A stretch of DNA of 45,446 nt. It comes from Syntrophobacterales bacterium. GTDB lineage: Bacteria; Desulfobacterota; Syntrophia; Syntrophales; UBA2192. The position numbers were made by a program, and so were the translations under genes. Where the stretch lies: assembly GCA_018053845.1 (NCBI GenBank), contig JAGPKU010000004.1, forward strand, positions 8,425 through 53,870. Direction: 5' to 3'. The notes beneath the pieces were generated by a model. That model searched no databases, was not told where the DNA came from, and saw nothing but the letters and a program-made list of their open reading frames with translations. Of this stretch, positions 1-45,446 are shown piece after piece (the stretch's first letter is position 1; each line of letters begins with the position of its first letter).

Positions 1-137
1 AGCCACCAGGGGAGGTTGCGCCCCGAGAGGAAGAACTCCCGCACGCTCGAGCCGGCCCGGCGCGTGTAGTAGAACCCGACGGCGGCGCTCAGCACGAAGT
101 AAAGCCCGATGATGAGCCAGTCGATCGCACCTAGCAT
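1..137 (-). CDS. Sodium:solute symporter (SSS family), N-terminal fragment
   Basis: Only the first 45 or so residues lie in the window; the gene runs off the left edge. The reading begins MLGAIDWLIIGLYFVLSAAV, one hydrophobic helix, then a short basic turn and the segment EFFLSGRNLPWW. That segment is characteristic of the first loop of SSS-family sodium/solute symporters, where F-x-x-A/S-GR-x-LPWW follows the first membrane helix. A purine-rich ribosome-binding site (GGAAGAG) precedes the ATG at 137. The substrate cannot be told from this fragment: the family covers sugars, proline, pantothenate, acetate and others. Transcription runs out of the window, away from the DUF2845 gene. Confidence 0.75.
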   Translation of the reverse strand, partial: MLGAIDWLIIGLYFVLSAAVGFYYTRRAGSSVREFFLSGRNLPWW

Positions 138-223
138 GGTGATTCTCTTCCCGGGCGGCCTGTGGGTGACCCGATGCGCAATCCGCTCTTCTGATCTTCC
201 TCACTTCCGGGCTTCCGGGTCCC

Positions 224-583
224 TCAGCGTCCCCGGCCCGATTTTTCGATCTTCTTCAGCGTATCGCCCGAGAAGGTCAGCACGTAGACGTAATCGCCGT
301 AGCCCCTGTCGTAATACCACTTCTGGCCCTTTCCCGCGGAGGCGGCCGACGTCGTCCCCTTCGGCGGCTTGTGCTTCCTGTCCTTGCCGCTTTTCGCGAC
401 CGACTCGCTTCTCGAGGGCTTTCCGCAGATCTTCTGCACGGTGTACCGGGAGTCGCCGACGGAGACCGTTTCGGCCCCGCAGCGAAAGACCGTGTCCTCG
501 CCGCGGGCCGGCGCGACGACCGCGATGGACAGGACAAGAGACGTGACGGCGAACACGGCGACGGACGCAACGAGGCGAAGCAT
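224..583 (-). CDS. DUF2845 domain protein, exported
   Basis: A 119-residue protein with a clear N-terminal signal peptide: a hydrophobic stretch of about 20 residues (LRLVASVAVFAVTSLVLSIA), then a processing region near APARGE. The mature part starts FRCGAETVSVGD and continues to VQKICGKP, the two-cysteine pattern of DUF2845, and ends with an aromatic beta segment (KWYYDRGYGDYVYVLTF). The function of this family is not known; it is probably a small disulfide-bonded periplasmic protein. The start is the ATG at 583 with a GGGGG-rich ribosome-binding site just upstream. A longer reading to 805 exists but overlaps the divergent promoter region and places the signal peptide internally, so I rejected it. 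Confidence 0.75.
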   Translation of the reverse strand: MLRLVASVAVFAVTSLVLSIAVVAPARGEDTVFRCGAETVSVGDSRYTVQKICGKPSRSESVAKSGKDRKHKPPKGTTSAASAGKGQKWYYDRGYGDYVYVLTFSGDTLKKIEKSGRGR

Positions 584-669
584 GGGTCCCCCCTTGTGGA
601 CGGCTGGATTCGGCACGGCTTCAACGGTCCCATCCTTACTATAAAACGGGCTGCATGGGAAGGATGAAC

Positions 670-698
670 TTGACAGGCGCGCCCCGCATTTCTTAAAG
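670..698 (+). promoter_or_regulatory. Sigma70-type promoter for the beta-hydroxyacid dehydrogenase gene
   Basis: TTGACA at 670-675, 17-bp spacer, TTAAAG at 693-698. It lies in the divergent gap between the DUF2845 gene and the dehydrogenase and would give a leader of about 100 nt. Confidence 0.5.
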
Positions 699-804
699 TA
701 AAAACGCAAAACATCCGAGATGTTGAAGGAGACGGCGGCGGGCCGCCCCGACGGTCGCGGCCGATCCGTTGCCTGCCGGGAAAAACAGGGCACGGGAGAC
801 ACCA

Positions 805-1701
805 ATGAAGATCGGATGGATCGGCACAGGGATCATGGGGGCCTCGATGGCGGGCCATCTGCAGTTCGCGGGGCACGAGCTGTTTCTGTTCAACCGGACC
901 CGGGACCGGGCCAAACCGCTCATCGACCGGGGCGGCCGGTGGTGCGACACGCCGGCCTCCGTGGCGGACGAGTCGGAGGTCGTCTTCACCATGGTGGGCA
1001 CGCCCGCCGACGTGGAGGAGACCTACCTCGGCCCGCAGGGGATCCTCTCCGGGGAGCGGCCCTGCCGCATCGTCGTGGACATGACGACCAGCGAGCCGGC
1101 CCTGGCCCGGCGGATCTTCAAGGCCGCCGCAAAGAAGGGGGCCTTCAGCCTCGATGCCCCCGTCTCCGGCGGCGACGTGGGCGCCCGCAACGCCACCCTC
1201 GCGATCATGGTCGGCGGGGACCGGAAGATCTACGAGGAGGTCCTCCCCCTGTTTCAGCACATGGGGAGGAACATCGCCTGGATGGGCGGACCGGGGGCCG
1301 GCCAGCACGCCAAGATGTGCAACCAGATCCTGATCGCGGGAACGATCATCGGGGTCTGCGAGTCCCTGCTCTACGCCGAGAGGGCCGGCCTCGACGGCCA
1401 GGCGGTGATCGACATCATCGGCAAGGGGGCCGCCGGCTCCTGGAGCATCAACACGCTGGGACCGCGCATCGTCCAGGGGGACTACCGGCCGGGGTTCTAC
1501 GTCGAGCATTTCATCAAGGACATGGGGATCGCCCTGCGCGAGGCCGCGGAGATGGGCCTCGCCCTGCCCGGGCTCGCCCTGGTGCACCAGCTCTACGTGG
1601 CCGTGAGGGCCCAGGGTCACGGCAGATCGGGGACGCAGGCCCTGATGCTGGCCCTGCGGCAGCTCAACAGCGCGAAGGCGAAACAGGAACGGTCGGCCTG
1701 A
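805..1701 (+). CDS. NAD(P)-dependent beta-hydroxyacid dehydrogenase (3-hydroxyisobutyrate dehydrogenase family)
   Basis: 298 residues, the usual length for this family. The N-terminus holds the dinucleotide-binding Rossmann motif GWIGTGIMG (residues 4-12). The substrate-binding signature DAPVSGG is at 117-123 and the catalytic lysine region is GQHAKMCNQ, with Lys170 the expected catalytic base. The C-terminal all-helical domain includes GSWSINTLGPRI. Family members oxidise 3-hydroxyisobutyrate, tartronate semialdehyde, gamma-hydroxybutyrate or related short hydroxyacids; the substrate cannot be fixed from sequence alone. The ATG at 805 follows a GGGAG ribosome-binding site; the upstream in-frame ATG at 769 has none. 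A GC-rich inverted repeat at about 1702-1721 (CCTCCCC/GGGGAGG) just after the stop may be a weak terminator. Confidence 0.88.
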   Translation: MKIGWIGTGIMGASMAGHLQFAGHELFLFNRTRDRAKPLIDRGGRWCDTPASVADESEVVFTMVGTPADVEETYLGPQGILSGERPCRIVVDMTTSEPALARRIFKAAAKKGAFSLDAPVSGGDVGARNATLAIMVGGDRKIYEEVLPLFQHMGRNIAWMGGPGAGQHAKMCNQILIAGTIIGVCESLLYAERAGLDGQAVIDIIGKGAAGSWSINTLGPRIVQGDYRPGFYVEHFIKDMGIALREAAEMGLALPGLALVHQLYVAVRAQGHGRSGTQALMLALRQLNSAKAKQERSA

Positions 1702-1841
1702 GGCCTCCCCGGACGGGGAGGATAATTTGCTTGACGGGGCCTTTCCTTTTCCATTATCGTTCCCCTGCATCCGGCGTCGGGCTTCGGTCCCGGGGCGTGG
1801 ACGGCCCATCGAAAACCGATCGGAGAGAAGCGCTCGAACGA

Positions 1842-2801
1842 ATGGTGCACCTCAAGCGAAGCCTTCTGCTGCTGGCGGCCCTCCTGGCGATCCACCTTCT
1901 CCAGCCCGTCGACCTGTCCGCGGCGACCCGCAAGGCGAAATCGAAACCGAAGCCGAAGGCCGGGACGACGATCACGGCGCAGTCCGTCTTGGTCATGAAC
2001 ATGACGACGGGCGACATCCTCTACGCGAAAAACCCCGACACGCCGATCGCGCCGGCATCCCTGACGAAGATCCTCAGCCTGTACCTGATTTACGAGGCCC
2101 TCGGCGAGGGCAGGGTCCGGACCACGGACATGGTTGACGTCGGCGCCCGCGTTTCCCAGGTCAACGGGTCGCGCATGCGGATCCGGCCCGGGACGCAGAT
2201 CGCGCTCGGCGACCTGATGAAGGGGATGGCCGTCCTGTCGGCCAACGACGCCTCGGTGGCGGCCGCCGAGTACGTCGGGGGGGACGTGGACGAGTTCGTC
2301 CGGCGGATGAACGCGAAGGCCCTCGAGCTGGGCATGCTCGCCAGCCGCTTCGAAAACCCCAGCGGCCTGCGGGAGGATGGCCAGGTGACGACGGCCCGGG
2401 ACATCCTGCGGCTTTCCTGCGCCTACATCCGCCGGTTTCCGCAGTCGCTGCAGCTCCACTCCCTTCCCGCCTTTCAGTACGGCCGGAAAACGGGCACCAA
2501 CACGAACCACCTCCTCGAGAAGGCCCCCTTCGTGGACGGGCTGAAAACGGGCCACGTCGCCGGGGCGGGCTATCACCTGGTCCTCACGGCGAGGCGCGAC
2601 GGCACGCGCGTCGTGGTCGTCGTGCTGGGATCGCGCACCTCGGGGGCCCGGTTCCGCGAAGCCCGGATGCTGCTCGAGGACGCCTTCAGGAAGATACAGC
2701 CCCACCCCGCCGCGCAGCGCGTGGCCGGGGGGCCGGCGATCCCGGCGGCGGGGGATGAGGTGCCGGTCGGGAGATCCGCCGGGGGGGTCGGGGATTCATG
2801 A
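1842..2801 (+). CDS. D-alanyl-D-alanine carboxypeptidase (serine peptidase family S11)
   Basis: A 319-residue penicillin-binding-protein-type carboxypeptidase that removes the terminal D-Ala from peptidoglycan stem peptides in the periplasm. It starts with a signal sequence (RSLLLLAALLAIHLL, residues 6-20). All three active-site motifs are present: SLTK with nucleophile Ser73 and Lys76, SAN at 133-135, and KTG at 235-237. The C-terminus is low-complexity (Ala/Gly/Pro) and lacks the second domain of DacA/DacF, so membrane attachment is unclear. The start at 1842 was chosen because the signal peptide begins there; the much longer frame upstream overlaps the preceding gene. The stop overlaps the start of the next gene by 4 bases (ATGA), so the two are translationally coupled. 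Confidence 0.9.
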   Translation: MVHLKRSLLLLAALLAIHLLQPVDLSAATRKAKSKPKPKAGTTITAQSVLVMNMTTGDILYAKNPDTPIAPASLTKILSLYLIYEALGEGRVRTTDMVDVGARVSQVNGSRMRIRPGTQIALGDLMKGMAVLSANDASVAAAEYVGGDVDEFVRRMNAKALELGMLASRFENPSGLREDGQVTTARDILRLSCAYIRRFPQSLQLHSLPAFQYGRKTGTNTNHLLEKAPFVDGLKTGHVAGAGYHLVLTARRDGTRVVVVVLGSRTSGARFREARMLLEDAFRKIQPHPAAQRVAGGPAIPAAGDEVPVGRSAGGVGDS

Positions 2802-3466
2802 AAAAGGCGGCAGGATTCGTGGTTCTGGCATTCCTCCTGTGGGGATTGCTGTCGGGCGTCGAGGCCCAGATCGGGACCCGGGACCGGTCGGCGAAGCCCA
2901 TCGGTCCCCAGGGGTACGGCTCGAAAGGCCAGCCCGAACAGCAATCACAGCAGGAGGAGCGGCGGTCGCACCGCAGCGCCTGGCTCCAGGGGGACGAGCG
3001 GCAGCAGGAGCAGCTCGCCGGCTGTTTCCGGCTTTCGGCGACCCTCACCCAGCATGCCCGGGACATCCAGAAGATGACGGGCGCCGGCGCGGTCAACTGG
3101 AAAGAGGTCGCCGGCCAGTTCGAGGACCTGCAACGCGGGGTCGCCCTCCTGTCGGAAAAGCACGAGCAGTTTGCCCTCGATCTCAACAACGGGCAACGGA
3201 CCTGGTGGGAGCAGGCGCTGCGGGACATCATGTCGATCCAGCTCCAGCTCTCCGAGCGGATGGGAGCGATCGAGCGCGATGTCCGGGGGGAGAAGCCGGA
3301 AGCGGCCCTGGTGGTGAAGGCCATGGGCGACCTGGAGGGGCGGTTCCGGCGGTGGCACGAAATCTACGGCCGGATCATCGCCGACATGGGCCTCGAGGTC
3401 GCGGAGCCGCGATCGGCCTCGGGGACGATCAGGGGGCTGCCGGGTGCTCAGGGTCCTGGACGATGA
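2798..3466 (+). CDS. Unknown exported protein, Gln-rich with helical C-terminal half
   Basis: 222 residues, no family recognised. Visible features are a signal peptide (KKAAGFVVLAFLLWGLLSGV, cleaved near VEA-QI), a Gln/Glu/Arg-rich linker (about residues 45-75) and a predominantly helical region (about 75-205) with regularly spaced leucines and Trp (TWWEQALRDIMSIQLQLSERM), suggesting a coiled-coil or helical bundle in the periplasm. The start overlaps the carboxypeptidase stop, and the 3' end overlaps the next gene by 23 bases, so 1842-4454 looks like one operon. Co-transcription with a peptidoglycan carboxypeptidase hints at an envelope role, which is inference only. Confidence 0.65.
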   Translation: MKKAAGFVVLAFLLWGLLSGVEAQIGTRDRSAKPIGPQGYGSKGQPEQQSQQEERRSHRSAWLQGDERQQEQLAGCFRLSATLTQHARDIQKMTGAGAVNWKEVAGQFEDLQRGVALLSEKHEQFALDLNNGQRTWWEQALRDIMSIQLQLSERMGAIERDVRGEKPEAALVVKAMGDLEGRFRRWHEIYGRIIADMGLEVAEPRSASGTIRGLPGAQGPGR

Positions 3467-4454
3467 ATCGACGATCCGCCGCTGCCGGCGTCAATTCCTG
3501 CGGGCGCTGAGGCCCCATGTGACCGGCCGGATCGCCGTCCGGATCGGTCATCCCGGGGAGAGCGTCCGTGCCCGGGTCTTCTGGGCCGAGGGCCCCGGGC
3601 TGTGGTACCACATCGGCATCGTCGCCGGCGAGCGTTACCTGAATGCCTTCGGGGTCGGCCGGCCGGCGGACGGCGGCGCCGTTTCCAGTTCGATCGAGAT
3701 CAACATCCCGATGCGCGGCCTGGACCGGAAAATCGGCGGGGCCTTCGCCCGTGACGACGGGGGGCGGGTGTTCCTCGTCCACCGCGGCAAGATCGGCGGC
3801 AGGCGGGGCGTCGGGAAGTCCCTGTTCGAGTCCCGCTATCGCGGGGTCTGGAGCGAGGTCGTCGACGGCGACGTGCGAAGCGCCGTCGTGGTGATCGGCG
3901 ACCTGCAGTCCCCCCGGTTCGCCCGGCAGCTGGCCCTCTTCGTCCGCAAGGTGGAGGCCGTCAAGGGACGGGAGGCCGAGGACGATCCGCAAGCCAGGAT
4001 TTCCTTCGAGGACGATCGTTTCAGCGAGGAGGGCATCGGGGGCCGTGACGTGCCGGCCGGGCGCGATCACGCCGCGGAATGCGATCGGGATCTCTGCGTC
4101 TCCGACCTGGCGCGGCGCTTGCGGCAGCTGGGCGCGCGGATCGGGAACGACCCGTCGGGGGAGCTGCTTGTCCGCGATGCCGGGGGCGTCGGCGCCGTGA
4201 TCGAGGTGGCGGCGGGGACCGGGGCACCGCTCCTGGAGCAGGCCGTCGGGAGGCTCATGCTGCGGGGCGCGGCGATGCCGCGGGACGCCCGGCGGTGGCT
4301 CGTCGCGCCGGGGGATCCCGGCGAAGACCTCGCGGGAGGGCTTGAGGCGCTGGGCATCCGGTTCATTGCCTACGGATGGGAAGCGGGGCAGGCCGTCTTC
4401 GAGGGCCTGGCCGGGCAGCTGGCCGAGATGGGCATTGGGAAGGCAAGAGGGTGA
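3444..4454 (+). CDS. Unknown protein; C-terminal region resembles a degenerate PD-(D/E)xK nuclease fold
   Basis: 336 residues, no family name recognised. The GTG start at 3444 has an AGGGGG ribosome-binding site 8 bases upstream and lies inside the preceding gene. The N-terminal half (1-190) has a beta-rich section GLWYHIGIV, then VFLVHRGKIGGRRGVGKSLF. The C-terminal part (about 230-336) has the pattern of a restriction-endonuclease-like core: helix, D/G loop, LLVRDAGG, AVIEVA, a helix with EQAVGRL, then the strands RWLVAPG and IRFIAYGW. In active enzymes the middle motif would read E-x-K; here it is EVA, so the catalytic lysine is missing. The nuclease relation is my inference from the secondary-structure pattern, not a recognised match. 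There is no signal peptide. Confidence 0.55.
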   Translation: MLRVLDDESTIRRCRRQFLRALRPHVTGRIAVRIGHPGESVRARVFWAEGPGLWYHIGIVAGERYLNAFGVGRPADGGAVSSSIEINIPMRGLDRKIGGAFARDDGGRVFLVHRGKIGGRRGVGKSLFESRYRGVWSEVVDGDVRSAVVVIGDLQSPRFARQLALFVRKVEAVKGREAEDDPQARISFEDDRFSEEGIGGRDVPAGRDHAAECDRDLCVSDLARRLRQLGARIGNDPSGELLVRDAGGVGAVIEVAAGTGAPLLEQAVGRLMLRGAAMPRDARRWLVAPGDPGEDLAGGLEALGIRFIAYGWEAGQAVFEGLAGQLAEMGIGKARG

Positions 4455-4500
4455 GGGAGAAGAGGGTGAGAAGGGGAGAGAGCAAGCAGGGCGACAAGAG
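4446..4500 (+). repeat. Purine-rich degenerate repeat, GAGAAGGGTGAGA type
   Basis: A run of imperfect units such as GAGGGTGAGGGAGAAGAGGGTGAG between two genes. Related copies lie at 6725-6831, 12401-12437, 32701-32755 and 37745-37851, in both orientations. It covers the end of one gene and the leader of the aldolase gene. Confidence 0.6.
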
Positions 4501-4516
4501 AAGGGGGGACTCGCCG

Positions 4517-5326
4517 ATGGACTGGGGAATGCAGAACAGGATGTCCCGGCTTTTCCGGAACGGCAGATGCCTGTTTCTCCCGATCGACCACGGGTATTTC
4601 CAGGGACCCACGTCGTGCCTCGAAAAGCCGGGCGAAACCATCGCGCCGCTGCTGCCTTGGTGCGACGCGCTCTTCGTCACGAGAGGCGTCTTGAGGCACT
4701 GCGTCGATCCCGTGGGCGCCAAGCCCGTCATCCTGCGGGTGTCGGGCGGCACGAGCGTCATCGGAAAGGACCTTGCCAACGAGGCCCTCACGACCTCCAT
4801 CGAGGAGATCCTGCGGCTCAACGCGACCGCCGTCGGGGTGTCGATCTTCGTGGGCAGCGACTACGAGCGGGAGTCCCTGATGAACCTGGCCGACCTGGTC
4901 AACGATTGCGAGAACGTCGGGATTCCCGTCATGGCCGTCACGGCCGTCGGCAAGGAGCTGGAGCAGCGGGAGGCCCGGTACCTGGCCCTGTGCTCCCGGA
5001 TCGCCGCCGAGCTGGGGGCCCGCGTCGTCAAGACCTACTGGTGCAGGAACTTCGACAAGGTGACGGAGGGCTGCCCCGTGCCCGTCGTCATGGCCGGGGG
5101 TCCCAAGTGCGACACCGAAATGGAGGTGATGGCCTTCGTGCATGACGGGATGAAGCGGGGCGCCGTCGGCGTCAACCTGGGTCGCAACATCTGGCAGAGT
5201 CCCCACCCCGTCCCGATGATCCGGGCCCTCGCCGCGATCATCCACGACGGGGCGTCGGTGAAGCAGGCCCACGAGGTCTTCCGCTCGGTGAAGGAGGACA
5301 TGGCGAAGGGAAGGAAGAAGAAATAG
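4517..5326 (+). CDS. DeoC/LsrF-family class I aldolase or thiolase
   Basis: 269 residues. The N-terminus, RCLFLPIDHGYFQGPT, is the signature of the LsrF / archaeal-type class I fructose-bisphosphate aldolase group. The (beta/alpha)8 barrel carries VVKTYW with Lys172 as the likely Schiff-base lysine, followed by VVMAGGPK and the phosphate-binding GVNLGRNIW. LsrF proper cleaves the phosphorylated autoinducer-2 breakdown product with CoA, but no lsr genes are seen here, so an aldolase acting on a sugar phosphate or an aromatic amino acid precursor is equally possible. The ATG at 4517 was chosen because AAGGGGGGAC lies just upstream and the family begins about there. The gene is followed by the repeat-filled gap 5327-5699. 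Confidence 0.75.
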   Translation: MDWGMQNRMSRLFRNGRCLFLPIDHGYFQGPTSCLEKPGETIAPLLPWCDALFVTRGVLRHCVDPVGAKPVILRVSGGTSVIGKDLANEALTTSIEEILRLNATAVGVSIFVGSDYERESLMNLADLVNDCENVGIPVMAVTAVGKELEQREARYLALCSRIAAELGARVVKTYWCRNFDKVTEGCPVPVVMAGGPKCDTEMEVMAFVHDGMKRGAVGVNLGRNIWQSPHPVPMIRALAAIIHDGASVKQAHEVFRSVKEDMAKGRKKK

Positions 5327-5328
5327 GT

Positions 5329-5376
5329 GACAGGTAACAGCTAACAGGTAACAGGTAACAGGTAACAGGTAACAGA
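5329..5376 (+). repeat. Tandem heptamer repeat (ACAGGTA units)
   Basis: Six to seven near-perfect 7-bp units of AACAGGT directly follow the aldolase stop codon; the first two units vary (GTGACAG, GCTAACAG). A short inverted copy (ACCTGTCACCTG) occurs at about 5634-5645, so the copies bracket the palindromic element at 5424-5586. Confidence 0.85.
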
Positions 5377-5423
5377 GTGCCGTATCCACCTTATTTACGG
5401 GCTGTCGCCCAAAGCCGGTTGAC

Positions 5424-5586
5424 CAGGATTCTTCCTGCGAAGAGGCGGTTTTGGACCGCTCCAGCGCTCGCTGCACTGCAGGCGCAAAAACTCGCCCTTC
5501 GGGCTCAAACAGTTTGCGCTGCGGACGTTTCGCTTCGCGCAGAGCGGTTACCCAAAACACGCCTCACTTCGCTATCCAGAATCCTG
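5424..5586 (-). repeat. Dispersed palindromic intergenic element, copy A (MITE/REP-like)
   Basis: A 163-bp element with perfect 9-bp terminal inverted repeats (CAGGATTCT at 5424-5432, AGAATCCTG at 5578-5586). Read on the minus strand it aligns over its full length with 27191-27354 on the plus strand; the central 55-60 bases are almost identical. The core can fold as a hairpin: GCGCAAA pairs with TTTGCGC, and inside that GCCC-GAA-GGGC. There is no coding capacity. A small non-autonomous mobile element or a structured regulatory repeat are both possible. Confidence 0.75.
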
Positions 5587-5699
5587 CCCGACCGTCAACG
5601 CATCAAAATCGATTTGGGCAACAACCCGTTTATACCTGTCACCTGAACCCTGCCACCCAAAACGAACCCAGCAGAAGGGCCGGGCGAATCGCTGACATC

Positions 5700-6743
5700 A
5701 TGAAAGCGGCGGTGTACTACAACAACCGGGACGTCCGGATCGAGGAGCGGCCCGTTCCCCGGATCGGCCCGGGGGAGCTGCTCGTCAAGGTCATGGCGAG
5801 CGGCATCTGCGGCAGCGATGTCATGGAGTGGTACCGGATCCGGAAGGCCCCCATCGTCCTCGGGCACGAGATCGCAGGGCTGATCGTCGGGAAGGGGCCC
5901 GGGGTCGAGCGCTACGAGGCGGGGGACCGCGTCTTTGTCTCCCATCACATCCCGTGCAACACCTGTCATTGGTGCCTGAAGGGAAGCCACACGGCCTGCG
6001 AGACCCTCCACACGACCAACTATGACCCCGGCGGGTTCAGCGAGTACCTGCGTGTGCCCGCGCTCAACGTCGACCGGGGCGTGTTCCTGCTTCCCGGCGG
6101 GGTCACCTTCGAGCAGGGCGTGTTCGTCGAGCCGCTGGCCTGCGTCGTCCGCGGCCAGAGGCTTGCGGGTCTGCAGCCCGGCCAGAGCGTGCTCATCCTC
6201 GGCAGCGGCATCTCGGGGCTGTTGCACCTCATGCTGGCCCGGGCCCTCGGCGCCGGGAGGATCGTCACGACCGACATCAGCGAGCACCGCCTGCGGGCTG
6301 CGGCCGAACTCGGGGCCGATGCGGCGATGGCGGCTTCGGAGGACGTCCCCGACCGGTTCAAGGCCCTCCACGGACGGCTTGCCGATCTGGTCATCGTCTG
6401 CACGGGTGCCCTGTCGGCCTACCGGCAGGCCCTGAACGCCGTCGACCGGGGCGGCACGATCCTCTGCTTCGCGCCGACCGACCCCGGCATCGACCTCCCC
6501 GTGCCGGTCAACGATTTCTGGCGCAACGAGGTCCGCATCCTTCCCTCCTACGGCAATGCCCCGCAGGACGCAGCCGTCGCGATCGAGCTGATCCGCTCGG
6601 GCCGTGTGCCCGTGGAACGCATGATCACTCACCGCCTGAGCCTCGACGAGGCGGGCCTCGGATTCCGGCTCGTCGCCGAAGCGGGCGAGGCCCTGAAGGT
6701 CATCCTCTATCCGCACCCCATCGATGAGAAGGTGAGCGGGTAA
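5700..6743 (+). CDS. Zinc-dependent alcohol/polyol dehydrogenase (MDR superfamily)
   Basis: 347 residues, typical length. Catalytic zinc ligands are Cys37 (GICGSD), His56 and Glu57 (GHE), with the later Glu in FVEPLA. The structural zinc lobe is intact as Cys86, Cys89, Cys92 and Cys100 (C-x2-C-x2-C-x7-C). The coenzyme site has GSGISG in a Rossmann turn, followed by an acidic residue (TTDIS), which favours NAD over NADP. It belongs with sorbitol/threonine dehydrogenase-type enzymes, but the substrate cannot be assigned. The ATG at 5700 is the family start; its ribosome-binding site is weak, and the 110 bases upstream hold an inverted copy of the heptamer repeat. The 3' end runs into a purine-rich repeat that supplies the last few codons. 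Confidence 0.88.
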   Translation: MKAAVYYNNRDVRIEERPVPRIGPGELLVKVMASGICGSDVMEWYRIRKAPIVLGHEIAGLIVGKGPGVERYEAGDRVFVSHHIPCNTCHWCLKGSHTACETLHTTNYDPGGFSEYLRVPALNVDRGVFLLPGGVTFEQGVFVEPLACVVRGQRLAGLQPGQSVLILGSGISGLLHLMLARALGAGRIVTTDISEHRLRAAAELGADAAMAASEDVPDRFKALHGRLADLVIVCTGALSAYRQALNAVDRGGTILCFAPTDPGIDLPVPVNDFWRNEVRILPSYGNAPQDAAVAIELIRSGRVPVERMITHRLSLDEAGLGFRLVAEAGEALKVILYPHPIDEKVSG

Positions 6744-6831
6744 GAAGGGGAGATGTCAGGATCAACCGGAAGCCGGCCCCGTTCTGTCGTCTTCTCCAGC
6801 CTTCTCACCCTCACCCCTTCTTCCCTTCTCG
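6725..6831. repeat. Inverted pair of GAGAAGGGTGAGA-type degenerate repeats
   Basis: A forward copy (about 6725-6752) overlaps the end of the dehydrogenase gene and an inverted copy lies at about 6791-6830 (TTCTCACCCTCACCCCTTCT). The two can pair to form a long imperfect hairpin that may act as a transcript end. Confidence 0.55.
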
Positions 6832-6906
6832 ATTGCTTCCGCTCGTCATTGTCGGTTGACATTCCACGGTTGCCCCGGGTAGATTGAAGGCGCAGAGGTG
6901 GCAGGG

Positions 6907-7419
6907 ATGAACCGCGCAATGCAGCAGAGCGGCCCGGGCCGCGGTGAAGGGAAGACCGGCGGTTTCGCGGGGCACCTGCGGGTGCGCAGGGCCGGACCCG
7001 GAGAGATGCCGGCCTTCGCCGTCCCCTTCGAGGATGCGGAGCGCCGCCGCTGGGTGGCCGAAACCCTTGCGGCCGGCAGGGCCCTGGCCCTCGTCGTGGA
7101 GAGGTTCGCCGGGCGGGCCTGGGTAGCTGCGGGTCGCATCGTGACGGACGCAGACGGGGAGACGGCCGTGGCGGTTGATCCGGGCGAGCGAGGACGCGGC
7201 CTGGCGCACGAGGTGCTGCGGGCGGGGATCCGGGTCCTGCGCGAGGAGCCGTTCACGGCGCTGACCGCCCGCATCGAGCCCGGGGATGCGAGGGCCGCGA
7301 AGACCTTCGAGAGGGCCGGCTTCGCCCCCGCGGGGTCGTGCCGGTTCGGGGGCCGGCGGTCGATGCGCTACGTCCTGAACCTCAGGGGCGACTGCACGCC
7401 GTACAACGTCTGGATCTGA
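6907..7419 (+). CDS. GNAT-family N-acetyltransferase-like protein
   Basis: 170 residues. The acetyl-CoA-binding motif A is visible as VAVDPGERGRGLAHEVL, matching the R/Q-x-x-G-x-G/A pattern of the GNAT fold, followed by the motif-B region ARIEPGDARAAKTFERAGF, where an Asn in classic members (N-x-x-S/A) is replaced by Asp. The first 25 residues are low-complexity. Two starts are possible: GTG at 6898 and ATG at 6907. I prefer the ATG because AGAGG sits 8 bases before it. The acceptor substrate is unknown. It stands between a dehydrogenase and a phospholipase-like gene, which gives no functional hint. Confidence 0.65.
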   Translation: MNRAMQQSGPGRGEGKTGGFAGHLRVRRAGPGEMPAFAVPFEDAERRRWVAETLAAGRALALVVERFAGRAWVAAGRIVTDADGETAVAVDPGERGRGLAHEVLRAGIRVLREEPFTALTARIEPGDARAAKTFERAGFAPAGSCRFGGRRSMRYVLNLRGDCTPYNVWI

Positions 7420-7450
7420 CGGCGTCTCGCGTCTTCGCTCGGCGTGATGC

Positions 7451-8425
7451 ATGCCTAAAGAAATCACCCACTGGCTGATCGCATCGGCCGTGTCCTCCGG
7501 GCTCGAGGGAACCGCTTTCCGGGAGCCCCTCGACCGGTACGGGAACATCCTGAAGATCGGGGCCGTTGTCCACGACGCGCCCTATTACTATCTCCGCGGG
7601 GATCGCGACCGGCGATTCGGGGACCTGCCCCGCAAGCTCCACGGCACCGTCGACGACGCCTACGAACTGATCGGGGCCCTGCTGAGTTACACCCTGGAGA
7701 GACCCCCGGGCGAGCGGAGCCCGCTCGTTGCCTTGCTCGTCGGGCTCGTGACGCACCTGTTCGCCGATGCCCTGTTCCACCCCATGATTTTCTACCTCAC
7801 GGGCCCTTACGATCACCCGTCGTTTCGCCGGGGGACCATCGCCCGGCAGGACCACCGCCGGCTCGAGACGCTCATCGACATCTCCCTGGCCGGCGGCTAT
7901 GCGCGAATCAAGGGGTTCTCCCTGGCCGCCTTTCTCGGCGCGGCGGAGGCGCCGCTCGAAGGGATCTTCACCCACGCCGGGGCGGCATGGCTGGAGCCGG
8001 GCCGGGCGGAAGGCTTTGCGGAGGGCCTCGTCACGGCCTTTCGATGGTTCGCCTTCATGCAGGGGCTCTACCGCAATCCCGTGCTGGGACGGCTCTCGTT
8101 TTGGCTCTTCCCGGCCGTCCCCGCGGCGGCGCGGGAGATCCTGGCCCTCGTGTACGCGCCCCAGCTGGCGCGCTTCGGGGATCGCATCCGGGGGGAGCTG
8201 CACTACCGGCATCCCTGCACGGGCCGCGAGGAGGCCCGCAGCATCGGCGCCCTCATGGGGACGGCCGTGGAGCAGAGCATCGCGTTCTGCCGGGGGCTGG
8301 AGCCCCTGCTGGATCCTGCCGCACGGAGGCCGGCGCGCCTCGTGCTGCCGGCCGTCGATCCCGGCCTGGGGTTCGATCCGGACCGGCCGATGTGCCATTA
8401 TGCCGCGCGGCGGTTCTTTGCATGA
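7451..8425 (+). CDS. Zinc-dependent phospholipase C-like protein
   Basis: 324 residues, no signal peptide. The arrangement of metal-binding residues matches the bacterial zinc-dependent phospholipase C family: THW with His7 near the N-terminus, HD at 41-42 (VVHDAPYY), His64 (KLHGT), and a helix with THLFADALFHP containing His102, Asp106 and His110. Family members bind a cluster of zinc ions and hydrolyse phosphate esters, but many bacterial homologues, like this one, are cytoplasmic and uncharacterised. The ATG at 7451 gives His7 near the N-terminus, as in the family. The gene is 31 bases after the acetyltransferase gene and in the same direction. Confidence 0.65.
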   Translation: MPKEITHWLIASAVSSGLEGTAFREPLDRYGNILKIGAVVHDAPYYYLRGDRDRRFGDLPRKLHGTVDDAYELIGALLSYTLERPPGERSPLVALLVGLVTHLFADALFHPMIFYLTGPYDHPSFRRGTIARQDHRRLETLIDISLAGGYARIKGFSLAAFLGAAEAPLEGIFTHAGAAWLEPGRAEGFAEGLVTAFRWFAFMQGLYRNPVLGRLSFWLFPAVPAAAREILALVYAPQLARFGDRIRGELHYRHPCTGREEARSIGALMGTAVEQSIAFCRGLEPLLDPAARRPARLVLPAVDPGLGFDPDRPMCHYAARRFFA

Positions 8426-8542
8426 CGGGGGTCCGGGGATTCCATTTGCAAAAGACGGAGCCCGTGATTATGTTGAGGATCGGCGCGCCCGGCGCGAAAC
8501 CTGCGCCCCTGTGCCGCCATCCCCGGATCGCGACGGAATCCG

Positions 8543-9694
8543 ATGACGCTTTTTCTGGCAAGCTTTTTCCTGGTCCTCGGCCTCATGCACGGCTACGTCT
8601 TCCTGAAGGCCCGGGCCGCCTTCCCCTTCGGGCCCGGAACGGGCGTGCCCGTCGCGCTGGCCATGCTGTGCATGGTGCTGGCCCCCGTCGCGAGCCGCAT
8701 CCTGGAGCGGCAGGGCGCCGAGGGGGCCGCCGGGGCCGTTTCGTGGGCGGGATTTTTGTGGCTGGGATTCCTGTTCCTCCTGGTCGTGGCGCTGGCGGCG
8801 GTCGATCTGTACCGGGCAGCGGCCTCTCTGGCGGGGTTTGCATCGGGCAGGCCGCTCGCCGCCCTCGTCCCGGGGGCGAAGACCGCGTTCCTCGTCCCGC
8901 TTGTCCTGTCGCTGGCGGCGTCGGCCTGGGGCTTTCACGAGGCGCTCGACGTCCGGACGGAGCGGGTCGTGATCGAGACGGACCGGCTGCCGGCGCACGT
9001 CGAGCGCCTGCGGATCTGCCAGATCTCCGATGTGCACCTCGGTCCTATCGTCCGCGGGGACAGGCTCGCGCGCATGCTCCGGATCGTGAGGCAGGAGAAC
9101 CCCGACCTGCTGGTCTCCACGGGCGACCTCGTCGACGGGCCGGCGGCCCGTCTGCCGGGGCTTCTCGAGCCGTTCAGGGACATCCGTCCCGCCTTGGGCA
9201 AGTTTGCCGTGACGGGCAACCACGAGTTCTATGCGGGTCTCGAGCAGGCCCTCGCGTTCACCCGGGAGGCCGGGTTCGAGGTGCTGCGCGGGGAGGCCCG
9301 CGATCTGGGCGGGGTGCTCACCCTGGCCGGCGTCGACGATCCGGCGGGCCGCGGGTTTTCCCTCAAGGGTCATTCCGACGGGGAGCGCGAGCTGCTCGCC
9401 GGCCTGTCCCGGGACCGCTTCGTTTTGTTTCTGAAGCACCGGCCCCTCGTGGAGGAGGGATCCCTCGGGCTCTTCGACCTGCAGCTCTCCGGCCACACGC
9501 ACCGGGGACAGATCTACCCCTTCAACCACATCGTCGATCTCTATTTCCCCCGGTCGAGCGGGCTCCACGACCTCGGCCGCTCGCACCTCTACGTGAGCCG
9601 GGGCTCGGGCACCTGGGGGCCCCCGATGCGGGTCCTCGCCCCGCCGGAGGTGACCGTGATCGAGATCGTCAACAGGAAGAACACCACGCACTGA
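8543..9694 (+). CDS. Membrane-anchored metallophosphoesterase (YaeI-like)
   Basis: 383 residues. Four hydrophobic segments (about 1-20, 36-52, 70-90, 114-130) form an N-terminal membrane domain. The rest is a calcineurin-like phosphoesterase with all expected motifs: ISDVH (Asp163, His165), STGDLVDG (Asp195), TGNHE (Asn226, His227), LKHRP (His299) and SGHTH (His318, His320). These residues bind two metal ions. YaeI-type members hydrolyse phosphodiester or UDP-linked lipid substrates, but the substrate here is not known. The membrane domain with a C-terminal catalytic domain is the usual order for this subgroup. It is followed after 16 bases by the DUF4301 gene, so the two are probably co-transcribed. 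Confidence 0.85.
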   Translation: MTLFLASFFLVLGLMHGYVFLKARAAFPFGPGTGVPVALAMLCMVLAPVASRILERQGAEGAAGAVSWAGFLWLGFLFLLVVALAAVDLYRAAASLAGFASGRPLAALVPGAKTAFLVPLVLSLAASAWGFHEALDVRTERVVIETDRLPAHVERLRICQISDVHLGPIVRGDRLARMLRIVRQENPDLLVSTGDLVDGPAARLPGLLEPFRDIRPALGKFAVTGNHEFYAGLEQALAFTREAGFEVLRGEARDLGGVLTLAGVDDPAGRGFSLKGHSDGERELLAGLSRDRFVLFLKHRPLVEEGSLGLFDLQLSGHTHRGQIYPFNHIVDLYFPRSSGLHDLGRSHLYVSRGSGTWGPPMRVLAPPEVTVIEIVNRKNTTH

Positions 9695-9710
9695 CGGAGG
9701 TTCCCGGTCC

Positions 9711-11237
9711 ATGTTCAGCCCGTCCGACATCGAATACATCCGTTCCAGGGGTGCGACGGAGGAGAAGATCGCGGAGCAGATCGAACGGCTTCGGAGGGGG
9801 GCGACGGCCCTGACCCTGGACCGGCCGGCCACGGTCGGCGACGGGATCCTCCGGGTCGCCGAGGACGAGAAACCGCGACTGGTCGCCCTGTACGACGAGG
9901 CGGCGGGGGCCGGGCGATGCCTCAAGTTCGTCCCCGCGTCGGGAGCCGCCACGAGGATGTTCCGGGACTGGCACGCCGCCTTCAACCGGGGCGGGTTCGC
10001 AAGCCTCGCCGAGTTCGAGACCTTCGTTACCTGCCTGCCGCGCTATGCCTTCTACGAAGACCTGCGCGCGGCGCTGTCGAAAGCCGGCCGGCCTGCGGCG
10101 ACCCCCGCCGCCGAAGGAGAGGAGCGGGAGATCCTCGACTTCATCCTCAACGAAAGGGGGCTCCACTATGCCTGCAAGCCCAAGGCGCTGCTGAAGTTCC
10201 ACCGGTACGGCGGCACGGCGAGGACGGCCCTGGAGGAGCATCTCGTGGAGGCGGCCCTCTACGTGAAGGACGAGAGCGGCCGGTGCCGGATGCACGTGAC
10301 GGTCTCCGCGGAGCACCTGGCCCCGGTACGGGATCTCCTCGAGCGGGTCCGCGGCGACTACGAGCGCCGCTTCGGCGTGCACTACGAGATCGGGCTCTCC
10401 GTCCAGAGCGAATCGACGGACACGATCGCCGTCGATCTCGAGAACCGGCCCTTCCGGGCCCGCGACGGCCGGCTCCTGTTCCGTCCCGGGGGGCACGGCG
10501 CGCTGCTCTACAATCTCCAGGCGATCGAGGGGGACATCGTGTTTGTCAAGAACATCGACAACGTCGTGCCGGACCGCCTCAAGGACACGACGGTCCTCTA
10601 CAAGAAAATCCTGGGCGGGGTTCTCGTTGCCCTGCAGCGGGAGCTCTTCAGCCGGCTCCGGGCGCTGTCGGACCCGTCGGCGGGCGAGGCCGTGCTGGCC
10701 GAGGCGGCCCGCTTCGCCGCGGGACGCCTGGCGTGCCTGCTGCCGCCCGGCTTCGAAGGCAGGCCGACGGGGGAGCGCAGGCGGATCCTGATGAACGCCC
10801 TCGACAGGCCCCTGCGCGTCTGCGGGATGGTGAAGAACGAGGGAGAGCCGGGAGGGGGGCCCTTCTGGGTCAAGGAGCGCGGCGGCGGGTGCTCCCTGCA
10901 GATCGTCGAGGAGGTCCAGGTGGACAAGACGGAGGCGCGCCAGGCCGAGATCTGGGCCTCGTCGACCCACTTCAACCCCGTCGACCTCGCCTGCGGGGTG
11001 CGCGATTTCCGGGGTCGCCCGTTCGATCTCGAGCGGTTCGTCGCCCCCGACCAGGTGTTCATCTCGGTCAAGTCCCACGAGGGCAGGGATATCAAGGCCC
11101 TCGAGCTGCCGGGCCTGTGGAACGGATCCATGGCCCACTGGCACACCGTATTCGTCGAGGTCCCCATCGAGACCTTCAACCCCGTGAAGACCGTCGATGA
11201 CCTGCTGCGCCCCGCGCATCTGCCTGAAAGCGGCTAA
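9711..11237 (+). CDS. DUF4301 family protein
   Basis: 508 residues, a normal length for this family. Recognisable features are the N-terminal segment IEYIRSRGATEEKIAEQIERL, the conserved LKFVPASGAATRMFRDW, which resembles a nucleotide-binding loop, then RFGVHYEIGLSVQSESTDTIAV and the C-terminal FNPVDLACGVRDF. The family is found in Bacteroidetes and deltaproteobacteria and has no established function; the PASGAATRMF loop recalls sugar nucleotidyltransferases, but that is inference. There is a GGAGG ribosome-binding site before the ATG. It converges with the PP-loop gene; the 91-base gap has an imperfect inverted repeat (GGCAAAtGGCG ... CGCCgTTTGCC) that may end both transcripts. Confidence 0.78.
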   Translation: MFSPSDIEYIRSRGATEEKIAEQIERLRRGATALTLDRPATVGDGILRVAEDEKPRLVALYDEAAGAGRCLKFVPASGAATRMFRDWHAAFNRGGFASLAEFETFVTCLPRYAFYEDLRAALSKAGRPAATPAAEGEEREILDFILNERGLHYACKPKALLKFHRYGGTARTALEEHLVEAALYVKDESGRCRMHVTVSAEHLAPVRDLLERVRGDYERRFGVHYEIGLSVQSESTDTIAVDLENRPFRARDGRLLFRPGGHGALLYNLQAIEGDIVFVKNIDNVVPDRLKDTTVLYKKILGGVLVALQRELFSRLRALSDPSAGEAVLAEAARFAAGRLACLLPPGFEGRPTGERRRILMNALDRPLRVCGMVKNEGEPGGGPFWVKERGGGCSLQIVEEVQVDKTEARQAEIWASSTHFNPVDLACGVRDFRGRPFDLERFVAPDQVFISVKSHEGRDIKALELPGLWNGSMAHWHTVFVEVPIETFNPVKTVDDLLRPAHLPESG

Positions 11238-11328
11238 GGGTGCAGGGCTGAGGGCCCAGGGCAAATGGCGTAAACGGGAAAGGCGAGGCGTGCGATCCCC
11301 GCCCTTCGCCGTTTGCCGGATCCCTGTT

Positions 11329-12330
11329 TCATATCATTCTCTCCTGCAGGTCCCCCTTGTCCGCCGGGGTGACGCGCAGCAGCGTCGTCTCTGCACCGCG
11401 CCGGCACTTCACGATCACCTCGCCTGCGTCTTTCGGGGCATCGCCGTAGGCGGCGCAGATGGCGGCGGCCCTGCGGCGGATCTCCTCCGGTCCGTCCCCG
11501 GGCAGCACGCAGAGCGGACCCGGGAAATCCCGCATCTGGAAGACGGCGTCCCGGTCATCGACCAAGGACTCGATCGCCTGGTTGTCCCGCTTGTTGCGCC
11601 CGACGATCACCTTGTGGCGTTCGTCGATCCGGATGTGGCGCCCCGCGCTCAGGAGTTCGAGGTCCCTCGTCGTGCAATCGGCCCCGTGGGCGAAGAGATC
11701 CTTCAGCCGCCGCGAGTACATGGGGTCCGTCAGGAGGCACCCCCCGGCCGGGTTCGAATACGACGTGATGCCGTACCGCTCGGCCATCTCCATCTGCCGC
11801 TTGCGGCCCCGGCCCGAGATATCGAGGAGCCGCTCCCGGTCCACCAGGCCCTCCCGCTCCGGCAGGGTCTCGGGAAGCCGCAGGGCCGACAGGGGCCGGA
11901 GGATGCGGTCGGCGTAGCCCGAGTTTTTCGCCACGACGTGCAGCATCTGCCGGCTCTGCGACATGGGGCGCTGGCCGAGGACCTCGCCGGTGAAGACGAA
12001 ATCGTACCCCATCTCTTCCATCTTCCTCCCGGCGATCCGCAGCATCAGGGTGTGACAGTCGATGCAGGGGTTCATGTTCTTCCCGTAGCCGTATCGCGGC
12101 GACCGCACCACGGCCAGGTGCTCCTCGGTGATGTCGAGGACCATGAGGGGCAGGCCGATCGTGCCGGCCGCGGCGCGCGGCTTGGCGGCCCCGAAAAACG
12201 GGGTGCGGAAGGTCAGCCCCAGCACGTCGATGCCCTGCTCCTGGATCAGCTTGACCGACACAATGCTGTCGAGTCCCCCCGAAAAGAGGGCGATGGCCCT
12301 CACGGCTTTCCTTGTTTCCTCGGCAGACAA
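11329..12330 (-). CDS. MnmA/ThiI-like PP-loop ATPase, probable tRNA thiolation enzyme
   Basis: 333 residues. The ATP-pyrophosphatase P-loop SGGLDS is at residues 17-22. Cys89 and Cys92 (NPCIDC) and Cys198 (AGGCLL) occupy positions corresponding to the catalytic cysteine pair of tRNA 2-thiouridylases, which activate the uridine as an adenylate and then transfer sulfur. A glycine-lysine rich segment (RYGYGKNMNPC) precedes the first cysteine pair. The C-terminal third differs from classical MnmA and may be a family-specific RNA or protein interaction region. Other annotations for similar proteins are 'thiamine biosynthesis protein' or 'tRNA 4-thiouridine synthase-like'. The exact modified base is not determinable here. 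The upstream 107 bases include a pyrimidine-rich repeat. Confidence 0.72.
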   Translation of the reverse strand: MSAEETRKAVRAIALFSGGLDSIVSVKLIQEQGIDVLGLTFRTPFFGAAKPRAAAGTIGLPLMVLDITEEHLAVVRSPRYGYGKNMNPCIDCHTLMLRIAGRKMEEMGYDFVFTGEVLGQRPMSQSRQMLHVVAKNSGYADRILRPLSALRLPETLPEREGLVDRERLLDISGRGRKRQMEMAERYGITSYSNPAGGCLLTDPMYSRRLKDLFAHGADCTTRDLELLSAGRHIRIDERHKVIVGRNKRDNQAIESLVDDRDAVFQMRDFPGPLCVLPGDGPEEIRRRAAAICAAYGDAPKDAGEVIVKCRRGAETTLLRVTPADKGDLQERMI

Positions 12331-12400
12331 AAGAGATCCATTCCTTCCTTGACGATAACGGCAGCAGGCAGGATGGGGAGACGGCTGAAAGCGAATCCAG

Positions 12401-12437
12401 CCCTCTCACCTTCTTACCCTCTCATCCTCTTGCTTTC
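12401..12437 (-). repeat. Degenerate repeat of the GAGAAGGGTGAGA family (inverted)
   Basis: CTCTCACCTTCTTACCCTCT occurs here and again, identically, at 37819-37838. It lies directly after the stop codon of the LysM gene. Confidence 0.6.
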
Positions 12438-14078
12438 TCAGTACAGGACGATCCTTCGCTTCCATCTCTCGCCGATGTAGGCGCAGAGCCCGCGATCCGC
12501 GTCGTCGGACACGAGGTAGAGCGTTCCTTCCGCCGTGGCGATCCTGAAGGCTCTGAGCGTGAGCTCCCACGGGGGCGGCTCCTCGTCCCCCGGCGGCCGG
12601 AAATCCTCGGTCACGGCGGCGTAGGGGACATCGAGCCCCCCGAGCACCTTCTCGACGACGGTCTTCCTGTCGTCGGTGCCCGCGATCTGGATCAGCTCCA
12701 TCCCGCCCTCACGGAGCCCGACCCGGCGGGGCGGCGCCATCTCCCCGAAGTGGATGATCGCCGTCCGGGTTCCGATGCGGACGGTGTAATCCGCGCGCAG
12801 CACCGGGGGTCCCCCCTCCTTCGAGGCGTCCTCGACGGGGATCGGCTGATCCGCCCTGTAGGCGTACCCCAGCGCGTCGAGCAGCGACCCGACGAACACC
12901 CGGTTGCCGCCTCCCCGTAGGACGGCGGGTTCGGCGGGGGCCGGGGCCGCCTGCCGCTCGCGGAGGGACCCGCTGCCTTCTTCGATCTCGATCACGGCGA
13001 GCCCTTTGCCCTCGGCATACCGCGCGACGGGCTCCGGGATCGGCGGGGTCCGTGCCGGCGCCCGGAGGATGCCGGCCAGGAGGTGCTCCCCGCCGTCGGC
13101 CGACCGGCGCACGAGGACCCAATCCGCTCGGAGCCTGAGGCCCGCCGTGGCCCCCAGCTCCAGGGCCGTCGCGTTCCGGCGGAATGCGTACCGAGCGGAC
13201 GCGCCGAAGACGCCCTCCAGCACGGAGAAGAGACCGTCGGCCCCGGGGTCGTGCAGCACGGTGAAGTTCCCCCATCGGGCGCGCATGAGTGCGGCCGCCC
13301 CGTCGGGGATCCGGCGCCCGAAATCGAGAAAGATCCGGCTCCCGTCGGCAAGCTCCGCCATGGGGACATCGGCGCAGTCGACGGCCAGGTGTTCCGTCTC
13401 GGTCAGCGGGACGAAGTATTTGCCGCTGCGGACGAGCTCTCCCCCCGAGCGCCCAACGACCGCCGCGATGACGGCCAGTTCGCTTCCCGTCGGCTGGAAG
13501 GCCTTCGCGTCGACCCGCTCGGCCGCCCCTTCTTCCTGCGCCGCCGTCCCGGCGGGCTCGGCCGGCGCCCGGTCTTTCCGGGGCAGCAGCAGGGCCTGCC
13601 CGGGGTAGATCCGGTCCGGGTCGGAAAGACCGGGGTTGAGCTGCATGACCCGCCTGATCCACGCCGCCATCTCGCCTGCCGTGATGCCGAGCCGGTCATG
13701 GAGAATCCGCGACAGGGTGTCCCCCCGGTTGACGACGTAGGCCGGCCCGCCCGGGGTCGCGCCGAGGCGGGGCAGGGCGATCCTCTGGCCGGGATAGATC
13801 CGGTCGGGGTTGCGGATCTGGGGGTTGAGCCTCATGACCTGCCTGCGCACCGATGCCGATTGGGCCGCCGGCCTGCCGAGCTTGCGCCGGATGATCCTCG
13901 AGAGGCTGTCGCCCTTTTGCACGACGTAGACGGACGGGCTGTCCTTGGCCGCTGCCTTTTTTCTGAGGACCAGGTGGGCCGTGTCTTCCTGTGAAAGCGC
14001 ATCGGTGGAGATCGAAAGGAGGCCGAGCCCTGCCAGGGCGGTGAAGGCAAGAGTCAGGCGCAACGTCCGTGGATGCAT
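12438..14078 (-). CDS. Exported protein with two LysM domains
   Basis: 546 residues with a signal peptide (RLTLAFTALAGLGLLSIS). Two LysM peptidoglycan-binding domains follow: about residues 49-98 (VYVVQKGDSLSRII ... NPDRIYPGQRIALP) and 108-160 (AYVVNRGDTLSRIL ... DPDRIYPGQALLLP). The remaining 370 residues contain no domain I can name; they include beta-rich segments and two regions ending in IHFGEMAPP and YLVSDDADRG. LysM proteins of this shape in deltaproteobacteria are periplasmic and often form part of envelope or secretion machinery. The ATG at 14078 was chosen over the upstream ATG at 14099 because GGAGG precedes it and the signal peptide begins there. Confidence 0.82.
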   Translation of the reverse strand: MHPRTLRLTLAFTALAGLGLLSISTDALSQEDTAHLVLRKKAAAKDSPSVYVVQKGDSLSRIIRRKLGRPAAQSASVRRQVMRLNPQIRNPDRIYPGQRIALPRLGATPGGPAYVVNRGDTLSRILHDRLGITAGEMAAWIRRVMQLNPGLSDPDRIYPGQALLLPRKDRAPAEPAGTAAQEEGAAERVDAKAFQPTGSELAVIAAVVGRSGGELVRSGKYFVPLTETEHLAVDCADVPMAELADGSRIFLDFGRRIPDGAAALMRARWGNFTVLHDPGADGLFSVLEGVFGASARYAFRRNATALELGATAGLRLRADWVLVRRSADGGEHLLAGILRAPARTPPIPEPVARYAEGKGLAVIEIEEGSGSLRERQAAPAPAEPAVLRGGGNRVFVGSLLDALGYAYRADQPIPVEDASKEGGPPVLRADYTVRIGTRTAIIHFGEMAPPRRVGLREGGMELIQIAGTDDRKTVVEKVLGGLDVPYAAVTEDFRPPGDEEPPPWELTLRAFRIATAEGTLYLVSDDADRGLCAYIGERWKRRIVLY

Positions 14079-14157
14079 GAACGAAACCTCCGACGGCAAC
14101 GGCGTCGGGCGGAATCTTAACCCGGATCCACACGGATTGTCAAACCCCGGCGGCGCG

Positions 14158-14195
14158 AAAAAAAAGAGCCATGGCTCTTTCGGGCCATGGCTCTC
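14158..14195 (-). terminator. Rho-independent terminator of the acyl-CoA dehydrogenase gene
   Basis: Stem GAGCCATGGC / GCCATGGCTC (14166-14175 with 14184-14193) followed on the minus strand by eight T residues (14158-14165). Each arm belongs to a copy of the 12-bp palindrome GAGCCATGGCTC. Confidence 0.9.
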
Positions 14196-14220
14196 TCGGC
14201 AGCGTGCTGCGTCCAGCGGA

Positions 14221-15411
14221 TTACAGGCCGCTCTTGAAGTTGTCCCGCATGAGCTCGCGGGCGATGATCATCCGGCGGATTTCGGAGGTGCCGGCGCCGA
14301 TTTCCCACAGCTTCTGATCCAGGAAGTGACGGGTCACGCCGTACTCGGTGCAGTAGCCGTAACCGCCGTGGATCTGGATGGCGTCGAGACCGATCTTCGT
14401 GCCCATCTCGCCGCAGTACAGCAGGGAGGCCGCGGCCATGCGGTCGAGGTCCGTGCCCTTGCCGCCGGACTTGTTCTCGAGCGAGTCGCAGTAGGCGGCG
14501 GCGCTGTAGGCCATCCAGCGGGAGGCCTTGTAGCCGCAGTACATGTTCGCCAGCTTCTCCTGGATCGATTGGAAGGAGGCGATGGGCTTGCCGAACTGGA
14601 CGCGCTCCTGGGCGTACTTCAGGGAGAGCTCGAGGCAGCTCCGCATCGAGCCGAGGGTGCAACCCGACAGGGTGATGCGCTCGGTGCAGAGGCCGGAGGT
14701 CAGAACGGCGACGCCCTTGTTGAGACCGCCGATCAGGTTCTCTTCCGGAAGCTCCATGTCCTCGAAGGTCACGAGACCCGTGGGGGAGGTCCTCATGCCC
14801 CACTTCTTGATCTTCTCACAGGACCAGCCCTTCGTCTTCTTGGGATAGCAGAAGAAGGTGGAGATGCCGTGGGGACCCTTGTCGGGGTCCGTCTTGGCGT
14901 AGAACACCATGAAGTCGGCGACGGGTCCGTTGGTGATGAAAATCTTGCTGCCGTTGATGACCCACTTGTCGCCCTTCTTGATGGCGCGGGTCTTCATGCT
15001 CATCGCGTCGGAACCGGCGTTGGGCTCGGTGATGCCGAGGCAGCCGATGTACTCGCCCGTGCAGGACTTGGGCAGGACGTCCATTCTCTGCTTTTCCGTC
15101 GCGTTGCGGCGGAAGTTGTCGAAGCACAGCGTCTGGCTGGCGCCGACGGTCATGGAGAGGGCGTTGCTCACGCGGGCGATCGTCTCGTAGGCCAGCAGGG
15201 TCTCCACGTAGCCCATGGCGGCTCCGCCGTACTTCTCCTCGAACACGATGCCGTTGATGCCGAGATTGCCGGTCTCCCTGAAGAGGCCCTCGGGCATCAC
15301 GTCCGCTTCGTACGCGTGTTCCATCTGGGGCTCGAGCCAGCTCACCGCCCATTTGTACACGCTGTCCTCGAGCATCTTTTGTTCTTCGGTGAAATTGAAA
15401 TTCAACGCCAT
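14221..15411 (-). CDS. Acyl-CoA dehydrogenase, isovaleryl-CoA dehydrogenase-like active site
   Basis: 396 residues, a standard FAD-dependent acyl-CoA dehydrogenase that introduces an alpha-beta double bond and passes electrons to electron-transferring flavoprotein. Signatures: GCLGITEPNAGSD (124-135) and INGSKIFITNG (152-162) around the FAD/substrate site, and ERVQFGKPIASFQ. The position that in medium- and short-chain enzymes holds the catalytic glutamate (Y-E-G-T) reads EIGAGTSEIRR, as in isovaleryl-CoA dehydrogenase. There the base lies on another helix, and Glu244 (CTERITLSG) is at the matching place here. Branched-chain or cyclic acyl-CoA substrates are therefore more likely than straight-chain ones (inference). 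The ATG at 15411 follows GGGAGG. The neighbouring AtoE-type transporter suggests a role in short-chain acid use. Confidence 0.88.
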   Translation of the reverse strand: MALNFNFTEEQKMLEDSVYKWAVSWLEPQMEHAYEADVMPEGLFRETGNLGINGIVFEEKYGGAAMGYVETLLAYETIARVSNALSMTVGASQTLCFDNFRRNATEKQRMDVLPKSCTGEYIGCLGITEPNAGSDAMSMKTRAIKKGDKWVINGSKIFITNGPVADFMVFYAKTDPDKGPHGISTFFCYPKKTKGWSCEKIKKWGMRTSPTGLVTFEDMELPEENLIGGLNKGVAVLTSGLCTERITLSGCTLGSMRSCLELSLKYAQERVQFGKPIASFQSIQEKLANMYCGYKASRWMAYSAAAYCDSLENKSGGKGTDLDRMAAASLLYCGEMGTKIGLDAIQIHGGYGYCTEYGVTRHFLDQKLWEIGAGTSEIRRMIIARELMRDNFKSGL

Positions 15412-15620
15412 AACCAACTACCTCCCTTTCTTAAAATTTGGCCCCAAGACGTGAATTACGCATGTTTCCTGTGCTTGCGCAATAGCGTGAGCCGCATGAT
15501 GTAAATCGCCTTGGGTGATCCTCTCTCTCTGTCTGTTCTCAGGCGTGGCGAAAGAACGGCGGGTCCGGTATGGTCAAGCGTCCTGCAACCGGCGCTCGAG
15601 TGTCCCGATAAAACGCGTGA

Positions 15621-15649
15621 CATATACCGAATTGCAGCCCGTCTGTCAA
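15621..15649 (-). promoter_or_regulatory. Sigma70 promoter for the acyl-CoA dehydrogenase gene
   Basis: On the minus strand TTGACA (15649-15644), 17-bp spacer, TATATG (15626-15621). It gives a 5' leader of about 200 nt before the ATG at 15411; I see no obvious riboswitch in the leader. The stretch 15650-15787 holds nothing I can assign. Confidence 0.75.
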
Positions 15650-15787
15650 GGTAAAAACGGCGCTGGTCGGGGAATTTCGGCGACGCGTCATGGGGCTTTC
15701 CTCCCGACGCGGGGGAGCCTGCGGGCAGCCGAACATTCAAAGGAATAAGAGGCCGGCTTCCGGCTGTTTCCGAACGCCGTGTTGTCT

Positions 15788-15887
15788 GTGCGATTTATGA
15801 ACATTAAGTTCGTATAACGCACGGCCGCCGAATGCCCTGCCTTGAGGAACTGCATGGAAACGAACATGATGAGTGCACAATTCGCAC
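15788..15887 (+). promoter_or_regulatory. Cluster of palindromic activator sites (GTGC-N7-GCAC) upstream of RNA 1
   Basis: Three sites with identical 7-base spacing: GTGC-N7-GAAC at 15788-15802, GTTC-N7-GCAC at 15808-15822, and the perfect GTGC-N7-GCAC at 15873-15887. They lie 140-240 bp upstream of a sigma54 promoter, a normal enhancer distance. The same motif occurs upstream of RNA 2 and beside the promoter of the sigma54-activator gene, so I infer it is the binding site of that activator. Confidence 0.6.
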
Positions 15888-16024
15888 GATTCGGGCCCGC
15901 CGCGCCGCGGCGCCGAAGCGGCGAATCCTGTGCCGTTCCTGCCGCATATCGATCAATGCATTGAAATCATTCAACTATATTTTGATGAGCCCTTCGCGGT
16001 TTTTTGTTGCCTTCAGCTCTTTCA

Positions 16025-16040
16025 TGGCACCATTATTGCT
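16025..16040 (+). promoter_or_regulatory. Sigma54 (-24/-12) promoter of RNA 1
   Basis: TGGCACCATTATTGCT: GG at 16026-16027 and GC at 16038-16039 with the mandatory 10-base gap, and an almost complete match to TGGCAC-N5-TTGCT. Predicted transcription start near 16051. Confidence 0.8.
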
Positions 16041-16050
16041 AATTTTCATC

Positions 16051-16305
16051 GTCGAAGCGCATCAGGAAATACCCAAGACCCTGACAGACCCCCAAATTTC
16101 CTGGCGCTTGTTTTGAAAGAGGCCGATCGGTGGATGGTTTTGGTCCCTCCTTTCCATCCACCGATGCCCTTTCAAAGGGGCCCGCCGGAATGTCCGTCAT
16201 CAAACGCCACATCGACCACAGGATCCGGCGCTGCCTGTCCAACCCGGCGATCCTCCTCCTCGCGCTGGTCTACCTCTCTTCCGCAAGGCGGCCGAAGGCC
16301 GTTTT
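16051..16305 (+). ncRNA. Candidate sigma54-dependent structured RNA 1 (anti-Shine-Dalgarno hairpin)
   Basis: No convincing gene occupies this region. From the predicted start the RNA folds into stem P1 (16055-16070 with 16096-16109: AAGCGC/GCGCTT and CAGGAAAT/ATTTCCTG, one AU bulge) enclosing a C-rich loop with ACCC repeats. Hairpin P2 (16112-16176) follows at once: an 8-bp outer stem TTTGAAAG/CTTTCAAA, then GGC/GCC, then a perfect 12-bp stem ATCGGTGGATGG/CCATCCACCGAT closed by the 16-nt loop UUUUGGUCCCUCCUUU. The loop resembles the 3' tail of 16S rRNA. A weak terminator follows (CGGCC-GAA-GGCCG-TTTT, 16289-16305); otherwise the strong bidirectional one at 16403-16439 would end it. A 47-codon reading frame from the ATG at 16190, with AAAGGGG before it, could make this a leader instead of a pure RNA. 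The relative at 26902-27166 supports an RNA function. Confidence 0.6.
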
Positions 16306-16402
16306 CCCCCGCTGGGCGGTCCGGGCCCTGTAACCCGTTCCCCTGCTTTTCATGATGAAAGGCTCGAGAGTTTCGTCGTGTCGACGTCCCGTTGCGGGCA
16401 AC

Positions 16403-16439
16403 GGAAAAAAGCCGGCCCCGAAGGGAGCCGGCTTTTTCC
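16403..16439. terminator. Bidirectional terminator between RNA 1 and the transporter gene
   Basis: AAAAAAGCCGGC (16405-16416) pairs with GCCGGCTTTTT (16427-16437). It has a U-run in both directions and serves the minus-strand transporter gene and probably RNA 1 on the plus strand. Confidence 0.85.
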
Positions 16440-16464
16440 GCGGATCCGCCGAATGGCGGAGAGA

Positions 16465-17820
16465 TTACATGACCCCGAAGCCGAGGAGCAGGGCGAAGAA
16501 CGTCAGGATGGCCCCCCACCACAGGAGGATCATCGTCGTGTAGCCCATGATGTCCTTGGCCGATAGTCCCGCCAGTCCCAGGAGCGGCAGGGCCCAGAAG
16601 GGCTGGATCATGTTCGTCCACTGGTCGCCCCAGGCCACCATCATGGCGGACTTGACCATGTCGATGTTCATCAGTTTGGCCGCCTCGACGGTGATCGGTC
16701 CCTGGACGGCCCACTGGCCGCCGCCGGAGGGCACGAACAGGTTGATCACGCCGGCGGACCAGAACTGGAACATGTAGAAGGTCTGCGGGGTCGAGACGGC
16801 CACGAACCACCCCGCGATGACCTTCGCGAGACCCGTGCCGATCATCATCCCCATGATCCCGCCGTAGAGGGGGAACTGCAGGGCGATGCCGCCGGCGGAG
16901 CGGATGGCGATGTTCATGGCCCGGACGTAGTTGATGGGCTTGCGGTGCAGGATCACGCCGAGGACGAAGAACAGGAAGATGACGACGTTGAGGTTCAGGT
17001 CGAAGCCCTTCTTGATGAAGTGGTTGACCAGGTAAACGACGCCGAGGGCGGCGAAGATGAAGTTGATGATGTAGCTGTGGTCGACCCGCTCGGCCAGCGT
17101 CGGGTTGGCGGGCCTCTCGACCTCGACCGTCTCGCCGAGCAGTTCTTTCGCCCGCTCCGCGGTCAGGCCGATGGAATCCTCTTCCCTGGGGTGCATGAAG
17201 TAAAAGAGGAACGGGATGCTGAACAGCATGATCGCGACGGGGATCATGTTCCAGGAAGCGAGGATGGTGTCGGAAATGGGCACGATCTTGCCGGTGACCT
17301 TCTCGATCAGGTTCAGATTGGATTTGGGCGTCGCAAGCAGCAGGGGGACGGAGCCGGAGAACCCCATGTGCCAGATGCCCAGGGAGCTGTAGGCCGCGGC
17401 GATCAGCAGGGGGAAATCCGACTTGCGCTGCCGGTTGGCGATCTCGAGGGCGAGGAAGCCGCCCACGATGAGGCCGAAGCCCCAGTTGACCCAGCCCGCC
17501 AGGCTCGCGACGAAAGCCGTGATCATGGCGCCCTTGACGGGGGTCGTCGCCATGGCGGCGATCCCGTTGAGGATCTTGCTGACCGGCGGGGTGAGCGCCA
17601 GGCAGTATCCCGTCACGAGGATCAGGATCATCTGCATGGCGAAGGCGATGATGCCGTAGATGCCGTCCCCCCACGTCGTGATCACCTTCATGATGTCCGA
17701 CGGGGTGAAGGCAAGCGCCAGGACGGCCGTCAACAGGGTCAGCAGGATGGCGAACAGGTACGCGTCAGGCAGGTAGTGCCGCATGAAGTAGGTGAAAAAA
17801 CCAGCCAATCTTCTGATCAT
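16465..17820 (-). CDS. atoE: Short-chain fatty acid transporter (AtoE family)
   Basis: 451 residues, with at least ten hydrophobic membrane segments. Characteristic family stretches include WVNWGFGLIVGG, the LPDAYLFAILLTLL region of the first helix, NLFVPSGGGQWAVQGP and the C-terminal QPFWALPLLGLAGL. AtoE-type proteins import short-chain acids such as acetoacetate or butyrate, or possibly export them in syntrophs, at the cytoplasmic membrane. The ATG at 17820 was chosen over the upstream in-frame start at 17841 because an excellent ribosome-binding site (AAAGGAGG) lies before it. That site, GGAAAGGAGG (17837-17828 on the minus strand), is perfectly complementary to ten bases of the loop and closing stem of RNA 1 and RNA 2. 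Together with the acyl-CoA dehydrogenase it points to short-chain acid metabolism. I see no convincing promoter in the 320-base gap upstream. Confidence 0.88.
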   Translation of the reverse strand: MIRRLAGFFTYFMRHYLPDAYLFAILLTLLTAVLALAFTPSDIMKVITTWGDGIYGIIAFAMQMILILVTGYCLALTPPVSKILNGIAAMATTPVKGAMITAFVASLAGWVNWGFGLIVGGFLALEIANRQRKSDFPLLIAAAYSSLGIWHMGFSGSVPLLLATPKSNLNLIEKVTGKIVPISDTILASWNMIPVAIMLFSIPFLFYFMHPREEDSIGLTAERAKELLGETVEVERPANPTLAERVDHSYIINFIFAALGVVYLVNHFIKKGFDLNLNVVIFLFFVLGVILHRKPINYVRAMNIAIRSAGGIALQFPLYGGIMGMMIGTGLAKVIAGWFVAVSTPQTFYMFQFWSAGVINLFVPSGGGQWAVQGPITVEAAKLMNIDMVKSAMMVAWGDQWTNMIQPFWALPLLGLAGLSAKDIMGYTTMILLWWGAILTFFALLLGFGVM

Positions 17821-18021
17821 CGGGAAACCTCCTTTCCACAACTCCGGTGGTGCCCTGCAGCCCGGCCGCAGCCGTGCGGGGCCGTGTGCTGATGAATGAT
17901 GAAGATGGACGATAACGGAATCTATGCGTCAGGAGGCGCTGCCGGCAAGGATGCAGCCCCTCCTTGTACACCCCGGGCAGAACGAGCAGGCCGTCCGGAA
18001 ATCTCCGGATCCGTGATGGAA

Positions 18022-18049
18022 TAAAACCCCGGGCGGCGCCGAGCGCCGC
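18022..18049 (-). terminator. Probable terminator after the kinase-BON gene
   Basis: Minus-strand stem GCGGCGC-TCG-GCGCCGC (18049-18033) followed by CCCGGGGTTTTAT. The run of T is short and separated from the stem by a few bases. Apart from this, 17838-18139 holds only a GC-rich inverted repeat (GGGCCCT/AGGGCCC, 18122-18141). Confidence 0.4.
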
Positions 18050-18139
18050 ACCCTGCGGTTCTATATCCAATTCGACGGGTTTTTTCCAGTATTTTTCTTG
18101 TCGCGGGCCCGGGACCGAACGGGCCCTGAGGCAAGGGCC

Positions 18140-18943
18140 CTAGAACCGGTATCGGATTTCGTTGCGCACGGGTGTCCCCTCGGCTGTGACCTCGAGGATC
18201 CTCTCGATCGCATCGAGGTCGGCCACCCGGTGGGCCACTCCCCGCAGGAGGATGGATCTGCCGTCGAAGGACACCTGGAGGGTGGGGATCCGGATCGCGG
18301 GGTCGGTGGCGATGCGGGCCTTGATGCGGGCTGCGATCGTCCTGCCGCGCAGCCGTCCGCGTCCCTCTTCGGTCAGCCTCGCCGTCCTTTCCTGCAGGGC
18401 GCTGCACAGGATGTCAACGATTTCCCCGAAGGGCTTTGCGGAGGTGTCGAACACCATGTCGTAGGCGGTCGGGTCGTCCCACTCCCTGTTGAAATGCACG
18501 CGGATGAAGGATGCCCGCTCGCTGTCCGTCTTTTCGATGAGCCGGACGGCGCTGTCCCGGCCCACGCCGTCTTTCTGCATGACCCATTCAACCCGTTGCT
18601 CCACGGGAGCCGTGAGCCGCACCCGAAGGACGTGCGGCAGGCCCTCGAGCAGGAAGTTCGCCCCGCGGCCCACGAGGACGACGCGGTCCCGCACGGCGAA
18701 CTCGTAGAGGGTGGACTCCACGAGCGCCATGAGACCCCTGTATTCCCAGTCGAACCGCTCCCAGATCGTGGGCCCCTCCTCGTCGACCTCGCGCAGCACC
18801 GCGGCCCAGCGTCCTCCCTGCGCCCGGAGATCGGCGAGAATCCGCTCCTTGCCCACGTAGTCGTAGCGCATCCGCTCGGCGACGGCGGTGCCGATCTCCC
18901 GGCCGCCGCTTCGGTATTCCCGGGACAGGGTGAGAATGGCCAT
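18140..18943 (-). CDS. Cytidylate kinase-like protein fused to a C-terminal BON domain
   Basis: 267 residues. The N-terminal 190 residues resemble the cytidylate-kinase-like family: they start AILTLSREYRSGGREIGTAVAERM, in which the usual P-loop (G-x4-GK-S/T) is replaced by SGGREIG, then VVLVGRGANFLL and the Arg-rich LID-like region EKTDSERASFIRVHFNREWDDPTAYD. This is typical of the family, whose substrate is not established. The C-terminal 65 residues (IAARIKARIATDP ... VSFDGRSILLRGVAHRV ... IERILEV) form a BON domain, a small fold usually linked to phospholipid or membrane association. The ATG at 18943 gives the canonical family start; the longer frame to 19093 overlaps the next gene. The TerC gene lies 67 bases upstream in the same direction. 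Confidence 0.75.
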   Translation of the reverse strand: MAILTLSREYRSGGREIGTAVAERMRYDYVGKERILADLRAQGGRWAAVLREVDEEGPTIWERFDWEYRGLMALVESTLYEFAVRDRVVLVGRGANFLLEGLPHVLRVRLTAPVEQRVEWVMQKDGVGRDSAVRLIEKTDSERASFIRVHFNREWDDPTAYDMVFDTSAKPFGEIVDILCSALQERTARLTEEGRGRLRGRTIAARIKARIATDPAIRIPTLQVSFDGRSILLRGVAHRVADLDAIERILEVTAEGTPVRNEIRYRF

Positions 18944-19010
18944 GGCGCTGTATCCCCGATGGTTTTCCCGCGGCCGGCCCGGAAGGGTCCCGTCGCCGCG
19001 GGGCGGTTTG

Positions 19011-19712
19011 TCATCGTTTCGACGCGATCTTGTGTCGCACCCAGAGCCTCCCCGCGACGATGACGCCGACGGCAAAGAGGGCCTCCATCGCATACCGGAA
19101 CGCCGCCGGGGGGTTGAAAATCCCGACGATGACAGGGTCCGTGAAGATCATTTCGGCCCCGACCTTGCCCAGGAGCGCCGCACCCAGGTATAGGATAACG
19201 GGGTACTTGTCCATCAGGATGGACAGCAGGCTGCTCGTGAAGACCACAAAGGGGATGCTCAGGCCGAGGCCGAAGACGAGCAGGAAGAGGTTCCCCTTCG
19301 AGGCGCCGGCCACGGCCAGCACGTTGTCCAGGGACATGGTGATGTCGGCGACCATGATGACCCATAGGGCCTGCCAGATCGTCTTCGCCTCCCGGTGGAC
19401 CTCCTCGCCGGGGTTCCCCTCGACGAAGAGTTTCACGGCGATCCAGAGGATGAACAGGCCCCCGACGAACTTCAGGTAGGGGGTCTGCAGGAGCTGGGCC
19501 GCGAAGAAGGTCAGCACGACGCGGAGCAGAACCGCCGCTCCGGAGCCGAGCAGGATTCCTTTCTGGCGCTGCCTACGGGGCAGGGAGCGCACGGCCATGG
19601 CGATGACCACGGCGTTGTCCCCGGCGAGGATGAGATCGATGAGGATGATGCTCAGGAGGGAGGCGACAAATTCCCAGCTGAAACTCACATGCCCCAGCAA
19701 ACCCGGATCCAC
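19011..19712 (-). CDS. TerC/YjbE-family integral membrane protein
   Basis: 233 residues with about seven membrane helices. The family signatures are clear: LIDLILAGDNAVVIAMA in the first third and the second repeat ADITMSLDNVLAVAGAS, each with the acidic D-N pair in the membrane. Members act in metal-ion efflux (manganese in YjbE/YkoY types) or tellurite resistance; manganese export is the likelier role but is inference. I chose the GTG at 19712 because AGGAGAT lies 9 bases before it; a second GTG sits seven codons downstream with a poorer site. I see no yybP-ykoY-type riboswitch in the leader. The gene diverges from the 20002 gene. Confidence 0.85.
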   Translation of the reverse strand: MDPGLLGHVSFSWEFVASLLSIILIDLILAGDNAVVIAMAVRSLPRRQRQKGILLGSGAAVLLRVVLTFFAAQLLQTPYLKFVGGLFILWIAVKLFVEGNPGEEVHREAKTIWQALWVIMVADITMSLDNVLAVAGASKGNLFLLVFGLGLSIPFVVFTSSLLSILMDKYPVILYLGAALLGKVGAEMIFTDPVIVGIFNPPAAFRYAMEALFAVGVIVAGRLWVRHKIASKR

Positions 19713-19910
19713 GTCTTTGCGATCTCCTTTTCCCCCGCCGTCTCTCTGCGCAGGCCCGTTGAACCTGTCGCCCGTGCCGAAACTGGCACAAACCCCCGGC
19801 GTTGTCAATCGAATCGTCTCCCGCAGGGCGGCGCGGGATCGCCCGCCGCCCGGACCCTGCGCCCGTTTCGGAGGCCCCTGACCGCGGGCCGCCCGATGCC
19901 AGATTCCCGC

Positions 19911-19938
19911 TTGCAAGATGGAAGCTTGTTGTTATAAT
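19911..19938 (+). promoter_or_regulatory. Sigma70 promoter for the 20002-20788 genes
   Basis: TTGCAA (19911-19916), 16-bp spacer, perfect TATAAT (19933-19938). The transcript would start near 19945 and give a leader of about 57 nt. Confidence 0.75.
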
Positions 19939-20001
19939 ACTCAATCCTTGCGCCCGGGTTGCCTCGGCAGGCGGGGACTGCGGGACAGACGGGGAGGGGC
20001 C

Positions 20002-20211
20002 ATGTCCAGAGACGCCGAGTTCCTGAAGGAATTGCAGCGCAAGTTCGAGCAGAAGCTCCGGGAGCACGAGATCGACGTGATCGAGCACTGGAAGGAGCGC
20101 CTGGACCGGATCTATGCCATGAAGCCCGAGGGGATCGCCCCGCTTCAGCTCGAGATCCGGAAACTCTCGGAGCACATGGCCAACCGGGTGAAAACGCTGA
20201 AAAAGGGATGA
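20002..20211 (+). CDS. Small unknown protein, charged and helical
   Basis: 69 residues, no recognised family. It is strongly helical and charged (FLKELQRKFEQKLREHEIDVIEHWKERLDRI) with heptad-like spacing, followed by a short loop (AMKPEGIAPLQLE) and a second helix. This suggests a small coiled-coil or adaptor protein in the cytoplasm. The ATG at 20002 has a GGGGAGGGG ribosome-binding site and lies behind a good sigma70 promoter, so I regard the gene as real. The next gene starts 2 bases after the stop codon, so the two are probably translated together. Confidence 0.7.
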   Translation: MSRDAEFLKELQRKFEQKLREHEIDVIEHWKERLDRIYAMKPEGIAPLQLEIRKLSEHMANRVKTLKKG

Positions 20212-20212
20212 G

Positions 20213-20788
20213 ATGAAGGAGATCGCGAATTTCCTGTTCGAAGTGGGCATGCTGAACAAGACCCCGCGCACGGGGTTTCAGTTTCTCGGCTCCGGGAAGG
20301 AGTCCGTCGCGGAGCACATCCTGCGGACCCTGTTCATCGGCTACGCGCTGTGCAAGCTCGACCCGTCCGTCGACGAGCTGAAGGTGCTGCGGATGTGCCT
20401 CGTCCACGACCTGCCCGAGGCGCGGACGGGCGACATGAACTACATGTACAAGAAATACGTCACCGTCGACGAAGAAAAGGCCGTGCGGGAGCTCACCGAA
20501 AACCTTCCCTTCGGCGAAGAGATCAAGGCCGTCCTCGGGGAGTTCAACGAGAAGAAGACCCGGGAGTCCCTGCTGGCGCACGATGCGGACCAGCTCGGCC
20601 TGATCCTGCTGCTCAAGGAGTACGGCGACCTCGGCAACAAGTACAGCCGGGAGTGGCTGGACTATGCCGTCCGCCGTCTCTGCACCGACGAGGGCAGGAA
20701 GCTGGCCGACGCCGTCCTCCGGACGGACTGGACGCAGTGGTGGTTCAGGGACAAGAGCGACTGGTGGGTCAACGGCAACCGGAAATAG
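20213..20788 (+). CDS. HD-domain 5'-nucleotidase-like protein (YfbR/HDDC2 type)
   Basis: 191 residues. The HD metal-binding set is complete: His35 (SVAEHILR), His65-Asp66 (CLVHDLPEA), and Asp124 (LAHDADQLG). The segment HDLPEARTGDMNY is typical of the YfbR/HDDC2 branch, which dephosphorylates deoxyribonucleoside 5'-monophosphates. The C-terminus is Trp-rich (WTQWWFRDKSDWW). It starts 2 bases after the small upstream gene, whose terminal AAAGGGATGAG provides the ribosome-binding site. Role by family: nucleotide pool housekeeping in the cytoplasm. Confidence 0.82.
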   Translation: MKEIANFLFEVGMLNKTPRTGFQFLGSGKESVAEHILRTLFIGYALCKLDPSVDELKVLRMCLVHDLPEARTGDMNYMYKKYVTVDEEKAVRELTENLPFGEEIKAVLGEFNEKKTRESLLAHDADQLGLILLLKEYGDLGNKYSREWLDYAVRRLCTDEGRKLADAVLRTDWTQWWFRDKSDWWVNGNRK

Positions 20789-20804
20789 GACAGGGGGACA
20801 GGAA

Positions 20805-21563
20805 ATGAAAAGGACCCGTTTGTGGATCTTGGCCATGGCGGCCCTCGCCGTGTCGCTCGCCGGCTGCGCCTCCGACGCGGAGATCAAGGAAAAGGCCCGG
20901 GGGCACCTCCGGATCGGGACGGCGCACATCCAGGCGGGCCAGTATGCCCCGGCCCTCAAGGAGCTGATGGAGGCCGAGAAGCTGACGCCCGACGACCCCG
21001 CCGTGCATTACAACATGGGGATCGCCTATGAGCGGAGGGGCTTCACCGACGAGGCCGTCCGCGAATTCCAGAAGGCGATCGCCCTGAAGGCGGATTATGC
21101 CGAGGCGCACAACTATCTCGGGACGATCCAGCTTTCCCGGGGGCTCTACGACGAGGCCGTCGCGTCCTTCACCCGCGCCCTGGCCAACCCGCTGTACGAG
21201 ACGCCCTCGGTGCCCCTGTACAACATGGGGCGGGCCTACGTGGCCAAGGGCGACCTGCGGGGGGCTTACGCCAGCTTCAGCGAAGCGATCCGGAAGGAAC
21301 CCAACACCCACCTGCTGCCCATCCTGGAGCTGAACCTCGGGGTCATCGACTACCGCCAGGGGGCCTACCTGCAGGCGGAGGGTCACCTGCAGAAATCCGT
21401 GGAGAGAGCCCCCAACCTGGCCGAGGCGCACTACTGGCTCGGCATGACCCAGATGCAGCTCCGCAAGCGCAAGGAGGCCGCCGAGTCCTTCCGGAAGGTC
21501 ATCCAGCTTGCGCCCGACTCGGAATGGGGGACGAAATCCAGGGAGAACCTGAGCCGGCTGTAG
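20805..21563 (+). CDS. TPR-repeat lipoprotein (PilW/PilF-like)
   Basis: 252 residues. A lipoprotein signal ends in the lipobox LAGC (Cys near residue 20). Five to six tetratricopeptide repeats follow, each with the usual small/large pattern (for example AVHYNMGIAYERRGFTDEAV and AEAHYWLGMTQMQLRKRKEAA). This is the layout of PilW/PilF, the outer-membrane pilotin needed for assembly of the type IV pilus secretin; without pil genes nearby the assignment is tentative, and a general TPR scaffold is the alternative. The ATG at 20805 follows AGGAA and begins the signal peptide. The gene lies 16 bases after the nucleotidase gene, so probably in the same operon. Confidence 0.8.
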   Translation: MKRTRLWILAMAALAVSLAGCASDAEIKEKARGHLRIGTAHIQAGQYAPALKELMEAEKLTPDDPAVHYNMGIAYERRGFTDEAVREFQKAIALKADYAEAHNYLGTIQLSRGLYDEAVASFTRALANPLYETPSVPLYNMGRAYVAKGDLRGAYASFSEAIRKEPNTHLLPILELNLGVIDYRQGAYLQAEGHLQKSVERAPNLAEAHYWLGMTQMQLRKRKEAAESFRKVIQLAPDSEWGTKSRENLSRL

Positions 21564-21597
21564 CGCGGCGCGGCCGGGCCGGCGGAATCGAGTGATC

Positions 21598-22215
21598 ATG
21601 GCAAGCAAGAGACAGCGGCGGACCGAAGAATTCAGGACGCGGAAAAAGAAGAAAACCTTCAGGCTGTTTTTCATCGTCGCCGCCGTGCTCATCGGCGGCG
21701 GGTTCCTCGCCTTCCTGTTCTGGGCCCTCTCGGACACCCTTTTCCCACCCGACGCCCAGGAGGCGGCGGCCAAGCGGGAGCGCAAGGAAGTGGTGCTCTT
21801 CTTTTCCGACGCCAACGAGCGGTTCCTCGTTCAGGAGAAACGCCTGATCCCGAAGGGGAAGAACACGGCCGCCCAGGCCGAGGAGATCGTGCGCGCCCTC
21901 GTGGAGGGGCCCAAGATGGGGAGCATCCGGACGATCCCGGCGGGCGCCCGTCTGCTCGCCCTTCGGGTGGCCGACGGGACGGCCGTCCTGAACTTCGACA
22001 ACCCCTTCATCGAGCAGCACCCCGGCGGGACGGCGAGCGAGGTCGCCACCGTTTACTCGCTGGCCAATACCCTTGCCCACAACCTGCCGGAGATCAGGCG
22101 CATCCGGATCCAGGTGAGCGGCAAGGACGTCACGACGATCAAGGGTCACGTCGATCTGCGTGAGCCCGTCACCCCGAACAAGGATCTCGCGAAGCAGGCC
22201 CAGGCCGGGGGGTAG
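21598..22215 (+). CDS. GerMN-domain membrane-anchored protein
   Basis: 205 residues. A very basic N-terminus ([10 protein letters not shown]) precedes a single membrane helix ([22 protein letters not shown]), so the rest lies outside the cytoplasmic membrane. From about residue 65 the sequence is a GerMN domain: [50 protein letters not shown] and [11 protein letters not shown]. The domain is known from spore germination protein GerM and occurs widely in non-sporulating bacteria, probably in envelope assembly. The start is either the GTG at 21592 or the ATG at 21598. It sits 34 bases after the TPR gene and before EF-G. Confidence 0.78.
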
Positions 22216-22277
22216 GCAGACCCCGATCGGGCCGTGAGGGAAAGGACTGCCTGCGTCCCGCAGGCGGCGTGGAAGCC

Positions 22278-24308
22278 ATGGCAAGAGTCAAGCTCTCGAG
22301 AATCCGGAACATCGGCGTCGTCGCCCATATCGACGCGGGCAAGACGACCGTCACGGAACGGATCCTCTACTACACGGGCAAGTCCTACAAGATGGGCGAG
22401 GTGCATGACGGGGAAGCCGTCATGGACTGGATGCCCCAGGAGCAGGAGCGGGGGATCACCATCACCTCCGCTGTGACGACCTGCGACTGGAGAAACCACG
22501 AGATCCACATCATCGACACGCCGGGGCACGTCGATTTCACGATCGAGGTGGAGCGCAGCCTCCGGGTCCTCGACGGCGCCGTGGTCGTCTTCTCCGCCGT
22601 GGAAGGGGTCGAGCCCCAGTCCGAGACCGTCTGGCACCAGGCCGACAAGTACGGCGTCCCCAAGATCGCCTTCATCAACAAGATGGACCGCATCGGGGCG
22701 GACTTCTTCAACGCCGTGCAGATGATGAGGGAGCGCTTCGCCTCCGTGCCGCTGCCCGTCCAGGTGCCCCTCGGGGAAGCGGAGAACTTCCGGGGGATCG
22801 TCGACCTGGTCCGCATGCGTCTCATCACGTGGCAGGAAAACACCCTGGGGGCGGCCTTCGACGTCTCGGAGATCCCCGCGGACTTCCGGGCCGAGGCCGA
22901 GACCCGGCGGGACAATCTGCTGGAAACGCTCGCCGAGGTCGACGACGAGATCGCCGAGAAATACCTCGGCGAGGTGCCCGTCACGGAGGCCGAGCTCGTC
23001 CGGGCGATCCGCCGGGCCACCGTGTCCCTGAAGATCGTCCCCGTCCTGTGCGGCACGGCGCTGCGCAACAAGGGGATCCAGCCTCTCCTGGATGCCGTCG
23101 TCGACTACCTGCCGTCGCCGGAGGACATCCCGCCCGTCAAGGGCGTCAACCCCGTGACGAAAGCCGAGGAGACGCGCGCGGCCAGCGACAAGGAGCCCTT
23201 CTCGGCGCTCGCCTTCAAGGTCTCCATGATGGAGGGGCGGAAGATCACCTTCGTGCGCATCTACTCGGGGCTCTTGAAGGCGGGCGACGAGGTCTTCAAC
23301 GCCGCGAAGGGCAGGAAGGAAAAAGTGGCCCGCCTGCTGAAGATGCACGCCAACAAGCGCGAGCGCATCGACGTGGCCGGGGCGGGCGACATCATCGCCG
23401 TGGCGGGCCTCAAGGAGGCGCAGACGGGCGACACCCTCTGCAGCGAGTCGAAGCCCCTCGTCCTGGAGTCCATCGAGTTCTATGACCCCGTGATCAGCCA
23501 GGCCGTCGAGGCCAAGACCCCGGCCGACCAGGAGAAGCTGCCCGAGGTGCTCGCGAAGATCAGCGAGGAAGACCCGACGCTGAAGGTCAAGTACGACGAG
23601 GAAACCGCCCAGACGATCATCTCGGGGATGGGCGAGCTGCACCTGGAGATCGTCGTGGACCGCCTCCTGAGGGAGTACAACGTCCACGTCAACACGGGAA
23701 AGCCGCGCGTGGTCTACCGCGAGACGATCCGGAAGGCCGTGGAGGCCGAGGGCCGCTTCGAGCGGGACCTCGGCGAGAAGAAGCACTTCGGCCATGTGAA
23801 GCTCGTCCTCGAGCCGTTGCCGAGAGGCTACGGGATCCAGATCCGCAACGAGCTGCCTGCCGAGAGCATCCCCCCGGAATACCATCCCGTCATCGAGGAG
23901 TCCCTCGGCGAGGCGGTGATGAGCGGCATCGTGGCGGGCTACCCCGTGCTGGATGTCCGGGTCCGCATCACGGGGGGGTCCTACAGGGAAGGCGAGGCCT
24001 CCTCGGTGGGTTACAGGATCGCCGCGGCGACGGCCTTCCGGGACGGCTGTACCAAGGCCGATCCCGTTCTCCTGGAGCCGATCATGCGGGTGGACGTCCT
24101 GACGCCGAGGGACTTCATGGGCGAGGTCATCGGCGATCTCAACGCGCGCAAGGGCGAGGTCGAATCCGTCAACCCCAAGGGGCCCGTCACGGAGATCCGG
24201 GCGAATGTCCCCCTCCGTTCGCTCTTCGGCTACTCGACGGATCTGCGCTCGGCCACCCAGGGCAGGGCCGTCTTCACCATGCAGTTCCTCCGCTACGACA
24301 CGGCCTAG
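22278..24308 (+). CDS. fusA: Elongation factor G (FusA-type translational GTPase)
   Basis: 676 residues. GTPase motifs are all present: G1 [10 protein letters not shown]2 around RGITITSA, G3 DTPGHVD, G4 NKMD and G5 CGTAL. The C-terminal domains II-V follow, with [15 protein letters not shown] at the start of domain III/IV and [14 protein letters not shown] near the end. EF-G moves tRNAs and mRNA through the ribosome. The gene is not in a str operon (no rpsL, rpsG or tuf nearby), so it is probably a second, stand-alone paralogue (EF-G2 type), some of which work in ribosome recycling; this is inference from context. The ATG at 22278 is preceded by a modest GGA site. Confidence 0.92.
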
Positions 24309-24370
24309 CAGGCACGTGACCGGGGGCGCATCCCGTCCCTTTTCCCTTTCCCCTGACCCGTTCTTGGTGT

Positions 24371-24385
24371 GTGCAAATTCCGCAC
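24371..24385 (+). promoter_or_regulatory. GTGC-N7-GCAC operator beside the sigma54-activator gene promoter
   Basis: Perfect palindromic arms GTGC (24371-24374) and GCAC (24382-24385), identical in arm sequence and spacing to the sites upstream of the two RNAs. Its centre lies about 50 bp upstream of the predicted start of the activator gene, which suggests autoregulation. Confidence 0.55.
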
Positions 24386-24393
24386 GGAATCAG

Positions 24394-24422
24394 TTGAAAA
24401 ACGCACGCCGCCCTGATATAAA
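24394..24422 (+). promoter_or_regulatory. Sigma70 promoter of the sigma54-activator gene
   Basis: TTGAAA (24394-24399), 17-bp spacer, TATAAA (24417-24422). The leader to the ATG at 24549 would be about 120 nt. No GG-N10-GC sigma54 promoter is visible in this gap. Confidence 0.7.
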
Positions 24423-24548
24423 CCGCAAGCAAGCACATTCATGACGGAGCGGTCGCATGGGAATTTGCGGGAATGCCTTCCTCCCGGTTTGACCTCCTCG
24501 GCCCGATTCCCTAAACCCGATACCCAAGACCCGAAGGACGGTGGACTC

Positions 24549-26702
24549 ATGTCGCGCATCATCGAGCAAGGCGGAACGATCCCCGCACCCCCCGTTCGAA
24601 CTTCCTCCGCGTTCAGCATCGACAAGGACAAGCTGATCAAAGGGATCTACCGGATCAGCACCTTCCTGACAGCCCCCTCCAGCGTCGAGGACATCCTGGG
24701 CAAGATCCTCGACGAGGTCGTCGACTCCATGGGGTTTGACCGCGGGATCATCCTTCTGCTCGACGAGGCCCGGGAGAACCTCTACACGCGGGTGGTGAAG
24801 AACTACAGCGAGGAGGAGACCCGGAGGGCCTTCTCGGTGCATTTGAATTTGAAAAAGCACGACAGCTTCGAGACCCGCGTGGCCAAGACGGGCCATTACA
24901 TCGCCCTTGAGGATTCGGAGACGGACCCCCGCACAACGGAGACGGACCGGAAGATCTCCGCCTTCTACAAGCGCGGCTCCACGTTCTATGCCCCCCTGAA
25001 GATCGAGGAGGATGTCATCGGCATCATCGCCGTTTGGACCAAGGAGAAATCCCGTTTCTCCCCCGACGAGATCGAGATCCTGCTCACCTTCGCCAACCAG
25101 GTGAGCATCATCATCCACATCACGCGCCTCTTCGAGATCAACCGAGAGAAGATCGATCAGCTGCTCATCCTCCAGGAGGCCGTCTCGGGCCTGAATTCCA
25201 CTTACTCGATCGAGCGCATCCACGAGATCCTGATCCGCAGCGCCCTGAGGATCGGCAAGGCCGAGAAGGCCCTGATCTATTTTCTCGACATCGAGAAGAA
25301 CCGGGTCTTCATCAATGACGGCGAGCGCGGGTTCATCGACGACCGGAACGAGTACGGCGACCGGGTCGGCCGGACGATCATCCGCAGGGCGATGGACAGC
25401 GATGCCATCACCGTCCGGCAGCCCGGCGGGGAGGAAGACGACGCCGTGCCGCTCTACGAGGGCTACCCCTGCGAGGTGGCCATTCCCCTGAAGGTCAAGG
25501 ACCGGTTCAGGGGGGTGCTGCTGCTGGCGATGAAGGCGGGGGTGTACTCCCGCGACCAGATCAACGTCCTGGACATCCTCGTCAACAATGCCGCCACGTC
25601 CTACGACAGCGCCATCATGCACTCCATGCTCTCCATCGAGGCCAAGTCGCTCAAGACGGAGGTGGAAAAACTCAAGGAGCGGGAAGACTTCCTCCTGGGG
25701 TTCCACAACATCCTCGGCAAATCGAAGAAGATGGTCGGGATCTTCCACGTCATCGAGGAAGTGGCCAAGCACGACACCAATATCCTCATCCAGGGCGAGA
25801 GCGGCACCGGGAAGGAACTCGTGTCGCGCGCCATCCACCGGCAGAGCCAGCGCCACGAGAAGCGCTTCGTCGACGTCAACTGCGCGGCGATCCCCGGGAC
25901 CCTCCTGGAAAGCGAGCTGTTCGGCTACGAAGCCGGGGCGTTCACCGATGCGCGGAAGCGCAAGATCGGCCTGCTGGAATACGCCAGCGGGGGGACGCTG
26001 TTCCTCGACGAGATCGGCGACATGAGCCTGCCGTTGCAGGCGAAATTTCTGCGGATGCTCGAGGACGGCTACATCCGCCGCCTCGGGGGCAACGAGTCCA
26101 TCCCGGTCGACGTGCGGTTCATCTTCGCCACGAACCGGGACCTCTCGAAGATGGTTGCGGAGGGCTCCTTCCGCGAGGACCTCTTCTACCGCATCAGCGT
26201 GGTGCCGATCATCCTGCCGCCCCTGCGGGAGCGTGGCGATGATTTGCTGCTGCTGGCGCGCAACTACCTGGAGGAGTTCAACCGCAAGTTCAACAAGAAG
26301 GTCAAGGGGTTCACGAAGGAGGCCGAGGAGATCCTCCGCCGGTATTCCTGGCCGGGAAACGTACGCGAGCTCAAGAACATCATCGAGCGGATCATGATCC
26401 TGCGCGACGTGGGACGATTCATCACGCCGGAGAACATCCCCGCCGAGATCAAGGCGTCGGCGGCCCAGGACCCTGTCGTGCAGCTCGATGAGCTGCTTCC
26501 GCTCACGTCGGCATCGGACCGGATCGACTACAAGCAGGCCGTCGACAGGCTCACCGGGAAAATCAAGGGGCGCATCCTCTCCCGCGCCCTGCAGTTGAGC
26601 GGGGGGAACAAGACCAGGGCGGCCCGGCTGCTGAACATTTCCCGGTACGCGCTGATCCGGGAGCTGAAAAAGGCGGGAAAGGAAGCCGAAACGGCCACTT
26701 AG
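24549..26702 (+). CDS. Sigma54-dependent transcriptional activator, GAF-GAF-AAA+-Fis
   Basis: 717 residues. Two GAF sensor domains (about 45-190 and 215-355) are joined by a coiled-coil linker (362-385) to a sigma54-interacting AAA+ domain. This carries Walker A GESGTGKE (416-423), the sigma54-contact loop, Walker B TLFLDEIGD (483-491) and the arginine-finger region FREDLFYRIS (541-550). A Fis-type helix-turn-helix closes the protein (SGGNKTRAARLLNISRYALIREL, 684-706). The contact loop reads GAFTDA (463-468) instead of the consensus GAFTGA. No phospho-receiver domain is present, so it probably senses a small ligand or redox state through the GAF domains. The ATG at 24549 follows AAGGA. It is flanked by GTGC-N7-GCAC palindromes on both sides and lies directly upstream of RNA 2, its likely target. 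Confidence 0.92.
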   Translation: MSRIIEQGGTIPAPPVRTSSAFSIDKDKLIKGIYRISTFLTAPSSVEDILGKILDEVVDSMGFDRGIILLLDEARENLYTRVVKNYSEEETRRAFSVHLNLKKHDSFETRVAKTGHYIALEDSETDPRTTETDRKISAFYKRGSTFYAPLKIEEDVIGIIAVWTKEKSRFSPDEIEILLTFANQVSIIIHITRLFEINREKIDQLLILQEAVSGLNSTYSIERIHEILIRSALRIGKAEKALIYFLDIEKNRVFINDGERGFIDDRNEYGDRVGRTIIRRAMDSDAITVRQPGGEEDDAVPLYEGYPCEVAIPLKVKDRFRGVLLLAMKAGVYSRDQINVLDILVNNAATSYDSAIMHSMLSIEAKSLKTEVEKLKEREDFLLGFHNILGKSKKMVGIFHVIEEVAKHDTNILIQGESGTGKELVSRAIHRQSQRHEKRFVDVNCAAIPGTLLESELFGYEAGAFTDARKRKIGLLEYASGGTLFLDEIGDMSLPLQAKFLRMLEDGYIRRLGGNESIPVDVRFIFATNRDLSKMVAEGSFREDLFYRISVVPIILPPLRERGDDLLLLARNYLEEFNRKFNKKVKGFTKEAEEILRRYSWPGNVRELKNIIERIMILRDVGRFITPENIPAEIKASAAQDPVVQLDELLPLTSASDRIDYKQAVDRLTGKIKGRILSRALQLSGGNKTRAARLLNISRYALIRELKKAGKEAETAT

Positions 26703-26709
26703 GAAGATA

Positions 26710-26811
26710 GTGCAAAATACGCACGATGCGTGCGAATCAAGAACGTCCGTGAAAGCGCCGATTTTCAGGTCTTGTTGAGGAATTGCCCGTCAAGGTGTGC
26801 GAATAAAGCAC
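26710..26811 (+). promoter_or_regulatory. Cluster of GTGC-N7-GCAC activator sites upstream of RNA 2
   Basis: Perfect sites at 26710-26724 (N7 = AAAATAC) and 26797-26811 (N7 = GAATAAA), plus GTGC-N7-GAAC at 26730-26744. They lie 65-165 bp upstream of the sigma54 promoter at 26876 and start 8 bases after the activator stop codon. Confidence 0.65.
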
Positions 26812-26875
26812 ATGCATCATCTTCGCTGCCAAGGCACGTTTTTGCAATATTTCGTATTCATTGCGTTTATTTTGA

Positions 26876-26891
26876 TGGCATCCTTATTGCT
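26876..26891 (+). promoter_or_regulatory. Sigma54 (-24/-12) promoter of RNA 2
   Basis: TGGCATCCTTATTGCT: GG at 26877-26878 and GC at 26889-26890 separated by exactly 10 bases. It matches the RNA 1 promoter at 13 of 16 positions. Predicted start near 26902. Confidence 0.8.
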
Positions 26892-26901
26892 AAATGTACA
26901 A

Positions 26902-27166
26902 GCGAGACCTTTGGATGACTGACCTTTAACATAAAGAGAGATAAAGAATTTATCGAATAGGAAAGGTAGATCCTCTCCAAAGGTCTCATAAAATAGACAC
27001 CCAGCAACCATGATCGTGCTTTAGGTTTGCGAATCGGCGGATGGTTTTTGGTTCCCTCCTTTCCATCCGCCGACCCCCTGAAAGAAAAGGGAGGGGGTTG
27101 GGGAACAGCCTCTCTTTTTAACATAGAATTGGTGGATGAGCCGTCCGTCATCCACCAATTTTTTTT
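26902..27166 (+). ncRNA. Candidate sigma54-dependent structured RNA 2 (paralogue of RNA 1)
   Basis: About 265 nt with no plausible coding frame. A 5' stem starts at +3: GAGACCTTTGGA (26904-26915) pairs perfectly with TCCAAAGGTCTC (26976-26987), enclosing inner stems ACCTTT/AAAGGT and GATAAA-GAA-TTTATC. Hairpin P2 has an outer stem CTTTAGG/CCT(G)AAAG (27019-27025 with 27077-27084) and a perfect 11-bp inner stem TCGGCGGATGG/CCATCCGCCGA (27034-27044 with 27063-27073) closed by UUUUUGGUUCCCUCCUUU. Compared with RNA 1 the inner stem has a U-A to C-G compensatory change while the loop core is unchanged. The purine tract AAAAGGGAGGGGG (27083-27096) just downstream could pair with the loop. A strong terminator ends the RNA. 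By position and promoter it is the probable direct target of the activator encoded upstream. Confidence 0.7.
27127..27166 (+). terminator. Rho-independent terminator of RNA 2
   Basis: Perfect 13-bp stem AATTGGTGGATGA / TCATCCACCAATT (27127-27139 with 27148-27160) followed by a T-run to 27166. Confidence 0.92.
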
Positions 27167-27190
27167 ATCCAAAAAGCGGTGCGGGCGAAG

Positions 27191-27354
27191 CAGGTTCCGG
27201 ATGCAAAGTCAGGCGGCCTTCGGTAAACGTTCTTGGCGAAGCGGAGCGGCCGGAGCGCAAACTGTTTGAGCCCGAAAGGGCGAGTTTTTGCGTCTGCAGC
27301 GCAGCGAGCCTTAGAACGGTCGAAGGACGTCTATTTGCAGGAAGAAATCTGCTG
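27191..27354 (+). repeat. Dispersed palindromic intergenic element, copy B
   Basis: 164 bp, aligned over its full length with the minus strand of 5424-5586. The core contains GCGCAAACTGTTTGAG, then GCCC-GAAA-GGGC, a perfect GNRA-type tetraloop hairpin, then GCGAGTTTTTGCG. The terminal repeats are more degraded than in copy A. It lies between the RNA 2 terminator and the 3' end of the patatin gene. Confidence 0.75.
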
Positions 27355-27367
27355 GGGCTGCAAAGCC

Positions 27368-28252
27368 CTACAACCTTCCTTCTGCCCTCAGCCTGTCCAA
27401 CGCCGCCTTCACCTGCGGCATCGCCTCCAGGGCCGCCTTCTCGCCTTCCAGGACCGCCTCGTGGCGCCGGGTGAAGTCCGTCGAGCCGATATGGCTCACC
27501 CGGGGCCGGATGACGATGTCGGCACGACTCAGCTGGTTCTGGGCGATCTTCGAGTGCATGATGACCACGGACTGCAGGATCGTTTCCATGAGCGTCTTCG
27601 GCGGCGGGCTTTCGACGCCCATGGAGACGTCCACGGCGATGACCAGGTCCGCGCCCATTTTCCGTGCGTAGTCGACCGCGACGGGGCTCACGATGCCCCC
27701 GTCGACATAGAGCCTCGAGCCGATCCGGACGGGCTGGAAGATTCCGGGGATGGAGCAGCTGGCCCGCACGGCCGTGCCCGTGTTGCCCGTGGCGAAGACG
27801 ACCTCCGCGCCCGTCTGGATGTCGGCCGCCACGGCGTAGAACGGGGTCCGGAGCTTCTCGATGGGGGTGTCCTTCAGCATGTGGTTCACGTAGGCCTCGA
27901 GCTTTTCGCCCTTGATGAACCCGTTGTCCGGCACGGTCAGGTCGATGATGTCCCCCTTCTCGACGGAAAAGGAGAGGCTCTGCAGCTGGAAGGCGTTGAA
28001 CCCGTAAGCGTACATGCTTCCGACGAGGCTGCCGGCGCTCGTGCCGACGATCAGGTGGATCGGGACACGGTTGGACTCCAGGATCTTGAGGACGCCGATG
28101 TGCGCGAACCCCCGCGACGCGCCCGCGCCGAGGACCAGGGCGATTTTGGCCGGCGGCTTGACGGCTTGCGGCGGGGGGGGTGTTTTCCACATGCAGCCGG
28201 CGCTTGCGCCGAGCAGCAGAAAGGTCAGACCGATTCGCAGGACTCGATTCAT
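27368..28252 (-). CDS. Patatin-like phospholipase, lipoprotein
   Basis: 294 residues. The signal ends in a lipobox (GASAGC, Cys20), so the enzyme is membrane-anchored outside the cytoplasm. The patatin core is complete: oxyanion loop GAGASRGFAHIGVL, nucleophile elbow GTSAGS, and the catalytic aspartate in VDGG. The Ser-Asp dyad hydrolyses acyl esters of phospholipids; bacterial members of this size (RssA/NTE-like) are common in envelope lipid turnover. The ATG at 28252 was chosen because GGAAGAGGAA precedes it and the lipoprotein signal starts there; the longer frame to 28423 lacks these. Its 3' end is 13 bases from the palindromic element, so no separate terminator is seen. Confidence 0.85.
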   Translation of the reverse strand: MNRVLRIGLTFLLLGASAGCMWKTPPPPQAVKPPAKIALVLGAGASRGFAHIGVLKILESNRVPIHLIVGTSAGSLVGSMYAYGFNAFQLQSLSFSVEKGDIIDLTVPDNGFIKGEKLEAYVNHMLKDTPIEKLRTPFYAVAADIQTGAEVVFATGNTGTAVRASCSIPGIFQPVRIGSRLYVDGGIVSPVAVDYARKMGADLVIAVDVSMGVESPPPKTLMETILQSVVIMHSKIAQNQLSRADIVIRPRVSHIGSTDFTRRHEAVLEGEKAALEAMPQVKAALDRLRAEGRL

Positions 28253-28330
28253 CGTGTTCCTCTTCCACAGTGAGGCATCATGAAGCGCGATCACGAAAGG
28301 ATGCAAAAAGAAAGCCGGTCTCTCCCTCTC

Positions 28331-28452
28331 GGATCTTTCAAAAATGTCCGGATGCAAGGCGCCCGATGTCACGCGGAGTGAGGCGTCCTGAGACGTACGT
28401 GGAACGACGAATGACAAGGGCAACGCCGTAAATGGGTCTTTTTCAAAGGGAC
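28331..28452. repeat. Possible dispersed intergenic repeat (single copy here)
   Basis: The stretch with GGATGCAAGGCGCCCGATG, GAGTGAGGCGTCC, GACGTACGTGGAACGACG and GGCAACGCCGTAAATGGG ending in TCTTTTTC resembles, from memory, an intergenic repeat common in deltaproteobacterial genomes. There is no second copy in this window, so the call rests on recollection only. 28253-28330 otherwise holds nothing I can assign. Confidence 0.3.
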
Positions 28453-28458
28453 GCAGAT

Positions 28459-28495
28459 AAAAAACCGGGCATCCGTGTAAGGATGCCCGGTTTTT
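28459..28495 (-). terminator. Terminator of the small lipoprotein gene
   Basis: AAAAACCGGGCATCC (28460-28474) pairs with GGATGCCCGGTTTTT (28481-28495); 15-bp symmetrical stem with U-runs in both directions. Confidence 0.92.
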
Positions 28496-28519
28496 CTGAC
28501 AGCCTGGTTTTGAGTGGAA

Positions 28520-28729
28520 CTACTTCTTCGCCGGAGCTGCCGGGGCCGGAGCCGGGGCTGCCGGGGCCGGGGCCGGAGCTGCTGCCTTCTCGGGAGCCTT
28601 CTCAGGAGCCGGAGCCGGGGCCGGTGCAGGCGCGGGCGCGGGCTTCTTCTCCTCTTGCTTGGCGCAACCCACGAACGAGAAAGAAACGGCGAGCAAAAGG
28701 GCGAGTACCAGTGCGAATGCCTTCTTCAT
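28520..28729 (-). CDS. Small Pro-Ala-rich lipoprotein
   Basis: 69 residues. A lipoprotein signal (KKAFALVLALLLAVSFSFVGC) places the lipidated cysteine near residue 22. The mature part is almost entirely Ala-Pro repeats (APAPAPAP, with KAPEKA inserts), so it is an extended, cell-wall-spanning or spacer peptide with no enzyme domain. The ATG at 28729 has a perfect AAGGAGGTG site upstream; the alternative GTG at 28741 lies inside that site and is rejected. A strong terminator follows, so the gene is probably monocistronic and well expressed. Similar short Ala/Pro-rich lipoproteins are common in Geobacter-type genomes, without known function. Confidence 0.75.
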   Translation of the reverse strand: MKKAFALVLALLLAVSFSFVGCAKQEEKKPAPAPAPAPAPAPEKAPEKAAAPAPAPAAPAPAPAAPAKK

Positions 28730-28847
28730 CAGTTGTTTCACCTCCTTTTTCCTTTTTACCCTTGCGGGCAGTTGTTCTCAAGGGTCGGTTTATACTTGAT
28801 CGGGTGGGGCTTGTCAATAAAAAATATTGATGGTTAACCGTGCGGAA

Positions 28848-29942
28848 TCACACGTTGAACCTGAAATAGACAATGTCCCCGTCAACGATTTCGTAGTCCT
28901 TTCCCTGGAAGTGCAGAAGCCCTTTTTCCCTGGCCGCCGCGATGGAACCGGCGCGGAGGAAATCGTCGTAATGGAGCACCTCGGCCCGAATGAATCCCTT
29001 CTCCATGTCCGTGTGGATCTTGCCTGCGGCCTGGGGCGCCTTCGTTCCCCTGCGGATCGTCCAGGCCCGCAGCTCCGGTCCCACGGTGGTGTAGAACGTG
29101 ATGAGATCGAGCAGGGCGTATCCCTCGCGGATGATTTGCTGGAGCCCCGACTCCTTCAGGCCGAGGTCCTCCAGGAATTCCCCGCGTTCCGAGCGGTCCA
29201 GCTTTGCGATCTCCATTTCGAGGTCGCCGCAGATCACCGCCACGCGGGCGCCTTCCTTCGCCGCCGCCTCGCGGACCTTCGCGATGTAGGCGCCGTCCTC
29301 CTTGAGCACCTTCTCGCTCACGTTGGCCACGTAGAGGACCTTCTTCGAGGTCAGCAGGTGGGCCTCCGCCAGGATCTCGCGATCGTCTTCCTGAACGGCG
29401 AGGTTCCGGGCGGGGATGCCGCGCCTGAGGGCGTCCTCGAAGCGCCGGTAGACCTCCAGGGCCTTCCGGGCGTCCTTGTCGCCCGCCTTGGCGGTCTTGT
29501 CCGTCTTGGCGATGCGCTTTGCGAGGGTGTCCAGGTCGGCCAGGATCAGCTCCATGTTGATGATCTCGATATCACGAACCGGGTCGACGGGGCCGTAGAT
29601 GTGGGCGATGTCGGGGTTGTCGAAGCAGCGGACGATGTGGACGATGGCGTCCACCTCACGGATGTGACCCAGGAACTGGTTGCCTAGGCCTTCGCCCTTG
29701 CTGGCGCCCCGCACGAGGCCGGCGATGTCGATGAACTCCATGGTCGTGTAGGTGACCTTGGGGGGCTTGATGACGGACGCGATGTGCTCGAGGCGTTCGT
29801 CCGGGACGTGGACGATTCCCGCGTTGGGGTCGATCGTGCAGAAGGGGTAATTGGCCACCTCCGCCCCGGCGCAGGTCAGCGCGTTGAACAGGGTCGATTT
29901 CCCCACGTTGGGAAGGCCGATGATGCCGCAGTTGAATCCCAT
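28848..29942 (-). CDS. ychF: YchF, Obg-related ribosome-binding ATPase
   Basis: 364 residues, normal length. P-loop GLPNVGKST at residues 9-17, switch-II DIAGLV, and a G4 position reading NVSE instead of NKxD, which is the basis for ATP rather than GTP preference in this family. A TGS domain forms the C-terminus (LITFYTTVGPELRAWTIRRGTKAPQAAGKIH ... GKDYEIVDGDIVYFRFNV). YchF binds the 70S ribosome and influences stress responses and translation initiation. The gene has its own sigma70 promoter (29999-30027). In many Proteobacteria it follows pth; here hppA lies between the two. Confidence 0.95.
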   Translation of the reverse strand: MGFNCGIIGLPNVGKSTLFNALTCAGAEVANYPFCTIDPNAGIVHVPDERLEHIASVIKPPKVTYTTMEFIDIAGLVRGASKGEGLGNQFLGHIREVDAIVHIVRCFDNPDIAHIYGPVDPVRDIEIINMELILADLDTLAKRIAKTDKTAKAGDKDARKALEVYRRFEDALRRGIPARNLAVQEDDREILAEAHLLTSKKVLYVANVSEKVLKEDGAYIAKVREAAAKEGARVAVICGDLEMEIAKLDRSERGEFLEDLGLKESGLQQIIREGYALLDLITFYTTVGPELRAWTIRRGTKAPQAAGKIHTDMEKGFIRAEVLHYDDFLRAGSIAAAREKGLLHFQGKDYEIVDGDIVYFRFNV

Positions 29943-29998
29943 GCGAGATGCCCTGAAGGGTTGCCTTGACCGCCGTTTCCGGCCGGTTGGGCCCCCTG

Positions 29999-30027
29999 AA
30001 GGTATTGAGTTTGCCGCAGGCTGTCAA
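29999..30027 (-). promoter_or_regulatory. Sigma70 promoter of ychF
   Basis: Minus strand TTGACA (30027-30022), 17-bp spacer, TACCTT (30004-29999). Confidence 0.65.
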
Positions 30028-30077
30028 GGGTTATTTCTGCAGTGAGGGTGAATGCCCCCTTCTCCTGTTGGGCGAAG

Positions 30078-30114
30078 AAAAAAAGGGGGCCGGCATCTCT
30101 GCCGTGCCCCCTCT
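30078..30114 (-). terminator. Terminator of hppA
   Basis: Minus-strand stem GGGGGC(A)CGGCA-GAGA-TGCCGGCCCCC followed by seven T residues (30084-30078). Confidence 0.88.
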
Positions 30115-30134
30115 CGGTCAGACGAAAGGCTGCC

Positions 30135-32546
30135 CTACTTCTCCAGCGGGATTCGCATGGCGTAGAAGGACCTGTAGACGAAGGTGATCGCGATGAGCAG
30201 GAAAATGGCCCCGACGACAATCGCCGACGTTCTCATGTCCGGCGCGATGGCGATTTCCATCGCCAGGATGCCGAACAGGGTGGTGAACTTGATGATCGGG
30301 TTGAGGGCCACCGACGAGGTGTCCTTGAAGGGGTCGCCGACGGTGTCGCCGATGACGGCGGCCGCGTGCAGGGGCGTGCCCTTCTCCTTGAGGTCGACCT
30401 CGATGACCTTCTTCGCGTTGTCCCAGCAGCCGCCCGCGTTGGCCATGAAAAGGGCCTGGTAGAGACCGAAGACGGCGATCGAGATCAGGTAGCTGATGAA
30501 GAAGGAGGCGGAGTCCGGGCCCTTGACGGGAGCGGACAGGAACGCGAAGGCCAGGGCGAAGAAGAAGATGGCGATGAAGATGTTGAACATGCCCTTCTGC
30601 GCGTACACCGTGCAGATCTTCACGACTTCCTTCGAGTTCTCCGTCGAGGCGGAGAGACTCGCCGCGTCGTCGAGCTTGATGTGCTGCTTGATGTACTGCA
30701 CGGCCCGGTAGGCGCCGGTCACGACGGCCTGGGTGGAGGCGCCGGTGAACCAGTAGATGACGGCGCCGCCGCAGAGCAGCCCCAGCAGGGTCCAGGGGTT
30801 GAGCAGGTTCAGGATCTGCTCGGGCTGGATGCCGAGCGCCTTGCGGAGCAGCAGGATCAGCGAGAAGATCATCGTGGTGGCCCCGACGACGGCCGTGCCG
30901 ATGAGCACGGGCTTGGCGGTCGCCTTGAAGGTGTTGCCGCAGCTGTCGTTCTCCTCAAGGTAGTGCTTGGCCACATCCATGCGGGGCTTGAAGCCGTAGT
31001 CCTTCTCGATCTCCTTCTCCACGTTGGGGATGGCTTCGATGAGGGACAGCTCGTAGATCGACTGGGCGTTGTCCGTCACGGGGCCGTAGCTGTCGACGGC
31101 GATCGTCACGGGACCCATGCCGAGCATACCGAAGGCCACCAGGCCGAAGGCGAAGACGGAGGAGTACTCCATGAAGGCCGACAGCCCCATGGTGCTGGTG
31201 TAGTAGGCGATGAACATGAGCGCGAAAATCGAGATGCCGATCCAGAAGCCGGCGAAGTTGCCCGACACGAAGCCGGAGAGGATGTTCAGCGAGGGACCGC
31301 CTTCACGGGAGGCCGTGACGACCTCGGCCACGTGCCGCGAGTTGGAGCTCGTGAAGACCTTGACCAGCTCGGGGATCAGGGCCGCCGACAGGGTACCGCA
31401 GCTGATGATGATCGAGAGCTTCCACCAGAGATCGTTCGGGTAGTGCCCGAGCTGCCACTTGCTGACGACGAAGGTCACGACGATGGAGATGATCGACGTG
31501 ATCCAGACGAGCGACGTGAGGGCCGCCTCGAAGTTGACCTTCTCCTTGCCGCCCCAGAGGGAGTCGACGAGCATCTTGTTGATGAAGTAGGAGCCGATGG
31601 AGGTGACGATCATGAGGATGCGCATGACGAAGATCCACACGAGCAGCTCCGCCTGGTACTGGGGCAGGCACGCCAGCACGATGAAGCTGATGAGCGCGAC
31701 ACCCGTCACACCGTAGGTCTCGAACCCGTCGGCCGTGGGGCCCACGCTGTCGCCGGCGTTGTCGCCGGTGCAGTCGGCGATGACGCCGGGGTTGCGGGGG
31801 TCGTCTTCCTTGATCGTGAAGACGATCTTCATGAGGTCGGAGCCGATGTCGGCGATCTTCGTGAAGATGCCGCCGCAGATACGCAGGGCCGAGGCGCCCA
31901 GCGACTCGCCGATGGCGAAGCCGATGAAGGCGGCGCCGGCCACTTCGCGGGGCATGAAGACCAGGATGATGAGCATCATGATGAGCTCGACGCAGACCAG
32001 CAGGACACCGATGCTCATGCCGGCCGTCAGGGGGATGTCGAGCAGCTTCATGGGCTTGCCCTCGAGCGAGGCGAAAGCCATGCGGGCGTTGGCCAGCGTG
32101 TTCATGCGGATGCCGAACCAGGCGACACCGTAGGACCCGAGGATGCCGACGACGGTCCAGGACAGGATCAGCAGAACATCCTTCATCCCCATGTGCTGCA
32201 GGAAGCCGAAGTAGTAGAAGATACACGCGCCGATGAAGACGAACAGGATGAACAGGAACTTGCCCTGCTGGATGAGGTAGGTGCTGCAGGTCTGGAAAAT
32301 GATCTCCGCCACGTCCAGCATGGACTTGTGGGCCGGGAGCCCCTTGACCTTGGCGTACATGAAGTAGCCGTAGACCATCCCCAGGAAGCAGATCGCGAAG
32401 CCGATCATGAGCAGGTTGTTCTGAGCGGCCGTCAGCCGGGGAATGACCAGGTCTGCTTCGCTTGCGAACACGGGTGCCGCGGCGAGCAGAACGATGAGCG
32501 CCGGAAATACGGCGCTGAAGACACGTTTGACTCTCTCGCTAATCAT
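30135..32546 (-). CDS. hppA: Membrane-bound proton-translocating pyrophosphatase
   Basis: 803 residues with about 16 membrane helices. It hydrolyses pyrophosphate in the cytoplasm and pumps ions outward. The substrate-binding core is clear: EDDPRN at 247-252, IADCTGDNAGDSVGPTADG (256-274), and the C-terminal mirror motif IGDTVGDPFKDTSSVALNP. The potassium-determining site reads GNTFKA with Lys541, the residue of potassium-independent H+-PPases. Two features are unusual: the first acidic motif is DIGSDLMKIVFTIKEDD instead of the usual G-A-D-L-V-G-K-V-E pattern, one residue shorter and lacking the K-V-E, and GDNAGD replaces GDNVGD. The ATG at 32546 follows GGGAGGAGATGG. In syntrophic bacteria these pumps recover energy from pyrophosphate made by acyl-CoA ligases, which fits the acyl-CoA genes here. 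Confidence 0.93.
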   Translation of the reverse strand: MISERVKRVFSAVFPALIVLLAAAPVFASEADLVIPRLTAAQNNLLMIGFAICFLGMVYGYFMYAKVKGLPAHKSMLDVAEIIFQTCSTYLIQQGKFLFILFVFIGACIFYYFGFLQHMGMKDVLLILSWTVVGILGSYGVAWFGIRMNTLANARMAFASLEGKPMKLLDIPLTAGMSIGVLLVCVELIMMLIILVFMPREVAGAAFIGFAIGESLGASALRICGGIFTKIADIGSDLMKIVFTIKEDDPRNPGVIADCTGDNAGDSVGPTADGFETYGVTGVALISFIVLACLPQYQAELLVWIFVMRILMIVTSIGSYFINKMLVDSLWGGKEKVNFEAALTSLVWITSIISIVVTFVVSKWQLGHYPNDLWWKLSIIISCGTLSAALIPELVKVFTSSNSRHVAEVVTASREGGPSLNILSGFVSGNFAGFWIGISIFALMFIAYYTSTMGLSAFMEYSSVFAFGLVAFGMLGMGPVTIAVDSYGPVTDNAQSIYELSLIEAIPNVEKEIEKDYGFKPRMDVAKHYLEENDSCGNTFKATAKPVLIGTAVVGATTMIFSLILLLRKALGIQPEQILNLLNPWTLLGLLCGGAVIYWFTGASTQAVVTGAYRAVQYIKQHIKLDDAASLSASTENSKEVVKICTVYAQKGMFNIFIAIFFFALAFAFLSAPVKGPDSASFFISYLISIAVFGLYQALFMANAGGCWDNAKKVIEVDLKEKGTPLHAAAVIGDTVGDPFKDTSSVALNPIIKFTTLFGILAMEIAIAPDMRTSAIVVGAIFLLIAITFVYRSFYAMRIPLEK

Positions 32547-32614
32547 CTCTCCATCTCCTCCCAATGTGGAATTGGTGATCTGAACCGATAGGAACCAACC
32601 ATTAAAGCCGCCGT

Positions 32615-32643
32615 GACATAGCAAATATTGTCCCGTTTGTCAA
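32615..32643 (-). promoter_or_regulatory. Sigma70 promoter of hppA
   Basis: Minus strand TTGACA (32643-32638), 17-bp spacer, TATGTC (32620-32615); leader of about 60 nt. Confidence 0.72.
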
Positions 32644-32700
32644 AGCTTTTATTGCCCGGGGCCTCGAGAGGGGGAATCCGGGGGCGTCCGCCGGATGTCC

Positions 32701-32755
32701 GTAGGGCGAGAAGGCGGGAAGTTGAGAGGGTGAGAAGGCAAGATGATAAGAAAGA
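32701..32755 (+). repeat. Degenerate repeat of the GAGAAGGGTGAGA family
   Basis: GGGCGAGAAGGCGGGAAG, TTGAGAGGGTGAGAAGGC and related units lie directly at the 3' end of pth, between pth and the hppA promoter. Confidence 0.6.
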
Positions 32756-32759
32756 AAAA

Positions 32760-33362
32760 TCATTCCGCTGAGTTGTCGGGATCGGAAGCCGGTTTGCGAT
32801 CGCGGATGTTAAAGCGGTTCATGGCCGGGCGGGCGCCCGATTCGAGGATCTCCCGCACGGCCTCGCAGGCCTTCCGGACGGTTTCGGCCAGGGCCTCCAG
32901 GTCCGCCTTCGGAAAGGGCTGCAGGACGTAGTGCTCCGTGTCGCCCTTGAAGGGCGGCTTGCCGATGCCGAGCCTCACGCGGGTGAACCCCCCCTCCCCG
33001 AGGTGGTCCATGATGGATCGAAGCCCCTTGTGACCGCCGTCTCCCCCCCCGACCTTGATGCGGACGGTCCCGAAGGGCAGGTCCAGGTCGTCGTGCACGA
33101 CGATGATGTCATCCGCGGTTTTCCGATAGAAATCGGCTACCTGCCGGATCGACTGTCCGCTGAGGTTCATGAAGGTCTGGGGCTTGACGAGCAGCACGCG
33201 CTCGGCCCCGATGAGGCCGTCGCCGATCAGGGCCTCGAATTTTTTCTTCTGCACGGCGATGCCCGTGTCGTTCGCCAGCGCGTCCAGCACGAGAAACCCC
33301 ATGTTGTGGCGCGTCGTCCTGTATTGGTCGCCCGGGTTTCCCAGGCCGGCGATGATCTTCAT
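32760..33362 (-). CDS. pth: Peptidyl-tRNA hydrolase
   Basis: 200 residues. It starts MKIIAGLGNPGDQYRTTRHNMGF, with the catalytic His in the RHNMG motif. Other signatures: PQTFMNLSG, HDDLDLPFG with the essential Asp, and GGGDGGHKGLRSI. The enzyme releases tRNA from prematurely dropped peptidyl-tRNAs. The ATG at 33362 was chosen because the family always begins here and GGAG precedes it; the frame to 33395 adds 11 unrelated residues. It is in the classic prs-rplY-pth order, with a terminator and a repeat between rplY and pth. Confidence 0.96.
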   Translation of the reverse strand: MKIIAGLGNPGDQYRTTRHNMGFLVLDALANDTGIAVQKKKFEALIGDGLIGAERVLLVKPQTFMNLSGQSIRQVADFYRKTADDIIVVHDDLDLPFGTVRIKVGGGDGGHKGLRSIMDHLGEGGFTRVRLGIGKPPFKGDTEHYVLQPFPKADLEALAETVRKACEAVREILESGARPAMNRFNIRDRKPASDPDNSAE

Positions 33363-33429
33363 AACGGCTCCGCAAAGGCCGAGGGCCGGCTGCACATGGC
33401 CGAAGGCCGGGAAAACGGTTGTTCTGCCC

Positions 33430-33460
33430 TATGCCTTAAGCCTAAAACCTTACGCCTGCA
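33430..33460 (-). repeat. Degenerate GCCT-type repeat upstream of pth
   Basis: ATGCCTTAAGCCTAAAACC, TTACGCCTGC and related units. The same family recurs at 34205-34465 and 45121-45155. Confidence 0.5.
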
Positions 33461-33465
33461 AGCAT

Positions 33466-33501
33466 AAAAAACCCCGCTTCGCCGATGGAAACGGGGTTTT
33501 T
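33466..33501 (-). terminator. Terminator of rplY
   Basis: AAAAAACCCCG (33466-33476) pairs with CGGGGTTTTT (33492-33501) around a 15-nt loop; T-run on the minus strand. Confidence 0.88.
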
Positions 33502-33528
33502 CGACAGGCATGGATGAAGGGGAGGGGA

Positions 33529-34191
33529 TTACTCCTCTTCCTTCGCGCCCTTCTTGCCGACCAGTTCGGGTTCCTTGGCGGCTTCCTCGGCCTCCTCGGC
33601 GGGCGCCGCTTCCTCGGTCACGGCGCCGCGCTTGGCGGCCACGGTGACGATGCTCACGCTGTCCGTGTCGAGGATTTCGATCCCCTCGGCGAGCCGCAGA
33701 TCGCCCACGCGGATCGTGTCGCCGATCGCCAGGTTCGTCACGTCGACGTCCACGTGCCGGGGCATCAGGCCGGGCACGCAGGAAATCTTCACGTCCCGCT
33801 TGAATTGCTTGAGTTCGCCGCCCTTTTCCACCCCGATGGCGTCGCCCACGATGTGGATCGGCACGTCCCTCGTCAGCTTGCGGTCCATCCGGATCTCGTA
33901 GAAGTCGGCGTGGACGATCTTCTTGGTGACCGTGTTGGTCTGGAGCTCCTTGATGACGGAGACCCTCTCGGCCTTCTTTCCCCCTTCGTCGATGACGAGC
34001 TTGATGAACCCCGTCTCGCCCTTCTCGGCGCGGATGATCCGGATCAGGTCCGCCGCGTTCACCGTTAACAGGATCGACTCGGCACCTGACCCGTATAAAA
34101 CGGCAGGAACGAGCCCCTCGGCCCGCAGTCGCCTGGCAGGCCCCTTACCCGATTCCGTGCGAATGCTCGCTTGCAACTCCAACGCTTCCAT
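33529..34191 (-). CDS. rplY: Ribosomal protein L25/general stress protein Ctc
   Basis: 220 residues, the long Ctc form. The N-terminal L25 domain (LQASIRTESGKGPARRLRAEGLVPAVLYG) binds 5S rRNA; a TL5/Ctc C-terminal beta domain follows (DVPIHIVGDAIGVEKGG ... PRHVDVDVTNLAIGDTIRVGDL). The tail is a highly acidic, Ala/Glu-rich extension (EEAAPAEEAEEAAKEPE) ending in KEEE. The ATG at 34191 has GGAGG five bases upstream. It belongs to the prs-rplY-pth cluster, but 280 bases of degenerate repeats separate it from prs. Confidence 0.95.
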   Translation of the reverse strand: MEALELQASIRTESGKGPARRLRAEGLVPAVLYGSGAESILLTVNAADLIRIIRAEKGETGFIKLVIDEGGKKAERVSVIKELQTNTVTKKIVHADFYEIRMDRKLTRDVPIHIVGDAIGVEKGGELKQFKRDVKISCVPGLMPRHVDVDVTNLAIGDTIRVGDLRLAEGIEILDTDSVSIVTVAAKRGAVTEEAAPAEEAEEAAKEPELVGKKGAKEEE

Positions 34192-34204
34192 GGAAACCTC
34201 CATA

Positions 34205-34465
34205 TGGCAGGCAACAGGCGGCAGGCTTCAGGCAACAGGGTGAAAAGAAGAATCCTTCCTCCGGCCCTGACGCCTCGTGCCTGACGCATGATGCCTAAGT
34301 TACGAAAGAGGCATAGGGCTGCGGGCCCCGGGCTCCAGGTGAAGGATGTAAAGAATTTACTCTTGTCCTGATGCCTGGTGCCTAATGCCTGATGCCCTAC
34401 GCCTGTCTTTCAGAACAGAAAACCCGGATCCTTCGCCTTGAGCCTTAAGCCGTTTGCCTTACGCC
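34205..34465. repeat. Block of GCCTGATGCCTAA-type degenerate repeats between rplY and prs
   Basis: Several runs of related short units: GGCAGGCAACAGGCGGCAGG (34205-34240), CCTGACGCCTCGTGCCTGAC (34262-34298), GATGCCTGGTGCCTAATGCC (34372-34405) and GCCTTGAGCCTTAAGCCG (34434-34465). Both orientations occur. Two copies end in the same TACGCCTGTCTTT (about 34398 and 34457). No gene or promoter is evident in this 280-base gap. Confidence 0.65.
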
Positions 34466-34470
34466 TGTCT

Positions 34471-35415
34471 TTAGATGAACAGCGAGCTCACCGAGTCGTT
34501 ATAGTAGATGCGGCGGACCGCCTCGCTCAGGAGGCCCGCCACGGGCAGCACGGTGATCTTCTTCTTGCACTGCCTGGCCCGGTCGTGCAGCGGGATCGTG
34601 TCCGTCACGATGACCTCCTTGAGGTTCGAGCCGTCGATCCGGTCGATGGCCGGCCCCGAGAGCACCGCGTGGCTGCAGCAGGCGACGACCTCCGTAGCCC
34701 CCTCGGCTTCTAGGGCGGCCGCGGCCTGGACCATGGTGCCCGCCGTGTCGATCATGTCGTCGAGGATGATGACCCGCTTGCCCTTCACGTTGCCGATGAT
34801 GTTCATCACCTGCGACTCGTTGGGTCCCTCGCGGCGCTTGTCGATGATGGCCAGCGCCGCGTTGAGCCTGCGGGCGAAGGCGCGGGCCCGCTCGACGCCC
34901 CCCGTGTCCGGGGAGACGATGACCAGGTTTTCCGCGAAATTCTTCTGGATGTATTTCAGGAGGATCGGCGTGGCGTAGAGGTTGTCCACGGGGATGTTGA
35001 AGAACCCCTGGATCTGCCCGGCGTGGAGGTCCATGGACATCACCCGGTTGGCCCCGGCGGTCGTGATGAGGTCGGCCACGAGCTTCGCCGTGATGGGGGC
35101 CCGCGGGGCGACCTTTCGGTCCTGCCGGGCGTAGCCGTAATAGGGGATCACGGCCGTGACCCGATCGGCCGAGGCGCGCTTCATCGCGTCGATGAGGACC
35201 AGCAGCTCCATGACGTGGTCGTTGACGGGCGGGCACGTGGACTGGACGATGAAGACGTCCATCCCGCGCACGTTCTCGTTGATCTCCACCCGCGTCTCGC
35301 CGTCGCTGAAGGTGGCCACGTTCGCCTTGCCCAGCGCAATGCCGAGCTTGGCGCAGATGTCCTCCGCAAGCTTCCTGTTCGCATTCCCCGAAAAGATGCG
35401 CATTCTCTCGAGCAT
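34471..35415 (-). CDS. prs: Ribose-phosphate pyrophosphokinase
   Basis: 314 residues, normal length. It makes phosphoribosyl pyrophosphate from ribose 5-phosphate and ATP. Signatures: [17 protein letters not shown] at the start, the ATP region [10 protein letters not shown], the metal-binding [15 protein letters not shown], and the PRPP-binding loop [13 protein letters not shown]. The ATG at 35415 was preferred over the Met four codons downstream because GGGGTGA lies before it. The upstream neighbour on the same strand is tRNA-Gln with 41 bases between, so both are likely on one transcript with ispE, as in many deltaproteobacteria. Confidence 0.96.
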
Positions 35416-35456
35416 GTCCGTCACCCCGGAGTTGGATTCCGCCGTGCGTTGTGAAA

Positions 35457-35531
35457 TGGCTGGGGCGGGAGGATTCGAACCTCCGAATGCGGGAGCCAAA
35501 GTCCCGTGGCTTACCGCTTGCCGACGCCCCA
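35457..35531 (-). tRNA. tRNA-Gln (anticodon TTG)
   Basis: Acceptor stem TGGGGCG/CGCCCCA, anticodon stem CGGGA/TCCCG with loop CTTTGGC (anticodon TTG), T-arm GGAGG-TTCGAAT-CCTCC, discriminator G. The 3' CCA is encoded (35459-35457). It lies between ispE and prs. Confidence 0.96.
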
Positions 35532-35582
35532 TCCTCCACCGATTGCCCTGCCGGTGCGGCGAGGGCGTGGGATGGCCGCGGG

Positions 35583-36419
35583 TCAGATCGTTCGGGTCCT
35601 GAACGCCGCGTACGGGTAGGAGGCCGTCAGCGCGCCTTGCGCCCGGATCGCGTCGGATTCGCTGTCAAAAAGCCCGAAGACCGTGGGCCCGCTCCCCGAC
35701 ATGAGCGACCCGAGGGCCCCGTGTCTCCGGAGAAACCCCTTGAGCTCGTCGAGCAGGGGAAAGCGCGCCACGGTCACCCGTTCCAGGTCGTTGGTCAGGG
35801 CCGCGGCGAGTTCCCGCACCCCTGAAAAGGTGGGAATACTATACTGGATGGATTCCTTTGTCAACGGCAAATTCAGGCCCTGGTAGACCGATTTGGTGGA
35901 AACCTCGAACCCCGGGTTGACGAGGACGAGCCACATCCCCGCGGGGATGACGGCCGGTTCGAGGATCTCGCCGATCCCGAAGGCCCAGGCCGCCGCGCCG
36001 TAGAGGAAGAAGGGGACGTCGGCCCCGATCCGGGCGCCGATGCGGATGAGCCGGTCCCGGTCGAACCCGAGCCCGAAGAGATCGTTGAGGACCCTGAGGG
36101 TCGTGGCGGCATTGGAACTTCCGCCCCCGAGCCCCGCGGCGGTGGGGATGCGCTTGCGGAGTGTGATGGCCACCCCGCCCGAGAAGCCCGCCTGGGCGAA
36201 GAGGGCCCGGGCCGCCCGGACGACGATGTTGCCCTCGCCCGTGGGAAGGTCCGACCCCGGGCAGGCCAGCTCGATTCCCGAGCGCCGGGGGGCGAACGCC
36301 ATCTCGTCGGCGAGGCTCACCGTCTGCATCAGCGAGGCGATGTCGTGGTAGCCGTCCTCCCTGCGGCGAAGGACCTTGAGGATGAGGTTCACCTTGGCCG
36401 GCGAGGAGGCGGCGATCAC
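35583..36419 (-). CDS. ispE: 4-diphosphocytidyl-2-C-methyl-D-erythritol kinase
   Basis: 278 residues, GHMP kinase of the MEP isoprenoid pathway. The N-terminal [21 protein letters not shown] is diagnostic, and the ATP loop [17 protein letters not shown] is intact, as is the C-terminal [15 protein letters not shown]. It starts with a GTG that overlaps the TGA of the DUF1844 gene (GTGA), so translation of the two is coupled. tRNA-Gln and prs follow downstream. Confidence 0.95.
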
Positions 36420-36847
36420 TTGCCCGACTCCCGGACGTATCGCATCCGCAGCTCATAGAGGAGCGATTCGAGGAGCCGATCCTCCTCGTCGCTCAGGTTG
36501 CCCTTCGTCTTGTCCTTCAGGATACCGAGGATGTCGATGGTCTGCTTGGCGGCCTCGAGGTTGCGCTCGGCCTTCTTCGTCACGGGGTCGGGGACGTCAC
36601 CGAAGTGAACCATGGCCGACGTGCCGAGCGAGAAGACGAAGGTCGAGAAGTTGAGATCGGGCAGCGAAGCCTGCCCCTGCGCCGGCTGACCGGGCTTTTC
36701 CGGCTCCGGGGCCGCGCCTTTCGCTTCGGGTTTGGCTTCCTGCCCTCTGGCGGCCTCCTCCCGGGGCGCCTCCGGGCGCGCCTGGCCCGAGTCGTCGAAC
36801 CGGCGTCGGTCCTTGATGACGAAGCCTTTCTCCTGTTTGTCGTCCAT
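36416..36847 (-). CDS. DUF1844 domain protein
   Basis: 143 residues. The first half is a low-complexity, Pro/Glu/Ala/Gln-rich disordered segment (about residues 18-62). The second half is the DUF1844 domain: LNFSTFVFSLGTSAMVHFGD, NLEAAKQTIDILGILKDKTKGNLSDEEDRLLESLLYELRMRYV. The family has no established function; it is common upstream of ispE in deltaproteobacteria, and the coupled GTGA overlap here keeps that pairing. It is cytoplasmic (no signal peptide), and the helical domain is probably a protein-interaction module. The htpX gene lies 21 bases upstream in the same direction. Confidence 0.88.
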   Translation of the reverse strand: MDDKQEKGFVIKDRRRFDDSGQARPEAPREEAARGQEAKPEAKGAAPEPEKPGQPAQGQASLPDLNFSTFVFSLGTSAMVHFGDVPDPVTKKAERNLEAAKQTIDILGILKDKTKGNLSDEEDRLLESLLYELRMRYVRESGK

Positions 36848-36868
36848 GATGGCCTCCCGGCGGACCGC

Positions 36869-37720
36869 CTACATCCGCGGCGTCATGCTGCGCAGCCGCG
36901 CGATCCGCTCCTCGATGGGCGGGTGCGTGCTGAAGAGGTTCGCGAAGGACCGTCCCGACAGGGGGCTCACGGTGAAGATGTGGGCCGTCGAGGGGTTCGC
37001 GTTCATGGGGATCGCCCGGCTGGCCGCCTGCAGCTTCTCCAGGGCGCTCGCCAGCGCCCAAGGCTTGCCGGACACCTTCGCGCCGCCGTCGTCGGCCAGG
37101 TACTCCCGCGAGCGGGAGATGGCCATCTGGATGAGCATCGCCGCGATGGGGGCGAGGATCGCCATGAAGAGCATGCCGATCATGCCTCCGCCGCCCTCGT
37201 CGTCGTCGCCGCGGGCCCCGCCGAAGATCGCCGCCCACTGGGCCATGTTGGCGAGCATCGTGATGGCCCCCGCGATGGTGGCCGCGATCGACCCGATGAG
37301 GATGTCGCGGTTCTTGATGTGGGACAGTTCGTGGCTGATGACGCCCTCGAGCTCCTCGCGGCTCAAAATCCGCAGGATGCCCTCGGTGACGGCCACCACG
37401 GCGTGCTTCTCGTTGCGCCCCGTGGCGAAGGCATTGGGCGTGTCCCCCGGGATGATGTAGAGCCGCGGCATGGGCAGGCCCGCCTTCATGGCCAGGTCCT
37501 GCACCATCCGGTGCAGCTCGGGCGCCTGCTGGGGCGTCACCTCCTGGGCCTGGTACATGCGCAGGACGATCTTGTCGGAAAACCAGTAGCTGAAGAAGTT
37601 CATGCCCATGGCGAAGATGAAGGCGATGAACATGCCGTTCTTGCCGCCGACGTAGCCGCCGATCAGGACCAGGAGCCCCGTCAGCAGGCCGAGCAGGACA
37701 GCAGTCTTGAGTGAGTTCAT
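36869..37720 (-). CDS. htpX: Membrane zinc metalloprotease HtpX
   Basis: 283 residues, M48 family. Two N-terminal membrane helices (about 5-50), the zinc site HELSH in [13 protein letters not shown], the third ligand glutamate in [15 protein letters not shown], and two further hydrophobic segments between them. It degrades damaged inner-membrane proteins and is usually heat-inducible. Diagnostic C-terminus: [16 protein letters not shown]. The ATG at 37720 gives the canonical start. A sigma70-type promoter is at 37862-37890. Being next to clpB and rpoH fits a stress cluster. Confidence 0.95.
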
Positions 37721-37744
37721 ATGGTTGCTTCCTCCATAGGAATT

Positions 37745-37851
37745 AGACGTTGAGACGGTGAGACAGTATGAAGGTCGGATACGCTGTCAGCTGTCGAACG
37801 CCCCCGTCTTTGCCGACCCTCTCACCTTCTTACCCTCTTACCCTCCTTCTG
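37745..37851. repeat. Degenerate repeat pair, GAGACGGTGAGA / TCTCACCTTCTTACCC
   Basis: A short forward copy (about 37745-37766) and an inverted copy (37818-37851), the latter identical over 20 bases to one at 12404-12423. Both lie in the transcribed leader of htpX. Confidence 0.55.
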
Positions 37852-37861
37852 GTCGCCGCAG

Positions 37862-37890
37862 ATTATACCGGAAAGCGGGGGTGCGCACAA
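37862..37890 (-). promoter_or_regulatory. Sigma70 promoter of htpX
   Basis: Minus strand TTGTGC (37890-37885), 17-bp spacer, perfect TATAAT (37867-37862). The leader of about 135 nt contains the degenerate repeats. Confidence 0.7.
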
Positions 37891-37909
37891 GGGCGCGCCC
37901 CCCTCTCCA

Positions 37910-40501
<2,592 letters not shown>

Positions 40502-40602
40502 CGCTTTCCTCTTAAAAAACGATTAAAATATAAAGTGTTATGCCGATAAAGACGGTGACCGAAGCGGGTCCCTGCATCGCCGCCCCCCGCCTGCACGCAG
40601 GT

Positions 40603-40631
40603 AACTTAATGACCCCCCGGGGGGATGTCAA
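40603..40631 (-). promoter_or_regulatory. Probable clpB promoter with palindromic spacer
   Basis: Minus strand TTGACA (40631-40626), 17-bp spacer, TAAGTT (40608-40603). The spacer is almost wholly the palindrome CCCCCCGGGGGG (40613-40624). CTTGACA with TCATTAA 13 bases on is also loosely sigma32-like, so heat-shock control is possible; neither match is strong. Confidence 0.45.
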
Positions 40632-40706
40632 GAAAGGGCATGCATTCAACGGGTTACGTCTTTCCCGGGGGACTCTTTCCCCTGTACGATTTTTGCAAAG
40701 AAAGCC

Positions 40707-40734
40707 TTGACAAGCCTTTTGGTCTGCCTATATT
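40707..40734 (+). promoter_or_regulatory. Sigma70 promoter of rpoH
   Basis: TTGACA (40707-40712), 16-bp spacer, TATATT (40729-40734); predicted start near 40741, a leader of about 37 nt. Confidence 0.75.
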
Positions 40735-40777
40735 CTTAGTGGCTACGATTACCGGCTCAGAGACGGAGGGAAAAACC

Positions 40778-41638
40778 ATGAACATGAATCTACCGGCTGC
40801 AACCAGCACGTTAGATTTGTATATTTCCGAGATCAACCGGTTCGCCATCCTCACCCCCGAGGAGGAGTTCAAGCTGGCCGTCCGCTACAAGAAGTACAAC
40901 GACATGGAAGCGGCCCAGAAGCTCGTCGTCTCCAACCTCCGGTTCGTGGTGAAGATCGCCCACGAGTACCGCAACTACGGGGTGAAGCTCCTCGACCTGA
41001 TCCAGGAGGGCAACGTGGGGCTCATGCACGCGGTGAAGAAGTTCAACCCCTACAAGGGATACCGGCTCATCTCCTACGCCGTGTGGTGGATCCGGGCCTA
41101 CATGCAGAACTTCATCATCAAGACCTGGAGCCTCGTGAAGATCGGCACGACCCAGAACCAGCGCAAGCTCTTCTTCAAGCTCAACCAGGCCAAGAAGAAG
41201 CTGCAGACCATGGCGTCGAAGAACCCCGAATTCGGGGAGATCGCCGAGAGCCTCAACGTGAAGGAGACGGAGATCGAGGAGATGGACGTGCGGCTCAACG
41301 GTCGCGACCTGTCGCTCGACGCCTTCATCGACGAGGACGGCGAGCTGTCGCACATCAACTGCCTGGCCGACAAGAGCGAGAGCCAGGAGGAGGCCTTCAT
41401 CCGCCACGAGGAGACGGCCCTGGTGAAGCGCAACATCGCGGGGGCCCTCGCCAAGCTCAACGACCGCGAGGCCTACATCATCCGCAACCGCGTGATGTCC
41501 GAGAACCCCGAGACGCTCCAGGAGATCGGCGACAAGTTCAAGATCACCCGCGAGCGGGCCCGCCAGATCGAGAAGGAGGCCCTGCGCAAGATGCGCCAGG
41601 CCATCGGCAACTGGGAGCCGGAGACGGCCAGGGCGTAA
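40778..41638 (+). CDS. rpoH: Heat-shock sigma factor RpoH (sigma32)
   Basis: 286 residues. Region 2 is clear (LVVSNLRFVVKIAHEYRNYGVKLLDLIQEGNVGLMHAVKKF), including the -10 recognition helix ISYAVWWIRAYM. The RpoH box QRKLFFKL, unique to sigma32-type factors, lies just after region 2. Region 4 ends the protein with a helix-turn-helix (TLQEIGDKFKITRERARQIEKEALRKMR). It directs RNA polymerase to heat-shock genes such as the divergent clpB. The ATG at 40778 has GGAGGG 8 bases upstream; a second ATG lies two codons later. A strong terminator follows. Confidence 0.95.
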   Translation: MNMNLPAATSTLDLYISEINRFAILTPEEEFKLAVRYKKYNDMEAAQKLVVSNLRFVVKIAHEYRNYGVKLLDLIQEGNVGLMHAVKKFNPYKGYRLISYAVWWIRAYMQNFIIKTWSLVKIGTTQNQRKLFFKLNQAKKKLQTMASKNPEFGEIAESLNVKETEIEEMDVRLNGRDLSLDAFIDEDGELSHINCLADKSESQEEAFIRHEETALVKRNIAGALAKLNDREAYIIRNRVMSENPETLQEIGDKFKITRERARQIEKEALRKMRQAIGNWEPETARA

Positions 41639-41680
41639 AAAAGGCTCAGGGTCCAGAAAAGAAAACAACAAGGAAAATCG

Positions 41681-41712
41681 AAAGCCCCCGGTCGGCAGGC
41701 CGGGGGCTTTTT
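41681..41712 (+). terminator. Terminator of rpoH
   Basis: AAAGCCCCCGG (41681-41691) pairs with CCGGGGGCTTT (41700-41710), followed by T residues. The As on the left let it work on the minus strand too, ending the 41741-43580 transcript. Confidence 0.9.
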
Positions 41713-41740
41713 GCACTCATAGACCCTCTGCTTGAAGATC

Positions 41741-42390
41741 CTACTTGCTGGCGGCGTCGCAGGCCCTGATGCCCTCGACGGCCCTGTCCCGGCACGCAAA
41801 CCCGCAGCCCTCGACGTTGAATTTCGGGGTCCTCGCCACGAACTGTTCGTTGCAGGTCCTGAGGCAGCCGATGTAGTTTTCGGCCACACCCCTGCCGCAG
41901 CCCACGCGTCCCGGGCTCTTCCCGTCAGGCAGTGCGCCGCTGATCACGTAGCCGTAACAGCCCCGCGGAGCATTGGCGCAATCCGAGTGGGCGGGGGTGC
42001 AGTTCCTCTTCACATAGGGGTCCCGCATGGCCGTGCATTTCTTGAAATACTCGTCCCGCAGGGCCTTGCTGTCCACGCCATGGTCCGGGGTCTTCGTCTC
42101 GGAAGGCGGGGGCATCGTTCCGCCGCCGGCACCGCCACCGGGAGGTGTTCCCCACGGCCCCGGTGGACTCCCCGTTGAAGGGCCGTCGGGAGGCACTTCC
42201 AGCGGGCGCCCCTCCGGCATGCGCGGGGCTGCACCGGTCAGGCACCTGCCCTCGGAATCGCATCGCCACCGGGGGCAGTCGCCGTTGATCCTGTCCTGGG
42301 CCGTCCTCGGCCCCGGGAAGGGGCCGGCCATGAGCTTGCGGCCCGTGATCAGGTGCGCGCCGTAGGTCACCTCGCCGCTGAGGGCTCGCA
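41741..42390 (-). pseudogene. C-terminal, Cys-rich part of the frameshifted PDZ/PASTA gene
   Basis: In the third reading frame after a second break near 42371-42395. The sequence resumes GEVTYGAHLITGRKLMAGPF, which reads as a natural continuation of the preceding KWYVFCE, then a Pro/Gly-rich linker, and ends in a domain with about ten cysteines (CTAMRDPYVKRNC, CANAPRGCYGY, CGRG, CLRTCN, CGFACRD). The cysteines suggest an oxidised, extracytoplasmic module. Read alone, the frame extends to 42487 and could be called a separate 248-residue protein, but it lacks a ribosome-binding site or signal peptide there. Function unknown. Confidence 0.5.
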
Positions 42391-43205
42391 GAAAACGTAC
42401 CACTTGTATTCCTCGGCGCCTGCAGGCGGCACCCGGCCCCGGTCCCCGGCTCCCGTGACCGGCGGCTCGAAGGGGGGAACGGACCAATCCGCGTCGCAGG
42501 TCACGTTGGCAATCCCATCGACGCCCTGAAGCAAGGCCCGGATGATGAATGGACCGGGGGTTGCGCAGGTGAACGGGTTACCCGGTATCCAGGTGACGGG
42601 AACGACCTGCCAGCCGGTGTTGACGAAAAGGACTTCCGCCGTAAAGGCCACGGACTGGCCCACGGTCAGCCTCGCGGAGGGCGGCTTCACGATGATCCGG
42701 AGCACCTGCTGCTGGGGTCCGAGCGAAATCAACAGGTCCACCGCGGACCCGACGGCAACCACCGGGACCGTGTCGGGATCGGGGTTCTGGCGGATCACTT
42801 CGCCCACCGGCACCGAATCGTCAAACCCCGTGAGGACCTGCCCCACCTGCAGGCCGGCTTCCTCGATCTTGTAACCGGCCGCCTCGAGGGTGAGCCTGAG
42901 GACGTGGGGGACCATGACCTGCCCCGGCGGGGCGATGTTCACCGTAAAGGTGGCGGGGGCGCTCGACACCTCCGCCCCGTCCGGAGCGACGGCTTTCGCC
43001 ACGGCCCGGTTGGTCGTCCGGCTGAAGAGCTTCGTGTCGCAGTAGAATTCTCGGTCCGATCCCGGATCGAGAGGTTTGTCGGCCATTCCCGGGGTCACCG
43101 TGTCGACGGGGATACACTTGTCGTCCTCGACCCTCACATTGGTGAGCCGCGCGGTACCCGTGTTCCGCACCCGGTAGATGTAGTTGAAGACCTGGCCCGC
43201 TGGAA
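42367..43205 (-). pseudogene. Middle part of the frameshifted gene: DUF11-like and PASTA domains
   Basis: Frame shifted relative to the PDZ part. It starts with PAGQVFNYIYRVRNTGTARLTNVRVEDD, an immunoglobulin-like DUF11-type repeat of surface proteins, to about APATFTVNI. A PASTA domain follows (VMVPHVLRLTLEAAGYKIEEAGL ... VIRQNPDPDTVPVVAVGSAVDLLIS), the kind that binds peptidoglycan or muropeptides. A last beta segment ends with EYKWYVFC just before the second frame break. No ribosome-binding site or start codon fits a separate gene here, so I regard this as the middle of a broken gene or a sequence error. Confidence 0.55.
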
Positions 43206-43580
43206 GATGCCCGACGGGGTCGTCTGGTTCGTGATCGCGGCGGGGGTCTCCCGGATGATCCGTACGAATTCCTGCGACGTGCTGATGGGGACGCCGTTTG
43301 CAGACACGATCACATCGCCCGCGCGGATCCCGGCGCGCGACCCCGGCGAATCCCTGCCGGCATCGAGGACCTTCACGTCCCGGCGGCTCCCCTCCGCCGT
43401 GACGTCGTCCTGGATCGTGATGCCCAGCCACGCCGCACCGGCGGGCAGGGCAGGGGTCATCAACAGGATCAAAGACAGAAGCAAGGCCGGGGCTGCGGAA
43501 CGTCCTGTCGTGGCGACCTCTCTGCGCTGTTCGGCTTTTGTTTTCCGTAACCGGGGTCGAAACGAAAAAACCGGGCCCAT
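43205..43580 (-). pseudogene. N-terminal part of the frameshifted gene: signal peptide and PDZ domain
   Basis: Hydrophobic signal (ALLLSLILLMTPALPAGAA) followed by a PDZ domain: AWLGITIQDDVTAEG, KVLDAGRDSPGSRAGIRAGDVIVSANGVPI and EFVRIIRETP, the substrate-binding fold of exported proteases and scaffolds. The good match stops at TTPSGIF near 43205, where the sequence becomes nonsensical while the -1/+1 frame continues with PAGQVFNYIYR. The start is uncertain: the ATG at 43580 lies inside the dnaB terminator hairpin and has no clear ribosome-binding site. The full-length protein would be an envelope protein of about 600 residues. Confidence 0.5.
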
Positions 43581-43607
43581 TCGGGGTCATCTTACCCGAA
43601 TGCCCGG
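43565..43607 (-). terminator. Terminator of dnaB
   Basis: Minus-strand stem CCGGGCATTCGGG / CCCGAATGGGCCCGG (small bulge) followed by six T residues (43570-43565). It overlaps the first codons of the PDZ reading frame. Confidence 0.75.
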
Positions 43608-43758
43608 CTGGACGGCTCACGCGACCCCTTCATCCTGTCCCCCTCTTCCGGTTCAGGGTGCGCCCGGTTGACCGCGGATGGGCGGCGTAAACGGTTTTTC
43701 TGGTTGCTCGGAGTATACTCGAAACCCCTCCGCAAGGGAAGGGGGTCGGACGGGGTGA

Positions 43759-45117
43759 TCAGAACTCGCCGCCCGTGTCGAAGGCCGGGTTCTCGAAGCG
43801 GGTGAACTTCTCCTGGAAGACGAGCTTCACCGTGCCGACGGGTCCGTTTCGCTGCTTGCCGATGATGACCTCGGCGAAGCCCTTCTCGGGGTTGTCCTCG
43901 GACTTGTTGTAGACCTCGTCGCGGTAGAGGAAGAGGATCACGTCGGCGTCCTGCTCGATGGCGCCCGACTCGCGCAGGTCCGCCATCTGGGGGCGGCGGC
44001 TCGTGCGGTCCTCCACCTTGCGGTTGAGCTGGGAGAGGGCCACGACGGGCACGTTGAGCTCCTTGGCGAGCCCCTTGAGCGAGCGGCTGATCTCCGAGAT
44101 CTCCTGCTCGCGCGTGTCGGCGTAGGCGCTTCCCCGCATGAGCTGCAGGTAGTCGAGAACGATGAGCCCGAGTCCGTGCTCGGCCTTGAGGCGGCGGGAC
44201 TTCGCCTTCATCTCCAGGACCGAGATGGAGGGCGTGTCGTCGATGAACAGGCGCGCCTCGGAGAGCCGGCCTGCGGCCGTCGTGAGCTTGGGCCAGTCCG
44301 CCTCGCCCAGGAACCCCTTGCGGATCTTCTGGGAGTCCACGCGGGCCTCCGAGGAGAGCATGCGCATGGCGAGCTGCTCCTTGGCCATTTCCAGCGAGAA
44401 GACGGCCACGGGCACGCCTTCCTCGACGGAGCAGAACTGCGCGATGTTGAGGGCGAAGGCCGTCTTGCCCATGCTCGGGCGGCCGGCGACGATGATGAGG
44501 TCCGAGCGCTGCAGGCCCGAGGTCATCTCGTCGAGCTTCGTGAAACCCGTGGGCACGCCGGTGATGAGCTCCTTGCGCTCGTAGAGGCGCTCGATCGTCC
44601 GGAAGCTGTCCTTGATGATGTCCTTCAGGGGGTAGAAGGAGGGCCGGATCTTGTTCTGCGAGATCTCGAAGATGGCGTGCTCGGCCTCGTCGAGCACGCT
44701 GTCCACGTCGGCCCCGGCCCCGTAGGTGCGGTTCAGGATCTCCGTGGCCGTCCCGATGAGGCTGCGCAGGACGGACTTCTCCTTGACGATCCGGGCGTAG
44801 TGGCCGATGTTGGCCGCCGAGGGGACGTTGTCGACGAGCTGGGAGAGGTACACGGCGCCGCCCACGGCGTCGAGCTGCTTCTTGTCCCTCAGGTGATTGC
44901 TCAGCGTGATGAGGTCGACGGGCTGGTTGCGGTCGGAGAGCTCCAGGATACCCGTGAAGATCTTCCGGTGCGCGTCGCTGTAGAAATCGGAGACCCCCAT
45001 GATCTCCAGAACCGGGTTCAGGGCGGCATTCTCGAGCAGGATGCCGCCGAGGACGGACTGCTCGGCCTCCAGGTTCTGGGGCGGCACTTTGAGGATGGAG
45101 GGGTCGACGGGTTTCAT
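43759..45117 (-). CDS. dnaB: Replicative DNA helicase DnaB
   Basis: 452 residues. The N-terminal helical domain that binds primase (PPQNLEAEQSVLGGILLEN ... DFYSDAHRKIF) is followed by the RecA-like motor domain with Walker A GRPSMGKT, Walker B LIVLDYLQLM and the conserved SQLNRKVEDR and DLRESGAIEQDAD. It unwinds DNA ahead of the replication fork. The start is the ATG at 45117 or a GTG four codons earlier. Neither has a proper ribosome-binding site because a GCCT-type repeat occupies the leader (45121-45155). rplI lies upstream, the usual order. Confidence 0.96.
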   Translation of the reverse strand: MKPVDPSILKVPPQNLEAEQSVLGGILLENAALNPVLEIMGVSDFYSDAHRKIFTGILELSDRNQPVDLITLSNHLRDKKQLDAVGGAVYLSQLVDNVPSAANIGHYARIVKEKSVLRSLIGTATEILNRTYGAGADVDSVLDEAEHAIFEISQNKIRPSFYPLKDIIKDSFRTIERLYERKELITGVPTGFTKLDEMTSGLQRSDLIIVAGRPSMGKTAFALNIAQFCSVEEGVPVAVFSLEMAKEQLAMRMLSSEARVDSQKIRKGFLGEADWPKLTTAAGRLSEARLFIDDTPSISVLEMKAKSRRLKAEHGLGLIVLDYLQLMRGSAYADTREQEISEISRSLKGLAKELNVPVVALSQLNRKVEDRTSRRPQMADLRESGAIEQDADVILFLYRDEVYNKSEDNPEKGFAEVIIGKQRNGPVGTVKLVFQEKFTRFENPAFDTGGEF

Positions 45118-45120
45118 GGG

Positions 45121-45155
45121 TTCAGGCACCAGGCATGAGGCATCAGGCTTTAGGT
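45121..45155 (-). repeat. GCCT-type degenerate repeat in the dnaB leader
   Basis: CAGGCACCAGGCATGAGGC followed by ATCAGGCTTTAGG, directly against the dnaB start codon; same family as 34205-34465. Confidence 0.6.
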
Positions 45156-45249
45156 CGATATATCAAAAAACGACCCCGAATCCCAACATCAAATGCCGGG
45201 CGTTGCCGATCAGTCGAAGGGGATTGATCTTGAACCGGTTGCCGGGCGG

Positions 45250-45446
45250 CTACGCCTCTTCGACGACCTTCACCGTGATGTCGGCGGCGATCCCCGGGTA
45301 GAGCTTGATCTTGACGGGGTACTCCCCGAGCTGCTTGATCGGCTCGTCCAGGACGACCTGCTTGCGCTCCACCTTGAGTCCCTTCTCTTCCAGGGCCTTC
45401 TCGATGTCCTTGGCCGTGACGGAGCCGAAGAGCTTCTCCTGGTCCG
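45250..45446 (-). CDS. rplI: Ribosomal protein L9, C-terminal part
   Basis: The gene enters from the right edge; about 65 residues are visible. They read DQEKLFGSVTAKDIEKALEE, GLKVERKQVVL, PIKQLGEYPVKIKLYPGI and end VKVVEEA, all typical of the C-terminal rRNA-binding domain of L9 (the GSVT motif is diagnostic). L9 sits at the L1 stalk base of the large subunit. It precedes dnaB on the same strand, as in most bacteria. Confidence 0.95.
   Translation of the reverse strand, partial: DQEKLFGSVTAKDIEKALEEKGLKVERKQVVLDEPIKQLGEYPVKIKLYPGIAADITVKVVEEA

Follow-up and report, generated by a model that had tools for sequence, protein, structure and literature searches.

The cuckoo, alpha-r14 and CcsR small RNAs consist of several hairpins, each of which presents an anti-Shine-Dalgarno (anti-SD) loop (PMC10253847, PMC10746234). 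CcsR1-4 are cotranscribed behind the gene for a 71-aa protein (CcaF1) under an alternative sigma factor, with a Rho-independent terminator at the end (PMC10253847, PMC10746234), and the anti-SD loops of the alpha-r14 RNA NfeR1 pair with the initiation region of ntrB and thereby silence it (PMC10746234). An anti-SD signature is also found in the alpha-r8 RNAs SisA-D of Caulobacter, which are paralogous siblings (PMC12559287). In the papers that we found, multi-hairpin anti-SD-loop RNAs with a neighbouring small ORF are alphaproteobacterial, and our literature search returned no paper on anti-SD small RNAs of Syntrophus or Deltaproteobacteria. The Qrr RNAs of Vibrio, which are present in more than one copy, are sigma54-dependent and controlled by an NtrC-type activator, a quorum-sensing response regulator.

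We identified a small RNA family, apparently undescribed, that is kept across the Syntrophales and has two copies, RNA1 and RNA2, in the 45,446-nt stretch of Syntrophobacterales DNA analyzed here (the window; Table 1). In design it is closest to NfeR1 (PMC10746234) and the ccaF1-CcsR operon (PMC10253847), and as in the cuckoo, alpha-r14 and CcsR RNAs the anti-SD motif lies in at least two hairpin loops of most Syntrophales homologues. However, the loop reads CCCUCCUUU and not the CCUCCUCCC of those alphaproteobacterial RNAs, sigma54 and a linked activator take the place of RpoH, the small ORF has no Pfam match and hence no DUF1127 as at the CIN1 locus, and the RNA itself has no Rfam match. Because loop motif, sigma factor, small protein and taxon all differ, the Syntrophales RNA would work like these RNAs without being a member of their family. 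It resembles the Qrr RNAs in the -24/-12 promoter upstream and in what appear to be a dedicated enhancer-binding protein and its sites, but is unrelated to them in sequence and structure (no Rfam match). In SisA-D the motif UUUCCUCCCU is single-stranded downstream of a weak hairpin (PMC12559287), whereas in the Syntrophales RNA the motif occupies the loop of a long stem.

Table 1. Features of the RNA1 and RNA2 loci, in window coordinates
Feature	Position	Strand	Remarks
Enhancer dyad, RNA1	15872..15888	+	AGTGCACAATTCGCACG; 2 mismatches; upstream of RNA1
Sigma54 promoter, RNA1	16025..16040	+	TGGCACCATTATTGCT
RNA1 transcript, putative	16052..16440	+	ends inferred from sequence and fold, the 3' one with the least certainty (two-way terminator-like hairpin, common to atoE)
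RNA1 hairpin 1	16126..16165	+	stable; 12-bp stem 16126-16137/16154-16165; loop 16138-16153; core CCCTCCTTT at 16145-16153
atoE-like short-chain fatty acid transporter	16465..17826	-	convergent with RNA1; Pfam SCFA_trans, 470 bits
atoE Shine-Dalgarno	17828..17837	-	GGAAAGGAGG; target site proposed in an earlier note; not specific
EF-G paralogue (translation elongation factor G)	22269..24308	+	probable start 22278; NCBIfam TIGR00484, 916 bits
Sigma54 enhancer-binding protein, GAF-GAF-AAA+-Fis	24441..26702	+	probable start 24549; Pfam Sigma54_activat, GAF_2, HTH_8
Enhancer dyad, RNA2	26720..26734	+	CGCACGATGCGTGCG; upstream of RNA2
Sigma54 promoter, RNA2	26876..26891	+	TGGCATCCTTATTGCT
RNA2 transcript, putative	26903..27167	+	about 265 nt; ends inferred, sigma54 site to terminator
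RNA2 hairpin 1	27034..27073	+	stable; 11-bp stem 27034-27044/27063-27073; anti-SD loop core CCCTCCTTT at 27054-27062; covariation
RNA2 terminator hairpin	27127..27166	+	position of hairpin 2; loop without CCCTCCTTT in the window genus

A conserved hairpin with an anti-SD loop

The loop core CCCTCCTTT occurs exactly twice in the window, both times on the plus strand and within hairpin 1 of an RNA. An earlier note on this DNA had picked out the RNA1 hairpin, its CCCUCCUUU loop and a complement in the atoE leader, and all three lie where it placed them. Compared with shuffles, the fold has a z-score of -5.23 for a 101-nt piece around RNA1 and of -5.35 for RNA2 (sigma54 site through terminator). 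Elsewhere in the genome, no hairpin of exactly this kind turned up in a pattern search. A third BLAST match of the hairpin (13988-14022, minus strand), at the start of a LysM-domain gene, is without the loop and was attributed to chance. Apart from a tRNA, no Rfam family has a gathering match in the window; among the homologous loci, L050 has no match and L026 only chance-level ones.

A covariance model of the hairpin detects the RNA in 86 of 155 class genomes, spread over about 20 families, and in none of the genomes sampled from the phylum outside the class. In a DNA search of 100 relatives 56 genomes matched, almost always at the hairpin, and a pattern scan of named genomes returned mainly Syntrophales, Syntrophaceae, Syntrophus and 'Deltaproteobacteria' records; a few unrelated records were taken as chance. 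RNA1 is found in 5 of 7 genomes of the window genus.

In 35 aligned hairpins, 6 of 12 stem pairs have changes on both sides. The covariation cells, which count sequences and not independent events, number 33 against a shuffled mean of 11, and 0 of 500 shuffles reach 33. A hairpin that persists in 86 genomes and covaries in this way goes far beyond what chance would give. From family to family (about 20 in all) the stem covaries and the loop core stays nearly the same, so the proposal in the earlier note, which staked itself on conservation of the loop in homologues, survives this comparison. A longer alignment contains three stem-loops, namely hairpin 1, a middle stem (CTGAGAGG/CCTCTCAG) and the terminator hairpin, in that order. 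The terminator hairpin usually repeats the loop of hairpin 1, the two hairpins of one RNA having the same loop on differing stems; this second loop of most homologues escaped the earlier note. In the window genus the loop of the terminator hairpin has lost the motif, and the window RNAs carry one anti-SD loop each.

The 16S rRNA tail of one Syntrophales genome (G016), read by pattern, is GGATCACCTCCTTTCTAAGG. It has CCUCCUUUC in common with the loop, or CCTCCTTTC if the first stem base is counted, which bears out the earlier suggestion that the loop mimics this tail. The comparison already drawn there with the CCUCC-loop RNAs of Alphaproteobacteria is apt as a likeness.

Sigma54 promoters, enhancer dyads and a linked activator

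A strict -24/-12 site lies upstream of 38 of 51 homologous RNAs, compared with 0 of 51 on the opposite strand and 1.1% of random pieces. Upstream of 25 of these 38 promoters there is a dyad of the GTGCGA-N3-TCGCAC type (background 1.7%). The window genome contains 17 strict sigma54 sites, against 1 for a reversed control, and of these, the sites of RNA1 and RNA2 alone have the dyad in place; at a further site there is a weaker dyad, close to the promoter. This restriction suggests that, at this stringency, both RNAs would be the main output of the activator, which is encoded just ahead of RNA2.

An activator orthologue, searched with the N-terminal half of the protein, is present in 77 of the 155 class genomes. 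Both activator and RNA occur in 76 genomes, the activator only in 1, the RNA only in 10 and neither in 68 (Fisher p about 1e-31, a statistic that ignores shared ancestry). In the sole activator-only genome (G051) the activator is near a contig end. In one family (f14), the only two genomes with the activator are the same two that have the RNA, and the two genes are adjacent. About 40 genomes of this family are without both, a clean joint loss or absence. From its sequence context, the RNA seems to be switched on by this dedicated adjacent activator gene. The ten RNA-bearing genomes in which no activator orthologue was detected count against this, as do some RNA copies with no convincing sigma54 site even by a relaxed pattern.

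Some extra RNA copies lie in other surroundings. At L182, L188 and L189 the copy is beside an NtrC-type response regulator, accompanied at L188 by a PAS/Cache histidine kinase, and at L188 and L189 it is just upstream of an apparent leuS; a second sigma54 activator may use the RNA at these three loci. Copies at L183 and L194 are beside acyl-CoA enzymes (acetyl-CoA hydrolase/transferase, OB-fold ChsH2-like), and RNA1 itself sits between an acyl-CoA dehydrogenase gene and atoE (14221-17826). The extra copies by response regulator or acyl-CoA genes mostly have no convincing sigma54 site.

Pairing of the loop with atoE and other leaders

The earlier note pointed to the neighbouring gene atoE as a target of the RNA. 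The SD of atoE lies 7 nt ahead of the ATG, and the perfect match to loop and stem is indeed present, although its length is 11 nt (TGGAAAGGAGG), one above the 10 given before; 8 of the 11 pairs are in the loop and 3 require the stem to open. An 8-base match described at a second gene is also there (AAAGGAGG at 28741-28748, ahead of a second minus-strand ORF). RNA1 adjoins atoE in the congeners examined, and of 428 leaders around RNA loci none exceeds atoE in the length of its match and one other equals it. The match is 11 nt long in the window genome and in two others (G003, G004); G006 likewise has RNA1, but there the match is down to 9 nt.

We compared these values with the leaders of 298 genes from 400 kb of a congener, a set from a crude gene caller with starts chosen to favour SDs. 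At least 10 contiguous pairs to the loop are found in 1 of the 298 leaders and at least 9 in five. The duplex of the atoE leader with the loop has an energy of -16.5 kcal/mol, which 19 of the 298 leaders equal or better. By 16S pairing atoE is second of 299, and once the 16S energy is regressed out it ranks 153 of 298; the leader is thus a strong SD and not a demonstrated target. The exact 10-mer of the match occurs 27 times in the genome (two of these being the RNAs themselves) versus 16 times for a reversed control. Given these counts and a leader that is unremarkable when its SD strength is taken into account, the match is not clearly beyond chance. On the energy statistics we reject atoE as a specific target. 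RNA1 exists only in the window genus whereas the family is order-wide, and an RNA acting mainly on atoE is very improbable.

Complementarity of target leaders beyond the genome average, which the earlier note had set as a check, likewise reveals no outstanding target. On average, random pieces of the genome pair with the loop as well as the congener leaders do (-10.97 vs -10.95), so that in these leaders complementarity of the loop to SDs exists and is neither enriched nor specific. A class-wide search with the RNA-specific extension GGAAAGGAGGGA returned matches that include the RNAs themselves, with no excess separable from control. We also rejected self-repression, in which the loop would act on the leaders of the activator, EF-G or the small ORF, since their SDs are mostly weak and the matches at most 7 nt. 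Among neighbouring genes, no orthologue group goes beyond the matches expected from the SD; an hppA-type group is highest, with a mean of 7 nt.

This lack of target enrichment is what would be expected if the loop were a protein-binding or sponge site that sequesters either an RNA-binding protein or some G-rich partner RNA and did not pair with many SDs. The repeated identical loops resemble titrating RNAs, and the stem sequence near the loop, GGYGGRUGG, is conserved like the loop itself, which counts against repression by pairing since the loop alone could pair without a fixed stem. However, the fixed loop is the anti-SD sequence itself, for which a protein site has no need, and pairing is the mode of action of the known RNAs that have such loops. 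We therefore regard titration as unlikely.

Gene neighbourhood and proposed function

Across families the genes are ordered as EF-G paralogue, GAF-AAA+-Fis activator, intergenic region and RNA, the sigma54 promoter and enhancer dyad being followed often by a small ORF and then by the RNA hairpins. The EF-G paralogue is upstream of the activator in most loci, and genomes have 3-4 EF-G homologues. The paralogue beside the activator is conserved at 65-94%, even where the RNA has moved away; in G041, for example, the paralogue (G041:C1:1970927-1972942) adjoins the activator and the RNA is elsewhere. At L181 the RNA directly follows EF-G, the activator gene is missing and two RNAs are about 300 nt apart.

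In 29 of 51 RNAs hairpin 1 is closely preceded by the end of the small ORF, which encodes about 70 aa and contains the motif FF[LV][SP] once or twice; the ORF would thus share the transcript in more than half of the homologues examined. A thirtieth match, in L001, was spurious and was removed. Like the sigma54 promoters and the activator and EF-G genes, this ORF was overlooked in the earlier note. Its indels are in frame and differences at the three codon positions number 198/133/229, fewest at position 2, which weakly suggests that it is coding. Four of these ORFs have no Pfam match up to E=1. The products of this ORF family, for instance at L009, L026 and L050, are highly charged.

Given its place just upstream of hairpin 1 and its codon pattern, the small protein might be the product that matters, with the hairpins serving to stabilise its mRNA as 3' untranslated region and terminator. 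However, the window genus, in which the ORF is absent, and others retain the loops without it, a stabilising hairpin needs no fixed loop, and the SD of the ORF is weak; this role for the hairpins is quite improbable.

Repression of translation initiation by a sigma54-induced anti-SD small RNA, working like the cuckoo and alpha-r14 RNAs, is the explanation that we favour, and with some reserve consider probable. What the sequences themselves show is a conserved structure with a fixed loop, the promoter and its enhancer sites, the recurring gene order and the joint occurrence of RNA and activator, and from these we infer transcription, activation, pairing and repression. RNA1 and RNA2 would be two copies of a sigma54-dependent RNA family of the Syntrophales, and the activator would turn on both by binding the GTGCGA-N3-TCGCAC dyads, which mostly precede the -24/-12 sites by about 140-170 bp. 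Each RNA would display its CCCUCCUUU loop on a rigid stem, in most homologues with a second loop on the terminator hairpin, and the loop would pair with strong SD sites of trans mRNAs and so block ribosome binding. Since the loop copies the sequence with which the ribosome docks on mRNA, and a dedicated activator gene is adjacent, the RNA probably tunes translation.

It is conceivable, though rather unlikely when all parts are taken together, that EF-G, the activator, the FFLS microprotein and the anti-SD RNA form a single translation-control module. The GAF domains would read an energy or starvation signal, sigma54 would make an abundant SD-masking RNA, and in slow-growing syntrophs this RNA would lower initiation on mRNAs with strong SDs.

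If the Syntrophales have a second version of such RNAs under different regulation, this would point to a design that arose repeatedly or that is older than supposed. With a linked activator and an EF-G paralogue, both the signal and the purpose become testable, and the family would offer a way into post-transcriptional control in syntrophs, among them Syntrophus aciditrophicus.
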